Made by a program: the position numbers and the translations under genes
Source of the DNA: Echinicola jeungdonensis
GTDB taxonomy: Bacteria > Bacteroidota > Bacteroidia > Cytophagales > Cyclobacteriaceae
DNA length: 64,000 bases
Assembly: GCF_030409905.1 (NCBI RefSeq)
Contig: NZ_JAUFQT010000001.1
Span: forward strand, 952,001-1,016,000
Direction: 5' to 3'
The notes under the pieces: model-generated
Told to the model about the DNA's origin: nothing
Seen by the model: the letters and a program-made list of their open reading frames with translations, nothing else
Database searches by the model: none
In this document: piece after piece, positions 1 through 64,000 of the stretch
Layout: each line of letters begins with the position of its first letter
Numbering within the stretch: position 1 is the first letter of the stretch

Positions 1-1
1 A

Positions 2-988
2 TCTTATGAGGACGAAAAAAGTGCTGCCAATATTCGAGTCAATATTTACCACCTCCGGAAAAAGTTGGATAAATACTATCAGGAGGAAGGAAAAGACAAT
101 GCCTATCGAATAAAGATCAAAAAGGGACAGTACCAGGTAGAGTTTTTAAAAAACAAGGAAGAACAACCCCAGGAAAAAACCAATCAAAAAAAATATTATA
201 TCGCCGGAGGTATTGTTTTGGCATTTTTGGCTTATTGGTACTTCAGCAGTAACAAGTATGTACCCTTATGGAATGAATATTTTGACAATAATGAAGAAAC
301 CACCCTTTTTATTGGGGATTTCTTTGGGGTAATGGGCACAACTGTCACCGGTAGTCATGGATGGAACAGGGATTATAATATTAACAACTTAGAAGATTAC
401 TATAGGTTTTTAGAACAACATCCAGATAAAAAAGAAGATATAAAACCTGCAAATTACCCTTATGTCACAGGGATGGCCGCAATCGGCACAATGAATATTT
501 CAAGGCTTTTTCACAGGCAAAACAAAGATTTCAATATTCTTTTCAGCTCCCAAACCAGTATAAAAGATATCACCGAAACCAATTCCATTTATATTGGCCC
601 CATCAAAAACGGCAACCTTTTTATTGATTTCTTCAATGATGCCAATCCCAATATTTCTATAACAAGGGGAATGCTTTCCTATACCAACCCTAAAACTGAA
701 AAAGATACTTTAATCAACCTCAGCATAGAAGATGGCTCCATTTATGAACATGCTGTGGTTTCCCGTTTTCAGGGCCCTAATAATAGAGAACAATTCATCT
801 TCTTTTCCGACCATGATATTGGCGTAAAGGCTACCACAGAAAGGTTTACTGACATAGAATGGATTGATAGTGATTTCAAAGAAATGATTGGTGAACACCC
901 CTATTTTACTGCCATTTTTCTGGTTAAAGGAAAAGAAAGAACCAGCATGCAATTGGAATTGCTGCTTTGGGATGTTTTGGAGGAATGA
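2..988 (+). CDS. Membrane-anchored winged-helix protein (5'-truncated by window edge)
   Basis: The reading frame is open from base 2, so the gene starts before the window; the apparent TTG start at 65 is not its real start. The first visible residues (IRVNIYHLRKKLDKYY, then EGKDNAYRIKIKKGQYQVEF) match the end of an OmpR/CadC-type winged helix as found in large membrane-bound regulators. A single hydrophobic segment follows at about 191-250 (YIAGGIVLAFLAYWYF), then about 240 residues without a fold I recognise. This suggests a cytoplasmic DNA-binding domain, one membrane helix and an extracytoplasmic sensor domain, as in CadC/ToxR-like proteins. The partner signal and targets are unknown. It lies 215 bp before a GH43 gene on the same strand, but a link to sugar use is only inferred from position. 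Confidence 0.6.
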   Translation, partial: SYEDEKSAANIRVNIYHLRKKLDKYYQEEGKDNAYRIKIKKGQYQVEFLKNKEEQPQEKTNQKKYYIAGGIVLAFLAYWYFSSNKYVPLWNEYFDNNEETTLFIGDFFGVMGTTVTGSHGWNRDYNINNLEDYYRFLEQHPDKKEDIKPANYPYVTGMAAIGTMNISRLFHRQNKDFNILFSSQTSIKDITETNSIYIGPIKNGNLFIDFFNDANPNISITRGMLSYTNPKTEKDTLINLSIEDGSIYEHAVVSRFQGPNNREQFIFFSDHDIGVKATTERFTDIEWIDSDFKEMIGEHPYFTAIFLVKGKERTSMQLELLLWDVLEE

Positions 989-1114
989 GCTTAGGAAAGC
1001 ATTCTGCTTTTGAATAAATTGGGGTGCTACTAATAAGTATTTGGAATTTGAGTTGCTAGGAATATTTGTCTTAGCTTTCTCAAATCCACCATCACAATTC
1101 TACCCAAGTTTTAA

Positions 1115-1129
1115 CTGTAAAAAACACAC
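1115..1129. promoter_or_regulatory. Candidate GTGT-N7-ACAC operator upstream of GH43 gene at 1204
   Basis: CTGT, seven bases, ACAC: one mismatch from the palindrome found upstream of other arabinose-related units at 2347, 6320 and 31792. It lies 75 bp before the start codon. Recognition by a shared regulator is inference. Confidence 0.35.
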
Positions 1130-1203
1130 CATACTGTATTGTTTGTTGTTTTAAGGTTTTATTGGCACTATTTTGGCCCTTTGATCAATAAACCTATTAC
1201 AGC

Positions 1204-2148
1204 ATGAAGAAATCATTATTCGGATTATTACTTTTTTTCGCGGCAAGTTTTCAATTATTTGCCCAAACGGATGAAGTGTATCTTTTCTCCTATTTTATGG
1301 GCAATGGGGAAGATGGATTACATCTCGCCTACAGTGAAGATGGCCTCAAATGGAAAGCATTGATTGATAATAAAAGTGTACTTGCCCCAACTGCAGGAGG
1401 AGACAAATTGATGCGAGATCCTTGTATCATCAAAGGCGGGGATGGAAAATTCCATATGGTATGGACTGTAAGCTGGAATGAAAAGGGAATTGGCTATGCC
1501 TCTTCAGAGGATTTGGTAAACTGGTCCGAACAACAATTTATTCCGGTAATGGCCCATGAAGAAGGTGCCAGAAACACCTGGGCACCTGAAATCTTTTATG
1601 ATGATAAAAAAGACAGGTATATGATTTTCTGGGCCAGTACAATTAAAGGGCTTTATCCCGAAACCCAGGATACCTTGGAAAGTGGTTATAACCACAGAAT
1701 GTATTATACCACTACCAAGGATTTCAAAAAATTCAGCAAAACAAAATTATTTTATGAACCAGGCTTTAACGTAATTGATGCTACCATCATCCCTCATGAT
1801 GGAGAATATGTCATGTTTGTTAAGGACGAAACCCGCACTCCGCCTGCCAAGAATATTAGGATTACAAAAAGCGATAAACTGACACAAGGATATCCTGCAG
1901 CAGGTGAACCCATTACTGGAGATTATTGGGCAGAAGGGCCTACTCCATTAATGGTAGGTAAGCGTTGCATCCTTTATTTTGACAAATACCGGGAACACCA
2001 AATGGGCGCGGTGGCCTCAACAGATATGAAAAACTGGAAGGACATTTCGGACCAAATCCATTTTCCTAATGGAACCCGACATGGTACAGCTTTTAAAGTA
2101 ACAAGGGAAGAATTCAAGCGACTGAATAAGTTACTGGCGGAACAATAA
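1204..2148 (+). CDS. Secreted glycoside hydrolase family 43-like enzyme
   Basis: A 314-residue protein with a Sec signal peptide (residues 1-21, ending FQLFAQ) followed by a five-bladed beta-propeller of the GH43 type. The three acidic residues expected in GH43 are visible: Asp72 in RDPCII, Asp192 in VIDATI and Glu244 in WAEGPT, plus the WAPEI strand at about 126. GH43 enzymes mostly release L-arabinose or D-xylose from plant polysaccharides; with araD, araB and an arabinan locus nearby, alpha-L-arabinofuranosidase is the likely activity, but the subfamily cannot be fixed by eye and galactan-type activity is possible. Export to the periplasm is predicted, with no lipobox. It has its own terminator and a candidate operator upstream, so it is probably monocistronic. 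Confidence 0.75.
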   Translation: MKKSLFGLLLFFAASFQLFAQTDEVYLFSYFMGNGEDGLHLAYSEDGLKWKALIDNKSVLAPTAGGDKLMRDPCIIKGGDGKFHMVWTVSWNEKGIGYASSEDLVNWSEQQFIPVMAHEEGARNTWAPEIFYDDKKDRYMIFWASTIKGLYPETQDTLESGYNHRMYYTTTKDFKKFSKTKLFYEPGFNVIDATIIPHDGEYVMFVKDETRTPPAKNIRITKSDKLTQGYPAAGEPITGDYWAEGPTPLMVGKRCILYFDKYREHQMGAVASTDMKNWKDISDQIHFPNGTRHGTAFKVTREEFKRLNKLLAEQ

Positions 2149-2200
2149 GCTTCCTTTATTTGAGATTTCTCGTTTAGGAAAGGTTGAAATGTTAAAAGGA

Positions 2201-2234
2201 TTAAAGGTTGGAAAGTGGGTTTTCCAACCTTTAA
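2201..2234 (+). terminator. Hairpin after GH43 gene
   Basis: Inverted repeat AAAGGTTGGAAA / TTTTCCAACCTTT with a short loop, about 55 bp after the stop codon; the T-run is weak, so termination is likely but not certain. Confidence 0.5.
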
Positions 2235-2346
2235 TTCCAAATCTTCAAAATAAGTTGTTTAATAGCTTTTTCCCTCGATAAAACACTTCCCACCTACCCT
2301 CACTTAGGCCCCCTGAGACTTTGAGAGAAACTAATATGAAATTTTC

Positions 2347-2361
2347 GTGTATTTTTTACAC
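2347..2361. promoter_or_regulatory. Perfect GTGT-N7-ACAC palindrome upstream of GH43 gene at 2443
   Basis: GTGT ATTTTTT ACAC. A good -7 element (TATTTTTG, 2391-2398) lies 29 bp downstream, while no clear -33 TTTG is seen, which would fit a promoter that needs an activator bound here. The same 19-bp string (TGTATTTTTTACACTTATA) recurs at 6321-6339 upstream of araD. Confidence 0.5.
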
Positions 2362-2442
2362 TTATAATTTTAAATTATAAAAACTAGTACTATTTTTGAT
2401 AAAGCTTGTTATATCAAGTCATTACTGAAAATAAACCCTGTT

Positions 2443-3423
2443 ATGAAACTAAAACACTTCCTTTTAACTGCTCTTATCACAGGAGCTGCAACTTATTCCC
2501 AAGCACAAAGCAAAATTGAAGCGGTAGAACCACCAGTACCCGGCAATCCAGTTATTACTGAGAAATATACAGCAGATCCAGCAGCCATTGTTCATAATGA
2601 TACTGTATTTCTTTATGCAGGTCATGATCAGGCCCCTCCAAGAAAAGAGTTTTATGAAATGCACGAATGGCTGATTTATTCCTCTACTGATATGGTCAAC
2701 TGGGAGGAAAGAGCTGCTGTCAATGTCAAAGAAACTTTCTCCTGGGCAAAAGATGATGCTTGGGCAGCAGAGGTAATCGAAAAAGACGGAAAATTCTATT
2801 GGTTTGTCACCGTAACCCACAATGAAATCCATGGAAAAGCCATTGGTATCGCTGTTTCTGACAACCCGGTTGGTCCATGGAAAGATGCCTTAGGACATGC
2901 CCTGATTACCAATGACATGACCACGGATACCAAAATCAGCTGGGATGATATCGACCCAACCGTTTTTATTGATGATGATGGTTCCGCTCATCTTTTCTGG
3001 GGCAATACCATTTGTTATTATGCAAAATTAAAGGACAATATGATCGAATTGGATAGTGATATCCAATACATTGACCTTCCCAACTTTACTGAAGCCCCAT
3101 GGGTGCATAAAAAAGGCGACTATTATTACCTTTCATATGCTTACAAATTCCCTGAAAAAACAGCCTATGCCATGAGCAAGAGCATTGAAGGCCCTTGGAA
3201 ATTTAAGGGCATCCTCAATGAGGTAGCCGGAAACTCTAATACCAACCATCAGGCTATCATTGAATATAAAGGAAAAGATTACTTCATCTATCACAATGGA
3301 AGTATTCCAAATGATGGAGGAAGCTTTAGAAGATCTGTTTGTGTAGATTATCTGTATTACAACCCTGATGGCACTTTAAAAAGGGTTCAAATGACCACTG
3401 AAGGTGTAGATCCAGCAGAATAA
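2443..3423 (+). CDS. Secreted glycoside hydrolase family 43 enzyme (arabinofuranosidase/xylosidase-like)
   Basis: A 326-residue protein with a signal peptide (about residues 1-22, ending SQAQ) and a GH43 propeller. Catalytic residues by family pattern: general base Asp45 (TADPAA), pKa modulator Asp171 (DIDPTVF) and acid Glu217 (FTEAPW). Length fits a single-domain GH43 exo-enzyme acting on arabino- or xylo-oligosaccharides in the periplasm. It stands alone between its own promoter region (perfect palindrome at 2347) and a terminator at 3432, and faces the convergent Nudix gene. Exact linkage specificity is not readable from sequence; arabinose release is favoured by context. Confidence 0.82.
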   Translation: MKLKHFLLTALITGAATYSQAQSKIEAVEPPVPGNPVITEKYTADPAAIVHNDTVFLYAGHDQAPPRKEFYEMHEWLIYSSTDMVNWEERAAVNVKETFSWAKDDAWAAEVIEKDGKFYWFVTVTHNEIHGKAIGIAVSDNPVGPWKDALGHALITNDMTTDTKISWDDIDPTVFIDDDGSAHLFWGNTICYYAKLKDNMIELDSDIQYIDLPNFTEAPWVHKKGDYYYLSYAYKFPEKTAYAMSKSIEGPWKFKGILNEVAGNSNTNHQAIIEYKGKDYFIYHNGSIPNDGGSFRRSVCVDYLYYNPDGTLKRVQMTTEGVDPAE

Positions 3424-3431
3424 AATTCTAA

Positions 3432-3465
3432 AATCCGCAGTTGCAAGGCTGCGGATTATTTTTTT
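3432..3465. terminator. Terminator between convergent GH43 and Nudix genes
   Basis: AATCCGCA ... TGCGGATT stem followed by ATTTTTTT on the plus strand. It ends the GH43 transcript and overlaps the 3' end of the opposing Nudix gene. Confidence 0.75.
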
Positions 3466-3911
3466 GCATAACCATAATAAATTGGTTTACAATAATCGGA
3501 ATTTTTTCCCTTTAACCACTCCTCAAAAAAAGGCCGAACAAATCCTCCCAGATCATAATCAAACAATTTTTCAAGTGCAACCCAAACAAACCCATCTGCT
3601 TCATCATTTAACTTAACTTCATACTGATCTGTTTTGCAGGTATAATCAATGAAGATAAAATGCCGCATTTCTTCAAAATGATCTGAATTCACACTCTCCT
3701 GAACACTGGCCAATTGGAGGTCATAAATATCCAACTCCGTTTCCTCTTTCACTTCCCTTATTAGGGCCTCCTCCATTTTTTCTCCCTTTTCAATATGCCC
3801 ACCGGGAATAACGTATTGATTATTCCACTTAGCAGATTTGCAAAGCAAAATTTCATTTTTTGGATTAAAGATAATGGCGCTTACGGTGGGTTCTGGATAT
3901 ATGGATTTCAT
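3456..3911 (-). CDS. Nudix hydrolase
   Basis: A 151-residue protein with a complete Nudix box at residues 38-60 (G-x5-E-x7-REV-x-EE-x-x-L, seen as GHIEKGE...REVKEETEL), so a Mg-dependent hydrolase of nucleoside diphosphate derivatives is expected. It has no signal peptide and is presumably cytoplasmic. In Bacteroides the arabinose regulator AraR belongs to a Nudix-related group, but those proteins are longer and carry a C-terminal winged helix; this one is hydrolase-sized with an intact catalytic box, so I do not call it AraR. Substrate unknown. Confidence 0.85.
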   Translation of the reverse strand: MKSIYPEPTVSAIIFNPKNEILLCKSAKWNNQYVIPGGHIEKGEKMEEALIREVKEETELDIYDLQLASVQESVNSDHFEEMRHFIFIDYTCKTDQYEVKLNDEADGFVWVALEKLFDYDLGGFVRPFFEEWLKGKNSDYCKPIYYGYAKK

Positions 3912-4145
3912 GGTCTAAAGATCAATATTATAGGATAGAAATAAAAAGGTATCGACCTGTGGAATCTATTACTTGGTTATTAAGTTATTCGAGTTTCATC
4001 ACCCAAATTTCCCCAGGAATTTTCCATAAGTTTCAAAATGATAGGTTTAGGAGCAGTTAGTATTTTATGTTAAAAATAAACCGAAATTTGTTCCTCCACA
4101 TTCTTTTGGTATACACAGTTATGCAAGGCTGTTGACTTAAAACAA

Positions 4146-4226
4146 AAAAACCACAGTCCATCGAAAGTTTCAATCTTTTCATGATCAAAATTGATCATTT
4201 GACAAACTTCCCGAACTGTGGTTTTT
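4146..4226 (-). terminator. Long imperfect hairpin after galM
   Basis: AAAACCACAGT at 4147-4157 pairs with ACTGTGGTTTT at 4215-4225; inside it AAGTTT/AAACTT and TGATCAA/TTGATCA form further stems. On the minus strand the stem ends in a T-run, so it can terminate araD-galM. The about 80-nt folded length is larger than a usual terminator. Confidence 0.55.
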
Positions 4227-4243
4227 CAGGTATCAAATGAGAG

Positions 4244-5404
4244 TTATTTCACCCCAAAATGATATTTGATATTATGCGTATAAGTTTCTCCTGGTTCTAA
4301 TTTGGCAGAAGGGAAACTCTCCTCATTGGGAGAATTTGGGAAGGTCTGTGGTTCAAGGCACAAACCAAAATGCTTTTTGTAGGTCACCCCATCCACCGTG
4401 ATAGTTCCATCCAAAAAGTTTCCGGAATAAAACTGAACTGCAGGTGAATCCGCATAAAGCTCCATAACCCTACCGGTTCCGGGGTGGTAAAGCTCAGCCA
4501 TTTTACTCATTTCACCGTCAGGTTCTGTTTCTAATACATAATTATGGTCGTATCCTCCCTCAACCTGATCTATTCGCTCTCCAATGGTATGAGCTGAAGT
4601 AAAATCAAATGGAGTTCCTGCAACAGGCTTCACCTCTCCAGTTGGGATTAAGGTATTATCTACCGGGGTATAGAGCTCAGCCATAATGGTCAGCTTATGC
4701 CCTAATATATCTTCTTCCAAACCACTCAAATTGAAATAACCATGGTGAGTCAAGTTAACAATAGTTGCCTTGTCCGTAGTGGCTTCAAAAGAAATGGAAA
4801 GGTCATTTTCATTATTCAATTCATAGGTCACCTCAGTCGTCAATTCACCAGGGTAACCTTCTTCTCCATCAGCACTGACATAGGTCAGTTTAACACCAAC
4901 GGACTCCTCATTTTCGATGGGTTCTGCATCCCAAAACACCTTATCAAAACCTTTTTCTCCCCCATGGAGGTGGTGGTCACCATCATTGGTAGCAAGTTGA
5001 TAAGTTTCTCCCTCAAGGTCGAATTTCCCTTCAGCAATCCGGTTGGCATAGCGGCCTACTGTGGCACCAAAATAATTGGTACTGGTGCTATATCCTTCAA
5101 GGTTTGCATAATGCAAAACTACGTTTTCCAAATTGCCTTCCTTATCCGGCACAACCAAACGGGTAATAACCCCTCCATAATTGGAAAGATCCACTTCAAC
5201 CCCATTGGCATTTTTAAGGGTGAAAATCTGGGCTTCTTTTCCTTCTACTGTAGCAGTTTGTGAAGTGATACTTAGGCCGGAGACTACTTCCTCGGCCGAT
5301 CCCTCTTCTTGGTTTTCTGATGATTTTTTAGGTGAACAACTGTAAAATGACATTGCCCCTGCAAGCAGAAGAACACCGAAAAGGTTCGATTTTAATAGGT
5401 TCAT
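4244..5404 (-). CDS. galM: Aldose 1-epimerase, lipoprotein form
   Basis: A 386-residue galactose mutarotase-type enzyme that interconverts alpha and beta anomers of aldoses such as arabinose. It has a lipoprotein signal with cysteine 23 (SFYSC), so it is anchored in the envelope. Family features seen: GRYANRI, HLHGGEKGFDK, the histidine motif LTHHGYFNL at about residue 219, and the catalytic-base region CLEPQTFPNSPN with Glu351. It follows araD by 23 bp on the same strand, so the pair is one transcript. An envelope mutarotase beside araD fits preparation of released arabinose for uptake or isomerisation. Confidence 0.9.
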   Translation of the reverse strand: MNLLKSNLFGVLLLAGAMSFYSCSPKKSSENQEEGSAEEVVSGLSITSQTATVEGKEAQIFTLKNANGVEVDLSNYGGVITRLVVPDKEGNLENVVLHYANLEGYSTSTNYFGATVGRYANRIAEGKFDLEGETYQLATNDGDHHLHGGEKGFDKVFWDAEPIENEESVGVKLTYVSADGEEGYPGELTTEVTYELNNENDLSISFEATTDKATIVNLTHHGYFNLSGLEEDILGHKLTIMAELYTPVDNTLIPTGEVKPVAGTPFDFTSAHTIGERIDQVEGGYDHNYVLETEPDGEMSKMAELYHPGTGRVMELYADSPAVQFYSGNFLDGTITVDGVTYKKHFGLCLEPQTFPNSPNEESFPSAKLEPGETYTHNIKYHFGVK

Positions 5405-5427
5405 ATGAGTTTATTTAGGTAAAAAGA

Positions 5428-6132
5428 TTAACAACCTTGGCCATAATAGGCATCTTTCCCATGCTTCCGTTCATAGTGTTTTTTGATCAAAGCATCCTTC
5501 AATCGTGGAGCATTAGGGTTAATTTGGAGCGTAAGATAAGCCATTTTTGCAACTTCTTCCAAAACTTTACTATTGTAAACGGCTTTGGCTGCATCCTTAC
5601 CCCAGGCAAATGGACCATGGCTTCCTACCAGGATCATTTCAACCTCCTCATAGTCTAGCCCTTTTTCTTCAAAGCAATCTAAAATCTGCTTGCCAGTCAT
5701 GTGTTCATAATTACCCTCAATCAGCTCATCAGCCATAGGTGCAGCACAAGGAATGTCTTTGGTCAAGTGATCGGCATGGGTAGTTCCAAAAATCGGAATA
5801 TCCATTTGAGCTTGCGCCCAACTCACACCATATAGAGAGTGTGTATGCACAATACCACCGACCTTTTCCCATTCTTTGTATAAGTAAGCATGGGTTTTTG
5901 TATCGGAAGATGGTCTTTTATTTCCTTCAATGATTTTATTGTCAAAATCACAGATGACAATATCCTCAGCTTTCAACTCTTCATAGGGCACACCACTGGG
6001 CTTAATGGCAAACACTCCTTCATTCCTATCCACAGCACTCACATTTCCAAAAGTGTAAACCACCAAATCCAATTTTGGAAGCTCCATGTTGGCTTCGTAA
6101 CATTCTCTTTTTAGCTCTTTAAACTTGCTCAT
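5428..6132 (-). CDS. araD: L-ribulose-5-phosphate 4-epimerase
   Basis: A 234-residue class II aldolase/epimerase-family protein, the size of E. coli AraD (231). It converts L-ribulose 5-phosphate to D-xylulose 5-phosphate in the cytoplasm, the last committed step of arabinose use. Zinc ligands are visible as His96 and His98 (IVHTHSLYG) and His172 (GSHGPF), with the catalytic Asp77 in PSSDTKTH. It is the first intact gene of an araD-galM unit. 26 bp upstream lies the stop codon of a broken gene fragment (6159-6290), and a candidate operator sits at 6320. araB is 10 kb away and araA is absent from the window. Confidence 0.94.
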   Translation of the reverse strand: MSKFKELKRECYEANMELPKLDLVVYTFGNVSAVDRNEGVFAIKPSGVPYEELKAEDIVICDFDNKIIEGNKRPSSDTKTHAYLYKEWEKVGGIVHTHSLYGVSWAQAQMDIPIFGTTHADHLTKDIPCAAPMADELIEGNYEHMTGKQILDCFEEKGLDYEEVEMILVGSHGPFAWGKDAAKAVYNSKVLEEVAKMAYLTLQINPNAPRLKDALIKKHYERKHGKDAYYGQGC

Positions 6133-6158
6133 AAGGCTTAATTATTTATCTGCTATTA

Positions 6159-6290
6159 TTATTTTCTAAATCTGCTTCTCAAAAATTCAACCGTCAATTT
6201 AACGTCTTTTTTATCCTTTACCTTTCCATAGGGATAATATTTGTCAATTTCCACTCCTTCTCTTTTTAAGGCCGTAATCAGGTTGAATGC
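6159..6290 (-). pseudogene. C-terminal remnant of a deleted gene upstream of araD
   Basis: On the minus strand a 43-codon open segment ends with TAA at 6159, 26 bp before the araD start, which is normal operon spacing. Residues read AFNLITALKREGVEIDKYYP, then YGKVKDKKDVKLTVEFLRSR, then FRK. It begins right after an in-frame TAA (6291-6293) and has no ATG, so it looks like the end of a gene whose rest was deleted. A 31-residue peptide starting at an internal GTG cannot be excluded. I do not recognise the family; it does not resemble AraA as I know it. Confidence 0.45.
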
Positions 6291-6300
6291 TTAAAGCTAC

Positions 6301-6308
6301 CAAATTTA
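6301..6308 (-). promoter_or_regulatory. Candidate -7 element for araD-galM
   Basis: TAAATTTG on the minus strand matches TAnnTTTG. No TTTG -33 element is seen; the candidate operator at 6320-6334 occupies that position. The implied leader of about 160 nt would run through the remnant at 6159-6290. Confidence 0.35.
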
Positions 6309-6319
6309 AAAATTATTAT

Positions 6320-6334
6320 TTGTATTTTTTACAC
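6320..6334. promoter_or_regulatory. GTGT-N7-ACAC-type operator upstream of araD-galM
   Basis: TTGT ATTTTTT ACAC, one mismatch from the perfect palindrome at 2347 and sharing a 19-bp identical core with it. Its position overlaps the expected -33 region of araD. Confidence 0.5.
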
Positions 6335-6355
6335 TTATACTAATAAATCAAAAAA

Positions 6356-6388
6356 ATAGCTGTCAGCAATAACAATACTGACAGCTAT
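6356..6388 (-). terminator. Terminator of the FucP operon
   Basis: Perfect 11-bp stem ATAGCTGTCAG / CTGACAGCTAT with an 11-nt loop, followed on the minus strand by a run of seven T. It lies 60 bp after the zinc dehydrogenase gene and separates that operon from araD-galM. Confidence 0.85.
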
Positions 6389-6447
6389 TTGTCAAAAGCG
6401 GTTCGGAATTTGCATTTCGGAACAAATCGTATCTTTAAAACAGGATT

Positions 6448-7470
6448 TTACAAATTCACCATAGCTTTTATCACCTTATTGGCAGGGTCCAACCAGGTTG
6501 CAAAATCCTGCTTTACTTGATCAAAAGCCACTTGGTGAGTGATATAGGACTCAGCTTTCACCTTTTTGTCCCTCAATGCTGTTAATACCGTATCAAAATC
6601 TTTCCGGGTAGCATTTCTGCTGCTCATCAAGGTAGATTCACGCTTATGGAATTCCGGATGGCTGAATTCAATTGGCCCTTTTTGCAAGCCAACCAATACA
6701 TACCTGCCACCATGGGCTAACAATTCAAACCCATTATGAATGGCCCTGGAGCTTCCTGTGGCATCAATGATCACCTCAGCAAAACTTCCTCCAGTGATTT
6801 CATCAATTTGTGCTTTAAAATCCTCCGTGGCATTGACGGTATATTCCACTCCAAGGACATCCCGGCAGAACTTCAATCTGTCTTCATTGATATCCATAGC
6901 AATAACTTTTCCTCCGGCGATACGGGCAAATTCCATTACACCCAAGCCAATTGGGCCTGCACCCATGACCAAGACAAATTCTCCCTGGTTCACTCCTGCT
7001 CTTCTCACACCATGGGCTCCAATGGCCAATGGTTCAGCCAGCGCCAATTGATCCAAGGTCAACCCTTCTTTTTTGACCAAAGCAGAGGAAGGAACGGTAA
7101 TATATTCTTTCATCCCTCCATCTTCGTGAACGCCAAACACACTGATTTTCGCACAACAGTTAGGCTTTCCGGCTTTACAAGCCACGCATTCCCCACAATT
7201 AAAATAAGGAATGATTGTTACCAGATCACCCGGGGAAAAACCCTCAGCACCATCCGCCTCTACCAATTCACCCGCAAGCTCATGGCCCAATACCCTTGGG
7301 TAATTGAAATATGGCTGAGTACCTTCATAAGCATGAAGATCGGTACCGCATATACCTATACGCTTGATTTTTATTATGGCCTTTCCTGACTCCAAGGCTG
7401 GTTTTTCGTCTGTTCCATAGGTAAATACACCTGGTTCATCACAAGTTAGAATATTCATCATTTTTCTCAA
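6448..7470 (-). CDS. Zinc-dependent alcohol/polyol dehydrogenase (MDR family)
   Basis: A 340-residue medium-chain dehydrogenase. Catalytic zinc ligands are in ICGTDLHAYEG and GHELAGELVE; the structural-zinc cysteines are in CGECVACKAGKPNCC (about residues 92-106); the cofactor fold shows VMGAGPIGLGV. The family oxidises secondary alcohols of sugar acids or polyols (L-iditol, L-gulonate or L-galactonate 5-dehydrogenases) with NAD(P). It is the last gene of the operon with a FucP-type symporter and an aldo/keto reductase, so it probably acts on the acid produced from the imported sugar. Substrate is inference. Confidence 0.8.
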   Translation of the reverse strand: MRKMMNILTCDEPGVFTYGTDEKPALESGKAIIKIKRIGICGTDLHAYEGTQPYFNYPRVLGHELAGELVEADGAEGFSPGDLVTIIPYFNCGECVACKAGKPNCCAKISVFGVHEDGGMKEYITVPSSALVKKEGLTLDQLALAEPLAIGAHGVRRAGVNQGEFVLVMGAGPIGLGVMEFARIAGGKVIAMDINEDRLKFCRDVLGVEYTVNATEDFKAQIDEITGGSFAEVIIDATGSSRAIHNGFELLAHGGRYVLVGLQKGPIEFSHPEFHKRESTLMSSRNATRKDFDTVLTALRDKKVKAESYITHQVAFDQVKQDFATWLDPANKVIKAMVNL

Positions 7471-7574
7471 GTATTTATTTCGTTCTCCTTCTTGAGTAAT
7501 TTATTAGGGGTAATTTTCATTGGAGGGACATAATTCCCTCCTTTAGTTCATTTGTTAAAGGCTAGGCCTATTTA

Positions 7575-8888
7575 CTAATTCTTTGCTTTGGCTGCTGCCA
7601 TTATTTCTATTTTGTGATTATAATGGTAAATGCCATAAGCCATTACCACCAAGAAACAGCCAGCTGGAACATAATAAGACAGCTGAATGCTTTGCAAATT
7701 ATCAGAAATAAGGCCCTGAATTACGGGGAAAACTGCTCCACCCAGGATTGCCATGATCAGCCCTGAACCTCCAAGCTTGGTATCATCTCCCAATCCTTGG
7801 GCTGCTAAACCATAAATTGTAGGGAACATCATGGACATACATCCTGAAATGCCTACCAAGGCTATGGCTCCTACCATTCCATTGGCATAAATAACAACCA
7901 AGGTACAGCAAATGGCCAAGCCAGAAGCTAGTGACAGGAGCACACTTGGCCGGATTATCTTCATCAAAGCGGTAAAGACAAACCTAAAACCGGTAAACAA
8001 GAACATGGCAATCAAATAATAATTTGATGCATCACTTTCATTATGGCCAAGCTCCTGCATTACATACCGGATGGTAAATGACCATACCCCAATTTGGGCA
8101 CCCACATAAAAGAATTGGGCCAAAACACCAAAGACATAGTTTTTATTGGCCATTAGCCTTTTAAATCCATTGGCCAGTTTATCAGGTACACCTAACTCCG
8201 AAGCTTTGGGCATAGGGGTCATTTTGATCAGGATCCACACCAAAACCAAAAACAAAGCCACACCCACATAGGTCCCCATCACGGAAGAAAGCTCTTCTTG
8301 TTGAATGGACCGCAACATCTCCGGACTCATTTGACTCCTTTCTTCTGCCTCTGCCACATTTAATTTGGAAAGGATAAACACTTTACTCAGTAACACTCCA
8401 ATAATGGATCCAACTGGATTAAAGGACTGGGCAAGGTTTAGCCTTCTGGTAGCTGATTCTTCTGGCCCCATCACAAGGATGTATGGATTGGCAGAAGTCT
8501 CCAGGATGGAAAGTCCCCCTGCCAAAACATAAAGGGCAAAAAGGAAAAAGCCATAGGACATGACAATGCTGGCAGGATAGAACAACATCCCTCCCACAGC
8601 AAATAAGCCTAAACCAAGCAATACACCTGACTTGTAAGAATATTTCTTTATAAAGATGGCAGCTGGCAGAGCCAAACAGAAATATGCTCCATAAAAGGCC
8701 ATTTGAATCCAGGAAGTCTGGGTATCCGTCATGCTCAGGATCTTCTTAAAGGCCGCCAACAAGGTATCTGTCATGTTGTTGGCCAGTCCCCAAAGCAAAA
8801 ACAAACTGGTTATTAATATAAAGGGAATCAAGGTTTCCCTGGAAACCAATGCGGCTTTCCCCTTTTCTTTCATTGTTTGAACGGGCAT
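7575..8888 (-). CDS. fucP: FucP-type L-fucose:H+ symporter (MFS, FHS family)
   Basis: A 437-residue, 12-helix MFS transporter, matching E. coli FucP in length (438). Characteristic segments are LWGLANNMTDTLLAAFKK in helix 1, whose Asp corresponds to the proton-coupled acidic residue, WIQMAFYGAYF in helix 2, and ILETSANPYI in helix 4 with the second acidic residue. It imports L-fucose or a close analogue across the inner membrane. It lies 17 bp after the aldo/keto reductase gene and before the zinc dehydrogenase on one transcript. Related FHS carriers also take up other sugars, so L-fucose itself is probable but not certain. Confidence 0.8.
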   Translation of the reverse strand: MPVQTMKEKGKAALVSRETLIPFILITSLFLLWGLANNMTDTLLAAFKKILSMTDTQTSWIQMAFYGAYFCLALPAAIFIKKYSYKSGVLLGLGLFAVGGMLFYPASIVMSYGFFLFALYVLAGGLSILETSANPYILVMGPEESATRRLNLAQSFNPVGSIIGVLLSKVFILSKLNVAEAEERSQMSPEMLRSIQQEELSSVMGTYVGVALFLVLVWILIKMTPMPKASELGVPDKLANGFKRLMANKNYVFGVLAQFFYVGAQIGVWSFTIRYVMQELGHNESDASNYYLIAMFLFTGFRFVFTALMKIIRPSVLLSLASGLAICCTLVVIYANGMVGAIALVGISGCMSMMFPTIYGLAAQGLGDDTKLGGSGLIMAILGGAVFPVIQGLISDNLQSIQLSYYVPAGCFLVVMAYGIYHYNHKIEIMAAAKAKN

Positions 8889-8905
8889 ATTGTTAATCTT
8901 TTTTA

Positions 8906-9940
8906 TTAAACAGGACTGTATTCATGTAGAAGTGACCTGTTTTTCAGTTCACTCCAAAAGGCTTCAGGTAACTTTTGCTCTGTAGCAATTACGTTCCTTT
9001 TTACCTTGGAAGATTCGGTGGTACTTAAAGCAACGCTGGACACCCCAGGGGCTGAGAGGCCAAATTGCACACAAGCATGCGCCGGGGCAATTTCAAATTC
9101 CTTACACACCTGGAAAAATTGATCCCTCCAGTCAAATTTCCTTTTTGATTCCTCGGTGTCAGGATGGATTAATTGGTAATCATAATGATCTCCTCCTACC
9201 AAAAATCCGGATTGGAATATGGCAGAATTAATAATTCCGACACCTTGATCAGAAAGTTTTTGCATAAAGTCCAGCAACTCCTTGGGATGGGAAATAATGG
9301 TCATGCTATTAGCAAACATAACCCAGTCCAAATTGACATGCTCATAAATCCTGGGTATTATTTTCCAGTCCTTGGCACCCACTCCAATGCCTTTTACCAA
9401 TCCTTGCTTTTTCAAATCTTCCAAGGCACGGTAGGCCTCCAAAATATCCTCAAAAAGTCTAGCTTCTTCTTCAGGATTTTTGGCCTGAGCTAAATATTCA
9501 TCCGGGTCATGTACGGACACCAGCTGGGGCACATAGCCTTGTAGCAGTTCATTACCTTCTTCAAAACACCTTAAAATGCCTTCATAACTGATTTTTTGAA
9601 CAGCATCATATTTCAACCCTTTCCAAATTCCAGGTTCAAATTGGGGCTCATAACCTACTAAGGGACTTCGCACCCAACCCAATTTATTGCTGATCACTAC
9701 ATTTTCCTTGGGGATTTCCAGGGCTTTGAGACTTTTGCCCAAAGCTTCCAGGGCCAATCCGGCCCCATATTTTCCGGCTGAGTCAAAAACTGTTTGCGGC
9801 TGAGTAAACCGGATACTTTCTCTTACAATATCCAACTTCACCTCGGGATCCAATACCTTAAAAAGATTTCCTAAAGCACTGGTTCCGAATACAATCGCAG
9901 GGACTTGGATTCCTGTTTTTCCTAATGGTTTTAACTTCAT
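8906..9940 (-). CDS. Aldo/keto reductase, probable L-fucose/L-galactose 1-dehydrogenase
   Basis: An AKR-fold TIM barrel of about 344 residues. I place the start at the ATG at 9940 (MKLKPLGKTG, the canonical AKR opening); a TTG at 9982 would add 14 residues. The active-site region reads TVFDSAGKYGAG, the form seen in D-threo-aldose/L-galactose dehydrogenases; GVGAKDW and the substrate-loop residues follow. The family oxidises L-fucose or L-galactose at C1 to the lactone with NAD(P). It is the first gene of the operon with fucP and a zinc dehydrogenase, divergent from the lacI-type gene. No lactonase, dehydratase or aldolase for an oxidative fucose pathway is encoded next to it. Confidence 0.75.
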   Translation of the reverse strand: MKLKPLGKTGIQVPAIVFGTSALGNLFKVLDPEVKLDIVRESIRFTQPQTVFDSAGKYGAGLALEALGKSLKALEIPKENVVISNKLGWVRSPLVGYEPQFEPGIWKGLKYDAVQKISYEGILRCFEEGNELLQGYVPQLVSVHDPDEYLAQAKNPEEEARLFEDILEAYRALEDLKKQGLVKGIGVGAKDWKIIPRIYEHVNLDWVMFANSMTIISHPKELLDFMQKLSDQGVGIINSAIFQSGFLVGGDHYDYQLIHPDTEESKRKFDWRDQFFQVCKEFEIAPAHACVQFGLSAPGVSSVALSTTESSKVKRNVIATEQKLPEAFWSELKNRSLLHEYSPV

Positions 9941-10033
9941 AATTTGATCGTTATTCTGGGAAACGGCTTCCAATTTAGCCAATAATTTGATCCAAAAAAC
10001 ACGATAACCAACCGATTTTTAGGCCACTATACC

Positions 10034-10057
10034 TGCAAAGGTTTGTGCAAAGGTTTG
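10034..10057. promoter_or_regulatory. Tandem operator for the LacI-type regulator
   Basis: Two perfect back-to-back copies of the 12-mer TGCAAAGGTTTG, each with an inverted CAAA-GG-TTTG core, 33 bp before the lacI-type start and 94 bp before the aldo/keto reductase start. Position and symmetry fit autoregulation plus control of the divergent operon. Confidence 0.6.
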
Positions 10058-10089
10058 CGGGTTAAAATTATTTTCAATTATTTTAAGAC

Positions 10090-11106
10090 ATGAAAAAAAA
10101 GCGGGTTACTCTAAAGGATATTGCTAAGGAATTGGAGGTTTCCATTTCCACAGTTTCCCGGGCATTGAAGGATCATCCAGACATCGACAAAAAGCTAAGA
10201 GAGAAAATCCAAAAATTGGCCCAAAAGTGGAATTACATCCCCAACCCATTGGCCATGGGCTTGCTCCGCCAACAAACCCGGGTAATTGGGGTCATTGTTC
10301 CGGATATAGTGACTTATTTTTTCTCTTCCATCATTGAAGGAATTGAAAACGAACTTAGGGAAGCGGGCTATTATATTGTAATTTCATCTTCTAAAGAATC
10401 AGTACAAAAGGAGATTGAATGTGTCAACAACCTTTTAAACCTTCGCATTGATGGATTAATCGTATGTTTGGCACAAGACAGCCATTCTACTGCCCATTTT
10501 AAAAAGGTATTGGAGCATGAGGTGCCATTGGTTTTCTTTGATAGGGTATGTCTGGAAAAGAAGGTATCCACTATTGTAACGGACAATATCAGCATGGCCA
10601 GGGATATCACCACTCATTTTTTTGAAAACGGAGCCAAAAAAATTGCCCATATTACAGGGCCCAAACATCTTAATATTGTAAAGGAACGAGCGGAAGGATA
10701 CCTTAAGGGCCTGGAAATTGCTGGAATTAACTTTGATAAGAAATACTTGATCCATACTGACCTTTCCCCTGAAAGTGCAGGAAGGGCAACCAAAAAACTA
10801 TTAGCTTTACCGGAAAAACCTGATGCCATCCTAGGGGTAAATGATACCGTTATTTTTTCTACCATGAAGGCTATAAAAAGAATTGGCCTAAGGATACCCG
10901 AAGACATTTTGTTAGCTGGTTTTTCAGATGAATTCCATGCCACAGTAGTAGAACCTCAATTGACCTCAGTAGCTCATCCCACCCATGAAATAGGCAGAAA
11001 TGCCGCCAAACTCATCTTGGAACAAATCCTGGAAGGCCGCCCAATTCAGAAAAAAATAGTACTGAACACAGAACTCCATATCAGGGAGTCTTCAATTAGA
11101 AACTGA
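10090..11106 (+). CDS. LacI-family transcriptional regulator
   Basis: A 338-residue LacI/GalR protein. The N-terminal helix-turn-helix and hinge are plain: VTLKDIAKELEVSISTVSRA (residues 5-24), the hinge near residue 45-57, then a periplasmic-binding-protein-like sugar domain starting TRVIGVIVPD at about residue 59 and ending with the ELHIRESS motif. It binds DNA as a dimer and responds to a sugar or sugar phosphate. Divergent orientation from the AKR-fucP-dehydrogenase operon across a 149-bp spacer with a tandem 12-bp repeat makes that operon its likely target. Confidence 0.9.
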   Translation: MKKKRVTLKDIAKELEVSISTVSRALKDHPDIDKKLREKIQKLAQKWNYIPNPLAMGLLRQQTRVIGVIVPDIVTYFFSSIIEGIENELREAGYYIVISSSKESVQKEIECVNNLLNLRIDGLIVCLAQDSHSTAHFKKVLEHEVPLVFFDRVCLEKKVSTIVTDNISMARDITTHFFENGAKKIAHITGPKHLNIVKERAEGYLKGLEIAGINFDKKYLIHTDLSPESAGRATKKLLALPEKPDAILGVNDTVIFSTMKAIKRIGLRIPEDILLAGFSDEFHATVVEPQLTSVAHPTHEIGRNAAKLILEQILEGRPIQKKIVLNTELHIRESSIRN

Positions 11107-11256
11107 GCCTCCAAAAAAGTATTTCATTCCTAGTTTCCTACATTTTTCCTACATTTAATTAATTGCAATTATTGCCCAAAAGACCATATTTTTTAATATT
11201 TTGTATCAGCAGTTGAAGTCTTATCCTGATGGATAAAACAAATTCAATCAATACTG

Positions 11257-12006
11257 ATGGAAAACCCAGAAGCTTTAGATGAAAACACCCTCCATGGGGA
11301 AAAGGGATTTTTATCCAAACACGAAAAATACCTTGGTGAATTTGTATATGGAGGCATCGATGGTTGCGTCACCACTTTTGCAGTGGTAGCAGGTTCGGTT
11401 GGTGCAGGACTCGACAGCTCCATCATTATAATTCTAGGTTTTGCCAACCTGTTTGCTGATGGCTTTTCCATGTCCATCGGGGCTTATTTATCTTCCAAAT
11501 CTCAAATTGACAATTTCCATAAACACCAGGAAATAGAATATTGGGAAGTCAAACACATTCCAGAAACGGAAAAAGATGAAATCAGGTCTATTTATAGGGA
11601 AAAAGGATTTGAAGGAGAAATGTTGGAAAGAGTAGTGGAGACAATAACTGAGGACAAAGACCGATGGGTAGATGTGATGATGAAGGAAGAACTTGAGATG
11701 ATGAAAGACAAAAAATCACCCCATATCATAGCAGGAACTACTTTTTTTTCATTCCTTTTAATTGGATTCATCCCCTTGTTGGTTTATGTTTTGGATTACA
11801 TAACCTCTATCGGACAGCATCTGTTTTTTCTTTCTTCATTAATGACTGGTGCAGGATTCATTATTATAGGGGCTCTAAAAACCTATGTTACCAACACCAA
11901 TATTTGGAAAGGCATATTAGAAACCCTTTTCCTGGGACTTATAGCTGCAGTAGTAGCCTATTATGTTGGAGATTTTTTGGAAAAATTGATAACCGGGGGG
12001 TTTTAG
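11257..12006 (+). CDS. VIT1/CCC1-family iron/manganese transporter
   Basis: A 249-residue membrane protein. The N-terminal signature is [19 protein letters not shown] followed by [23 protein letters not shown], with Asp/Met residues of the metal path; a charged cytoplasmic domain (about residues 88-165, rich in Glu and ending [11 protein letters not shown]) contains the metal-binding helices; three more hydrophobic segments follow. Family members export or sequester Fe2+/Mn2+ using a proton gradient. It is a lone gene. The long region after it has no protein gene that I can support. Confidence 0.88.
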
Positions 12007-12520
12007 GATTGGAACGGTATTTTCCGTTTGAAGTTTTTAAAGTTGAAATGTTGGAAGGATATTGCAGTTTCTAAAATGTTGGGCAGGAATTAATAATATA
12101 TGATGGACTGAAACCTTGATAAGGAAAGGCCAGTTGGAATTTGAAACCCCAATTAGCGTCTAGATGTCACAAGGCAAAAATTTGATGGTAAGCTTTAACC
12201 TTGAAAGGACAAATTATTTCAACATAGAGTGAAGCCTGGTCAAAATAAAATGACTTCCCTTGGCTTTTGCAGCTAAAACTTTATTACAGCCAACACTTTT
12301 CCGCTAAAGCCCAACCTACTATTGACCTTAGATAAAGGAAGTGCCAAGTTTTCAAATCACGCTCTCCATGATTACAAATCCTTTCCATCAAAAATGAGGG
12401 ATTACAAATCCCGAATAGCAGATTAGTTATTTGACCTTCAATTATCGAATAGCTCAAAAAACTAAGTACTCCATTTACCTTTTAGATTTATTATCGCATC
12501 TGGTCTAAATTTTAGGCACA

Positions 12521-12552
12521 AAAAAAGCTATGAATAGAACCCATAGCTTTTA
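12521..12552 (-). terminator. Terminator of the tRNA-like gene
   Basis: AAAAGCTATG / CATAGCTTTT stem followed by a T-run on the minus strand, about 30 bp after the tRNA-like 3' end. Confidence 0.8.
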
Positions 12553-12582
12553 GTCAATTAACAATAAACCCAAAATAACCTG

Positions 12583-12706
12583 CTGTAGGGGAAGGATTCG
12601 AACCTCCACGGGGCAGTTAGGCAAAACACGAGCTCGATATTTGCTTTTTCCTGGACTCCCCACCTCTGAGACAGAGAGGCATGTCTGCCAGTTTCAACAC
12701 CCTACA
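12583..12706 (-). tRNA. tRNA-like gene: class-II body, GUC anticodon, 55-nt variable region
   Basis: On the minus strand: 7-bp acceptor TGTAGGG / CCCTACA with discriminator G; a D arm of the leucine type (TTGAAACTGGCAGACA); a 5-bp anticodon stem CCTCT/AGAGG enclosing CTGTCTC, which gives anticodon GUC (Asp); a T arm GGAGG-TTCGAAT-CCTTC. Between anticodon and T arms lie 55 nt (12608-12662) that can fold into a long imperfect hairpin (GGGG/CCCC base, GCAAA/TTTGC upper stem, CG-AGCT-CG tip). Normal class-II arms are roughly 10-24 nt, and Asp tRNAs have short ones. CCA is not encoded. A matched promoter and terminator indicate it is transcribed. Pair 10-25 is T-T and base 37 is T, both unusual. 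It may be a functional odd tRNA, a tRNA mimic or a decaying gene. Confidence 0.6.
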
Positions 12707-12748
12707 GTATGTAAAGCTTTTAAGCGCTTTTCGCTTTGCATTATATTA

Positions 12749-12780
12749 CAAACGTAATACACACTTGATTAATTTTCAAA
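12749..12780 (-). promoter_or_regulatory. Promoter of the tRNA-like gene
   Basis: On the minus strand TTTG (12777-12780), 20-bp spacer, TACGTTTG (12749-12756): an exact Bacteroidota -33/-7 promoter. Transcription would start about 35 nt before the tRNA-like 5' end. Confidence 0.65.
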
Positions 12781-13595
12781 TATTACAACAATTAATTTTA
12801 TTTTTTACATATTTTTCAACATAAACCAGATCCTACCAGCAAAACAATAATTTAACAACTACTAAAAAGCCCTGGTTTTCATTTTTGAAAATCAAATTAA
12901 TCCCTATTAAACCGGCAGACCAAAATAGCATAAGCTTTTTAATTTTGCTTTCTGGATTTGTTTGGGTTGAAAGGCAGAAAAGTTAAATTGTCAGTAGGGT
13001 ATCAAAGCATCCAATTTGTTTGAAAACCTGTTGATTGGGTCAATAGCAAAACTCCAAATGGGGCAAAATAGGACACATCTGAGTCAAGCCCTGGTCAATA
13101 TAACCACCCCACAACGCTATAGAAGACTTGCAGGCATTATTGGCGCCACTTTTTCCCTAAAGCCCAATTTCGAATGGTCAGATTTGGTCTCTCTTAGCTA
13201 TGGGATCTTGACTTTGTAAAACCAATAGTTATGAGGAACATTGGCCCCAGATAAACTCTTGCTAATAAATTCCTCTTTTTTGATAATTTCTATAATCCAA
13301 AGATGTTATAATCCCTCCTATTTATCCCTATCTTAAATAATCCCTCTAAAACCATTTCATTATTTTATTTTCATGGTTATTTATTGGTTTAATATGGGTA
13401 CCTTTGGGTTTAATTAACTTTACCCCTCAACATCAATCCAATCCATTAAGATTGCATTCTCCTCAAAATAAATAAATAAAGCGCCTTTCCATTTCCTTTT
13501 TCTCCAATCTACCTTAACGTTTTTTAGTAAAGAGGACTTGGCAAAGTCTCAGCATAAATCCGGAAAATGAAATCCGGAAAAAAGAACAAGAAATT

Positions 13596-14828
13596 ATGAG
13601 TTTTAAAAAATTGAATATCATTCCGCCTATTTTAAAAGCGTTAGAAGATAAAAATTATACCCAGCCTACATCCATACAAAAACAAGCCATCCCTCTTATT
13701 TTGGAAGGCAATGATGTATTGGGCTGTGCCCAAACTGGAACGGGAAAAACGGCTGCCTTTGCCATTCCTGTTATCCAACACATTAACGAAACTACACCCT
13801 CAAAAGAGTCCCGTCCAAAAATACGGTCCTTGATCGTCACCCCCACCAGAGAATTGGCCATTCAAATCGAGGAAAACATTCAAAAATATGGCAAATACAC
13901 CAATGTAAAACATGCCGTCATCTTTGGAGGGGTAAAACAAAGTCAACAGGTGGACAAACTAAAAGAAGGAGTCCACATATTGGTGGCCACACCTGGCCGG
14001 TTATTGGACTTAATGGACCAAGGTTATATCAGTTTGAAAAACATTGAGCTTTTTGTCCTGGATGAGGCAGACCGGATGTTGGATATGGGATTTATCAACG
14101 ACATCAAAAAGCTCCTAAGATTGCTCCCGGTCAAAAGACAATCCTTATTTTTTTCCGCTACTATGCCTGAAAACATCCTCAACCTTTCGAAGGAAATCCT
14201 GAATAAACCTCAAAAAGTAGAGGTCACCCCGGTTTCTTCCACTGCGGAAACGATCCAACAATACCTTTATTTCACCAATAAAAGCAGTAAAAAAAGCTTG
14301 CTATTGCATATTTTAGAAACAGAAGAAATTGACCAGGTGCTTTTGTTTTCCAGAACCAAACATGGTTCCGACAGGATAGTCCGTGACCTGAAAAAGAAAA
14401 AAATCAATGCCGCTGCCATTCATGGTGATAAAGCCCAAAACCAAAGGCAAAAAGTCCTGAGGGATTTTAAAGCCGGTAAAATCCAGGTATTGGTTGCTAC
14501 CGATATTGCTGCCAGGGGAATAGATATCGATAAGTTGAAATATGTAATCAATTTTGATATTCCTGATATTGCAGAAACCTATATCCACCGGATTGGCCGA
14601 TCTGGAAGAGCTGGGGAAGCAGGAATTGCCCTTTCCTTATGCGGTCCCGAGGAAAATGCTTATATCAAGGATATAGAAAAGCTGGCAAAAAAGCGGATAA
14701 AAATTATAGAAAACCATCCATTCCCTCAAACAGAAAAGCCTATGACTGCTCTGGAAAAAAAGGAGTGGAACAAAGAAAAACAACTGCGTAAACAGGAATT
14801 TTTTACCAAACGAAAAAAGAATAGATAA
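13596..14828 (+). CDS. rhlE: DEAD-box RNA helicase, RhlE type
   Basis: A 410-residue ATP-dependent RNA helicase with all family motifs in order: Q motif (PTSIQKQAIP), Walker A AQTGTGKT (about residue 44), PTRELAIQ, TPGRLLD, DEADRMLDMG, SATMP, and in the second domain ATDIAARGIDID and HRIGRSGRAG. The tail after residue 380 is short and basic, as in RhlE rather than CsdA/DbpA. It unwinds structured RNA in ribosome assembly or mRNA turnover, often important in the cold. It stands alone. Confidence 0.92.
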   Translation: MSFKKLNIIPPILKALEDKNYTQPTSIQKQAIPLILEGNDVLGCAQTGTGKTAAFAIPVIQHINETTPSKESRPKIRSLIVTPTRELAIQIEENIQKYGKYTNVKHAVIFGGVKQSQQVDKLKEGVHILVATPGRLLDLMDQGYISLKNIELFVLDEADRMLDMGFINDIKKLLRLLPVKRQSLFFSATMPENILNLSKEILNKPQKVEVTPVSSTAETIQQYLYFTNKSSKKSLLLHILETEEIDQVLLFSRTKHGSDRIVRDLKKKKINAAAIHGDKAQNQRQKVLRDFKAGKIQVLVATDIAARGIDIDKLKYVINFDIPDIAETYIHRIGRSGRAGEAGIALSLCGPEENAYIKDIEKLAKKRIKIIENHPFPQTEKPMTALEKKEWNKEKQLRKQEFFTKRKKNR

Positions 14829-14974
14829 CCATTGAAATTGTTTTACTTCAGAATGATGCATTGGGAATTCTCTGCTCTGCCAGGTAAATTCTAATGCATT
14901 TTTTTTACCCAATTCTCCCCCTTAATCTATGCCGGCTGTTTCTTATTAGGTTGGTAAATTTTACAGAGGGAGGG

Positions 14975-15874
14975 TTATTTTTCAAACACCAACCGATAAT
15001 GGTCCATTATTTCCTTTTCAAAGCAAATGCGATTAGGACTTATACGAAAAATCTCCACTCTGTTTCTGAAGGCTTTGTCGGTAAAAAATTTAGGAAGAAG
15101 GCTGAGGTAAAGCATGTACTTTTTCAAATTGAATTTCCGGAACCGTTTTCTCCATTGCCCTATTGTCTCAATGTAATCCAGCCTTCCACTGCTATGGGAA
15201 ATCAGATTAAAATAGGGATTGGCATTTTTTTGGATCATTTCAAGTCCATATGGTAACCATGAACCCGGAAATTGTTCTACCATCAGGGCACAGACATGGG
15301 CGGGTGAGCCTTTGGGGGCATCGATATTGATATCTTCAAAATCGATCATATTCTTTCCAAAAACCATAGTTTGCAAATATAACCTGCCTCCTTTGGGCAA
15401 TAGGTTATAAACTGTATGGAAAAAATCCTTGTACACTTTTTCCTGTTTCCCTGATTTCCAATCCTCTATGGAACAGAAATGTTCGAAGGCCCCAACACAG
15501 GAAATGGCATCAAACATTCCAAAATCTTCGGGCTTTACTGTTCGGCAATCTTTCACATAAACATTCAGGCCGTTTTTTCGACAAGCCTCCGCCTGCCCTT
15601 GGGACAAAGTCAGCCCAATACTTGAAGCGCCCAATTCCTGTACATATTTCGAGAATGGGCCCCAGCCACAGCCCATATCCAATACACGACTTCCACTTTT
15701 AATATCGAGGCTTTCTGCAATAAATTTGTGCTTGGCCTTTTGGGCTTCTTCTAAAGAAAGTGAAAAATCTCCATCGTATTTTGCACCACTAAAATCTCCC
15801 GTCTCTCCCATGCTCAATCGGAAAATTTCATCAATCGTCGAGTAGGTGAAGTCCAGATCCTCCTTGTCAGCCAT
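14975..15874 (-). CDS. Cyclopropane-fatty-acid-synthase-like SAM methyltransferase
   Basis: A 299-residue class I methyltransferase. The SAM site shows VLDMGCGWGPFSKYVQ (about residues 63-78) and the CFA-synthase-like GLTLSQGQ; an acidic/aromatic motif GAFEHF follows at about 128-133. Overall resemblance is to the CFA/mycolic-acid cyclopropane synthase group, but it is shorter than E. coli Cfa (382) and lacks its N-terminal lipid-binding domain. The substrate could be an unsaturated acyl chain or another hydrophobic molecule. It is a lone gene, convergent with the helicase gene. Confidence 0.75.
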   Translation of the reverse strand: MADKEDLDFTYSTIDEIFRLSMGETGDFSGAKYDGDFSLSLEEAQKAKHKFIAESLDIKSGSRVLDMGCGWGPFSKYVQELGASSIGLTLSQGQAEACRKNGLNVYVKDCRTVKPEDFGMFDAISCVGAFEHFCSIEDWKSGKQEKVYKDFFHTVYNLLPKGGRLYLQTMVFGKNMIDFEDINIDAPKGSPAHVCALMVEQFPGSWLPYGLEMIQKNANPYFNLISHSSGRLDYIETIGQWRKRFRKFNLKKYMLYLSLLPKFFTDKAFRNRVEIFRISPNRICFEKEIMDHYRLVFEK

Positions 15875-16088
15875 ATTTCCCTTTTTATATATTGGATATT
15901 TAATAATTTAGGTAAAAAAGGGATAAATCTCCCAGATTGTAGATGATATTTTTCCCAAAATTCCCTTAACCACTATTTAATATTGGTTCTTTAAAAATCC
16001 AGTGGATAAAAATCAATTTTACTTATTTCAAAAAGTTCTTAAGTGGGATTGAATCTTTAATAGGTTTTTCATCAACCACTCTAAAGAA

Positions 16089-16120
16089 AAAAGCCCATCA
16101 GCAATTGCTGATGGGCTTTT
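16089..16120 (-). terminator. Terminator of the arabinan locus / araB
   Basis: Long perfect stem AAAAGCCCATCAGCA / TGCTGATGGGCTTTT with T-runs on both sides, 20 bp after araB; ends the PUL transcript. Confidence 0.9.
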
Positions 16121-16139
16121 TACACATAAATTTTCAACA

Positions 16140-17825
16140 TTAATTGGTTACTGCAATGGTTTTTTTTCCTTCCACAAAGTCTCCAAATGCTTCGTATTTT
16201 TCGTATAGTTTTTCATAAACCTCCACATTTTCCGGATTCGGCTCATAAACCGCATCAAATCCATTGGTCATGGTAGCGATAGCTGTTTCCGTGTCCGGAT
16301 GGATGCCTGCTGCTACTGAAGCATACATGGCTGCTCCCAAGGCTGGGGCCTGATCAGAAGTGGCAATTTTAATTGGCATATTCAACACATCAGCCATTGT
16401 TTGCATTACCAATTTGGATTTTTTGGCAACACCCCCCATACCAATAACAGTATCAATTTGCACTCCTTCTTCCTTAAAGCGGTCCACGATCTTTTTGGAA
16501 CCAAAGCAAATGGATTCAACCAAGGCTTTGAATACTCTGGCAGCATCAGTTCCCATATTCAGTCCCATCAGGGCACCTTTCAAGGATTGATTGGCATCAG
16601 GAGTTCTTCTACCATTTACCCAATCCAAAGCAACTGGAGCAGTTTCAGAAAGTGGTATCTCCAAAGCCTCATTAGTCAATTGGATCAGCAAATTATCATC
16701 CATTTCGTGGATCAAACTCTCTTTGGCAGCATCGTCCAGTTTATTACTTGCCCTGATCAGTTTGGCAGCAGGTTCGATCAACAATTTCTTGAACCAAGCC
16801 AGTACATCACCGAATCCTGATTGGCCGGCTTCCAACCCAATGGTACCTGGGATAACGGAGCCATCCACCTGACCGCAGATACCTTTCACCAAATTGTCAC
16901 CAATGGCATCATAAGAAGCCACCATAATATCACAGGTAGAGGTACCCATTACTTTTACCAAAGTATTTTCGGCAACTTCCCCTCCAACGGCACCAGCATG
17001 GGCATCAAAAGTCCCCACAGCTACTACTGTATCTTCGTTCAAGCCAAGCTTTTTGGCCCATTCAGGACTTAGTTTTCCTGCAGGCAAATCCGAAGTATAA
17101 GTTTCGGTATATAAACGGTCCCTCAAATCTGCCAATCTTGGATCCAATTGGCCCAGAAATTCTTTGGGAGGAAGTCCATCCCAGCTTTCATGCCATAACG
17201 CTTTGTGACCTGCTGCACACCGGCTTCTCTTGAATTCCAAGGGATCATTTGCCCCGGTCAACTCAGCCGTGATCACATCACAATGCTCCACCCAAGAATA
17301 CGCTGCTTCGGACACCGCTTTATCTTCACGGATCACATGAAGGATTTTGGCCCAAAACCATTCAGAAGAATAAATCCCCCCTTCATATTTGGTAAAATCC
17401 TCTCCACCCCAATTTCTTGCCAATTCATTGATTTCATCAGCTTCCTTAATAGCCGTATGATCTTTCCACAATACCATTAAAGCATTGGGATTTTCAGCAA
17501 ATTCTGGGGTAAATGCTAAAGGTTTCCCTTTTTTATCCACTGCCATTGGAGATGAACCGGTGGTATCCACACAGATACCTTTTATTTGATCCGCAGGAAT
17601 TCCAGACTCATTTACCACGGCTTTTATGGTCACTTCCAATCCTTCAAAATGGTCCAGGGGATGTTGTCTGAATTGGTTCGTAACAGGATCACAATATTTC
17701 CCTTCTTTCCAGCGGGGATACCAGAATACATGGCTGGTTTTCACCTCCCCATTGCCTGCATTGACAATTACCGCCCGAACAGAATCGGAACCATAGTCCA
17801 GGCCTATGACAAAGTTGTCCTTCAT
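16140..17825 (-). CDS. araB: Ribulokinase
   Basis: A 561-residue FGGY-family kinase, the size of AraB (E. coli 566). N-terminal ATPase fold starts IGLDYGSDSVRAVIVNAG; the FGGY C-terminal domain carries IGMGGVAKKSKLVMQTMADV and DQAPALGAAMYA. It phosphorylates L-ribulose to L-ribulose 5-phosphate in the cytoplasm, feeding AraD. It is the last gene of the arabinan locus, 187 bp after the GH51 gene, with a hairpin in that gap, so it may be expressed at a different level or from an internal promoter. The isomerase AraA that should act before it is not in the window. Confidence 0.94.
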   Translation of the reverse strand: MKDNFVIGLDYGSDSVRAVIVNAGNGEVKTSHVFWYPRWKEGKYCDPVTNQFRQHPLDHFEGLEVTIKAVVNESGIPADQIKGICVDTTGSSPMAVDKKGKPLAFTPEFAENPNALMVLWKDHTAIKEADEINELARNWGGEDFTKYEGGIYSSEWFWAKILHVIREDKAVSEAAYSWVEHCDVITAELTGANDPLEFKRSRCAAGHKALWHESWDGLPPKEFLGQLDPRLADLRDRLYTETYTSDLPAGKLSPEWAKKLGLNEDTVVAVGTFDAHAGAVGGEVAENTLVKVMGTSTCDIMVASYDAIGDNLVKGICGQVDGSVIPGTIGLEAGQSGFGDVLAWFKKLLIEPAAKLIRASNKLDDAAKESLIHEMDDNLLIQLTNEALEIPLSETAPVALDWVNGRRTPDANQSLKGALMGLNMGTDAARVFKALVESICFGSKKIVDRFKEEGVQIDTVIGMGGVAKKSKLVMQTMADVLNMPIKIATSDQAPALGAAMYASVAAGIHPDTETAIATMTNGFDAVYEPNPENVEVYEKLYEKYEAFGDFVEGKKTIAVTN

Positions 17826-17892
17826 TTTATAATTTGTTTATTATTTAATACTCCTAATTTCTTTTTCTGGTCAAAAGCCTTCCAAATAACTG

Positions 17893-17923
17893 AAGGAAGT
17901 GCCCTAGAGTTGGACACTTCCTT
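17893..17923. terminator. Hairpin between GH51 gene and araB
   Basis: AAGGAAGTG / CACTTCCTT stem, extended by CC/GG, loop near TAGAG. There is no strong T-run, so it may attenuate or stabilise the transcript rather than end it. Confidence 0.4.
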
Positions 17924-18012
17924 TATTGAAATAAGGAAAATTCACTTTTCCACGATGGCATTTTATACCTGGTTCAGGTCACCAATTATTTCTATCCATT
18001 TTCAAATTTACA

Positions 18013-19560
18013 CTATTTAACCTGAAGAACTACCACGGACTTTGCTGGTACCTTTACATTCAAGGCATCCTTGTTCCACTTGTAGTCTTTAAACTCCTGG
18101 ATACCTACCACATCTTTATTTTCAAATGAATTGTGGGAATTCAGTTCAGGTGCTGTCAAATAACGGCCACTTACAGATTTAGCATCCGACCCTCTCAGGG
18201 CAACTTCAAGATCAATGGCTTTGTCAGGATGGATATTGGCAATACTGATATTGACAGTTCCATCTTTAGATAGGGAAGATGAAACATTCAAAGCATCAAT
18301 CTGCACATCTTCAATTTTCACATCTTCAGACTCCAAGTGGGTTGGTAGAAGGATTGCATCCATATGTGGCTTATAAAGATCAAACACATGATAAGTTGGG
18401 GTTAACAACATTTCTTTCTCATCAGTCAAGATCAAAGCTTGCAATACATTAACTGTTTGGGCCAGGTTGGCCATGTGCACCCTATCGGCGTGGTTATTGA
18501 AAGTGTTCAAGGTAATAGCTGCTACAAAAGCATCCCTTAGGGTATTTTGCTGGTAAAGGAATCCTGGGTTGGTATTTGGCTCTACATCGTACCAGGTACC
18601 CCACTCGTCCACGATCAATTTCACCCTTTTCCTTGGATCATATTTATCCATGATGGTTTCATGTTTGTCCAAAAGCTCATCCATAAAAGCAGCTTTCTCC
18701 AGGGTCACCAAATATTCCCTTTCTGAAAATTCTGTAGATGAACCTTTGTCCCCCCAATTTCCAGGAATAGTATAATAGTGAAGGGACATGGCATCCATCA
18801 TGCGTAAAGGAATCTTTTGCATCAACACCTCTGTCCAGTTGTAATCGGTAGAATTGGCTCCGCCTGCAATTTTATAGAGTCTTGCTCCAGGATAATTTCT
18901 TGCAAAAGTGGCATACCTTCTATATTCATTGGCATAGTATTCTGGAGTCATATTTCCTCCACAGCCCCAGCTCTCATTGCCAACTCCCCAGTATTTGATA
19001 TTCCATGGCTCTTCTCTTCCATTTCTCCTTCTCAGGTCTGCCATGGGACTCACACCATCAAAATTGATGTATTCCACCCACTTGGACATTTCCTCAACAG
19101 ATCCACTTCCTACATTTCCTGTGATATAAGGAGTAGTCTCCAACATTTCGCAGAAATTCAAGAATTCATGCGTCCCAAATGAATTATCTTCAGTGACACC
19201 GCCCCAGTGGGTATTAATCATTTTTGGTCTTTCACTTTTTGGGCCTATACCATCTGTCCAGTGGTATTCATCTGCAAAACATCCTCCTGGCCACCTAAGG
19301 TTAGGGATGTTTAGGTTTTTGAGGGCTTCGAAAACATCAGTTCTATAGCCATTGATATTTTCAATATCAGAATCAGGTCCAACCCAAATTCCTCCATAAA
19401 TACACCGGCCTAAGTGCTCACTGAAATGACCATAAATGTGCTTGCTAATTTGGGTTTTGCCCTGGTCAGCATTGACAATCAATTTATTTTGAGCCAAAAC
19501 CGTGAGGCCTGACAGCATCATCACTGTCATAAAAAGTCCTCCAAAAATTGTCTTTTTCAT
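18013..19560 (-). CDS. abfA: Secreted GH51 alpha-L-arabinofuranosidase (paralogue 1)
   Basis: A 515-residue GH51 enzyme with a signal peptide (residues 1-24, VLAQ). Retaining mechanism residues are visible: acid/base Glu196 in WGVGNESWG and nucleophile Glu319 in [10 protein letters not shown]; the N-terminal [14 protein letters not shown] motif and the C-terminal beta-sandwich are present. It removes terminal alpha-L-arabinofuranosyl residues from arabino-oligosaccharides in the periplasm. It is 40 bp after the GH97 gene, and a second GH51 gene lies 3.6 kb upstream in the same operon, with the catalytic residues at nearly identical positions. Confidence 0.92.
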
Positions 19561-19582
19561 GATTTTATAGGTTTATTATTAA

Positions 19583-19597
19583 GTGTCAAATTTACAT
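19583..19597. promoter_or_regulatory. GTGT-N7-ACAT site in the 40-bp GH97-GH51 gap
   Basis: GTGT CAAATTT ACAT, one mismatch from the palindrome. It lies inside the operon between two close genes, so it is either an internal control point or chance. Confidence 0.25.
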
Positions 19598-19600
19598 TTT

Positions 19601-21541
19601 TTATTTGATTTGGAAAAGCACAAATCCCCCAGATGAAGAAATTTTTACTTCCTCCAATTCATTTTCTGTTAATTCTTGAAATTCAAAACCAGTTTTTTCA
19701 GGATTGTCAGTAATCAGCAACCAACTGCCAGTTCCTTCCACAAAGGAAAGGTCCAGCGATTGGACTATTTCTTCATGGCTGCCATTGATCCCTGCCAAAT
19801 ACCAATTCTCTTTTCCTTTCCTGGCCATTACCGCAAACTCACCAGGAAAGCCATCCACAAACTTTGTTTCTTCCCAGGTATTTGGTAACTGCTTCAAATA
19901 ACCCATAACTTCTTCAGGCTGCTTGGCCATGCCTTCAGGAGATTCCGCCAAATGTTGAATACCGGATTCATAAATTACTGTCAAGGCTAATTCAAAAGCT
20001 TTACTGGTTTTCCTTTCAATATTAGGGATTCTATCCAAGGACATTGGGGTAAAATCCATGGGGTCAAATACATTCCTGGTAAATGGTAGAACAGCACAAT
20101 GCTTAGCAACCCTGTCCGCAAACTCTTGATTAAAAGTAATCATTTCAAATCCCTTCACGGATTCCATTGTCATCAAGTTTGGATAAGTCCGGTGCCAACC
20201 TCTTGGAAGGGTAGTCCCATGGAAATTCACCATCAATCCAATTTCTGCTGCATCTTTCAAAATATCATGATAATAGGCAATCATGGATTGACCATCACCA
20301 CCAAAGAAATCAATTTTAACCCCTGCAACACCTAAATCTTTTATTTTTTGGAATTCTTCCCTTCTGGATTCATGGGTCAATAGCATACCCCTTGGATGGT
20401 AGGGCGTTGTATTCCAGGAACCGGCAGAATTGTACCACAAATGTACCTTAACCCCTTTTTCTGCTGCATAATTTACCAATTCACCAATCCCATCGTACCC
20501 GATGGTGGTGTCCCAATTGACATCAATTAAGCAATGCTCATAATCCATTTGGGCAGCAAAATCAATATGCTCTTTTTGGATATCATAGGTGATAGAAGGA
20601 TCTTTTCCCAAAGCCCAACTCCAGGCTGCCTGGCCTGCCTCTACAAAGTCAGTGTCCATATCAATCTGTGGATTGGCCAAATCGGTTCCCAAAGTGGATT
20701 CCACTACGGTTCCCAAATCACCGACGGCCAAAACCCTCCATGGAGATTTCCAGGGAAGGGTGCTGGTTGGATTTGCCGGGCCATCAGGAAAAACCTCCTC
20801 TGGGCCTGGGAAGGCTACATGATATTCTCCTTCCGGGGATTCGGGTGCCAAACGCGTTGCACAATAATCTCTGCCCAGTCCTGCTTCGGAAATCAACACC
20901 CAGATATCATTGCTTTGGAACAAGGCAGGATAAACCCAACCTGCAGAAATCGGAGATGGCGAACCTACAGGAACACCCATTTCATATTCTTCTTCATATG
21001 AGGGATTACTGGCTTCCCAACCCGTGTTAACTTCAGCAATAGGCTGCATCCAAGCTTTGGCGGAAGAAGGAAAATTGTAAGTGGTCATTTCCTCTTCTAT
21101 TGTATAAACCTTCTCACTTTCTCCCTCTAACCGGTATTGCAAGGCCAATCCATCATTGGAAAGCCTGAATGCAATGGTTAATGATTCCCCAGCAGCATTT
21201 TCAAAGTGGAAAAGTTTTTCCTTGGCCTGGTAATTAATTTCTCTTTGTTTCCCATGAAGCAAAGTATAATTTTCAGTAACCAGCTCACCTTCTGAAACTT
21301 TACTTATTTGTAGGTCATTATAAAAATCCGCATTGTCAAGCAATAAGCCTAATTGGGACCATTCCAGCACTTCCTTCCCATTTCGGCTCAAATGGTAAAA
21401 TACTTTCCCCGATTCCGTTTTCACTTCCAATTCCAAAGCCCCATCTGGGGATTGTAGATTTTTATTTTGTTTTTTGCTACAAGCCCCAAGGCTGATCAGC
21501 AACAAAAAAAAGGGAAGCAAATATTTAAATTTTCGGTTCAT
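19601..21541 (-). CDS. GH97 glycosidase, retaining type, lipoprotein
   Basis: I place the start at the ATG at 21541 (MNRKFKYLL), which gives a lipoprotein signal with Cys21 (SLGACSKK); the frame extends 21 codons further upstream but that part is not signal-like. The 646-residue protein has the N-terminal GH97 beta-sandwich, the TIM barrel (LIDVNWD, VHLWYNSAG) and a C-terminal domain. The catalytic position reads GVKIDFFGGDGQ: Asp411 in this place marks the retaining branch of GH97 (alpha-galactosidase or beta-L-arabinopyranosidase type) rather than inverting SusB-type alpha-glucosidases. In an arabinan locus, removal of pyranosyl arabinose or galactose caps is a reasonable role. Confidence 0.88.
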   Translation of the reverse strand: MNRKFKYLLPFFLLLISLGACSKKQNKNLQSPDGALELEVKTESGKVFYHLSRNGKEVLEWSQLGLLLDNADFYNDLQISKVSEGELVTENYTLLHGKQREINYQAKEKLFHFENAAGESLTIAFRLSNDGLALQYRLEGESEKVYTIEEEMTTYNFPSSAKAWMQPIAEVNTGWEASNPSYEEEYEMGVPVGSPSPISAGWVYPALFQSNDIWVLISEAGLGRDYCATRLAPESPEGEYHVAFPGPEEVFPDGPANPTSTLPWKSPWRVLAVGDLGTVVESTLGTDLANPQIDMDTDFVEAGQAAWSWALGKDPSITYDIQKEHIDFAAQMDYEHCLIDVNWDTTIGYDGIGELVNYAAEKGVKVHLWYNSAGSWNTTPYHPRGMLLTHESRREEFQKIKDLGVAGVKIDFFGGDGQSMIAYYHDILKDAAEIGLMVNFHGTTLPRGWHRTYPNLMTMESVKGFEMITFNQEFADRVAKHCAVLPFTRNVFDPMDFTPMSLDRIPNIERKTSKAFELALTVIYESGIQHLAESPEGMAKQPEEVMGYLKQLPNTWEETKFVDGFPGEFAVMARKGKENWYLAGINGSHEEIVQSLDLSFVEGTGSWLLITDNPEKTGFEFQELTENELEEVKISSSGGFVLFQIK

Positions 21542-21630
21542 TTGGAGTTCTATTTTAGGATTAAAACTATCAACTACTGGTGATATATTTCCTTTATTTA
21601 TCAATTGAATCTATTTTTCATTTAATGCTA

Positions 21631-23124
21631 TTATTTTTTCTTTCCCCAAATTGCCGTCCCTTCATTGTTTAAACCCGTATAGATCAATGTTTTTTGATGG
21701 TTTTCCCAATCGTAACCCTGATCTACATAGACTTTATCTACAAAAACTCCATTTCCATAATTCAGGGTCAGCCAAGGCGCTTGGTATGACCAAACATTAT
21801 CTGAATTACCGTCTATGGTTCCATTGGCCTGAAGGTTGATATCATAGGAAACTTGATGATTAGGATCAACTTGCTCTGCGGCAAAACCAGGGACCACTTG
21901 ATAACCCAAAACGATCTGTTCCCAAAGACCAACCAAATCCTCCTCTTGGATAGATTCTCTTAACAAATCAGCAAATCGCTCAGGTGAGGCCACTGGCCAG
22001 CCATCCTCAGTCCAATAAAGTTTCCTGACATGCATGATCATATAAAACCGATCTGCACTAGGTCTTCCCTGGTGGGCAATAAAATACTGGTCATCATCTT
22101 TAAATGCAGCATTATGGGCAGTTCCCTGCCATCCAGCATGTCCCTGGAATTTATAGGGCGCCACGATCATAGGACCATTATCCTGCTCAACATTCATATC
22201 ATTCCCATGAAAATCTAAAAATGGTCCTTCTGGGTTTCGGGAACGCCCCACCCGGATGTTGTATTTGCTTTCCAACCAATCATAGGAAAGGAAAAGGTAA
22301 TAATAGCCATTTTCTTTCCGGTATATCACTTCAGGACCTTCAATATTACCGTTGATCACTCCATCGGTAAACCCACGCTGGGCAATCCGTTTCCCTTTAT
22401 CTCCAGAAGTTTTGGCCAAACCAGTTTCAGGATCCAACTCTACAACATAAATCCCGTCATATGCTGAGCCATAATACATCCAGTGCTTTCCTTCCTGGTC
22501 AATGATCACGGAAGGATCTATTGCATTGGTCATGGGTAGGTCTGTGTCAGAAGTAACAGCTAAACCTGCCTGCTGCCAAGGACCTTCCGGTGAATCAGAA
22601 GTTAAAAGCCCTATTGCACTTAATTTGTGTATCCCTGATGAAAGGGAATAATACAACCTAAATTTACCTTCTACCTGAAGGATATAAGGAGCCCACAAAT
22701 TTTCAAAAGGTTCTCCTCCATTGGATTTGATGTAGTTGACTGCTTGCTGGGGGAGCCCATCATAGGCCCAGCCTACAAATTCCCATTCCACCAGGTTTTT
22801 AGATTTCCTTACCTGAATGCCCACTTTAATTAATGGTTGCCCGTAGGCTACATCCGTACTATAACTGTAAAACCAATCCCCAACTTTTATCACTGAAGGA
22901 TCGTGGACATTATATGGCCCCCATTTGGAGGAATTACTAAAGGAAGAAATGGAACCATAGGAATCTTTAATATCCGTTAGCTGAAATCCAATTTCATCCT
23001 CAGGATTTTGGTCAACTCCAGGTTCCTCAGAATCTACAGAACATGCCCCTACCCCAATTATAATTAGGAATAAATTGAGGAGGGCACATTTCTTATAAAG
23101 ATATTTTGCGCTAATCAACTTCAC
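21631..23124 (-). CDS. GH43 endo-alpha-1,5-L-arabinanase, lipoprotein
   Basis: A 497-residue protein with a lipoprotein signal (VGAC, Cys28) and an acidic linker, so it is probably on the cell surface. The GH43 propeller shows Asp75 (NVHDPSVIK), Asp203 (NAIDPSVII) and Glu262 (NIEGPEVIY). After the propeller (about residue 385) a beta-rich C-terminal domain (GLWEQIVLGYQVVP to the end) matches the extra domain of larger two-domain endo-arabinanases. It would cut the alpha-1,5 arabinan backbone before import by the SusCD pair. It sits 12 bp before the second GH51 gene's end in a tight operon. Confidence 0.88.
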   Translation of the reverse strand: MKLISAKYLYKKCALLNLFLIIIGVGACSVDSEEPGVDQNPEDEIGFQLTDIKDSYGSISSFSNSSKWGPYNVHDPSVIKVGDWFYSYSTDVAYGQPLIKVGIQVRKSKNLVEWEFVGWAYDGLPQQAVNYIKSNGGEPFENLWAPYILQVEGKFRLYYSLSSGIHKLSAIGLLTSDSPEGPWQQAGLAVTSDTDLPMTNAIDPSVIIDQEGKHWMYYGSAYDGIYVVELDPETGLAKTSGDKGKRIAQRGFTDGVINGNIEGPEVIYRKENGYYYLFLSYDWLESKYNIRVGRSRNPEGPFLDFHGNDMNVEQDNGPMIVAPYKFQGHAGWQGTAHNAAFKDDDQYFIAHQGRPSADRFYMIMHVRKLYWTEDGWPVASPERFADLLRESIQEEDLVGLWEQIVLGYQVVPGFAAEQVDPNHQVSYDINLQANGTIDGNSDNVWSYQAPWLTLNYGNGVFVDKVYVDQGYDWENHQKTLIYTGLNNEGTAIWGKKK

Positions 23125-23135
23125 ATTTTTAAGCT

Positions 23136-24728
23136 TTAGCGTTTAATTTTAGCTTTGATCATGGTAAATGAATGAGCCGGGAAATTATAAGTAACAGATT
23201 CACCCTTTCCTTTCAATTCTTTCGAAACCGTTTCAACCTCTGTTTTCCCAAAATCATTTCCTGCCTTAAGGTCAGGCCCATTAATTTCAAATACTTCAAA
23301 ATCACCGGTAAACTCCCCTTCTTGGGCAATAATATCGGTAGTAATGGCCTTATCCTTATGACGGTTTACCACATTGATAATCAACTCATCATCCTGTTGG
23401 GTTACAGACACATCCAAGTAAGGAACTGATTTTAGTTCAGCTCTTTGCTCTCCCAAACCAAGGGCAAAATCTCCGGTATCATATTTATCAGAATCCACAT
23501 AAACATCTAAAGAAGTTCCATGTGCATGCTCGGCAAATAAGGACAAAGGATAATAAATGGTCTGAAGGAACATATCGTCTTCACTGGTAAAAATTGGGGC
23601 AATCACATTAACCAGCTGCGCCATGTTAGCTATTTTCACCACATCTGCGTTACGGATAAAGGCGTTTAAAAAACCGGAAATTACCAAAGCATCTTCCAGG
23701 TTATATCTTTCTTCAAGGGCCCTTTCCCCGGTCATAGTTTCTTCACTCCTCCATCTGTACCAGATATTGTATTCATCCCAGGCAATATAAATCGGATCCC
23801 GGTCTCCTCTATCAGCTCTGCTCATGGCCTCATCGATCAACCCTTCAACCAATTGGGTCCTTTTTTCCAGCACTAAAGGGGAAGCAACAAAAGAATAATA
23901 GTCATCATCCACATTCCCTACATACATATGCAAGGCTATGTAATCGACTACATCTTTAAGTTCATCCAGAACCACTCTATTCCACTGCATTGGATCGGCT
24001 CCTGGACGAAAGTTGGAAGCCCCGGCGGCAATCAATTTGATGGAAGGGTCAGTCAGTTTCATTAACTTCCCAGCCTCCCTGGCCTTTTTGCTGTAATCTT
24101 CAGCATTGAGATGGCCCATTTGCCAATACCCGTCCATTTCATTTCCAAGACTCCAGTATTTAATACCATAGGGTTCTGGATACCCATGTTTTTTTCGGAG
24201 TTCTGCATAATACGGTCCCTCTTTAACATTGGTATATTCCACCCAACGCTGTGCTTCTTCTATGGTACCAGTCCCCATATTTACCGCAAAGTAGGGTTCT
24301 GTATCAATTTCTTTGGCATATTCCATAAATTCATTGGTGCCAAAATGGTTGCTCTCCAACCGCCCCCAGGCAAGCTCCATTCGCGTTGGACGGTCTTCTT
24401 TAGGACCTACTCCATCCAACCAATGGTAGTTAGAAACAAAATTACCCCCTGGATAGCGAGTCAGGGATACATTTAAGCCTTTCACGGCTTCCAAAACATC
24501 TTTTCGGAAGCCGCGATCATCAGAAAGCGGATTACCGGGATCATAAATTCCTCCATAAACACAGCGGCCCAAATGTTCAACAAAGTTTCCGTAGATTTTT
24601 TCGTCCACTTCGCCAATTTTCCGATCCAGGTCAATTTTAATCCTTGCATTTTGAGCATTTACGGGAAAATTCCCGATTAACAAAATGACTAAACAACCTA
24701 TAAAAAAAGAATAATGATTTAATTTCAT
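23136..24728 (-). CDS. Secreted GH51 alpha-L-arabinofuranosidase (paralogue 2)
   Basis: A 530-residue GH51 enzyme with a signal peptide (residues 1-26, PVNAQ). The acid/base Glu197 (SLGNEMDG) and nucleophile Glu319 (AWDEYNIWY) are in place, and the N-terminal NFVEHLGRCVYGGIYDPG is typical. It differs clearly from paralogue 1 in these motifs (EMDG versus ESWG; DEY versus DEW), so the two probably differ in preference for linkage or chain position. Periplasmic, part of the nine-gene arabinan locus. Confidence 0.92.
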   Translation of the reverse strand: MKLNHYSFFIGCLVILLIGNFPVNAQNARIKIDLDRKIGEVDEKIYGNFVEHLGRCVYGGIYDPGNPLSDDRGFRKDVLEAVKGLNVSLTRYPGGNFVSNYHWLDGVGPKEDRPTRMELAWGRLESNHFGTNEFMEYAKEIDTEPYFAVNMGTGTIEEAQRWVEYTNVKEGPYYAELRKKHGYPEPYGIKYWSLGNEMDGYWQMGHLNAEDYSKKAREAGKLMKLTDPSIKLIAAGASNFRPGADPMQWNRVVLDELKDVVDYIALHMYVGNVDDDYYSFVASPLVLEKRTQLVEGLIDEAMSRADRGDRDPIYIAWDEYNIWYRWRSEETMTGERALEERYNLEDALVISGFLNAFIRNADVVKIANMAQLVNVIAPIFTSEDDMFLQTIYYPLSLFAEHAHGTSLDVYVDSDKYDTGDFALGLGEQRAELKSVPYLDVSVTQQDDELIINVVNRHKDKAITTDIIAQEGEFTGDFEVFEINGPDLKAGNDFGKTEVETVSKELKGKGESVTYNFPAHSFTMIKAKIKR

Positions 24729-24764
24729 AAGGTTTTTAATTGAGGTTTATTTAAATATTATTCT

Positions 24765-25745
24765 TCAATAACTTATTTCAGGCCAGCCCTCTTTATCCCA
24801 GCTAATTTCCCGAACAAATAATCTAGGCCTTCCATTTTGGTGTGCATCATAGCCATGGAAAATCAAATAATCTTTTCCCTCAAAAGAATAAGCTGAATTA
24901 TGGCCTACACCATACCAATCTTGATTGCCCTGAAGTACCAAAGTACCACCTCCTTGGTCCATCCTTTGGCCTTCTTTATCATAATAAGGACCTTTAATTA
25001 ATTTGGATCGGCCAACCATCATTTTATAGGTACTGTTTTCCCCTCGGCAACAAAGATCAAAGGATACAAACAGGTAATAAAAGCCGTCCTTTTTGAAAAT
25101 AAAAGGGGCTTCAATGGCAGCATCCCCCGGATCCCTTTCATCCAGCTCAAAAGACCTTTCTCTCCTGGCAATGGTAAACCAATCTTCAGGGCCATTTTGT
25201 ACAGACAACATATCCTCAGTCAGTTTTACCAGCTTCAATCCGCCCCAAAAAGAGCCAAATGTCATCCATTTCCCCCCACTTTCATCTGCAATGATATTAG
25301 GATCAATTGCATTCCACATATCCCTTCCGGGGACACTTTCTATCACTTTGCCATGATCCACCCAATTAAAGTCTGGTGAATTAGGATCCAAGGTCTTGTT
25401 GGTTGCTACTCCAATGGCAGAAGTGTTTTTGGCAAAACTTGAAATAGAGTAATACAGGTAATAACTTCCATTGTGATAGGAAATATCAGGTGCCCAAATA
25501 TGGTTTTTAAAATCCGGGACCACATCCCTTGCCCAACCAGGCGCTTCCTTAAAAACTGCCGGTTGTCTTTCCCAATTTTCCATATCTTGGGAAGACCAAA
25601 CAGCAATTCCCCTTCCTGTGCAAAACAAATAATAGGTATTGCCTTCTTTAGTCATTACAGGGTCATGTACCGAAATTGTTTGGCTTTGAGCTCCAGAAAT
25701 TGAAAAAGCCAAAACAAACCAAAATCCTAGCAAGTATTTTTTCAT
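24765..25745 (-). CDS. GH43 arabinan endo-1,5-alpha-L-arabinosidase-like, secreted
   Basis: I choose the ATG at 25745 (MKKYLLGFWFV), which opens a normal signal peptide; an in-frame ATG nine codons upstream would place charged residues before it. The protein of 326 residues is a single GH43 propeller with Asp28 (SVHDPVM), Asp148 (NAIDPNI) and Glu212 (AIEAPF), and an HIWAPDISY strand. This spacing is that of small endo-arabinanases that act on linear arabinan. It lies between the DUF3823 lipoprotein gene and GH51 paralogue 2. Confidence 0.85.
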   Translation of the reverse strand: MKKYLLGFWFVLAFSISGAQSQTISVHDPVMTKEGNTYYLFCTGRGIAVWSSQDMENWERQPAVFKEAPGWARDVVPDFKNHIWAPDISYHNGSYYLYYSISSFAKNTSAIGVATNKTLDPNSPDFNWVDHGKVIESVPGRDMWNAIDPNIIADESGGKWMTFGSFWGGLKLVKLTEDMLSVQNGPEDWFTIARRERSFELDERDPGDAAIEAPFIFKKDGFYYLFVSFDLCCRGENSTYKMMVGRSKLIKGPYYDKEGQRMDQGGGTLVLQGNQDWYGVGHNSAYSFEGKDYLIFHGYDAHQNGRPRLFVREISWDKEGWPEISY

Positions 25746-25827
25746 AGGGTCGTGCTTAAAAAAGAAATTCAACCACCTTTGCAGATCGCTGAATTTCCTT
25801 GTTTAATAGGTTTTGATAAGTAATTAA

Positions 25828-26505
25828 TTAAAGATCAACATTTTCCACCTGGGAATACAGCAATTCCTGAACCCCCAAGGTCTTTACACCAACACGGACA
25901 AAAACATCACTTCTTCCTGCCAAACCTGCTGGTATTTCCACATCAACACTCATAGGAGTTCCTAGTGTAATATCACCAGCAGGAATGATTACTGCTCCTT
26001 CATTTCTTACTGCATCAGTAATCAATGTTCTTCCCATGTAAATACCAGCCAATTCCAAATCACTGGAAGTATTTACCCCATTCACAGTAAAGTTTACTGT
26101 CATGGTACTTCCACTCACAGAATAACTTGGCTCGGAAATCGTGTAATAGGGATCTACCTCTACGTCCAACATTTGGGTTCCACTAACTTGTACATCGATG
26201 GAATCCGTTCTATCCATCCAAGGGCCATTTCCACGGATAAATGTCAATTTATAGTCACCGTTAAATAGTTTGGCCGAAAATGTACCATCTTGAGCAACGT
26301 AAACTGGAATCTTTTGGAAGAGCTCATAACCATGTTGCCAAAGCTCAAGCTCCACACCCTGACTTCGCAGCCCTATGGGCTCTCCTTCATATACAATTCT
26401 TCCTGTTAAGGTTGATTTGGGTTCTTCGAAATTATCATACTCGCAACTGGCTGCAGCAAGCCCCAAGACCAATAGAAGGCATGATTTTATTATATTCAGC
26501 TTCAT
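25828..26505 (-). CDS. DUF3823-family surface lipoprotein of the PUL
   Basis: A 225-residue lipoprotein (AAASCEY, Cys21) of the DUF3823 type: an N-terminal carboxypeptidase-regulatory-like beta domain (LTGRIVYEGEPIGLRSQGVELELWQHG) and a second beta domain after about residue 120. Such proteins follow susD in many Bacteroidota glycan loci, in the place of SusE/SusF, and are thought to help bind glycan at the cell surface. It lies 12 bp after susD. Confidence 0.8.
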   Translation of the reverse strand: MKLNIIKSCLLLVLGLAAASCEYDNFEEPKSTLTGRIVYEGEPIGLRSQGVELELWQHGYELFQKIPVYVAQDGTFSAKLFNGDYKLTFIRGNGPWMDRTDSIDVQVSGTQMLDVEVDPYYTISEPSYSVSGSTMTVNFTVNGVNTSSDLELAGIYMGRTLITDAVRNEGAVIIPAGDITLGTPMSVDVEIPAGLAGRSDVFVRVGVKTLGVQELLYSQVENVDL

Positions 26506-26517
26506 AATTTCAATATT

Positions 26518-28368
26518 TTAATGGAATGGGTTTCTAACTAGTTTCGGATTAGCATCGATCAGGTTCTGGCCAATTAGAGAGTAGTAATTCCCTAATTGGA
26601 AAAATCTAGGAGCCCTAAACCTCGGCGCCACCATCTTTACAAAAACATACTGATCATCTCTTGGATCTCCTGGTCTGACTACCCTATAAGGGTAAAGGGC
26701 AAACATTACACTGCTGTCGTCCTGTTCACTTCCTGTCCATTCCTGATGGGCAATTCTCCATCTTTTATAATCCCAAACCACATGGTCTTCAAAAGCTAAC
26801 TCCACCCTTCTTTCATTTCTGATTCGATCCAAGGTAAGGGAAGTTAAGCTGTTTTCACCAAAACCTGCTCTCTCCCTTAAGGAATTGATATATTCTAAAG
26901 CTTCAGCTGTTTCACCCAATTCAAAAGCAGCTTCCGCAGCATTTAGGTATATTTCTCCTAATCTAAACCTTACCCACCAAACTTCACTGCCAATTCCACG
27001 GGTACTGGAACCTGCACTGTTGTCCACATATTTTCTCAAGTAAAATCCGGTATTGGAAACTTCTTGAATTGATCTATGGGGGCCAGCTGCAGCAGTCAGG
27101 ATTCCTCCATCCTCATATTCCGTATTAAGGCCATTGGATTCTACCACGTCATAGCTACTTCCATTCCAAACCATCACACCAGCTTGCATAAACACTTCCT
27201 GTCCTCTGAAGTTGGAACCAGGGGTTACCACTGTTCCAAATAGCCTTGCATCTTTATTTTCAAAGATGTCTTCTACATTATCATAATAGATAAAGTCAGA
27301 CCCGTCTGCAGTTCTAGTCACCAGTTCACCTGAGGAACCATCCAAATATTCAAAATCTTCAACCAGGTTCAACACTGGAGTAATGGCAGATGAACCCAGG
27401 TTATCTTCCCTTACTGATCTGGCAATATTGTCATAGGTAAATCCATGACGTTTATCCGCTTCAGTGGAGAAATCCTTAGCCCAGATCACTTCGGGGTTAT
27501 TGGATTTATTAATAAATAACTCATAGAAGTTAGCTCCCAGATCAGGGTTGTTATTATAAAGATCATAACCACCTTCCTGGATGATGGAACGGGATGCTTC
27601 CAGTGAGGCATTGAAATATTCATCAGCCCGACCAGCAGGAATCCCAACTTCTCCACCTGGTAAGGTGATAGGGGATGGCATGGCAGAATTATATTTAGCC
27701 AAGGAGGCTGCATATAACATTGCACGGCTTTTTAATGCCAATGCGGTAAACCTATTGGCACGAGTTTGACTACCGGCATTTCCAAGGGTTGGAATTATTG
27801 CATCAACTTCATCTGCAATAAAATCATAGACTTCAGCTTCCGTATTTCTAGGGAACTGAAGATCAGAAGGATCTCCATCAAAATCATAGATCAATTGCTC
27901 AGTGATGATTGGCACCCCCCCCATTCTTTTCACATGCTCAAAGTACACATATGCCCTAATAAATCTCAACTCACTAATGAACTGGGTCTTTTGGGCCTCT
28001 GGCAGGTTGGAAAGATTATTCAACTTGTCAATTGACAAATTGATATCCCGGATCAACCCGTAATCCCAAAGTCCCCAACGGCCAAAACTATAAGTCACCA
28101 GGTTATTTAAGAAATCGTTTCCAGAATATCCAGACCAGATGGCTTCATCATAAGCCGCAAAATCCGGCCATCCACCTGTAAGTGTGGTATGGGAAGGTAG
28201 CCTGTCATAAAAATTCGACAAAACTCCTGTTACCAGGCCGACATCATTCCAAACTTGATCATCCAAAAGGATATTAGGCGGCTCACGATCTAACCAATCG
28301 TCTTGGCATGATGAGATAACAAAACCGACTAGCAGTACCGCCAATATATTTATTTTCAATAGTTTCAT
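26518..28368 (-). CDS. susD: SusD/RagB-family glycan-binding outer-membrane lipoprotein
   Basis: A 616-residue SusD homologue with a lipoprotein signal (VISSCQDDWL, Cys21). The TPR-rich RagB/SusD fold is seen from about residue 90, and the C-terminal SusD domain shows LGEIYLNAAEAAFELG, EALEYINSLRERAG and RNERRVELAFEDHVVWDYKRW. It forms the lid of the SusC pore and binds the target oligosaccharide, here most likely arabinan fragments. It follows susC by 13 bp. Confidence 0.95.
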   Translation of the reverse strand: MKLLKINILAVLLVGFVISSCQDDWLDREPPNILLDDQVWNDVGLVTGVLSNFYDRLPSHTTLTGGWPDFAAYDEAIWSGYSGNDFLNNLVTYSFGRWGLWDYGLIRDINLSIDKLNNLSNLPEAQKTQFISELRFIRAYVYFEHVKRMGGVPIITEQLIYDFDGDPSDLQFPRNTEAEVYDFIADEVDAIIPTLGNAGSQTRANRFTALALKSRAMLYAASLAKYNSAMPSPITLPGGEVGIPAGRADEYFNASLEASRSIIQEGGYDLYNNNPDLGANFYELFINKSNNPEVIWAKDFSTEADKRHGFTYDNIARSVREDNLGSSAITPVLNLVEDFEYLDGSSGELVTRTADGSDFIYYDNVEDIFENKDARLFGTVVTPGSNFRGQEVFMQAGVMVWNGSSYDVVESNGLNTEYEDGGILTAAAGPHRSIQEVSNTGFYLRKYVDNSAGSSTRGIGSEVWWVRFRLGEIYLNAAEAAFELGETAEALEYINSLRERAGFGENSLTSLTLDRIRNERRVELAFEDHVVWDYKRWRIAHQEWTGSEQDDSSVMFALYPYRVVRPGDPRDDQYVFVKMVAPRFRAPRFFQLGNYYSLIGQNLIDANPKLVRNPFH

Positions 28369-28381
28369 TATTTCGGGGTTT

Positions 28382-31300
28382 TTATAGGGTTAGGCTAAAT
28401 CCAAAATTAAACAGACGTTGCTGAGGATAAACCAGACCATTGGCTGAACCAATTTCCGGATCAACACCAAACTCTTTGGTATTGTCAATGGAGAAAAGAT
28501 TAGTTCCATTAGCATATACCCTCAATGCATTGATTCCATACTTGTCAAGGAAAGAAGAAGGTACACGGTAACCAATTTCTAGATTCCTCAATCTCAGGTA
28601 TTTAACATTAGTCAACCAGAAATCATTATGTCTATAAAGGTGATCGGCTCCAAATCTTCGAATGGCGGGATAGGTACCAGCTACCCATTCACTATCTGGG
28701 TTATAAAGGTCTTCCCTGTGCCATCTGTCAGCAAACATAAATTCCGGGGAATTACCATTATTTTGGAATGGATATCTCAGCTCCCAGTTACGGGTAAAAG
28801 TCTGCATGGAGGCACCTGCAAAGCTGAAATACAATTCAAAACCCTTGTATTTAGCGGAACCGTTCAATCCAAAGCTGACATACGGGTTAGCTCCTTCAGC
28901 ATAACCAATTGGACGTTCATCCAGCCCATTGATTAATCCATCACCATTAACGTCTTCATAGATAAAATCTCCAGGAAGGACATTTCGATTGCCTAATCCA
29001 TCAATATTTACTGGGTAATTTTCAATTTGCTCTTCACTTTCAAATCTTCCGATGATATTATAACCCCAGTTGATATTGGCCCATCGGCCTTCCTGATCAA
29101 AACGATATTTATTCCAACTATTTCCGAATCTTGGCTTATAGCGATCAATGATTTTCAACCTTGAAATAGTACCATTGGCACTTACAGAAAAGTCTATGCC
29201 ACCAACTTTATCAGAGTAGGTCACAATACCTTCAACACCCCTATGAGCATCAGATTCAAGGTTTTCTGAAGGAAGGGAATAGCCTACCTCGGCAGGTAAA
29301 AGCACATCATATCTACCAGCAGGAAGCCCTGTTCGTTTTCTTTCAAAAACATCTCCTTGAACAAACAATTTATGGTCAAACAGGTAAGCGTCTAAACCAA
29401 TATTAAAGTTGGTATTGGTGATCCAAGACAAATTGGTAACTGGTAGTCCTCTAGGATCTACCCCTGCTACAAAGTCTCCATTTAATACAGAACTACCTCC
29501 AGCACCCGGGATAAAATTATACCCGGCATAATAGCTGAATGGAGCAACAATAAATTCATTATTGCCGATAAACCTGTCGTTCCCGGTTTGCCCATAAGAA
29601 ATCCTGAATTTCAAATCGGAAAGGACATTGCCCTTGATATTATCCATAAAAGGCTCATCGGTCACCTTCCATCCCAAAGAAACCCCTGGAAAGAAACCAA
29701 ACCGTTCGTCCGGTGGGAAAAGGAAAGAGCCATCATAACGACCCAATAATTCTACCAGGTATTTTTCCTTATAATCATAATTGATCTTGGCAAGATAACC
29801 TTCCCTTGCTTCTTCATAAATCTGATCAATTAATAAATCCTGGTCGGCAAAAGACATTAATGGGATATAATTATTAGGGGGGACGGTATGAACTACCATC
29901 CGGTGGGACTGTTGGTCCCACCGCTCATAACCAGCAATGGCAGACACATTGTGAGCTCCAAAATTTTTATTATAGTTAATTTGGAATTGCCCAACCCTAT
30001 CGACAATATTTTGCTTCCTACGCTCTCTCCAAGGGTTTTGGTTCCCCAATTCTGGTCTTGTGATATAGGAATCAGTAGCCTCATCATAGATATAAGCATC
30101 ATAGGTGTACTCAAAACCATTAAAGTCCAGGGTTGTATAGTTATAGGAATAGGTGCCTTTCATGGTTAAGCCATTATCAAAATCATAACTGGCATAAAAG
30201 TTACCTTTGATCGCTCTCCAATATTCATCAATATAACCTGTTATTTCCTTGGTGTAGGTTGCAGGATTCACATTGATATTATGAACATCCCCATTGACAT
30301 AATTGGGATTATCATTGGCATATGGTCTTTCGGTTGGCCACATGGTAAAGATACTCAAGAAGGGGTTAAAGTAATCATCCAGACCTGGAACCCCCACTTG
30401 CTCTCTCTTTTCAACCCTTCCACTTAACTGGGTACCTACAGTCAATCCTTCCGTCAATGTCATATCAATATTGGACTGGAAGTTGGTTCTTTGGAAGTTA
30501 TAATCCTCAATAAGCGCATCTTGGTTTAAATGGCTTAAGGAGAAATAGTATTTAGTATTTTCCGAACCACCTACAGCACTCCCATTTAAAGAATACTGAG
30601 GAACATTGGGCTTCATGATGAAGTCGTAATAATCAAAGCTTCTATACCCCGGCTCAGTTCCTTCCTGCCACTTTTGCAATTCATCCTGACTGATGCTTGG
30701 GGTTCCGCCTAGGTTCACCTCTGACTCTGCATTCGCCCTTAAAAATTGATAGGCATTGGCAGGTTGAGGGTAGCGGGTAAAGTTCTGCAAACCATAATAA
30801 CCAGAAAGGTTAATTTCTGCTTTTTGGTTGGCCTTACCTTTTTTGGTGGTCACCAAAACCACACCGTTGGCAGCCCTCATGCCGTATATAGCAGCAGAAG
30901 CATCTTTAAGTACCGTTATACTCTCGATATCTTGTTGTCCAAGATTATTAAACTGGCCCGCATCGGAAGGAATTCCATCAATTACAAATAAGGGTTGCCC
31001 CATGTTCCGGATTTGGATGGAGGCACTTGATCCTGGGCGAGCATCACCTTGACGTGCAGTCACACCTTGGATTTTACCTACAAGAGCTTCTGATGTAGTT
31101 ACCGATGGGGTTTTGATCAAGTCTTCAGATTCTATTTCACCAACAGCACCAGTAATGGTTCCTTTTTTCTGAACACCATAACCAACAACAACAACCTCTC
31201 CAAGATCACTCAAGTTTTCCCTCATGGTAATATTGAATGTTGTTTGATTTCCTACCGTTACCTCTTGGTCATCATAACCCAGGTAGGAAAACACCAAAAC

Positions 31301-31585
31301 ACTTTCACTGGAAGGCACAGTCAGGGAGAATTTCCCGTCCAAATCTGTAGCCACACCAGTAGTTGTCCCTTTTACCAAAACCGAAACACCTGGAATGGGA
31401 AATCCAGAATCATCCACCACAGTTCCAGAAACCTCTATTTCTACACTTGAAACGTGCCCTGCACTTAGATTTGAATTTTCGGATGGTTTTAAATGGGAGG
31501 AATTATGAGCAAAACCATGCTGTGACACCAATAAGCACCACATAAAAAACACAGCCATGCCCCTTTGTAAAGTTTTACATCTCAT
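28382..31585 (-). CDS. susC: SusC/RagA-family TonB-dependent outer-membrane transporter
   Basis: The start is placed at the ATG at 31585 (MRCKTLQRGM), giving a good signal peptide ending HGFA; an ATG 14 codons upstream is less likely. About 1067 residues: a CarboxypepD_reg-like domain (GTVVDDSGFPIPGVSVLVKG), the plug domain beginning near GDVVVVGYG-type sequence (EVVVVGYGVQKKGTITGAV), then the 22-strand barrel ending in the aromatic FNFGFSLTL. It imports oligosaccharides through the outer membrane powered by TonB. It is the first gene of the locus, and a 456-bp control region precedes it. Confidence 0.95.
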   Translation of the reverse strand: MRCKTLQRGMAVFFMWCLLVSQHGFAHNSSHLKPSENSNLSAGHVSSVEIEVSGTVVDDSGFPIPGVSVLVKGTTTGVATDLDGKFSLTVPSSESVLVFSYLGYDDQEVTVGNQTTFNITMRENLSDLGEVVVVGYGVQKKGTITGAVGEIESEDLIKTPSVTTSEALVGKIQGVTARQGDARPGSSASIQIRNMGQPLFVIDGIPSDAGQFNNLGQQDIESITVLKDASAAIYGMRAANGVVLVTTKKGKANQKAEINLSGYYGLQNFTRYPQPANAYQFLRANAESEVNLGGTPSISQDELQKWQEGTEPGYRSFDYYDFIMKPNVPQYSLNGSAVGGSENTKYYFSLSHLNQDALIEDYNFQRTNFQSNIDMTLTEGLTVGTQLSGRVEKREQVGVPGLDDYFNPFLSIFTMWPTERPYANDNPNYVNGDVHNINVNPATYTKEITGYIDEYWRAIKGNFYASYDFDNGLTMKGTYSYNYTTLDFNGFEYTYDAYIYDEATDSYITRPELGNQNPWRERRKQNIVDRVGQFQINYNKNFGAHNVSAIAGYERWDQQSHRMVVHTVPPNNYIPLMSFADQDLLIDQIYEEAREGYLAKINYDYKEKYLVELLGRYDGSFLFPPDERFGFFPGVSLGWKVTDEPFMDNIKGNVLSDLKFRISYGQTGNDRFIGNNEFIVAPFSYYAGYNFIPGAGGSSVLNGDFVAGVDPRGLPVTNLSWITNTNFNIGLDAYLFDHKLFVQGDVFERKRTGLPAGRYDVLLPAEVGYSLPSENLESDAHRGVEGIVTYSDKVGGIDFSVSANGTISRLKIIDRYKPRFGNSWNKYRFDQEGRWANINWGYNIIGRFESEEQIENYPVNIDGLGNRNVLPGDFIYEDVNGDGLINGLDERPIGYAEGANPYVSFGLNGSAKYKGFELYFSFAGASMQTFTRNWELRYPFQNNGNSPEFMFADRWHREDLYNPDSEWVAGTYPAIRRFGADHLYRHNDFWLTNVKYLRLRNLEIGYRVPSSFLDKYGINALRVYANGTNLFSIDNTKEFGVDPEIGSANGLVYPQQRLFNFGFSLTL

Positions 31586-31791
31586 AATAATGGGGTTTAT
31601 TATCAACAAATACTTCTTAATGAACAACTCACCAACCGGTAGATATCCGGTACCATAAATTACTAATAATCTTAATCTTACAAAACCAGGCGTAGGCCTT
31701 ATATCCTGCCTTATTCTTTCATTTCCTAGGAATTATTTTATCAAATGACAACCTAATATTAGAGAATAAAATTCAGACCCACAATTTTTAA

Positions 31792-31806
31792 GTGTCTTTA
31801 TTACAC
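31792..31806. promoter_or_regulatory. GTGT-N7-ACAC palindrome upstream of susC
   Basis: GTGT CTTTATT ACAC, both half-sites perfect and with the same 7-bp spacing as at 2347. It lies about 205 bp before the susC start, downstream of the best -7 match, so repression or a different start site is possible. Confidence 0.45.
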
Positions 31807-32008
31807 AAAAAATTTTCAAAATCAACTTTCGGCAGATTCAATAAAGAAACTTTATTTTAAATATACAAACATAAAGACCTATAATCGGATTTTTAATTTA
31901 AAATCACACTCATTAAAAAAATTTAATATTGAAAAAAATATTATTGAAAATAAGTGTCAAAAAACATCTTATAACAATGTAATCGATTGCCCTATTTAGC
32001 CAAAATGA

Positions 32009-32050
32009 AAAAAAACCACCCAATCCTCTACTTGTGGGACAGGGTGGTGA
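32009..32050 (-). terminator. Terminator of the M1 peptidase gene
   Basis: CCACCC / GGGTGG stem with loop, followed by eight T on the minus strand; 34 bp after the stop codon. Confidence 0.8.
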
Positions 32051-32083
32051 AAAATTTTAAAACAAATAGTTTAATACTTTATT

Positions 32084-34048
32084 TTAATTTTCCGTATAAA
32101 TAGCGGCTGGCCATTTGTCATTCGAGATATTAATATCCGGCAAAATTTTGTCAGGATCAATTTCAATCCCTACCACCTTCTTATCAGTTTCATACAAATG
32201 GTTCCATTCGTCTCCCCGTTGCCAAATTTCAACTGGCAAAGTAATTCTTTCCGAAGAACCATCCTCAAAAGTAATTTCCAGTAATACAGGCATGGGCACT
32301 CCTCCCTCATTAGAAAGAGCAATCAAATAATTTCCACCATATGGGTAAACGGCCGCTAAGGAAAGGTCAATATTTTCATTTCCGTAGAACCATCCTTGCC
32401 AGAACCAGGAAAGATTTTCACCAGCCACATTTTCTATATGGTTAAAAAAGTCTCTTGGCTGGGGATGTTTGTAAGCCCAGGTTTCGATATAACTCTTAAA
32501 GGCATTATCAAATCTTTCCTCACCAAGAACGTACTCCCTAAGCATAATTAGGCCTATTGCGGGCTTCATATAAGCAACCATACCCAAATTCCTGGTATCC
32601 ACCACGTCCGGATAGGTTTCTATCCCCTCTCTGGATTCATTCGTAAACCATTTCAAATACTTTCTGGTCTGGTGCAAATCAGACCCATATTCCCCCTCAT
32701 TAAATCTCAAAGAACTATAGTGATTAATAAATGTATTGAATCCTTCGTCCATCCATGGATAACGTCTTTCATTGGACCCAACGATCATCGGGAACCAGTT
32801 ATGGCCAAATTCATGGTCAGTTACCCCCCACAAGGATTCCCCCTTGCTTTCATAGCTGCAAAAATTCAAACCAGGATATTCCATCCCTCCAATATCTGCT
32901 GCTACATTTATAGCGGTTGGGTATGGGTATTCATACCACATTTCAGAATAATGCTCTACTGAGGCTTTGCTATATTCGGTAGAACGGGACCAAGCTTCTT
33001 CCCCATCACTCTCTTTAGGATAAACCGATTGGGCCATAATTTGTTTACCACTTGGCAAATCTATTTTTGCAGCATCCCAGATAAATGCTTTAGAAGACGC
33101 AAAAGCAACATCCCTTGCATTTTCTATATTAAAATGCCAAGTCAAATTTCCTTCTTGTTTAACCATTTTTGTGGAATCGGTTACTTCCTCAGGTTTTACT
33201 ATATAAACTGCTGTATCACTTTTTGATGCCTTATCCAACCTGTCTTGCTGAGTTCGGGTAAGGACATCAGATGGATTCTGAAGCTGCCCAGACCCTACCA
33301 CAATATGGTCATAAGGGGCTGTAATCTTATAATCAAAATTACCGTACTCAAGATAAAACTCCCCAGCTCCCAAATATGGCTCTACATTCCAGCCCTCCAC
33401 ATCATCAAAAACTGCCATTCGTGGATACCATTGGGCAAGGGCATAAATAACTCCATCTTCAACTTCTACCCTTCCCATTCTATCCATTCCTTTTATGGGG
33501 ATTTTGTATTCAAAACTCATTGAAATAGTTGCTTCCCCTCCATTGGCTGGAATCGGTTCCGCCATAAAGACCTGCATTCTTGTATCAGTAATCAGATATT
33601 TATCGGAAACATCTCCTCTTCTACCGACTTTAGCTGATACGTTGGACAAAGAATAACCACCATTTGTATCTCCACTGTAACGGTTTCCCTGAATAGGGGT
33701 AGTCAAAGTCCCTCTTGAGTTTTCCGTAAATCTATTTTGCTCCAATTGCAACCAAACGAAATTCAAAGCCTCGGGACTATTATTCGTATATTGGATGGTA
33801 ACATTCCCTACAATAGTATGATCCTCATCATTTAACGTGGCTTCAATCTGATAATCAGCTTTGTTTTGCCAATATTCCGGCCCGGGCTTACCCGATGCAG
33901 AACGAAATGAAGAGCCTTGCCGGTACATAAATTCATCAAAATCGCCCTGGTTATTGTTTTCTACATTTTGCGCATAAGTCAAGCTCCCAAAACAAAGGGC
34001 AACCAATAATAACAGTGATTTCTCTAAAGTATATTTCATAAGCTCCAT
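32084..34048 (-). CDS. Secreted M1-family metallopeptidase
   Basis: Zinc aminopeptidase of the M1 (gluzincin) family. Start chosen at the ATG at 34048 (MELMKYTLEK); a second ATG three codons later is preceded by GGAG and is equally possible. Signal peptide ends LTYAQ. Counting seven residues further upstream, the motifs are GGMEYPG (substrate anchoring, about 394-400), HEFGHNW (zinc His419, Glu420, His423) and the third ligand Glu442 in MDEGFN. It cleaves N-terminal residues from peptides in the periplasm or outside. Monocistronic, convergent with no sugar gene; unrelated to the arabinan locus. Confidence 0.9.
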   Translation of the reverse strand: MELMKYTLEKSLLLLVALCFGSLTYAQNVENNNQGDFDEFMYRQGSSFRSASGKPGPEYWQNKADYQIEATLNDEDHTIVGNVTIQYTNNSPEALNFVWLQLEQNRFTENSRGTLTTPIQGNRYSGDTNGGYSLSNVSAKVGRRGDVSDKYLITDTRMQVFMAEPIPANGGEATISMSFEYKIPIKGMDRMGRVEVEDGVIYALAQWYPRMAVFDDVEGWNVEPYLGAGEFYLEYGNFDYKITAPYDHIVVGSGQLQNPSDVLTRTQQDRLDKASKSDTAVYIVKPEEVTDSTKMVKQEGNLTWHFNIENARDVAFASSKAFIWDAAKIDLPSGKQIMAQSVYPKESDGEEAWSRSTEYSKASVEHYSEMWYEYPYPTAINVAADIGGMEYPGLNFCSYESKGESLWGVTDHEFGHNWFPMIVGSNERRYPWMDEGFNTFINHYSSLRFNEGEYGSDLHQTRKYLKWFTNESREGIETYPDVVDTRNLGMVAYMKPAIGLIMLREYVLGEERFDNAFKSYIETWAYKHPQPRDFFNHIENVAGENLSWFWQGWFYGNENIDLSLAAVYPYGGNYLIALSNEGGVPMPVLLEITFEDGSSERITLPVEIWQRGDEWNHLYETDKKVVGIEIDPDKILPDINISNDKWPAAIYTEN

Positions 34049-34069
34049 TTTTAAATAATATTCTTGCAA

Positions 34070-34465
34070 TATTACATAAAGATTAATGAAGGGAAAACTG
34101 ATTTATTTTAACGGTAATGGGCATTTGCGCGTTTTATTTTAAACCTAGATTTATTTTTGTTCACAAGGCAGCCTAAGGCGAAGACACCTTACCTAATTGG
34201 TATCAGAAAAACAGTTAAAAATTCATTTACCTGATTTTTCAACAATAAGAGAACAACCTCCCAAATTTGTTTCACTCAATTTCCTGACACCATTGTTTTC
34301 AATTGAACTAAATTATTCATAATAAAACATCTGATAATATTTTCTCTCCTTTTTTTAAACTTTAATTTTGCACCCTTTGTTAAAGCTGAGAACAAACCTT
34401 CAAAATGCGAAAAAAATTGTTTTGGTATGATTTGTGCCGTGGTAGAATAATAAAAGAATAAAGCC
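34070..34465. other. Intergenic, no gene seen
   Basis: About 400 bp between divergent genes. It must carry promoters for both sides, but I see no clear -33/-7 pair, RNA gene or repeat. The frame at 34276-34476 on the minus strand has no start context or recognisable sequence. Confidence 0.4.
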
Positions 34466-34930
34466 TTGATAAACATCCTGTTTCACACCTTTTTGTTGAG
34501 TATTTCCCCATTTGGGGAATCCCGGGTTGGCATACCTTATGGCATCATCAACGGGTTACAACCTGGCACAGCATTCATTGTGGGGTTGTGCTCCAACTTA
34601 TTGGTATTCCCACTATTACTTTTTCTGATTGATAATTTTGATGCCAGGCTCTGGAAATTCAAACCCTACAAGCATCAATCTATAAAGTTGATGCGAAGAG
34701 CAAAAAATGGTGTAGGAAAAAAAATCCAAAAATACGGCTTTTGGGGCCTAATGGTATTCGTCATGATCCCCCTTCCTTTCACTGGGGTTTACATGGGTAC
34801 CATTGCCGCCTATATCTTTAAATTACCCAGAAAAGAATCTTTTGTAGCCATTAGTATAGGAGCTGTTATTTCTTGCATCATCCTAGCATTAGGTTCCCAT
34901 TTCGGAAAAATTGGGGCTTCATTAATTTAA
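34466..34930 (+). CDS. Small multidrug export family (COG2426) membrane protein
   Basis: A 154-residue membrane protein with the family opening SPFGESRVGIPYGIINGLQPGTAF, then MIPLPFTGVYMGTIAAYIF and a last helix rich in Gly/Ser. Four or so hydrophobic segments are seen. The only start that keeps the first helix is TTG at 34466; no ATG lies in frame before the conserved ESR motif. The family name is historical; transport of drugs is not established for most members and the substrate is unknown. Confidence 0.78.
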   Translation: MINILFHTFLLSISPFGESRVGIPYGIINGLQPGTAFIVGLCSNLLVFPLLLFLIDNFDARLWKFKPYKHQSIKLMRRAKNGVGKKIQKYGFWGLMVFVMIPLPFTGVYMGTIAAYIFKLPRKESFVAISIGAVISCIILALGSHFGKIGASLI

Positions 34931-35112
34931 GTAAGAGAAAAATATTTGTAAAAAGGATAACACACAAGGTCTTGATTTGTGGTCAGGACTTTTTTTGTAA
35001 AAATTTAGTTCCTTTGTCCCAATGGATTCCTCTTGGGCTTCACGAATCTTTTTTCTTGGGACCGGCGTACCAAAGACCCTTCCCGGTGTATCGGGATCAG
35101 ATGCCCCAACCC

Positions 35113-35379
35113 TTATTTATTCCATCCATTTTTGATTATAGAATCAATGGTTTTTCTGGATTTTTGGGTTTTAATGAATTTTTCAATTTTTATCGCTTCC
35201 GTTCTATTAAGGCATTTGATTTTACACCTTAGTTCCCAGGCTATTCCCCGTTTAGTCTATATTTTATTGCTTTTTGGATTGTTATGGTAATTCAATCTGT
35301 TTTCTAAATTTTGAGTTTTCCCAACATAAAATTTATCGATTTTAGAGGAGTAGAGAATGTAAACAAAAAAATTATCCAT
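35113..35379 (-). pseudogene. GIY-YIG nuclease gene broken by an in-frame TAG
   Basis: Minus strand, ATG at 35379. The first 40 codons (MDNFFVYILYSSKIDKFYVG then KTQNLENRLNYHNNPKSNKI) carry the GIY-YIG motif as YIL...YVG. A TAG at 35257-35259 interrupts the frame, and the same frame continues with 47 codons (TKRGIAWELRCKIKCLNRTE...) to TAA at 35113, which is the normal second half of this family, where a Trp codon TGG usually follows KI. So a single TGG-to-TAG change explains the break. It sits 50 bp downstream of tRNA-Asn and its terminator, the same layout as the GIY-YIG genes behind tRNA-Val at 42.7 kb. Confidence 0.8.
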
Positions 35380-35395
35380 AATGACTAGTCCTGTA

Positions 35396-35427
35396 AAAAG
35401 AAAAGCCCTGCATTTCTGCAAGGCTTT
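35396..35427 (-). terminator. Terminator of tRNA-Asn
   Basis: AAAGCC...TGCA / TGCA...GGCTTT stem right after the tRNA, with a T-rich tail on the minus strand. Confidence 0.75.
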
Positions 35428-35429
35428 TT

Positions 35430-35503
35430 GCTCCTCCTCTTGGGCTCGAACCAAGGACCCTCTGATTAACAGTCAGATGCTCTAACCAACTGAGCTAAGG
35501 AGG
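35430..35503 (-). tRNA. tRNA-Asn (GUU)
   Basis: Minus strand. Acceptor TCCTCCT/AGGAGGA, D arm TAGCTCAGTTGGTTAGAGC, anticodon stem-loop TCTGA-CTGTTAA-TCAGA giving GUU, T arm with GGTTCGAGCC. CCA is not encoded. Confidence 0.95.
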
Positions 35504-35543
35504 AATTTTGTTGTCTGCGTTAATCCGTTTGTTTAACGTGATG

Positions 35544-35575
35544 CAAACATAGCAGGTTGTTTATTTTTTTCCAAA
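35544..35575 (-). promoter_or_regulatory. Promoter of tRNA-Asn
   Basis: Minus strand TTTG (35572-35575), 20-bp spacer, TATGTTTG (35544-35551): Bacteroidota -33/-7 promoter placed about 40 bp before the tRNA. Confidence 0.65.
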
Positions 35576-35647
35576 TGGTTGCCAGAAAAAATATTATATT
35601 TTTCGCCTTTAAATGCTTTGAGGGCTCGATTTCAGAGAGTTAAATTT

Positions 35648-38134
35648 TTAACTTTTTTCGCCCTGATTGTCGCTGTCACTGTTTTCCTGGGAGTCCAACT
35701 TTGGAAAGGTCTTAATATAAAGATCCCTTTGAGGGAATGGAATTTGAATTCCTTCTTCCTCAAATGCTTTCTGGATTTCCCCCATGACTTCTCCTCTGAT
35801 CTCAATCCAAGTGTCAAAATCGCTGACCCAAAACAAGAGTCTGAATTCAATAGCACTATCAGCAAAGTTTTGGAGATAAACTTCAGGTTCGGGGGATTTT
35901 AAAATATTTTCTCGATTCAATACTTTTTTGAATACCTCAACTACTTTTTTGGTATCACTACTGTAAGCCACCCCAATAATCAATTCGATCCTTTTCTTCT
36001 TGTCGGACAATGTCCAGTTAATCAAGTGCTGGGAAAGCAAATCGCCATTAGGAATGATAACCTCAGACCCGTCATAAGCTTGTATTCTGCTGGACCGGAT
36101 ACCGACTTCTTTCACCATTCCGCTCCTTCCCCCGACTTCAATAGCATCCCCAATCTGGATAGGTCGCTCAAAAGCAAGAATCACCCCTGACACCAAATTA
36201 TTGACAATGGTCTGCAGACCAAAACCGATACCTACAGAGAGAGCCCCCACTACTATAGCCACTTTATCCAATGGAATTCCGGAGGCGGTCAGGGCAAAAA
36301 GAAAACCAACCATTAATACCGCAAGGCGGATAAGCAGGACTGATGAACCAAGCCTTTGCTTCCTACTCCCTGCCTTTTGCTGGTCTTTGATTTCCGCAAA
36401 ATAAGCGATGTATTTGGCCAGGAAAAAGGAAATCCAGATCACCAAAATAAAAATAAGAACACTGCCAAAATTAAAGGTATTACCACCCAAGGTCCTGGGT
36501 TCCATCAAAAATTCAACTGCATTATTATACAGAAAATCATAAACACTCAGATTAAAAGCCAAAAAGTAAGCCCAAATAATCAGTGAAATTCCAATAAAAA
36601 GGGTTTGGACTCTTTCTTTGATGTTTTGGAAATCAAAATAGGCGGTATAATGGCTCTTGTTCTTTTTACTCATTTCTACCTGCAAGTACAACGCCTCCAT
36701 AATGACTTTGACAAACATGTACAAACTAATGGCCTGCATCAGACTGGTTATACCCGCAACCCCAAGAATTTTGGATAAACTATACCTTCCAAGGATGTTA
36801 GCCACCAGGGAAAAGCTCTGAATTAGTAAGAAAAATTTAATCAGCAAGTGAAGGTAATTCGGATTTTTTTTAGGAGTCTTCCGAATGGTTTTTAAGGTGA
36901 AAACCCCAAGCAGAATTCCAATTACGGAAGTAAATAAAAGGATATACCTCTCCTGGAATGCGATTTCAACATATAGATTACTAATGCAATAAATGGTGAA
37001 AATGACCACAAAAATAATCCAGGATGTAAAAAGTTTTTTATCTATATTTTTATGGATCAAATAAGTAGTCAAAAGTACAGTAATAAATAAAATAGAGGTA
37101 GTAAAAACCACAGGAGGAGAGCGATAGAAAAACGGAGCAACCGAGAAGACCACTATTAAAGCTGAGGTAATTGTTTTTTTGGGGATAAATTGAACCCTGT
37201 GCAAAATAATATCTGAAAATTCCTTTTCTGATTTTATATGCTTGAGCATATATTTGTACCAAAAAAGAAGAATGGCGCTAAAAGCTAGGACCCAAATATG
37301 TGCCGGCCAATGAAGCTGAATGAACCCTTTAAGGATGATTTCATTCAGTTTCAAGGACCGGGAAATCACCTGACCCAGCCCCTGTTCCTCTTTTGGGTCG
37401 CTCCCCTTTTCCCAGAGGTAATTGTTTTCTTTTTGAAAAAGCTTCCTTTCTAATAGCCGTCTCCTCTCCTGTATTTCATCCCTAAAATCTCCAATCTCAA
37501 CAATTGTTCGAGATAATTGACTTTGAAAGGAGCTAACCTGACGGTATTTGACCCTATATAGACTATCAGCTGTTTGCCACTTATCTTGAAGGTTATCTAC
37601 CTGCTTCTGGAACTCTGGAATAAAAGTGGTATCCCCCTCAGAAATCTGAGGGGTAAGTTCCCGTTTTATTTGAGCTAGGGAGTCATATGCTGTTTTTATC
37701 TCAAAACCTCTTTCATCAATATCTTTTTTCCATGACTTGATTTGAACCCTGATATTATCAGACAAATCACTTAAGGCACTTAAGTATCGGAGGTTAATTG
37801 GACTTTGATCCCTTTTAAGTTTTTGCCGGACAAACTGAATGGTGTTTGCAGCTTCCGGGAGATTAGAACTAATATCTGTAGTATCAAGCCCCCTCTCCAA
37901 AACGGTAATAAGATGATTCAAATCAATTATATACCGCTCTATTTCGTAGATCAAATTGGTAGAAGTATTATTCTCTTCATTCTTATCAATTGTATCTTTT
38001 TTTGAATTCATTAAAAGAGAATCAGCTGATTTTAAATCAGGCAGGATTTGAGCAGCACCCCCCCCTTGAGGAATGGAAATACAAAAAAGGGTTATGTTAA
38101 TAAACAGGAGAATGTGCTTTGTTATTTTTTCCAT
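35648..38134 (-). CDS. Large MscS-family mechanosensitive channel
   Basis: An 828-residue protein: signal peptide (about 1-29), a long periplasmic alpha-helical, coiled-coil-prone region (about 30-265), roughly ten hydrophobic segments, then the MscS core at the C-terminus (GVGFGLQ-type sequence GIGFGLQTIVNNLVSGVILA, followed by ERPIQIGDAIEVGG) and the cytoplasmic vestibule. This layout matches MscK/YbdG-like large channels that open under membrane tension to release solutes. A run of eight G within the signal-peptide codons (38055-38066) is a possible slippage point. Monocistronic. Confidence 0.88.
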   Translation of the reverse strand: MEKITKHILLFINITLFCISIPQGGGAAQILPDLKSADSLLMNSKKDTIDKNEENNTSTNLIYEIERYIIDLNHLITVLERGLDTTDISSNLPEAANTIQFVRQKLKRDQSPINLRYLSALSDLSDNIRVQIKSWKKDIDERGFEIKTAYDSLAQIKRELTPQISEGDTTFIPEFQKQVDNLQDKWQTADSLYRVKYRQVSSFQSQLSRTIVEIGDFRDEIQERRRLLERKLFQKENNYLWEKGSDPKEEQGLGQVISRSLKLNEIILKGFIQLHWPAHIWVLAFSAILLFWYKYMLKHIKSEKEFSDIILHRVQFIPKKTITSALIVVFSVAPFFYRSPPVVFTTSILFITVLLTTYLIHKNIDKKLFTSWIIFVVIFTIYCISNLYVEIAFQERYILLFTSVIGILLGVFTLKTIRKTPKKNPNYLHLLIKFFLLIQSFSLVANILGRYSLSKILGVAGITSLMQAISLYMFVKVIMEALYLQVEMSKKNKSHYTAYFDFQNIKERVQTLFIGISLIIWAYFLAFNLSVYDFLYNNAVEFLMEPRTLGGNTFNFGSVLIFILVIWISFFLAKYIAYFAEIKDQQKAGSRKQRLGSSVLLIRLAVLMVGFLFALTASGIPLDKVAIVVGALSVGIGFGLQTIVNNLVSGVILAFERPIQIGDAIEVGGRSGMVKEVGIRSSRIQAYDGSEVIIPNGDLLSQHLINWTLSDKKKRIELIIGVAYSSDTKKVVEVFKKVLNRENILKSPEPEVYLQNFADSAIEFRLLFWVSDFDTWIEIRGEVMGEIQKAFEEEGIQIPFPQRDLYIKTFPKLDSQENSDSDNQGEKS

Positions 38135-38302
38135 ATTGACAAAACGGGTGATTCGCTAAAAGATTAAAAATAATAAGTTAGTGTTTTTGGGGACAATTTA
38201 AGTACGTATTTCCAGTTTTCAATTATTGGTTGATTTGAATTTAACAAATGATTTACTGCAAGCTCTTTGGCAGGTAAAAAACAACCTCTACCTCCAATAT
38301 AA

Positions 38303-38358
38303 ATGACAAAACGACTTGTTTTTTATTGTTTTGGATGCATTATATGACAAAATGACTT
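38303..38358 (+). promoter_or_regulatory. Direct-repeat element upstream of hsp20
   Basis: ATGACAAAACGACTT (38303-38317) and ATGACAAAATGACTT (38344-38358) are 14/15 identical and 41 bp apart, about four helical turns, so both face the same side of the DNA. TTGGTACGAAATTGTA (38379-38394) follows. The arrangement resembles upstream activator sites with a downstream promoter; the binding factor is unknown. Confidence 0.45.
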
Positions 38359-38448
38359 AAAAAGTTTGGTTTTTGGTTTTGGTACGAAATTGTATGTGAA
38401 AGAGAAAAAGATCAAAATTAAAGTAAAACCTAAAAAATTTATAACATT

Positions 38449-38877
38449 ATGAAACTAGTAAGATATAATCAATTAGAACCACAGTATCCTTCTACTTTCA
38501 GCGGATTGTTAGATCGTGTCTTCAATGATACAGTTCATTCAGATCATCCGAGATTTACACCTTCAGTGGATATCTCCGAAGATGAAAAAAATTATGAAAT
38601 AGCCCTTTCAGTTCCAGGGGTTAAGAAAGAGGATTTTAAAATTGATTTGGAGGACGGAAAATTGACCGTATCTGGTGAGCGTAAAAAAGAAGAAAAAAAA
38701 GAAGGCAAGAATTTCCATAGCCTGGAAAGCCAATATGGAGCGTTTAGCAGGTCTTTCTATTTGCCGGAAGATATCGCAGCTGAAAATATTTCTGCCCAAT
38801 ATGAAAACGGTATATTGACCATTTCACTTCCCAAAATTGAAAAAAAAGTTTCAAAATCAATGATTGAAGTAAAATAA
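38449..38877 (+). CDS. Hsp20/alpha-crystallin small heat-shock protein
   Basis: A 142-residue small heat-shock protein, an ATP-independent holdase that keeps unfolding proteins soluble. The alpha-crystallin domain spans about residues 36-135 (FTPSVDISEDEKNYEIALSV; VPGVKKEDFKIDLEDGKLTV; FSRSFYLPEDI), with the GILTISLPK beta-strand and a short C-terminal tail. A 314-bp upstream region with two direct repeats suggests stress control. Its neighbour is a DegP-like protease, giving a protein-quality-control pair, but terminators separate them. Confidence 0.94.
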   Translation: MKLVRYNQLEPQYPSTFSGLLDRVFNDTVHSDHPRFTPSVDISEDEKNYEIALSVPGVKKEDFKIDLEDGKLTVSGERKKEEKKEGKNFHSLESQYGAFSRSFYLPEDIAAENISAQYENGILTISLPKIEKKVSKSMIEVK

Positions 38878-38880
38878 ATG

Positions 38881-38907
38881 AAAAGTGGGGAAACCCACTT
38901 TTCTTTT
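38881..38907 (+). terminator. Terminator of hsp20
   Basis: AAAAGTGGG-GAAA-CCCACTTTT followed by CTTTTT, four bp after the stop codon. Confidence 0.88.
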
Positions 38908-39100
38908 TCCTAGTTATAAATACAGGCGAGTAATTTATGCATGGGCCACCCTATCAGGAGAGGAAAATAGGTAAATGGGCGAATTTACTGTTAAAAGGTG
39001 TTAAAAGACCATTATCTGGTAAATGTTAGCTTGATAATTGGAAACTCGATTAATTAAATTACGTGTATCGAAAGTACAACACTAAAACTAAAGGAGAAAA

Positions 39101-40597
39101 ATGAATAAAAAGCAATTCTTACTAAGCATCCTATTAGCCTCTGTGATTGGCGGGCTAGTGGCTTTAGCGGGGGTAAGTTTACTGACACCCTCAGAAAAGG
39201 TCGCCAATTTTGAGGAAAAGCAAAATACTAGTTTTGTCAATTGGCTGAACAACGACAATTTTAACATTCCTGATGGGATTAATTTTGTTGCTTCGGCATC
39301 ACAGGTAACCCCGGCAGTAGTTCATATTAGAAGCACTGTTACTATTCCGGAAGGAAGAAGAGGAGGAAATCCCCTTGAAGAATTTTTTGATTTTCGTTAT
39401 CCTGACAGGGATGGGCAGGGTCCCATGCGGGAAGGTAGAAGCTCTGGTTCCGGAGTAATCATTTCTAAAGACGGATATATAGTCACCAATAACCACGTCA
39501 TAGAAAATGCAAAGGAAATCAGCGTCACCCTTCATGACAATACCAGGTACAGAGCAAAAATAATTGGTACTGATCCTACAACAGATTTGGCATTATTGAA
39601 AATTGAAGCTGAAAAACTACCTTTTGTTCCATTTGGAGATTCAGATAAAACCAAAGTTGGGGAATGGGTATTGGCAGTGGGTAATCCATTTGACCTTACC
39701 TCAACGGTAACTGCAGGAATTGTAAGTGCAAAGGCCAGAAATATTGGGATTTTAAGGAGCGAAAGCAACAACAACCTTCAAATTGAATCCTTCATCCAGA
39801 CCGATGCCGTAGTAAACCGGGGAAATTCCGGTGGGGCATTGGTAAATTTGGCTGGAGAATTAATTGGGATCAATACGGCTATTGCGAGTCAAACCGGAAC
39901 GTTTAATGGTTATGCATTTGCGGTCCCCAGTTCTATTGTAAAAAAGGTTATGGATGATCTACTGGAATACGGAGCAGTTCAAAGAGGCCTGTTGGGAATT
40001 CAAATTCAAGATATCAGTCCAGAATTAGAAGATTATTTGGATAAAGATTTCTCAGTCTCACAAGGCGTTTATGTAGCTGAAGTAAATGAAGGTAGTGGAG
40101 GCGAAGAAGCAGGATTGGAATCTGGAGACATTATTATCGGTGTGGATGGAAAAGAAACCAATTCGGTATCCAGACTACAAGAATTGGTGGCAAGAAAAAG
40201 ACCCGGAGATCAGGTTGAGGTGAAGTTCTTGAGGAACGGAAAAGAGCATGTTGTTAAGGCAACCTTAAAAAATATTTCAGGAACGACAAAGGTTGTAAAA
40301 CGAGAGGAACCTGAAACGGCCGATTTCGAATCTGTAACCTTTGAAGATTTAGAAGTTGGTATAAAACAAAGGTTAAATCTGGATGGCGGAGCAGTTATTA
40401 TTGAAGTGGATAATGATAAATGGAAAGAAGCCGGAGCCAGGGAAGGTTTTATCATTACCTATGTTGGAAGAGAGAAAATATTAAGTGCCAAAGACCTTAA
40501 AAAAGCACTTTCAAATGCGAAAGGAAAGGAGATTATGGTATTAGGAATTTATCCAAACGGGCAACGCTCTTATTTTGAGATTACGTTGGATAATTGA
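39101..40597 (+). CDS. degP: DegP/HtrA-family periplasmic serine protease
   Basis: A 498-residue Do-type protease. An N-terminal signal anchor (about residues 6-28) leads to a trypsin-like domain with the triad His132 (TNNHVIEN), Asp162 (TTDLALLK) and Ser243 (NRGNSGGAL), and two PDZ domains (about 290-390 and 405-495; the first has RGLLGIQ and AGLESGDIIIGVDG). It degrades or chaperones misfolded envelope proteins. The gap to hsp20 is 223 bp with a terminator, so it has its own promoter. Confidence 0.93.
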   Translation: MNKKQFLLSILLASVIGGLVALAGVSLLTPSEKVANFEEKQNTSFVNWLNNDNFNIPDGINFVASASQVTPAVVHIRSTVTIPEGRRGGNPLEEFFDFRYPDRDGQGPMREGRSSGSGVIISKDGYIVTNNHVIENAKEISVTLHDNTRYRAKIIGTDPTTDLALLKIEAEKLPFVPFGDSDKTKVGEWVLAVGNPFDLTSTVTAGIVSAKARNIGILRSESNNNLQIESFIQTDAVVNRGNSGGALVNLAGELIGINTAIASQTGTFNGYAFAVPSSIVKKVMDDLLEYGAVQRGLLGIQIQDISPELEDYLDKDFSVSQGVYVAEVNEGSGGEEAGLESGDIIIGVDGKETNSVSRLQELVARKRPGDQVEVKFLRNGKEHVVKATLKNISGTTKVVKREEPETADFESVTFEDLEVGIKQRLNLDGGAVIIEVDNDKWKEAGAREGFIITYVGREKILSAKDLKKALSNAKGKEIMVLGIYPNGQRSYFEITLDN

Positions 40598-40628
40598 TTT
40601 TAGTGTTTAGTTGGTTTATGTATGTGTT

Positions 40629-40663
40629 AAAAAGACCATCCGTTTTGGATGGTCTTTTTTTTT
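40629..40663 (+). terminator. Terminator of degP
   Basis: AAAAAGACCATCC / GGATGGTCTTTTTTTTT. Confidence 0.9.
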
Positions 40664-40709
40664 GTTAGTTTTGATCTAGGCTAATCATAGAGAAAAATTA
40701 AATAAACCC

Positions 40710-42254
40710 ATGTCAGATAATTATGGAATTAAAGATGCTCTTAAGAGGCTGGGCATCAAGGATGAAAATCTGGGAACTTCTACCGGATCACACTGGGTAG
40801 ATACAGGGGGTGAGCTTATTAAAAGTTACTCTCCAGTAGATGGAAGTGAAATAGGCACAATTCAAATCACCAACCGGGAGGCTTATGAAAGAGTTATGCA
40901 TGAAGCAAATGAAGGATTTAAGGTGTGGAGAATGGTCCCGGCCCCTCAAAGGGGAGAAGTAGTCCGGCAAATTGGGGAAGCGCTCAGGGAAAGGAAAGCT
41001 GACTTGGGGAAATTGGTGTCCTATGAAATGGGAAAGTCTTATCAGGAAGGGCTTGGAGAAGTTCAGGAGATGATAGATATATGTGATTTTGCGGTAGGGC
41101 TCAGTCGTCAGCTTTATGGCCTAAGCATGCATTCTGAACGCCCGGGGCACCGAATGTACGAGCAATGGCATCCCTTGGGGGTCATAGGAGTTATTTCAGC
41201 CTTTAACTTTCCGGTAGCTGTTTGGTCCTGGAATGTCATGATTGCCTGGGTATGTGGCGATGTTTGTGTTTGGAAACCTTCAGAAAAGACCACTTTAACT
41301 GCTCTTGCCTGTCAAAATATCGTTGCAGAAGTGTTTAAAGCAAATGAACTTCCTGAAGGGATATCATCTGTAATAACAGGCAATTATTCTGTAGGAGGCT
41401 TTTTGGCCGAAGACCCCAGAGTACCATTGATCTCCGCAACGGGATCTACAAGAATGGGAAGGCAGGTTGGAGAGGCTGTAGGAAGCAGGCTTGGAAAGGC
41501 TTTGTTGGAGTTGGGAGGCAATAATGCTATCATTATCTCTGAACATGCCGATTTGGAAGTGGCGATTCGAGGTGCCCTTTTTGGAGCAGTTGGTACAGCG
41601 GGGCAGCGCTGCACCACAACCAGAAGGCTAATTGTTCAGGAAAATGTTTATAATGAAGTAAAGGAAAGGTTGTCTTCAGCTTATGAGAAGCTGGTAATTG
41701 GCAACCCGTTGGATGAAAAAAATCATGTTGGCCCCTTGATAGACAAAAAGGCAGTGGAAGCATATCTTTCAGCGATTGAGCGAATTCATGCTGAAGGAGG
41801 AAAGGAACTGGTGCCCGGGGGCATTTTAGAAGGAAATGGCTTTCAGTCTGGTTGCTATGTAAAGCCTTGCATTTATGAAGTTGAAAATCATTTTCAGATT
41901 GTTCAGGAAGAAACCTTTGCCCCTATTTTATACCTGATCAAATACAAAACCCTTGAGGAAGCAATAGCTTTCCAAAACGATGTACCACAGGGTTTGTCTT
42001 CTGCAATAATGTCAACCAACTTGCGGGAAACCGAGCAGTTTTTATCAGCAATAGGTTCAGACTGCGGAATTGCCAATGTCAATATCGGGACTTCTGGAGC
42101 AGAAATTGGCGGAGCTTTTGGTGGGGAAAAAGAAACAGGCGGAGGCCGTGAGTCAGGCTCAGATGCCTGGAAAGCCTATATGAGACGGCAAACCACCACA
42201 ATAAATTATAGCACTCAATTACCCTTAGCTCAAGGGATTCGATTTGACATTTAA
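40710..42254 (+). CDS. Aldehyde dehydrogenase, alpha-aminoadipic semialdehyde (ALDH7) type
   Basis: A 514-residue NAD-dependent aldehyde dehydrogenase. Active-site residues: nucleophile Cys301 in GQRCTTTRR, general base Glu267 in LLELGGNN, and Asn166 in SAFNFPVAVWSWN. The whole sequence, including the GGEKETGGGRESGSDAW motif near the C-terminus, is that of the ALDH7/AmaB group that oxidises alpha-aminoadipic (lysine-derived) semialdehyde or betaine aldehyde. Lysine catabolism is therefore the likely role, but no lysine gene is adjacent. Lone gene. Confidence 0.87.
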   Translation: MSDNYGIKDALKRLGIKDENLGTSTGSHWVDTGGELIKSYSPVDGSEIGTIQITNREAYERVMHEANEGFKVWRMVPAPQRGEVVRQIGEALRERKADLGKLVSYEMGKSYQEGLGEVQEMIDICDFAVGLSRQLYGLSMHSERPGHRMYEQWHPLGVIGVISAFNFPVAVWSWNVMIAWVCGDVCVWKPSEKTTLTALACQNIVAEVFKANELPEGISSVITGNYSVGGFLAEDPRVPLISATGSTRMGRQVGEAVGSRLGKALLELGGNNAIIISEHADLEVAIRGALFGAVGTAGQRCTTTRRLIVQENVYNEVKERLSSAYEKLVIGNPLDEKNHVGPLIDKKAVEAYLSAIERIHAEGGKELVPGGILEGNGFQSGCYVKPCIYEVENHFQIVQEETFAPILYLIKYKTLEEAIAFQNDVPQGLSSAIMSTNLRETEQFLSAIGSDCGIANVNIGTSGAEIGGAFGGEKETGGGRESGSDAWKAYMRRQTTTINYSTQLPLAQGIRFDI

Positions 42255-42313
42255 CAAATAACAAACCGGAAATACCCAAGCATAATTTTATTATTCATTA
42301 TCAATAAGTTACC

Positions 42314-42342
42314 ATTAGGGGTGAAATTTTTTCACCCCTAAT
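42314..42342 (+). terminator. Terminator after the aldehyde dehydrogenase gene
   Basis: ATTAGGGGTGAAA / TTTCACCCCTAAT, perfect 13-bp stem, overlapping the promoter region of the next tRNA. Confidence 0.75.
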
Positions 42343-42343
42343 G

Positions 42344-42374
42344 TTTGCACCTATTAATTTTAAAACTACCTTTG
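42344..42374 (+). promoter_or_regulatory. Promoter of tRNA-Val
   Basis: TTTG (42344-42347), exactly 19 bp, TACCTTTG (42367-42374): textbook Bacteroidota -33/-7 promoter, start expected near 42381. Confidence 0.75.
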
Positions 42375-42409
42375 CAATCCAATTAGATAACAAAAGGTTA
42401 TCAAAACAT

Positions 42410-42484
42410 GGGAATTTAGCTCAGTTGGTTCAGAGCATCTGCCTTACAAGCAGAGGGTCGGGGGTTCGAATCCCTCAATTCCCA
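42410..42484 (+). tRNA. tRNA-Val (UAC), copy 1
   Basis: Acceptor GGGAATT/AATTCCC, D arm GCTCAGTTGGTTCAGAGC, anticodon loop CTTACAA (UAC), T arm GGGGG-TTCGAAT-CCCTC. Discriminator A; CCA not encoded in full. Confidence 0.96.
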
Positions 42485-42586
42485 CAAAGATATCACAAAA
42501 GGTGATTTCAAAAAAATTTAATAACTCTGGGGATTTTTCTTATTAGTAAATGAAAAGTTGAGAGTTAGAATTCAGAGATAAAAAAA

Positions 42587-42661
42587 GGGAATTTAGCTCA
42601 GTTGGTTCAGAGCATCTGCCTTACAAGCAGAGGGTCGGGGGTTCGAATCCCTCAATTCCCA
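42587..42661 (+). tRNA. tRNA-Val (UAC), copy 2
   Basis: Identical over all 75 bases to copy 1, 177 bp downstream. Its 3' part starts the first of three 62-bp direct repeats that frame the GIY-YIG cassettes. Confidence 0.96.
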
Positions 42662-42668
42662 CAATGTC

Positions 42669-42945
<277 letters not shown>

Positions 42946-42948
<3 letters not shown>

Positions 42949-43016
42949 CTCCGTTGGCTCAGAGCATCCCGACCACCAAGTCGGGAGGATCGGGGGTTCG
43001 AATCCCTCAATTCCCA
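42946..43016 (+). pseudogene. Truncated tRNA-Val remnant 1
   Basis: It keeps a tRNA-Val-like D arm (TAGCTCCGTTGGCTCAGAGC), T arm and 3' acceptor strand, but the 5' acceptor strand is replaced by the end of the GIY-YIG gene and the anticodon arm is replaced by a CCCGAC/GTCGGG hairpin without U33. It cannot be a working tRNA. Confidence 0.75.
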
Positions 43017-43039
43017 CAATGTCAGCCTTAAGTAATTAA

Positions 43040-43300
<261 letters not shown>

Positions 43301-43303
<3 letters not shown>

Positions 43304-43371
43304 CTCTGTTGGCTCAGAGCATCCCGACCACCAAGTCGGGAGGGTCGGGGGTTCGAATCCCTCAATTCCCA
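43301..43371 (+). pseudogene. Truncated tRNA-Val remnant 2
   Basis: Same structure as remnant 1, with a few substitutions (TAGCTCTG; GGAGGGTCG). Followed by the third copy of the terminator. Confidence 0.75.
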
Positions 43372-43650
43372 CAATGTCAGCCTTAAGTAATTAAGGCTTT
43401 TTTTATAATTTGTTATTTTTTAAGGTCATGCTCCTCAACCAGAATGACCATTTTTTACATGCCCCGAAAACACTCACTAGTGAAGCCCATAATTGGTTCA
43501 ACACGAAAAAATTTTCAACTTGGATCTCCCACCTTCAAGCGCTATTTACTTTTCATTTCAATAATAAAAATTTTACTAATATTGAGTTTTCGCAAAAAAT
43601 TCAAAAAAACAGGAAATTTGACTTATTTTTGAGCCCAAATTAAAAAAACT

Positions 43651-44979
43651 ATGAAGAAAAAGTGGAAAGTTGCCTTCGGGACGATAATTGCAGCCTCTTT
43701 GTTGGGTTTATTCTGGAAAACTGCCCATCCGGTAGTTGACAATTTTGGGACCGAAAAAGATCTTGTTTTTGCTGATGTTGCCTGGTTATTGACGGCTTCC
43801 TGTTTGGTACTACTGATGACACCAGGGTTATCCTTATTCTATGGGGGAATGGTGGGAAAGAAAAACCTAATCTCCACCATGCTTCAAAGTTTTATTTCCC
43901 TTGGTGTAGTTACCATGGTCTGGACGGTAGTGGGGTTTAGCTTAGCCTTTGGAGATCCTATCGGCATTGAAATAGATGGAACCCTTTATGGAGTTATTGG
44001 CAATCCTTTCCAATATATGTTTTTTGACCAGGTTGGAAACCTACCTCATATTTCCATTGCCAGTACCATTCCTTTTGTCATGTTTGCCTTGTTCCAAATG
44101 AAATTTGCAGTCATCACTCCAGCCATTATTACCGGTTCATTTGCTGAGCGTGTAAGGTTTATTGGCTATGTGTTTTTCATAGGGATCTTTGTTGTTCTGG
44201 TATACGCCCCCTTGTGTCACATGGTTTGGCATCCTAACGGACTAATAGGCTCCTATTTTGGGGTATTGGATTTTGCAGGAGGGACTGTAGTACATATCAG
44301 TGCCGGATTAGCCTCCCTGGCAGGAGCCATGTTTATCGGCAAACGAAAAAATCAACACCATGCTCCTTCCAATATCACATATGTTATGCTAGGGACAGGG
44401 ATGTTATGGTTTGGATGGTTTGGCTTTAACGCTGGCTCTTCATTAGCAGCAGATAGCACTGCAGCCATTGCTTTTGCTACAACAACCATCAGTTCAGCTA
44501 CAGCCATGATGACTTGGGTATTTTTTGACAGAATACAGGGACGGAAGATTTCTGCCATGGGCGCCTGTATTGGAGCGGTGGTTGGACTGGTAGTCATCAC
44601 ACCTGCTGCAGGATTTATTACCATTCCTGAAAGCATGTTTTTCGGGTTTATTGGTGCCATCATCTCTAATTTGGCAGTTAATTTAAAATCTTTGAAGCAA
44701 ATGGATGACACTTTGGATGTATTTGCTTGTCACGGTGTAGGAGGAATTACCGGGATGATCCTAACTGCTATTTTTGCCCATCAAGAAGGATCAAGCTTAC
44801 TTCATGGAGGCTGGTCCGTATTTGGTTCCCACATGGTAGTTTTGATTGGGGTATCCGTATTTTCCTTCGTAGTGGCTTATTTGATCTTCTTTATACTCAA
44901 TAAATTTGTCACTCTGAGGGTCAGAGATGAATATGAAGAAGTAGGCCTAGATGTTTCCCAACATGGAGAAACTGCATAG
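43651..44979 (+). CDS. amt: Ammonium transporter, paralogue 1
   Basis: A 442-residue Amt/MEP/Rh-family channel with a leading hydrophobic segment (possibly a signal peptide) and eleven core helices. Family signatures: DVAWLLTASCLVLLMTPGLSLFYGGMV, ITGSFAERVRF and GGTVVHISAG. The pore twin histidines of E. coli AmtB appear to be kept: APLCHMVW and FACHGVGGI. It brings NH4+/NH3 through the inner membrane. No GlnK gene is adjacent; a LuxR-type regulator follows on the same strand beyond a terminator. Confidence 0.93.
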   Translation: MKKKWKVAFGTIIAASLLGLFWKTAHPVVDNFGTEKDLVFADVAWLLTASCLVLLMTPGLSLFYGGMVGKKNLISTMLQSFISLGVVTMVWTVVGFSLAFGDPIGIEIDGTLYGVIGNPFQYMFFDQVGNLPHISIASTIPFVMFALFQMKFAVITPAIITGSFAERVRFIGYVFFIGIFVVLVYAPLCHMVWHPNGLIGSYFGVLDFAGGTVVHISAGLASLAGAMFIGKRKNQHHAPSNITYVMLGTGMLWFGWFGFNAGSSLAADSTAAIAFATTTISSATAMMTWVFFDRIQGRKISAMGACIGAVVGLVVITPAAGFITIPESMFFGFIGAIISNLAVNLKSLKQMDDTLDVFACHGVGGITGMILTAIFAHQEGSSLLHGGWSVFGSHMVVLIGVSVFSFVVAYLIFFILNKFVTLRVRDEYEEVGLDVSQHGETA

Positions 44980-45010
44980 GATGGGCCTTATCAATTAAAT
45001 TAACATTGTA

Positions 45011-45050
45011 GGAAAGGTAAACCCAGTTTTTGTGTTTACCTTTCTTTTTT
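45011..45050 (+). terminator. Terminator of amt paralogue 1
   Basis: GGAAAGGTAAAC / GTTTACCTTTC followed by a T-run. Confidence 0.85.
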
Positions 45051-45206
45051 CCATGGTACAGTTCTAATCGACCAAAATTCTCCTGACTCCTTACTTTATT
45101 AAAATACCTTTCCAATATTTTTACAACTGAAACCATTTTCCTTTCTCCTATTTTTTTATTGGAAAGCTTAATATTTATAAATTGGCCAATATCTATCAAA
45201 CCACCC

Positions 45207-45875
45207 ATGATTCACAGAAGGCTGGACCAACTTATTGGCGAACTAAAACAAAAAAGAATCATTTACAAGGACCAACTTGATTATGAAGAGTTGGCCGATC
45301 ATTGCAATCAGGTAAATGATTTAATCACCCTACATGACATTGGGAATTACCGGCCCATTTTCATCAATGAAGTAACCAGAAAATTTTATGGGTTTAATCA
45401 TCAATTTTTAAGAGGGATGGACTATTTGTATTATCTCAAAACCATACACCCCTCTTATTACCCTACTCTTTTTCGGAGTTTGACCTTTTTCAATAAAAAT
45501 CAAAAAGGTTTTCTGGATCTTACTTATAAGTTAAAAGCGGCAGATGGGAGCTGGAAAATAATGGTAGGGAGTACCAAAACCATCACCAGGACTAAAGATA
45601 ATCAGCCTTTACATGCCCTAACCCTGATGTTGCCGGAAGAAGGAGTGGATCAATTTCCGCAATCCCCCATGCTCAAACTGGAATCTTTGACAAAAAGAGA
45701 ATTGGAAATTTTCTCACTACTTACCGAAGGGCAGTCTGTGGCCAATATCAGTGAAGAACTTTTTATCTCAGAAGAAACCGTCAAAAAACACAAGAAAAAC
45801 ATCTTTCAAAAACTGGATTGTAATAAAACCCAGGAACTGATAAAAATGGCTTTTGAGCTGGGAGTTAAATTTTAA
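45207..45875 (+). CDS. LuxR-type transcriptional regulator with PAS-like domain
   Basis: Start placed at the ATG at 45207 (MIHRRLDQLI); the frame is open 16 codons further up but that part is not protein-like. The 222-residue product has a PAS-like N-terminal part (about residues 45-130; TRKFYGFNHQFLRGMDYLYY, LKAADGSWKIMVGSTKTI) and a C-terminal LuxR/GerE helix-turn-helix (LTKRELEIFSLLTEGQSVAN, EELFISEETVKKHKKNIFQK). It binds DNA and probably senses a small ligand or partner. Target unknown. Confidence 0.85.
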   Translation: MIHRRLDQLIGELKQKRIIYKDQLDYEELADHCNQVNDLITLHDIGNYRPIFINEVTRKFYGFNHQFLRGMDYLYYLKTIHPSYYPTLFRSLTFFNKNQKGFLDLTYKLKAADGSWKIMVGSTKTITRTKDNQPLHALTLMLPEEGVDQFPQSPMLKLESLTKRELEIFSLLTEGQSVANISEELFISEETVKKHKKNIFQKLDCNKTQELIKMAFELGVKF

Positions 45876-45879
45876 AAAA

Positions 45880-45912
45880 GGCCTTTTGGCTGTCTGTCCC
45901 AACCAAAAGGCC
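45880..45912. terminator. Bidirectional terminator between convergent genes
   Basis: GGCCTTTTGG / CCAAAAGGCC with A-run and T-run flanks; serves the LuxR-type gene and the opposing kinase gene. Confidence 0.85.
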
Positions 45913-45919
45913 AATAATA

Positions 45920-46924
45920 TTAAAGTTCTGGCACCAGCCTGTCCAATATCTCTTTCGCTTCATGCCAATGCAACCTTGGACCAAACTGGCTTACAATCTT
46001 CGAGGAGGCCAAGCTAGCTAATTTTCCACTGGAAGCATAGGTATGGCCATTGGTAATCCCATAAAGGAAAGCTCCAGCAAACATATCACCAGCTCCATTG
46101 CTGTCAATAGCGGTAGTTTTATATGGCTCTATATCTATGAAGGTATCCCCATCATAGATCATGGCCCCATTTTTACCTTGGGTAATGACAAAATGACGGG
46201 CCACCTTTTTCAGTTCCTCTCTGGCTTCTAAAATATTATCCTTGCCTGTGTAAAGCATTGCTTCCTCCTCATTTGAAAAAAGCAAATCAACACTTGCCCC
46301 AATCACTTCATCAAAGCCTTCTTTGAAATATTTTACCATGGCTGGATCGGAAAAAGTCAAGGCCACTTTTGTTCCCTGCTGTTCTGCCTTTTTCTTGGCC
46401 TCCACCATAGCTGCTCTTCCATTGGGAGAAGTCACCAAATACCCCTCAATATATAGGAATTCTGCATCATTGATAACAGATTCATTCAGGTCTTGAACAG
46501 AAAAATCCTGGGTAATCCCCAAAAAAGTGTTCATGGTCCTTTCCGCGTCTTTTGTAACCATGACCAGGCATTTTCCTGTGGTACCAGCTTCCAGTTTATC
46601 TATATCCAAATGATGGTCAACACCAGCTTCTTTCAGGTCTTCAAGAAAAAAATGCCCCATGGCATCATTGGCTACTTTGCAATTATAATAGGCTTTTCCT
46701 CCAAACTGACTCACTGCAATAACCGTATTGGCAGCAGAACCTCCACATTGCTTTTTGACCTCTTCGGTATTGATAACCTGCATTAAGGATTTCTGACGAT
46801 CTTCATCCACCAAAGTCATCAAGCCCTTTTCCACTTGATTGGAGGAAAGGAATTCATCACTTACCTCAAATTCCATATCTACAAGAGCATTGCCCATGCC
46901 CACGACATTGTATTTCTTTTTCAT
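45920..46924 (-). CDS. PfkB-family kinase, adenosine-kinase-like
   Basis: A 334-residue ribokinase-fold enzyme. PfkB signature 2 reads DSNGAGDMFAGAFLYG (about residues 281-296) with the catalytic Asp; signature 1 region is CGGSAANTVIAVSQFGG. It starts YNVVGMGNALVDMEFEV, the opening typical of the bacterial adenosine-kinase-like branch. It transfers phosphate from ATP to a nucleoside or sugar in the cytoplasm; adenosine is most likely, fructose or ribose possible. Lone gene. Confidence 0.87.
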   Translation of the reverse strand: MKKKYNVVGMGNALVDMEFEVSDEFLSSNQVEKGLMTLVDEDRQKSLMQVINTEEVKKQCGGSAANTVIAVSQFGGKAYYNCKVANDAMGHFFLEDLKEAGVDHHLDIDKLEAGTTGKCLVMVTKDAERTMNTFLGITQDFSVQDLNESVINDAEFLYIEGYLVTSPNGRAAMVEAKKKAEQQGTKVALTFSDPAMVKYFKEGFDEVIGASVDLLFSNEEEAMLYTGKDNILEAREELKKVARHFVITQGKNGAMIYDGDTFIDIEPYKTTAIDSNGAGDMFAGAFLYGITNGHTYASSGKLASLASSKIVSQFGPRLHWHEAKEILDRLVPEL

Positions 46925-46976
46925 GATTATCTATTTTCGAGCGATTTTTTTCGCCTAATTAAAAAAAGGTGATTAT

Positions 46977-48140
46977 TTACTCAAATATTCTGTGCCTTTC
47001 AAATGGCTTTTCCCTATCAAACAAATACCTGTAAGTATGGTGGGTTTTGTAAATGCTTGCATTAAGTTGCTCACATACCCGCATCATCTTGGGACTAAAA
47101 TCCCCGATCCAATTCATCTCAATGGTTTCATAATTGAAATTGGGAAGCTTGGCCATTTCGTAATATTTTTTTACCATGGCACTTTCCACCCCTTTGCCCT
47201 GATGATCTGGTACCACACCAAAAACCAACCCCAGCATTTTATTGGGTGGATTGAAGTTTTTATAATAAAGGAATTTCAATTTTCCCCATATATCTAATTT
47301 GCCATTTACTTTTCTGAAAATCTGGTTGAGCTCGGGGATGGAAATAAAGAAGCTGATGGGTTCTCCTTTATAAAACCCAAAATAGATCAACCTGGGGTCC
47401 ACTACGGGCTTTAGCTTTTTGAGCATCATTTGGGCCTCCCGGATAGATAGAGACTTACCCATATGCTTTGCCCAAGCTTTATTGTAAACGGCAACAAAGT
47501 ATTCGGGGAATTTGGACTCTAATTCAGTTTTTTTCAGATAGCGATAGGTATAATCCGGATCATTAATGGTAAGATCGGCTCTTTTGTGAAACTTGGGGTC
47601 AAATTTTGACTCTTTCACATACCGCATATAGGTAAATTGCTTAAAGTAAACTTGGAAGCCATAGTTTTCAAATAAGTCCTTGTAATACCGGAAGTTCCAA
47701 TTCATATTATAATTTGGAGGGGTAAAGCCCTCCACGAGAAGCCCCCACCATTTATCCCTTTCACCAAAGTTAATGGGGCCATCCATGGCTTCCATCCCCT
47801 GTTCCTCTAACCAGGCTTTTGCCGTATCAAAAAGCAAAAAGGCAGCTTCCTGATCATTAACACATTCAAAAAAGCCCATGCCACCTGTGGGCTGTTTATC
47901 CTTCCATTTGGGATTGGTAAATGCGGCAACCCTTCCTATGGTTTTATTTTTATCGTTTTTCAGCAACCACCTTTTGGCTTTGGCCCCTTTTCTAAAAAGC
48001 TTGTTTTTTTCTGGATGAAAAAGTCCCTCAATATCCTCATCCAAAGGCCGGATCCAATTTTTTTCATCCTTATAAAGGCGCACTGCCATATCCAAAAATT
48101 CCTTGGCTTGCGCAGGACTGGTAACTTCCAGTACGTTCAT
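46977..48140 (-). CDS. GNAT-like protein of unknown substrate
   Basis: A 387-residue cytoplasmic protein that looks like a two-lobed GNAT acyltransferase: a first half with IGRVAAFTNPKW, GFFECVNDQEAAFLLF, and a second half with the acetyl-CoA-loop-like LVFGVVPDHQGKGVESAMVK (about residues 311-330). Similar proteins are common and conserved in Bacteroidota, with no assigned reaction that I know. It lies 52 bp upstream of the kinase gene on the same strand, so co-transcription is possible. Confidence 0.7.
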   Translation of the reverse strand: MNVLEVTSPAQAKEFLDMAVRLYKDEKNWIRPLDEDIEGLFHPEKNKLFRKGAKAKRWLLKNDKNKTIGRVAAFTNPKWKDKQPTGGMGFFECVNDQEAAFLLFDTAKAWLEEQGMEAMDGPINFGERDKWWGLLVEGFTPPNYNMNWNFRYYKDLFENYGFQVYFKQFTYMRYVKESKFDPKFHKRADLTINDPDYTYRYLKKTELESKFPEYFVAVYNKAWAKHMGKSLSIREAQMMLKKLKPVVDPRLIYFGFYKGEPISFFISIPELNQIFRKVNGKLDIWGKLKFLYYKNFNPPNKMLGLVFGVVPDHQGKGVESAMVKKYYEMAKLPNFNYETIEMNWIGDFSPKMMRVCEQLNASIYKTHHTYRYLFDREKPFERHRIFE

Positions 48141-48354
48141 TTTTACTTCCTGTTTTTTGAAAGGCTAAAAATAGGGAGTTTGGAGGGAAAGGAAAAACAA
48201 CCCATCATATTAGGGACTGAAATCTCTATGAATTTAGTGGATTATGAAAAATCAGGTACTCTCATTTTGGATGGGAGTAATTTAAATCAAAGAATGAGGA
48301 TGAAAACTTTTAATCGTAAAATTAGGAATTAATGCTTCATTTCAATATATCCCC

Positions 48355-48603
48355 TTATTTTTCAAACAATAATTCCTGATAGTATTTGAACCGGATAAAC
48401 CCCCAGGTCCTGACATACTGTTTCCAATTGACCAGACCTTTTGATTTTAGTCTTTTATAATCCACTACTGGACGGTAAATAAAGAAATAAATAAAAAACA
48501 TCTCAGAAAAATTGATCCAATCAATGTAATCAAATACAAAAAGTTGCATCACGATCATCATAGGCAGTATGGCTACAATATGGTAAATTATTAACTTTTT
48601 CAT
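48355..48603 (-). CDS. Small membrane protein of unknown function
   Basis: An 82-residue protein with an ATG start, two hydrophobic segments (about residues 4-25 and 30-46, the latter MFFIYFFIYRP) and a basic, aromatic C-terminal part (VNWKQYVRTWGFIRFKYYQE). The mix looks like a real inner-membrane protein. I do not recognise the family. Confidence 0.55.
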   Translation of the reverse strand: MKKLIIYHIVAILPMMIVMQLFVFDYIDWINFSEMFFIYFFIYRPVVDYKRLKSKGLVNWKQYVRTWGFIRFKYYQELLFEK

Positions 48604-48763
48604 TTCTCCATTTGAAAGCCTCTCCCGGGATCAATGCAAAACCCCTAAGGGGACAAATTTTTAACTAAGCAATAGGAAAATTTATTCCCCAAAAAATCAA
48701 ACTCTTTTATTCCCCAGCAAACCTTTTAATGTAAAAACATCTAAGTAAAATTACAAAAAAATA

Positions 48764-48791
48764 AAAGGCCGGTAACAATACCGGCCTTTTA
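48764..48791 (-). terminator. Terminator of rimO
   Basis: AAAAGGCCGGT / ACCGGCCTTTT with T-run on the minus strand. Confidence 0.88.
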
Positions 48792-48841
48792 TTTTTTTGG
48801 ATTTTAAAATGGATAAACCTTAGAAAAAAATCAAGCTTATT

Positions 48842-50155
48842 TTAACCCACCACATCTCCATATAGATCAAACTCAGTTGCTTCATTGACTTTTACCTGCA
48901 CAAAGTCACCAACCCGGCAATAATGTTGAGAAGCATCCACCAACACCTCATTATCAACATCCACAGAATCAAACTCGGTCCTTCCTACAAAGTAGCCATT
49001 CTCCTTTTTATCTATTAGGACTTTGAAGGTCTTGCCAACCTTTTCTTGGTTTAAATCAAAGGAAATTTGTTCTTGGATATCCATCAGGTGATTAGCCCTT
49101 TCCTGCTTCTCTTCTTCGGAAACATGATCATCCATTTGATAGGCATGGGTATCCTCCTCATGGGAGTAGGTAAATACCCCCATCCGCTCAAACTTCATCC
49201 GCTCCACAAAATCAACCATTTCCTGAAATTCTTTTTCCCCTTCTCCGGGATGTCCAGTAATCAGTGTGGTCCGGATAGCAATGCCCGGAACCTTTTCCCG
49301 AATTTTATGAATCAACTCTTCTTGTTTTTCTCTCGTAGTGCCCCTTCTCATGATCTTCAGCACATCACTAGAGCCATGTTGTAAAGGAATATCCAGATAT
49401 TTGCAAATATTTGGATGATCCGCCATGACGTCTAAAATATCCATCGGAAAGCCGGTAGGGTAAGCATAATGCAAGCGCACCCAATCAATACCATTGACAT
49501 CACCTAAGGCTTGCATAAGGTCTGCCAACCTTCGTTGTTTATAGATATCTAAGCCGTAATAAGTAGAATCCTGCGCAATCAACAATAATTCTTTAGTACC
49601 ATTTGCAGCTTTATGTTCTGCCTCTTTCACCAATTCCTCAATGGGCTTGGAAACATGCCCACCCCTCATCAAAGGAATCGCACAGAAAGAACAAGGTCTA
49701 TCACAACCTTCTGAGATTTTCATATAAGCATAATGGGAAGGATGGCTCAACAGCCTTTCACCCACCAACTCATGTTTATAGTCTGCCTTAAACTTTTTAA
49801 GCAAAGCAGGCAAATCCCTGGTTCCAAAGAAAGCATCCACCTGGGGGATTTCCTTTTCCAGGTCATCCTTATACCTCTGTGAAAGACATCCCGTCACATA
49901 AACCTTCTCCACCAGCCCTTTTTCTTTGGCATCGGCATACTGCAAAATAGTATCTATTGACTCCTGTTTGGCATTATCTATAAAGCCACAGGTATTGATG
50001 ATCACTATATTGTTATCCTGCTGCTGGGATTCATGGGAAACTTCAACTCCATTTCCCTTAAGTTGGGTCAACATCACTTCAGAATCCACCAGATTTTTGG
50101 AGCATCCCATAGTGATGATATTAACCTTGTCTTTTTTTAATGTTCTCGCCTTCAA
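48842..50155 (-). CDS. rimO: Ribosomal protein S12 methylthiotransferase
   Basis: A radical-SAM enzyme that adds a methylthio group to the conserved Asp of ribosomal protein S12. UPF0004 domain at the N-terminus (ITMGCSKNLVDSEVM, cysteines near residues 17, 53 and 88 bind one cluster), the radical-SAM CxxxCxxC as CDRPCSFC, and a C-terminal TRAM domain. No ATG precedes the conserved start; I take the TTG at 50155 (MKARTLKKDK, typical of the family), while a TTG at 50176 would add seven residues. It follows ftsY in the conserved Bacteroidota order but beyond a terminator. Confidence 0.92.
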   Translation of the reverse strand: MKARTLKKDKVNIITMGCSKNLVDSEVMLTQLKGNGVEVSHESQQQDNNIVIINTCGFIDNAKQESIDTILQYADAKEKGLVEKVYVTGCLSQRYKDDLEKEIPQVDAFFGTRDLPALLKKFKADYKHELVGERLLSHPSHYAYMKISEGCDRPCSFCAIPLMRGGHVSKPIEELVKEAEHKAANGTKELLLIAQDSTYYGLDIYKQRRLADLMQALGDVNGIDWVRLHYAYPTGFPMDILDVMADHPNICKYLDIPLQHGSSDVLKIMRRGTTREKQEELIHKIREKVPGIAIRTTLITGHPGEGEKEFQEMVDFVERMKFERMGVFTYSHEEDTHAYQMDDHVSEEEKQERANHLMDIQEQISFDLNQEKVGKTFKVLIDKKENGYFVGRTEFDSVDVDNEVLVDASQHYCRVGDFVQVKVNEATEFDLYGDVVG

Positions 50156-50460
50156 ATCTTTTCTGCTTTGCTGCAAAAGTACAGAAATTTAATGGAAAGC
50201 TTAAGCCATTAAAGAATAAGTACTCCACCCAAAGAATAGCCAACCCCAAAAAAGGCCTTAATTGTACCTTAACTCATAATCTATTGAATGCAAACAAATA
50301 CAATCCCCTTGGCTATTTTAATATTATCAAAACATTAATACCAAAACATGGATTTAAATTATTCATAACCAACCCAATTCAACAGCCGATATATAAATTG
50401 ATACTTTTGAAACACGTACAGCAAACGATAATTTTTTCAACTCCTTGCTTTACTTTTAAA

Positions 50461-50490
50461 AAGGGCGCTGATGTGAATCAGCGTCTTTTT
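50461..50490. terminator. Orphan hairpin in the rimO-ftsY gap
   Basis: GGGCGCTGAT-GTGA-ATCAGCGTC followed by TTTTT on plus and an A/T-rich tail on minus; no gene ends right before it. Confidence 0.6.
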
Positions 50491-50569
50491 ATTTGCTGTA
50501 GGTTTAGTCCTGGATCCTCCTGAATGAGCCTTGAAAAATTGATTGAAGAATAAAAAAATGCAATAAAAA

Positions 50570-50597
50570 AATCCCCAAGGAGCTAACCAAGGGGATT
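50570..50597 (-). terminator. Terminator of ftsY
   Basis: AATCCCCAAGG / CCTTGGGGATT-type stem with a T-run on the minus strand, 20 bp after the stop. Confidence 0.88.
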
Positions 50598-50617
50598 AAA
50601 TATATTCAATAATGATT

Positions 50618-51577
50618 TTACAGCTTTTGCTTGAAAAGTGAGTCCACAAATTCTACCCGGTTAAAAATCTGTAGGTCGGTTACTTTTTCACCCACACCAA
50701 TATATTTTACTGGAATTTTAAATTGGTCCGATATCCCTATCACCACACCACCTTTGGCTGTTCCATCCAGTTTGGTAATGGCCAGAGCATTGATTTCTGT
50801 TGCCTTAGTAAATTCCTTGGCCTGGATAAAAGCATTTTGACCGGTGGAACCATCCAACACCAATAAAATCTCATGTGGAGCTTCTGGGATAAACTTCTGC
50901 ATCACCCTTTTAATCTTACTTAGCTCATTCATTAGGTTTACTTTAGTATGCAGCCTTCCTGCAGTATCCACAATAACCACATCAGCCTCCATGTCCACTG
51001 CCTTCTTCACTGTATCAAATGCCACTGAGGCGGGATCTGCATTCATGCCATGGGAAATAACCGGTACATCTACCCGCTCACCCCATAGCAACAACTGGTC
51101 TACTGCAGCAGCCCTAAAAGTATCGGCTGCACCCAACACTACAGATTTCCCCGCAGATTTAAACTGGTGAGCCAACTTTCCAATGGTGGTGGTTTTTCCC
51201 ACGCCATTAACACCTACGACCATAATCACATAGGGCTTTTTATCCGCTGGAAGCTCAAAATTGGTCAGGTCTTTTATATTGCTTTCCTCCAGGAGACCTA
51301 CAATTTCTTCTCTTAAAATTTTATCCAATTCCGTGGTATTGACATATTTGTCCTTCGCCACACGCTCTTCTATCCTCTTGATGATTTTAAGAGTAGTGTC
51401 CACGCCTACATCAGAAGTAATTAAAATCTCCTCAAGTTCATCCAGCACATCATCATCCACTTTGGATTTGCCGACAACAGCTTTTCCAAGTTTAGAAAAA
51501 AGGTTTTCACTGGTTTTTTGGAGGCCTTTATCCAGGCTTTCCTTTTTATCTTTAGAAAAAAATCCAAAAATTCCCAT
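50618..51577 (-). CDS. ftsY: Signal recognition particle receptor FtsY
   Basis: A 319-residue NG-domain GTPase that docks SRP-ribosome complexes at the inner membrane. N domain about residues 20-110; G domain with VGVNGVGKTTTIGKLA (G1, about 121-136), DTFRAAAVDQL, DTAGRLHT (G3), TKLDGTAKGG (G4) and the closing GVGEKVTDLQIFN. The acidic A domain of E. coli FtsY is missing, as is usual outside enterobacteria; the N-terminus (MGIFGFFSKDKK) is probably the membrane-binding helix. Confidence 0.96.
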   Translation of the reverse strand: MGIFGFFSKDKKESLDKGLQKTSENLFSKLGKAVVGKSKVDDDVLDELEEILITSDVGVDTTLKIIKRIEERVAKDKYVNTTELDKILREEIVGLLEESNIKDLTNFELPADKKPYVIMVVGVNGVGKTTTIGKLAHQFKSAGKSVVLGAADTFRAAAVDQLLLWGERVDVPVISHGMNADPASVAFDTVKKAVDMEADVVIVDTAGRLHTKVNLMNELSKIKRVMQKFIPEAPHEILLVLDGSTGQNAFIQAKEFTKATEINALAITKLDGTAKGGVVIGISDQFKIPVKYIGVGEKVTDLQIFNRVEFVDSLFKQKL

Positions 51578-51609
51578 AGTGCTTATAAATTAGACCTGAA
51601 TATAATCAT

Positions 51610-51644
51610 AAAATCCCTCCCGAAAAGCATCAGGAGGGATTTTC
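51610..51644 (-). terminator. Terminator between DUF4295 gene and ftsY
   Basis: AAAATCCCTCC / GGAGGGATTTT, on the minus strand after the ribosomal-protein cluster. Confidence 0.8.
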
Positions 51645-51672
51645 AATATGCATTACGATTTAGCAAGGCAAA

Positions 51673-51825
51673 TTATTTCTTTAAAGTTTCCTGCACCATA
51701 GTGGTGGGAACCATTTCTTCTCTGAAAGTGTATGCACCGGTTTTTTCAGACTTAACTGCTTTGATCACCTTAGCATATGATACGCCACCTTCTTTCTTCA
51801 GGGTTGCTACTACTTTTTTCGCCAT
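51673..51825 (-). CDS. DUF4295 small basic protein
   Basis: A 50-residue ORF too short for usual cutoffs: starts MAKKVVATLKKEGGVSYAKV and ends TMVQETLKK. The family occurs in Bacteroidota right after rpmG, as here (51 bp after it), and its size and charge suggest a ribosome-associated protein, though its function is not established to my knowledge. Probably co-transcribed with rpmB and rpmG. Confidence 0.9.
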   Translation of the reverse strand: MAKKVVATLKKEGGVSYAKVIKAVKSEKTGAYTFREEMVPTTMVQETLKK

Positions 51826-51876
51826 ATCTTTGAGGTTTTATGGTCAAACCAAAAGGCCCGACACGTATCCTTAAAA

Positions 51877-52059
51877 TTATTTAATTTCCTTATGAACCGT
51901 TACTTTCTTCAGGATAGGATTGTATTTCTTCAATTCCAATCGCTCAGTAGTATTTTTTCGGTTTTTAGTCGTGATATATCTTGAAGTTCCTGGAACACCA
52001 CTGCTTTTATGCTCGGTACATTCCAAAATCACTTGCACTCTGTTACCTTTCTTAGCCAT
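51877..52059 (-). CDS. rpmG: 50S ribosomal protein L33
   Basis: A 60-residue L33: [40 protein letters not shown]. It binds near the ribosomal E site. Only one Cys is seen, so this is the zinc-free (C-minus) form. Cluster rpmB-rpmG-DUF4295. Confidence 0.97.
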
Positions 52060-52087
52060 CGCTCTATCTATTTATTGATCCGGAAAA

Positions 52088-52330
52088 TTACTTAATGATA
52101 ATATGTCCTTCTGCCTGAGCTTCTTTCAATACAGCACTGATGCCTTTTTTATTGATAGTTCTCAATGCCTTTGAGGATACCTTCAACGTGATCCAAGCAT
52201 CCTTTTCTGGCACGTAAAAACTTTTCTTATGCAGGTTAGGATAAAACTTACGCTTGGTCTTGTTGTTCGCATGCGATACATTATTACCTACTCGAGGTCT
52301 CTTACCGGTGATGTCACAAACTTTTGCCAT
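52088..52330 (-). CDS. rpmB: 50S ribosomal protein L28
   Basis: An 80-residue L28 starting MAKVCDITGKRPRVGNNVSH, with KTKRKFYPNLHKK and VSSKALRTINKKG. First gene of the minus-strand cluster; the 271-bp region upstream carries its promoter and that of the divergent rocD. Confidence 0.97.
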   Translation of the reverse strand: MAKVCDITGKRPRVGNNVSHANNKTKRKFYPNLHKKSFYVPEKDAWITLKVSSKALRTINKKGISAVLKEAQAEGHIIIK

Positions 52331-52601
52331 GATATATGATCGTAATTTTTAAAGACGTTTTTCTAATTGAGTTTGCAAATATCGCAAGTTTTCAGAAATA
52401 ACCAAAGATGCCAAACAAAATAATTGGCTAAATAGTTGTAATTCATATTCCTGAGCGTGAAGAAAAGCCCCTCAAAAACAATCCCAAACGAAAACACGAT
52501 CTTTTGGCCTTTCCTTCAGATATCCAATGGCCTTTTATTATATTTGTTAGAGACCCTTGGGGCAAAGCCCAATATAACACAATTATAAAACAAAAAAGCT
52601 T

Positions 52602-53846
52602 ATGATGGAATCAATAACATCCAGCCAACAGGCTATCGATCTGGAAAAAAAATTTGGCGCCCATAACTACCACCCGCTCCCTGTGGTACTGACCAAAGGG
52701 GAAGGGGTTCATGTCTGGGATGTGGAAGGCAAAAAGTATTACGACTTTCTTTCCTCCTATTCAGCAGTAAACCAAGGGCATTGCCATCCACGGATCAAAG
52801 AAGCCTTGGTAGAACAAGCCGGAATCCTTACCCTTACCTCCAGGGCATTTCACAATGATATCTTGGGCATTTTTGAAAAATTCATGTCAGATTATTTTGG
52901 TTTTGACAAGACCCTGCCCATGAACACCGGTGTAGAAGGTGTTGAAACTGCTATTAAAATTGCCAGAAAATGGGGGTATGAAAAGAAAGGAATCCCCGAA
53001 AATGAAGCTTTAGTCATTGTGGCCGAAAATAATTTCCACGGAAGGACCACTACGGTACTATCCTTTTCCAATGATGAAAATGCCAGAAAGCATTTTGGAC
53101 CTTACACACCAGGTTTTATATCTGTCCCATATGATGATCCCGAAGCTCTGGAGAAAACCCTCGAAAAACATCATGAAAAAGTAGCTGCTTTTCTGGTCGA
53201 ACCTGTCCAAGGTGAGGCTGGGGTTTTCGTTCCTCAAGATGGATACTTAAAAAAGGTACAGGCATTGTGCAAAAAATACAATACCATTTTTATAGCCGAC
53301 GAAATCCAAACTGGAATTGCCAGAACAGGAAAACTTCTCGCCTGTAACCATGAAGATGTAAAACCCGATATGCTAGTTCTTGGAAAAGCTATTTCTGGCG
53401 GTTTTTATCCGGTTTCTGCAGTATTGGCAGACACCCCTATTATGGAGGTCATCCAACCCGGCCAGCATGGCTCCACCTTTGGAGGGAACCCGCTAGGTAC
53501 CCGTGTTGCTATGGCGGCACTGAATGTCGTTAGAGATGAAAAACTTGCAGAGAATGCGGATAAAATGGGTAAACTCTTTAGGGAACGTATGCAAAACCTG
53601 GCGGACAAATCCGATTGGGTTAAATTGGTAAGAGGAAAAGGCTTATTGAACGCAATATTAATTAATGACAGCCCGGAAAGCACCACTGCCTGGGATATTT
53701 GTATTGCCTTAAGAGATCATGGACTACTGGCCAAACCTACCCATGGAAATATAATCAGGTTTGCGCCTCCTTTAATAATAACAGAAGAACAAGTTCACGA
53801 TTGTTGTGATATTATTGAAAAAGCTATATCCGGTTTTAAAAAGTAA
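52602..53846 (+). CDS. rocD: Ornithine--oxo-acid aminotransferase
   Basis: A 414-residue class III PLP aminotransferase. It moves the delta-amino group of ornithine to 2-oxoglutarate, giving glutamate semialdehyde (arginine breakdown or proline supply). Seen: YDFLSSYSAVNQGHCHPRI near residue 46, MNTGVEGVETAIKIARKWGY, NFHGRTT, EPVQGEAGVF, the PLP-binding Asp/Gln in IADEIQTGIAR, and the PLP lysine in LGKAISGG (about residue 262). The GHCHP and GVEG motifs separate it from acetylornithine aminotransferases. Lone gene with its own terminator. Confidence 0.94.
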   Translation: MMESITSSQQAIDLEKKFGAHNYHPLPVVLTKGEGVHVWDVEGKKYYDFLSSYSAVNQGHCHPRIKEALVEQAGILTLTSRAFHNDILGIFEKFMSDYFGFDKTLPMNTGVEGVETAIKIARKWGYEKKGIPENEALVIVAENNFHGRTTTVLSFSNDENARKHFGPYTPGFISVPYDDPEALEKTLEKHHEKVAAFLVEPVQGEAGVFVPQDGYLKKVQALCKKYNTIFIADEIQTGIARTGKLLACNHEDVKPDMLVLGKAISGGFYPVSAVLADTPIMEVIQPGQHGSTFGGNPLGTRVAMAALNVVRDEKLAENADKMGKLFRERMQNLADKSDWVKLVRGKGLLNAILINDSPESTTAWDICIALRDHGLLAKPTHGNIIRFAPPLIITEEQVHDCCDIIEKAISGFKK

Positions 53847-53860
53847 TAGACCTTTCACAG

Positions 53861-53896
53861 ATCCCCTATTTCATCAATGAGATAGGGGATTTTTTG
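53861..53896 (+). terminator. Terminator of rocD
   Basis: ATCCCCTAT / ATAGGGGAT stem followed by six T. Confidence 0.9.
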
Positions 53897-54062
53897 ATTC
53901 TAAAATCCTCTTTCCGACTTTTAAGATTCTCCATCAGGTTTTCTTTAAAAATTTGCATTTACTTACCTATACCAACCCAGTCTGAAATCTTCAAGATCAG
54001 AACAATCGCCTCCTTTTTTATTACCTTTGAGCTTTCATTACCAAAATCGACCATTTGGAACC

Positions 54063-55037
54063 ATGAATAGAAGACCAAGAAGAAATCGGAAATCTGCGGT
54101 TATCCGCAGTATGGTGGAAGAAACCAACTTATCCGTCAAAGACCTTATTTTCCCGCTTTTCCTGATAGAAGGAAGCAACCAAAAAGTTGAGGTAAGCTCC
54201 ATGCCTGGGATTTACAGATATTCCCTTGACCTAATGCTGAAGGAAATCGAATCCTGCATTCGATTAGGAATTAAAGCATTTGATATATTTCCAGCCTACC
54301 CTGAAAGTAAAAAGGATAAATTCGCAACAGAAAGCTATAACCCTGAAACTTTTTATTTAAAAGCTATTCAAAAGATCAAAAGCACTTTTCCTGATATTTG
54401 TGTGATGACAGATGTCGCCATGGACCCCTACAGCTCGGATGGCCATGATGGCTTGGTGGAAGATGGTGAAATATTAAATGATGAAACCCTGGAGATCCTG
54501 GGAAAGATGGCTATGGCCCAGGCGCAAGCCGGGGCTGATATAATAGGACCGTCGGACATGATGGACGGCAGGGTTGGGTTTATTAGAAACATTCTGGACC
54601 AAAACAACTATAAGGAGGTTTCCATAATGTCCTACACTGCCAAATACGCAAGCGCATTTTACAACCCATTCAGGGATGCCCTTGATTCTGCCCCAAAAGC
54701 AGGAGATAAAAAAACCTACCAAATGGATCCTGCCAACCTGCAAGAAGCCCTGCTGGAAGCAGACCTGGATGAAAAGGAAGGAGCAGACTTCTTAATGGTA
54801 AAACCTGCTATGTCTTATTTAGACGTAATCAGAACCTTGAAAGAAAACACTTACCTCCCCATAGCAGCCTATAATGTCAGCGGGGAATACTCTATGATCA
54901 AAGCTGCTCAGCAAAAAGGATGGCTTGACGGGGAAAAAGTTATGGCTGAATCCCTGCTCAGCATGAAAAGGGCTGGAGCAAACATCATCCTGACCTATTT
55001 TGCAAAAGAATTCGCCTTACTTCAGCAAAAACAATAA
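54063..55037 (+). CDS. hemB: Delta-aminolevulinic acid dehydratase (porphobilinogen synthase)
   Basis: Start taken at the ATG at 54063 (MNRRPRRNRKS), giving 324 residues like E. coli HemB; the frame also opens at a TTG 12 codons earlier. It condenses two 5-aminolevulinate molecules into porphobilinogen for haem synthesis. Seen: the zinc/metal region with DVAMDPYSSDGHDGLVE, where the Cys of zinc-type enzymes is replaced by Asp/Ala (so probably Mg-dependent), the first Schiff-base lysine in SYTAKYASAFYNPFRD and the second in MVKPAMSYLD. Lone gene. Confidence 0.94.
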   Translation: MNRRPRRNRKSAVIRSMVEETNLSVKDLIFPLFLIEGSNQKVEVSSMPGIYRYSLDLMLKEIESCIRLGIKAFDIFPAYPESKKDKFATESYNPETFYLKAIQKIKSTFPDICVMTDVAMDPYSSDGHDGLVEDGEILNDETLEILGKMAMAQAQAGADIIGPSDMMDGRVGFIRNILDQNNYKEVSIMSYTAKYASAFYNPFRDALDSAPKAGDKKTYQMDPANLQEALLEADLDEKEGADFLMVKPAMSYLDVIRTLKENTYLPIAAYNVSGEYSMIKAAQQKGWLDGEKVMAESLLSMKRAGANIILTYFAKEFALLQQKQ

Positions 55038-55056
55038 AGATTCCACTATTGTTTAG

Positions 55057-55087
55057 AAAACCTGCCCCAAAAAGGCAGGTTTTTTTA
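55057..55087 (+). terminator. Terminator of hemB
   Basis: AAAACCTGCC / GGCAGGTTTTTT. Confidence 0.9.
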
Positions 55088-55581
55088 TATCCTCTATGGT
55101 TCTCAAGTTCTGTACATCGGAAAAATTTCCGATGTCCCAACCTAGGAAACTCCCCTCTTACGGTTCCTCCTTGGTATTTCTAAAAACTCACCCTCTTGCT
55201 ATTGGATTTTTCAATCTTCACACAAAAAATCCCAAGATTAGCTTATTTTATTCCCCTGCCTTTCCGGAAACATTCCATATAGTCACGATAAACAGCACCA
55301 CACTCCTCCCCCAACACTTGCGGGAAAAAGTAGAATCACTCCAAATTTCGGGAATTAATTAGGCCCCTTTCATACCTCCAATCATTACACCATCCCCTCC
55401 CAACCCCAAAACCAAACCTTGGTTTAAAATCACACCATTTTTTTATATTTTTCCATAAAAACAAAATTTTAAGGTGTATTTTTAAACAGCCTAATTTAAG
55501 ACCTCAAACCATTTAAAATTTTACATATCAAAAAAAAACACCAGACATTTGAAAATTTTTTACAACTTTTTCACCAATCAC

Positions 55582-55637
55582 AAAAAACCCCTTAAAATTA
55601 AAAATTTTCAACAATTTTAAATTTTAAGGGGTTTTTT
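55582..55637. terminator. Long symmetrical AT-rich hairpin upstream of amt paralogue 2
   Basis: AAAAAACCCCTTAAAATT pairs with AAATTTTAAGGGGTTTTTT; it would work as a terminator in both directions, yet no gene ends here. It could be a leader attenuator of amt or the end of an unseen RNA. Confidence 0.55.
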
Positions 55638-55661
55638 CAACCCTATTTTTATCGTTTTAAT

Positions 55662-55678
55662 GTTTTTATCGTAAAAAC
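55662..55678. promoter_or_regulatory. GTTTTTATCGTAAAAAC palindrome upstream of amt paralogue 2
   Basis: Near-perfect 17-bp palindrome 104 bp before the amt start. A similar one (GTTTTTACGTAAAAC) occurs at 58451-58465 before the GPxxKN gene. Confidence 0.4.
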
Positions 55679-55781
55679 CTGTTTGTTTTTTTAGATAAAA
55701 AATATTTACCTTTAGATCATTAAATTCAAAGCTAGCCCATAAATTATTTCGAAAAATAAGTCTACCTAAACATCTAAATGT

Positions 55782-57092
55782 ATGAACTGGAGTTTACATG
55801 AATTAGCAAAAGTAAGTACTGATGTCCTCGCACAGGGCGCAGATTTGTCAACAGACATTACTCAAAACTTACTAACAACAAACAATGTGTGGATGATGCT
55901 ATCCACTGCCTTAGTATTCATCATGCACCTTGGGTTTGCAGGTGTTGAAGCCGGGTTTGGCCAGGCCAAGAACACGGTGAACATACTTTTTAAAAATACG
56001 GTAACACCTATTATAGGAATTGTATCCTATGCTATATGCGGATTTTTTCTAATGTACCCAGGATTTGACGTACCTGGATGGTTTGGTTTCGACGGAGCAG
56101 GATGGAGCATGTTCTGGTTTGCACCCGAAAATGCAGATGTATCCGCAGGGTATGCTGGAGCAGGTTACACCTACTGGACAGACTTCCTTTTCCAGGCCAT
56201 GTTTGCAGCAACTGCTGCTACTATTGTGTCTGGTGCCATTGCTGAACGGGTTAAACTGGGTGCTTACCTCGCCTTTACAGTAATATATGTAGGTATTATT
56301 TACCCCTTGATCGGAAGCTGGAAATGGGGCGGCGGTGTCCTTGACGATTGGGGATTCTATGATTTTGCTGGATCCACCTTAGTACACTCTGTAGGTGGTT
56401 GGGGTGCCCTTGCAGGAGTAATCCTAGTTGGCCCCCGTATTGGTAAATATGTCAATGGAAAAACTGTGGACAAACCCGGAGCCAGTGTACCTTTAGCAGT
56501 AATCGGTGTATTCCTGCTTTGGTTAGGTTGGTTTGGATTTAATGGAGGTTCCGTGCTTTCAGCAGATCCAGCGCTAGTATCCTTTGTACTAGTAACCACA
56601 TCTTTGGCAGCTAGTGCTGGTGGTCTTGGCGGATTCCTTGCCGGATATATTGCCTTCAAGCGTCTTGACTTGGGTATGGTACTGAACGGCGTACTGGCCG
56701 GATTGGTAGGTATCACAGCAGGCGCGGATGTCATCAACCCAGGCCCAGCCCTATTTGTTGGCTTTGTAGCTGGACTTTTGGTGGTTGGATCAGCAGTTTT
56801 ATTGGATAAATTAAAACTTGATGACGTAGTTGGTGCGGTATCAGTACACCTTACCTGCGGTGTTTGGGGAACTTTAGCCGTAGGAATTTTCTCCACTAAC
56901 CCTGAGCACTCCTTTTTCACCCAATTGACCGGTGTATTGATCTGTGGAGTTACAGCTTTCGGCGCTGCATTGATCATTTTCTACCTTTTGAAAGTAACTA
57001 TAGGTATCCGGGTTTCCGAAGAACACGAAAGAACTGGATTGGATTCCCACGAACATGGTATCAGAGGTTACACTATCGTTTACGACGAATAA
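55782..57092 (+). CDS. amt: Ammonium transporter, paralogue 2
   Basis: A 436-residue Amt-family protein with eleven helices: NNVWMMLSTALVFIMHLGFA, VEAGFGQAKNTVN, ISGAIAERVK-type VSGAIAERVKLGAY, FAGSTLVHSVGGWGALAG. The second pore histidine is present in VSVHLTCGVWG, but where AmtB has the first one (VAHMVWGGG) this protein reads IGSWKWGGG, with Ser in that place. It is diverged from paralogue 1 and forms a unit with the porin gene 125 bp downstream. Transport of ammonium is expected; a changed mechanism or sensor role is possible. Confidence 0.9.
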   Translation: MNWSLHELAKVSTDVLAQGADLSTDITQNLLTTNNVWMMLSTALVFIMHLGFAGVEAGFGQAKNTVNILFKNTVTPIIGIVSYAICGFFLMYPGFDVPGWFGFDGAGWSMFWFAPENADVSAGYAGAGYTYWTDFLFQAMFAATAATIVSGAIAERVKLGAYLAFTVIYVGIIYPLIGSWKWGGGVLDDWGFYDFAGSTLVHSVGGWGALAGVILVGPRIGKYVNGKTVDKPGASVPLAVIGVFLLWLGWFGFNGGSVLSADPALVSFVLVTTSLAASAGGLGGFLAGYIAFKRLDLGMVLNGVLAGLVGITAGADVINPGPALFVGFVAGLLVVGSAVLLDKLKLDDVVGAVSVHLTCGVWGTLAVGIFSTNPEHSFFTQLTGVLICGVTAFGAALIIFYLLKVTIGIRVSEEHERTGLDSHEHGIRGYTIVYDE

Positions 57093-57217
57093 TCGAATTA
57101 CTACCACAACATTTCAAAATAATTTCCCCCTGCTCAATTCCCCACAACCAAAAATAAGGGATTGGGCAGAGGGAATACCCTAGCTAATATTTATAATCAA
57201 CCAATAATTTCAAGAGT

Positions 57218-58378
57218 ATGAAAAAGGTTCAACTGCTAATTGTTCTATTAATGATGTCTACTTTCACCTTTGTAAACGCCCAAGAGGAATCAGGGTCGAG
57301 AGTGACAATTTCAGGTTCTGTTGATGCTTATTTCAGAGCCAACTTCAATGCACCTAACAAAGGCGATTTTGCACAAGCACCCGCCACTTCTTTTGCTAAC
57401 AACCCAGGATTTTCTCTGGGCATGGCCAATATTATTGCAGGTTACGAAGGAGAAAAAGTAGGCTTTGTTGCTGACCTGGTATTTGGCCCTAGAGGCGAAG
57501 ACGCAGTGTTTGCTTCTCCTTATTATTCTGAAGGAAGAGGTAGTTCTCAAATCGTCAATCAATTGTATATGTACTGGAATGTAAGTGACATCGTCACCTT
57601 AACATTTGGTAACTTCAACACCTACTTGGGTTACGAGGTTATTTCTCCAGCTGCAAACTTTAACTATTCCACTTCCTACATGTTCTCTTATGGGCCATTC
57701 TCCCATACTGGAATAAAAGCCGATTTTGCACTTTCTGACAACTGGTCATTTATGGCTTCAGTAATGAACCCCACTGACCTTACCGAATTCAATCCCTTTG
57801 GTACCTATACCTACGGAGCTCAATTGGGTTACACAACCGATGCGGGTGGTACCTGGTTAAACTTCCTCTATGGAGATCAGGACGGAAAACTTGACGAGGA
57901 TTTTCCTTTATCTGCGGGAGAGATGTCTTCCGGAAACACTTTCCAAGTGGATTTAACAACCGGATTTGACGTTTCTGAATCCGTTTACCTTGGCTTAAAC
58001 GCCACTTATAACACCACTTCTACGGGTGAAGAATATGATGGGTCATCTATTGTTGACCTTGATGGAGAGGATGCTGGATTTTACGGAGTCGCTGGCTATG
58101 TTCAAACTGCTGCTTCCGATAATTTCTCTTTAGGACTTAGAGGAGAATATTTCAGTGTATTCAATGGCGGATTGGAAGGCGTAGTTGGTATTGATGGAGA
58201 AGGAGACGGAAATGTTTTTGCTGTAACCCTTTCCGGAAATGCGAAAGTAGCCAAAAACCTAACTCTTATTCCTGAAGTAAGGTTAGACTCAATGTCAGAG
58301 GAATTCTTTCTGGACAATGGTTTAGATAACACTAAAAGCTTATCGTCCTTCTTACTAGCAGCCGTATTTGCTTTCTAA
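57218..58378 (+). CDS. Outer-membrane beta-barrel porin paired with amt
   Basis: A 386-residue protein with a signal peptide (residues 1-21, FVNAQE) and alternating beta-strands ending in Phe (SSFLLAAVFAF), as expected for an outer-membrane barrel. Many Gly/Asn/aromatic repeats and acidic loops are seen; the fold looks like the porins that stand next to amt genes in Bacteroidota. It probably lets ammonium or nitrogen compounds cross the outer membrane. It shares direction with amt, with no terminator in the gap. Confidence 0.75.
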   Translation: MKKVQLLIVLLMMSTFTFVNAQEESGSRVTISGSVDAYFRANFNAPNKGDFAQAPATSFANNPGFSLGMANIIAGYEGEKVGFVADLVFGPRGEDAVFASPYYSEGRGSSQIVNQLYMYWNVSDIVTLTFGNFNTYLGYEVISPAANFNYSTSYMFSYGPFSHTGIKADFALSDNWSFMASVMNPTDLTEFNPFGTYTYGAQLGYTTDAGGTWLNFLYGDQDGKLDEDFPLSAGEMSSGNTFQVDLTTGFDVSESVYLGLNATYNTTSTGEEYDGSSIVDLDGEDAGFYGVAGYVQTAASDNFSLGLRGEYFSVFNGGLEGVVGIDGEGDGNVFAVTLSGNAKVAKNLTLIPEVRLDSMSEEFFLDNGLDNTKSLSSFLLAAVFAF

Positions 58379-58410
58379 TTTTTCCACTAACAATCTGAAT
58401 TTTTCCATAA

Positions 58411-58447
58411 ACCACGGACTTTGAAAAAAGCCGTGGTTTTATTTTTT
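58411..58447 (+). terminator. Terminator of the porin gene
   Basis: ACCACGG / CCGTGGT stem followed by TTTATTTTTT. Confidence 0.85.
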
Positions 58448-58450
58448 CCT

Positions 58451-58465
58451 GTTTTTACGTAAAAC
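58451..58465. promoter_or_regulatory. GTTTTTACGTAAAAC palindrome upstream of the first GPxxKN gene
   Basis: Contains the perfect palindrome GTTTTACGTAAAAC-like core; related TTTTTACGTAC and TTTTACGTACGG follow at 58494-58516. Resembles the site before amt paralogue 2. Confidence 0.35.
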
Positions 58466-58663
58466 ACTTAGACAAACCCTATAATTACTTATTTTTTTAC
58501 GTACTTTTACGTACGGAATAATATTTTAATTTTTCAACATTTATAATATTTTATGTATTTATTTAACTTTTTATATTTTTTTTATATTATTTTTTAGACT
58601 TTACTAATAATATATTACAATTAATTAATCTTTTTAATACATAATTTGATTATTTTTTTCTTC

Positions 58664-58671
58664 TATATTTG
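58664..58671 (+). promoter_or_regulatory. -7 element of the first GPxxKN gene
   Basis: TATATTTG matches TAnnTTTG 38 bp before the ATG; the nearest TTTG upstream is only 15 bp away, so the -33 box is uncertain. Confidence 0.4.
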
Positions 58672-58709
58672 CAAGCTAATCACTTAATTCACTAACACTT
58701 ACAAAAATT

Positions 58710-59009
58710 ATGATCGGATTAACTTTACTGTTAACTGTAAGCTTAAACACGAACGACCCCTTAGACAACATCGAAAAAGAACCTCCCCAGCTAATGGGTC
58801 CAAAAGCAAAAAATTATAGTCATAAGAATGACTTTACCCACAAAAAGGCTGTTTGGATAAACCTAAGGGAACCAAGCCTAAAAGGACCTTGCTTTAAAAA
58901 CCAGAAAAATCACCCCATAAGCCTTAAAAAGGAGGAGGTGAACACTAAGGTTTCATCTGGTAACCGACTTACTGGTCCTGAGGCAAAAAACAGAAAGCCC
59001 TGGGACTGA
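58710..59009 (+). CDS. Small protein with three GPxxKN repeats, paralogue A
   Basis: A 99-residue protein of no family I recognise. A short hydrophobic N-terminus (MIGLTLLLTVSL) may be a weak signal peptide. Three repeats follow with the cores GPKAKN at residues 30-35, GPCFKN at 59-64 and GPEAKN at 89-94, the last followed by RKPWD at the C-terminus. The rest is rich in Lys and Asn. The paralogue at 59575 has the same three cores at residues 30, 59 and 90, so the architecture is conserved although the spacers are not; this is strong evidence that it is a real gene. It lies in very AT-rich DNA downstream of amt and porin. Confidence 0.75.
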   Translation: MIGLTLLLTVSLNTNDPLDNIEKEPPQLMGPKAKNYSHKNDFTHKKAVWINLREPSLKGPCFKNQKNHPISLKKEEVNTKVSSGNRLTGPEAKNRKPWD

Positions 59010-59574
59010 TCAAAAATCATCTTACATAGTTGCCATACATATTTTAAAGGGAAGCGGTTTTAATTACTGCCTCCTTTTTTTGTATAATGTGAATTGTTTT
59101 AGAATAAATGTTATTGCTTCTTCTCAATTGGGAATATATTTTCTAAATGAAAAATGGAAAAACCTTAAACTCCCACTTTCCCTCAAATTTGTAAAAATTT
59201 ACAACAGACCATGATTTTTGCCAAAAAACTATTGATTCGATCAAAATTCTTTTGGATTCACCACTTTTTTCTCTGAAAATCAACTTTTTTTCATCATTTT
59301 CCATTGGTTCAAAAAACAACCATGAATTTGAACCCTTGCATCAAACCAAATTTTCAAGGGATGGAAATTACTCCTGATCTCTTATTTTTTCCAAGCAAAG
59401 AATAAAAACAAGTCTCTTAAAAAACCAATTTTCAAACACATTTACTTTTATAAGCAACATATAATTTTACTTTTTTAAAAAAAACTTTTAATAAAACCTG
59501 TTTTTAATGTAACCTTTACCCTCAAAAATTCGATATTTGAAGTGTAATCTCTTAAAGACTAAAACAAAATAATT
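59010..59574. other. AT-rich gap between the two GPxxKN genes
   Basis: No gene seen. The first part has a weak hairpin with a T-run (59046-59081) that may end paralogue A; the rest is a long AT-rich leader or promoter region for paralogue B, with TTTTT and AAAAA tracts. Confidence 0.4.
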
Positions 59575-59883
59575 ATGGTAAAAATTGCTGTAATGGTGGC
59601 TGCTGGCTTTTTTGGAATGGAAACATTTGAAGCCAAGGGGCAAGAATATCATGAACTAAAAGGACCAAAAGCTAAAAACTATAAACCTTGGAAAGAAAAA
59701 GCCAGAAAAAGCACATTGGTTATCAACACAGGAGAACAAACTAAAAATGGTCCCTCTTTCAAAAATGAAAAAGCTTGGGAGAAAAGTGGAGTCAAAAAAG
59801 ACACTATTAGCACAGACCTTCATTTAGTGTCCAGGCTAAAAGGACCAAAAGCTAAAAATCAAAATCCTTGGCAAGGGGATTAA
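59575..59883 (+). CDS. Small protein with three GPxxKN repeats, paralogue B
   Basis: A 102-residue paralogue of the protein at 58710. The N-terminus MVKIAVMVAAGFFGMETFEA could be a signal peptide cleaved near AKG-Q. Repeat cores: GPKAKNYKPW (30-39), GPSFKNEKAW (59-68), GPKAKNQNPW (90-99). Outer repeats are GP-x-AKN, the middle one GP-x-FKN, in both proteins. Strongly basic, no Cys, no enzymatic motif. Possible roles (envelope-associated basic protein, peptide precursor, nucleic-acid or polysaccharide binder) are speculation; no modification or export genes are adjacent. Confidence 0.8.
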   Translation: MVKIAVMVAAGFFGMETFEAKGQEYHELKGPKAKNYKPWKEKARKSTLVINTGEQTKNGPSFKNEKAWEKSGVKKDTISTDLHLVSRLKGPKAKNQNPWQGD

Positions 59884-59907
59884 GATATAAAAATCACATA
59901 CGTTAAT

Positions 59908-59940
59908 AAAAAAAGGCTATCGTTTGATAGCCTTTTTTTA
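59908..59940. terminator. Bidirectional terminator between GPxxKN paralogue B and the RluA gene
   Basis: AAAAAGGCTAT / ATAGCCTTTTTTT, perfect stem, flanked by A and T runs. Confidence 0.88.
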
Positions 59941-60675
59941 TTAACCACTAAATGTATTATCAATATGCTGATCTTTAGCTTTTACTTTTTCAAATTCCAA
60001 AAACTGCTCCCAAAATGGCTCTTCCGGTAAACCTGCACGGAGATATAGTTTTTCTTTTTTAACAGGGTGGACAAAAACCAAATGAAAAGCATGAAGGCTA
60101 ATACTGGCATCTTCATTGGGTTTACTAAAGCCATATTTAATATCACCACGGATCGGACAGCCCATAGAAGCCAACTGCACGCGGATTTGATGAGGTCTTC
60201 CTGTCACAGGCCTTACCTCCACTAGCCAGTGGTCATTGAGTTTACCCATTCTTTTGTAGTTCAGTTCAGCCCTTTTTGCCCCGGGGACTTCCCTATCAAA
60301 AGCTTCTGTCACATTTCTTTTCTCATCCTTTACCAACCAATGGTTCAATTTACCCACTGGTTCAGGTGGTCTTTTCTTTACAATGGCCCAATACACCTTA
60401 TGAATTTCTCTTTTTTTGAAAAGCTTCATCATCCGCTCCAAACTCTTTGAAGTCCGGGCAAAGATCACTAATCCACTAACAGGCCTATCCAAACGGTGAA
60501 CAGGATGTAAAAACACAGCCCCAGGTTTATTGTATTTTTCAGCTATATACTCTTTACAATAATCTGTAAGCGTTTTATCTCCTGTCTGGTCACCTTGTAC
60601 CAATATCCCGGCAGTCTTATTGACCACCAGGAGGTGGTTATCTTCATATACTACGGTAAAGGGAGGCTTTTTCAT
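59941..60675 (-). CDS. RluA-family RNA pseudouridine synthase
   Basis: A 244-residue synthase with the catalytic motif HRLDRPVSGLVIFART (about residues 60-75, catalytic Asp in HRLDR), VRPVTGRPHQIRVQLA and the family's C-terminal ISLHAFHLVF. It converts uridine to pseudouridine in rRNA or tRNA. There is no S4 domain, so it is of the short RluA/RluC-like or TruC-like type; the exact site is not readable. Probably transcribed alone or with prfC upstream (105-bp gap). Confidence 0.88.
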   Translation of the reverse strand: MKKPPFTVVYEDNHLLVVNKTAGILVQGDQTGDKTLTDYCKEYIAEKYNKPGAVFLHPVHRLDRPVSGLVIFARTSKSLERMMKLFKKREIHKVYWAIVKKRPPEPVGKLNHWLVKDEKRNVTEAFDREVPGAKRAELNYKRMGKLNDHWLVEVRPVTGRPHQIRVQLASMGCPIRGDIKYGFSKPNEDASISLHAFHLVFVHPVKKEKLYLRAGLPEEPFWEQFLEFEKVKAKDQHIDNTFSG

Positions 60676-60779
60676 AATCGGCTTTTATTTAAAGAGAACA
60701 AGATGAGATTGGGTGAATTTAATGATTCCCGGATCATTCAGGAAGTTTCCCAATGCTTGGACACCTTATCAGTTTTTTG

Positions 60780-62360
60780 TTAAAATTCTGAGGTAAAATG
60801 GAAGTCAATATCCGGATAGTTGTCCTGAACCATTTGCAACCAGGCTTTTGACTCCGCCATAAACACTAATTTCCCCTCCTTGTCTTTGGCAATATGCCGG
60901 TTTTTTGACCGGACAAATTCATCCAATTGTTTTTTATCAGTACTACTGATCCAACACGCCTTATACAGGTTTAAGGGGGAAAACTCCACGGTGGCATTGT
61001 ATTCATTTTTTAATCGGAACTGGATTACCTCAAACTGCAACTGTCCCACAGTCCCCACAACTTTTCTGGAACCTATATCAAAAGTAAATAACTGGGCCAC
61101 CCCCTCTTCCATCAACTGTTTCAAGCCTTTATCCAACTGTTTGGTCTTCATAGCATCCTTGTTGATCACTTCACGGAATATTTCCGGTGAAAAACTTGGG
61201 ATGCCTTTAAAATTCAGTTTTTCGCCCTCTGTAATTGAATCTCCGATTTTTAAATTCCCGGTATCATATAAACCTACAATATCGCCTGGAAAAGCCTCGT
61301 CAATTATTTCTTTATCCTGCGCCATAAAGGAAGTAACATTGGAAAAACGCAAAGGTTTGGTCCCTCTAACATGTTTATATGGCTTATTTCTTTCAAATTT
61401 CCCGGAACAAATCCTTAAAAAGGCGATGCGGTTCCTGTGGTTGGGGTCCATATTGGCATGGATTTTAAAAACAAAGCCACTGAATTTATCTTCCTCAGGA
61501 TCTACCTCCCTTTCCTCAGTTGTTCTTGCTTTTGGAGCTGGAGCAATATCAATAAAAGTATCCAACATTTCCTTTACCCCGAAATTATTGACCGCTGATC
61601 CAAAAAATACGGGAGCAACCTTTCCGGAAAGATAATCCTCTTTATTTAATTCTGGATAAACACCTTCTATAAGCTCAACATCTTCCCTAAGCTGATCTGC
61701 ATTAGTCCTGCCTACAAGATCCTCCAGTTTTTGTTCCGAAAGATCTTCAATAGCAATATGCTCATCAGATAATTTCCTTTGGGAGGGGGTAAATAAATTA
61801 AGGGACTTTTCATAGAGATTGTAAACCCCCTTAAAGGTTTTCCCCATGGATATAGGCCAAGACAAAGGCCTGACCTGAATATTCAGCTTTTCCTCCACCT
61901 CATCCAAAAGTTCATAAGGGTCACGACCTTCCCGGTCAAGCTTGTTGATGAAACAAATAACCGGAGTATTCCGCATCCTACAAACCTCCATCAGCTTTTC
62001 TGTCTGAACTTCCACCCCCTTCACGCAATCAATAACCATAATTACAGAGTCCACAGCAGTCAGGGTCCTATAGGTATCTTCGGCAAAATCCTGGTGACCA
62101 GGGGTATCCAAAAGGTTGATTTTTACATCCCGGTATTCAAACCCCATCACAGAAGTTGCCACAGAAATCCCCCGTTGCTTTTCTATTTCCATCCAATCGG
62201 ATTTGGCATGGGTGTCGATCTTATTGGATTTCACTGCCCCTGCCGTCTTAATGGCCCCTCCAAAAAGCAATAACTTTTCAGTAAGAGTAGTCTTACCGGC
62301 ATCGGGGTGGGAGATAATACCGAAGGTTCTTCTTTTTTGTATTTCTTTGCTCAAATTCAT
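60780..62360 (-). CDS. prfC: Peptide chain release factor 3
   Basis: Start taken at the ATG at 62360 ([14 protein letters not shown]), giving 526 residues as in typical RF3; the frame opens ten codons earlier. Translation GTPase with [16 protein letters not shown] (G1), [12 protein letters not shown] (G2), [16 protein letters not shown] (G3), [10 protein letters not shown] (G4). It recycles RF1/RF2 from the ribosome after termination, using GTP. The DxxR-type tail of elongation factors is absent, which separates RF3 from EF-G. Confidence 0.95.
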
Positions 62361-62487
62361 GGCTCTGGAGATGCTAAATTCAAGCTGCAAAGGTAGCTTT
62401 TTATATCGAAAGTTCTAAGGACTATAAAATCAATCCCCTGACCAGTTGAAGTTCTACCTTGAATTAGAAAGGCAAGTCGAAAATCAT

Positions 62488-63723
62488 TTAGGCAATAAAG
62501 ACAGGTTCACTTTTAAATTCGGTAGAGGCTTCGGTGGCGCCTCTTAAAATAATCCTAAAGGTAGTTCCTTTGCCCAGTTCGGACTGATAAACAAAAATCC
62601 TTCCCCGGTGATATCCTTCAATTATCCTTTTGGCAAGAGTAAGTCCAAGTCCCCAGCCTCTTTGCCGGGTGGTAAAGCCTGGATAGAATACACGTTTAAA
62701 CATGTTCTTGTCAATCCCTTTGCCGGTATCGGAAATATCCACATGAACAAATTGTTCACTTTCTTTGACGATACTGATAGAAATCTCCCCTTTTCCTTTC
62801 ATGGCATCCACTGCATTTTTGCAAATATTTTCAACCACCCATTCAAATAGGGATTTGTTCATCATCGCCTCCACTTCTTCTGCATGGGAATTTAACTTAA
62901 TATCAACTTTACTGGAAATCCTGGGGCGGAGATAATTTACCGCCTCATCCACAACCTGGTACACGTTTTCTTGCTTGATCACCGGAGCACTTCCAATATT
63001 GCTAAATCGTTCCGTTACCATTTTCAATTTGGAAACATCTTTATCCAATTCACGGATAACTTCCTTATTTTCTTCCCATACAGGTGAATTCTTCAAATAA
63101 TCAATCCATGCCATTAAGGAGGCAATCGGAGTCCCCAACTGATGGGCAGTTTCTTTGGTCAACCCAGCCCAAACCCTGTTTTGTTCGGCGATTTTGGATT
63201 GGTTAAATACCGCATATGCCAATATTCCAAAAACAATAATGACAGAAAGTTGTACATAGGGGTAAAACTTTAGCCGGGTGAGCAATTCGGAATTGGTATA
63301 ATAAATGAATTGGTCCTCGTAAAGGGGAATAGGGTCATAATCGGCCTTCATCCGGATGATTTCCTTCCTCAGTTTTTTATCTATTTCCTCTTCGGTCGCA
63401 TTTCTTTTAAAATTGATATTTCGGTATTCCCCTGTTGGATTCCCGTATGAATCTGCCACTATTACAGGGATATTATGGTTTTCCTGGATAATGCCCTGAT
63501 AAATAAAAGTAAGGTTATCAGAATTGTTAGCAACATACTCCATGGCATTGGCATACAGGTTAATTTGCTTTTTTTCCCTTTCCTTAAGTTCTGCCACCAA
63601 AGTATTGGTATAATAAATGGAGCTTAAACTGATCACCAGCGAGGAAACAAAAATAATCCACTTTACCTTGCTTCTATTTTGATACAAATCCAGCCCTGCC
63701 AGATCCTGAAAACGATTCTTCAT
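62488..63723 (-). CDS. Sensor histidine kinase
   Basis: A 411-residue membrane kinase. Helix 1 at about 23-41, an extracytoplasmic sensor part (about 42-155), helix 2 at about 157-177, then the H box ETAHQLGTPIASLMAW (phospho-acceptor His about residue 196), the N box ENICKNAVDAM, G1 DISDTGKGID and G2 RGWGLGLTLAKRI. No HAMP domain is obvious. It phosphorylates an unseen response regulator; none is encoded in the window, so the partner probably lies beyond the right edge or elsewhere. Signal unknown. Confidence 0.9.
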   Translation of the reverse strand: MKNRFQDLAGLDLYQNRSKVKWIIFVSSLVISLSSIYYTNTLVAELKEREKKQINLYANAMEYVANNSDNLTFIYQGIIQENHNIPVIVADSYGNPTGEYRNINFKRNATEEEIDKKLRKEIIRMKADYDPIPLYEDQFIYYTNSELLTRLKFYPYVQLSVIIVFGILAYAVFNQSKIAEQNRVWAGLTKETAHQLGTPIASLMAWIDYLKNSPVWEENKEVIRELDKDVSKLKMVTERFSNIGSAPVIKQENVYQVVDEAVNYLRPRISSKVDIKLNSHAEEVEAMMNKSLFEWVVENICKNAVDAMKGKGEISISIVKESEQFVHVDISDTGKGIDKNMFKRVFYPGFTTRQRGWGLGLTLAKRIIEGYHRGRIFVYQSELGKGTTFRIILRGATEASTEFKSEPVFIA

Positions 63724-64000
63724 TACTTATTTAACGTTCCTTTACAGGCAATTCAGCCTGTATAAATAACTATTAATCCCCTGGCTTATTATAGATAAAC
63801 CCTGGAAATTAATTAAGGTTAAATATTCCCTTTCCCCTGTAAATTGGAACATATTTTAATAATAAACAAGCCATTAATACAGGTCCTGCCCCAATTGTAG
63901 ATCCATTTGAAACAGGAAAAACTCCCCCATCTTTAAAATAATTTTCAAAGACCCATTTTCAAAATTTATTTCAACTGGTTTGCTTGATCCATTTCCAAAG
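63724..64000. other. Right edge, upstream of the histidine kinase gene
   Basis: No gene seen in the last 277 bp; AT-rich, presumably the promoter region of the kinase gene. Confidence 0.4.

Follow-up and report, generated by a model that had tools for sequence, protein, structure and literature searches.

The window analyzed here, a 64,000-nt stretch of the genome of Echinicola jeungdonensis (contig NZ_JAUFQT010000001.1, positions 952,001–1,016,000), carries a 124-nt tRNA-like RNA on its minus strand at 12583–12706. The initial annotation had described a full cloverleaf at this place, and its coordinates and strand were right. The 7-bp acceptor stem, assigned from the sequence, the alignment and base counts across the family, is formed by the 5' strand UGUAGGG (12700–12706; U1 G2 U3) and the 3' strand CCCUACA (12584–12590), and the discriminator base G73 is at 12583. 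U8 and G9 are followed by a D arm with the Leu-type loop AAACUGGCAGA (12681–12697), an anticodon arm (12663–12679) with a 5-bp stem and the loop CUGUCUC (bases 32–38, with GUC at 12670–12672), and a canonical T arm (12591–12607) with a 5-bp, nearly invariant stem and the loop UUCGAAU. The usual tertiary bases (U8, A14, G18 G19 and the UUCGA of the T loop) are present. The variable region (12608–12662), 55 nt if T44 and all following bases up to the T stem are counted, consists of a 4-bp base stem, an internal loop, a 7-bp inner stem and the tip CGAGCUCG. Its internal loop reads GGAAAAA in this copy, whereas most relatives have GGAUAAA.../CUAAC. The D stem of this copy begins with a U-U mismatch; in most relatives this pair is U-A or A-U and covaries, and in 7 of the 41 aligned rows it is unpaired. 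The initial description of a tRNA resembling class II, in which a Leu-type body is combined with G73 and an anticodon loop like that of tRNA-Asp, was borne out.

General tRNA models hardly recognize this element. RF00005, the Rfam tRNA model, fitted the whole cloverleaf with 29.9 bits, barely reaching its gathering score of 29, and the elements in eight related loci scored below it; our family model (R1) gave 146.9 bits. No other Rfam family reached its gathering score over the element (the best named match was sraL, 20.3 versus 39 bits), and in the eight related loci no non-tRNA match rose above gathering over the elements. ARAGORN, which had been suggested as a check, called three tRNAs in the window but missed this RNA.

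The RNA has its own promoter and terminator. Upstream, in a block kept between the copies of this genome, TTTG (12780–12777) and TACGTTTG (12756–12749) are separated by 20 nt; we take this minus-strand element (12749–12780, TTTG-N20-TACGTTTG) to be a promoter on the basis of the Bacteroidota consensus. On the other side, a 32-nt tail, GGTTATTTTGGGTTTATTGTTAATTGACTAAA (12549–12580), which occurs once in the window and is kept from copy to copy, lies just ahead of an intrinsic terminator, AAAAGCTATGG...TTCATAGCTTTTTTT (12521–12552), at the end of the conserved cassette. The genome contains 11 full-length copies (138–148 bits with R1) and two damaged ones at locus L360 (38 and 25 bits). The nine copies compared resemble one another between roughly −120 and +190, counted from the 5' end, and far less outside these limits. 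Their conservation is thus restricted to the stretch between promoter and terminator, and what is repeated is the transcription unit, in agreement with the dedicated unit proposed initially.

Some observations concern altered copies and tails. Both damaged copies (L360:4199–4295 and L360:5115–5181) retain the acceptor, T arm, conserved tail and terminator, most of the remainder being swapped for unrelated sequence; a promoter-like stretch lies upstream of the first. In some relatives the copies form tandem arrays; where near relatives were examined, the conserved tail came after the final copy of the array. A different conserved tail, GGTTTATAATTGGTTAG, occupies the place of the Echinicola tail downstream of the RNA at L086, L087, L114, L178 and L182, with hosts that include Mucilaginibacter, Arcticibacter and Daejeonella. 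A palindromic element, TCCCGATAGCTATCGGGA, has taken the place of part of the D arm and anticodon arm at L023:1682–1813, L023:1862–1993 and L015:1386–1435, and it is also found within the arm of the L063 copies.

The structure was supported by comparison of 41 aligned relatives, in which 98.4% of cells were paired and 13 of the 31 pairs had changed on both sides. None of 500 shuffles reached either value, and slid structures gave at most 62.5% pairing. All cloverleaf stems had compensatory support except the T stem, in which only one pair varies and on one side only. Compensatory changes in the extended arm, for which the initial annotation had proposed a search, were found in both stems (three of the four pairs of the base stem and five of the seven of the inner stem). 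Folding energy of the 12583–12706 sequence alone (z of −1.62, with 12 of 200 shuffles folding equally well) is weak evidence, and the comparison with relatives is decisive. Because compensatory changes extend across the stems and the arm, the RNA is not a decaying gene; that suggestion of the initial annotation is also refuted by the 11 full copies and by conservation across orders. A selfish or decaying repeat without function, which might be suspected from the dispersed copies, the two damaged copies and the palindromic inserts in relatives, is contradicted by the covariation as well as by the wide conservation and the intact phage copies, and is highly improbable. A mimic of the 16S 3' end (CCUCCUUUCU, which resembles the anticodon arm of some copies) was also considered and rejected, because the anticodon stem covaries to CCGCC, CCCGC, CCCAC and others.

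The family is not confined to Echinicola. The 41 sequences on which R1 is based came exclusively from genomes assigned to the own family of the window (f1). Among 194 genomes of the order, R1 found matches in 184 at E <= 1e-6 and in 139 at E <= 1e-14. Among the matches listed in a scan of 296 genomes of the phylum, ordinary tRNAs of 82–86 nt scored at most about 60 bits and long-arm members 70–148 bits; thus, the E <= 1e-14 level excludes ordinary tRNA-Leu. Other families of the class also have long-arm members, as does one family (f66) of another class. When named genomes were scanned with a sequence pattern, at least 80 loci were obtained, and each of 80 compared with R1 had a match above 80 bits. 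The hosts named among the matches listed include Mucilaginibacter, Pedobacter, Chitinophaga, Hymenobacter, Spirosoma, Dyadobacter, Saprospiraceae and one Ignavibacteriales genome; the host genera belong to Cytophagales, Chitinophagales, Saprospirales and Sphingobacteriales. Total length ranges from 95 to 196 nt, and nearly all of the difference lies within the arm. An arm-less 76-nt relative (L359:1839–1914, loop CTATCTC) occurs in an AsnA-bearing genome, with no AsnC-type gene found in the 4-kb stretch that contains it.

Viral contigs also carry the RNA. The pattern scan gave at least 80 viral loci; of 80, 79 matched R1, including two in which the RNA is truncated at contig ends (L262, 61.8 bits; L295, 86.6 bits), and one, L269, had no R1 match. 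Of five recurrent neighboring proteins that were scanned, four belonged to phage families (terminase large subunit, portal, PhoH-like protein and exonuclease), and the fifth matched none. ARAGORN was run on 34 of the 80 loci and called at least one gene in 19 and at least five in 13 (tmRNAs included). In several arrays the RNA is 3–9 nt from tRNAs, and in six phages (L234, L251, L259, L292, L300 and L311) it lies 4 nt downstream of a tRNA-Ser. In L284, where ARAGORN called the tRNA-like RNA itself, as tRNA-Asp, CCA is encoded in the RNA and in all five surrounding tRNAs. Locus L305 contains the RNA together with 21 tRNAs, a tmRNA and a GOLLD RNA. Taken together, the sequence comparisons provide good support for a real family that is widespread in Bacteroidota and their viruses. 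A literature search, which covered titles and the beginnings of abstracts and in which subscription papers fell mostly outside coverage, revealed no description of it.

The phage copies have an additional feature in the arm, in which the motif GACCA occurs in 53 of 57 distinct phage and 62 of 206 distinct host sequences. Within the 16 nt that follow GACCA in phage loci L234–L313, 34 of 41 distinct windows contained a perfect palindrome 6 nt or longer, with 8.0 expected and 0 of 2000 shuffles reaching this number; 20 different palindromes were seen (GCGCGC, GCATGC, GTGCAC, TTCCGGCCGGAA and others). In host windows palindromes were as frequent as expected (9 of 50 versus 9.2). For whole arms the counts were 42 of 49 in phages (29.7 expected), 91 of 179 in hosts (92.1 expected) and 28 of 31 in the own-family alignment (12.9 expected), the last of these being one clade that shares GAGCTC. 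Only for phages is the position-specific test convincing, and it suggests a phage-specific pairing between copies through these palindromes.

Base counts were made over distinct sequences, 206 from hosts and 57 from phages. G73 and G2-C71 are present in all 263, U1-A72 in 205 and 54, and A20a (U20a is absent) in 205 and 57, respectively, whereas G10 is found in only 40 host and 7 phage sequences and is replaced by U10 in the 12583–12706 copy. CCA after G73 is encoded in a minority (23 host and 4 phage sequences, L284 included). In the anticodon loop, U35, C36 and C38 occur in all 94 model-found members (alignment A3), the only rows that test these bases, since the search pattern behind the phage and named-genome rows already demands U35 C36 N C38; the same 94 rows have U33 in 78, G34 in 79 and U37 in 81. 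In 199 host rows (A3 and A5), which are not independent species, base 33 is U in 169, G in 13, C in 11 and A in 6; base 34 is G in 171, A in 16, U in 7 and C in 5; and base 37 is U in 172, C in 20 and G in 7. One anticodon-stem mismatch occurs in 30 of these rows. The 78 phage rows are more uniform (G34 in 78, U33 in 75 and U37 in 76).

This loop, C-U-N-U-C-U-C, is the loop of tRNA-Asp and tRNA-Glu with A37 changed to U, as judged by comparison with phage tRNA-Asp and tRNA-Glu; G34 or A34 would fit Asp, and U34 or C34 would fit Glu. Decoding tRNAs are expected to have a purine at base 37. This RNA has U instead, and U33, although present in the 12583–12706 copy, is not conserved. A decoding function, as a second Asp isoacceptor or as an inserter of another amino acid at GAC/GAU, would agree with GUC and U33 in most phage copies and most host rows, with the canonical D- and T-loop bases and with the presence among phage tRNAs. 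However, hosts show variation at bases 33 and 34, and U predominates at base 37, where most of the phage tRNA-Asp genes listed have A, in the loop CUGUCAC. In addition, seven phages (L259, L266, L267, L292, L300, L305 and L311) already have an ordinary tRNA-Asp alongside the RNA. Judged from these bases, the RNA is probably not an ordinary decoding tRNA, and we consider either form of decoding improbable. The normal tRNA-Asp offered as one option initially is weakened on the same grounds and by U1-A72 in place of G1-C72. It is very likely that we are dealing with a conserved functional RNA that acts outside ordinary decoding.

The conserved bases can be compared with known identity elements. 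Bacterial AspRS recognizes G73, G10, G34, U35, C36 and C38, with G2-C71 as a minor element (PMC9976931). The 12583–12706 copy carries G34, U35, C36, C38 and G73, with the reservation that G34 is not universal in hosts. U1-A72 is described as the amidation mark read by GatCAB (PMC4206432, PMC9976931), and G1-C72 and U20a are described as blocking amidation (PMC9976931). Both Asp and Glu are amidated by GatCAB. The tRNA-like RNA has the mark and lacks both blocks, and the tRNA-Asn of the window likewise has U1-A72 and G73. Two other carriers were considered and rejected. For a seryl carrier, PMC9976931 lists G73, C72, G2-C71, C11-G24 and a large variable arm as tRNA-Ser identity, and the SerRS marks C72 and C11-G24 are missing, with A72 and U11-A24 in this copy and all 41 rows of alignment A1. 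For a leucyl carrier, the LeuRS mark A73 is missing.

A gene for an Lrp/AsnC-family protein was often located next to the RNA. It adjoins the RNA in 42 of 91 loci (0 of L001–L032, 6 of L033–L038 and 36 of L060–L113) and, in a second set that shares one locus with the first, in 57 of 96 (47 of 80 from named genomes and 10 of 16 others). It is divergent from the RNA in every case and, in the second set, at most 400 bp away. It was not found at 88 of 187 loci, among them all 31 examined loci of L001–L032, which include copies of the Echinicola genome; among the 39 loci of the second set without it, there were at least 900 bp of room in 31 and less in 8. The best NCBIfam match of two such proteins was AsnC, below cut-off (157 and 166 versus 227 bits), and the best PDB match of one was E. 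coli AsnC (2cg4, 112 bits; next 85.6). E. coli AsnC responds to asparagine and controls asnA. Beyond the AsnC-type gene, sufB was present at 11 loci (L033–L036, L038, L067, L069, L103, L107, L109 and L112, at the last within a longer frame), and eight loci (L033–L035, L038, L067–L069 and L103) have a fadD-like gene downstream of the RNA, each name resting on one protein. The initial annotation contained neither this frequent neighbor nor the multicopy state, the phylum-wide spread and the carriage by phages.

To relate the RNA to asparagine enzymes, we used the same 119 genomes of the class throughout. The long-arm RNA occurs in 21 of them, GatB in 88, AsnA in 6, E. coli-type AsnB in 16 and AsnRS in 96. 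GatB was present in 21 of 21 genomes with the RNA and in 67 of 98 without it (Fisher p 0.0017; 11 GatB negatives were inferred from absence in the list of positives), and none of the 21 genomes with the RNA encodes either AsnA or an AsnB of the E. coli type, against 19 of the 98 without it (p 0.023); these p values ignore shared ancestry. AsnB was scored with model NF006949, checked on part of E. coli AsnB, instead of TIGR01536, whose AsnB-like matches in 112 of 119 genomes are uninformative. Within GatB-containing genomes the synthetase contrast (0 of 21 versus 4 of 67) is uninformative as well. A predicted link with AsnRS was not found in this set (18 of 21 with the RNA versus 96 of 119 overall), AsnRS being missing from the RNA-bearing genomes G571, G581 and G607. 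Families f23, f24 and f70 each include one genome that lacks both the RNA and GatB beside genomes that have both: G099 (f23) has AsnA and AsnB, G621 (f70) has AsnA, and G114 (f24) has neither synthetase. In f71 and f102, one genome each lacks the RNA though GatB stays. G536 has the RNA and GatB, with no AsnA or AsnB-like match at the limits used. G071, which has AsnA, contains only the arm-less 76-nt relative and was counted as RNA-negative.

As the best, though tentative, explanation we propose that the RNA is a non-decoding carrier, controlled by asparagine, on which GatCAB amidates the aspartate loaded by AspRS. It is favored by the AspRS-type bases and the GatCAB mark, by the AsnC-type neighbor, by the link with GatB and the lack of AsnA and E. 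coli-type AsnB in genomes with the RNA, by the phage copies close to tRNAs (with CCA in L284), and by the variation at bases 33, 34 and 37. The sequences themselves show the family, its structure, the identity-type bases, the neighbor, the co-occurrence with GatB and the presence in phages; from these we infer that the RNA is charged and amidated, kept from decoding, relieved of its asparagine and regulated. The RNA would be processed as a tRNA, be given CCA and work outside codon reading. AspRS would load it with aspartate, or perhaps, in the few lineages with U34 or C34, GluRS with glutamate. GatCAB would read U1-A72 and amidate the amino acid, giving asparagine on the RNA; U37, the drift at bases 33 and 34 and the arm would keep the product off the ribosome, and asparagine would be released into the free pool. 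The AsnC-type regulator, divergent from the RNA at what appears to be the ancestral locus, would tune its transcription.

Several observations speak against such a carrier. Two further Asp identity elements, G10 and G1-C72, have been lost. G34, which AspRS needs, is missing in 28 of 199 host rows, so that charging in these cases would have to be done by GluRS or some other enzyme. Many genomes have GatB but not the RNA (67 of 98), and, because AsnB-like proteins occur in 20 of 21 genomes with the RNA, another source of asparagine is possible. The failed prediction for AsnRS, the 88 loci at which no AsnC-type gene was found, the scores of the AsnC-type protein below the AsnC cut-off and the small share of copies that encode CCA also count against it. 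A broader version, which we regard as possible but rather doubtful, would make the RNA a phylum-wide cofactor that bears AspRS and GatCAB marks, is barred from decoding and yields free asparagine under AsnC-type control; infected cells would receive it from phage copies, which would pair with one another through their variable palindromic tips.

The same identity bases, AsnC-type neighbor and GatB link would also be expected of a regulatory tRNA mimic that binds AspRS, GatCAB or the AsnC-type protein and tunes or reports Asp/Asn supply, and is not an asparagine carrier. The initial annotation had named a mimic and a mis-decoding tRNA without choosing. The several copies with their own promoter and terminator and the conserved 3' tail of some hosts point in this direction, and Bacillus cereus offers a precedent in a pseudo-tRNA that lies within a larger regulatory RNA (PMC3399842). 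However, the phage copies sampled have no conserved tail and are often found in tRNA arrays, and the intact acceptor end, the CCA in L284 and the kept amidation mark suggest charging. Such a mimic is somewhat unlikely. It is quite unlikely that the cloverleaf serves only to protect or process a small RNA whose arm or tail acts on RNAs or proteins: this would account for the conserved arm motifs (GGAUAAA/CUAAC and GACCA) and the tail of some hosts, but the acceptor and anticodon-loop bases are better conserved than the arm, in which nearly all of the variation in length from 95 to 196 nt lies, and the arm-less L359 relative has none.

The RNA differs from the closest known systems. The tRNA-Asn of tRNA-dependent asparagine synthesis (Deinococcus, Thermus and Bdellovibrio) shares U1-A72 and G73 with it, and there too GatCAB occurs beside AsnRS; in contrast, our RNA has Asp-type C36 and C38 instead of GUU, a class-II arm and U37, and it would need no non-discriminating AspRS. 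With bacterial tRNA-Asp it shares U35, C36, C38, G73, G2-C71 and, in most members, G34, but it has U1-A72 for G1-C72, no fixed G10, mostly U37, a Leu-like D arm and the long arm. With bacterial tRNA-Leu it shares the D-loop type and the two bases left unpaired between variable arm and T stem; it differs in having G73 for A73, no Leu anticodon and, in most members, a much longer arm. The bacterial Y RNA YrlA is a case of tRNA mimicry, and the present RNA, unlike YrlA, has no non-tRNA Rfam match above gathering. In PMC3399842, tRNAOther of Bacillus cereus is likewise tRNA-shaped and said to be non-translational, but it comes from an unrelated lineage, where a genomic island is proposed to encode it within a longer regulatory RNA. 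Long variable arms are also found in other unusual bacterial tRNAs, the allo-tRNAs and selC-like tRNAs, some of them in polycistrons, but these have a longer acceptor branch (8/4 or 9/3 in allo-tRNAs) than the 7/5 found here (PMC7609411).

Bacteroidetes are among the clades represented by 18 genera that have AsnRS, GlnRS and GatCAB without an Asn synthetase (PMC4206432). If the RNA were indeed a carrier, this would explain why GatCAB is kept beside AsnRS in many Bacteroidota and would provide them with a source of asparagine. A tRNA used as a cofactor, and not as an adaptor, would be a new job for tRNA. Carriage by phages suggests that the RNA matters during infection, and the question is testable in two systems.
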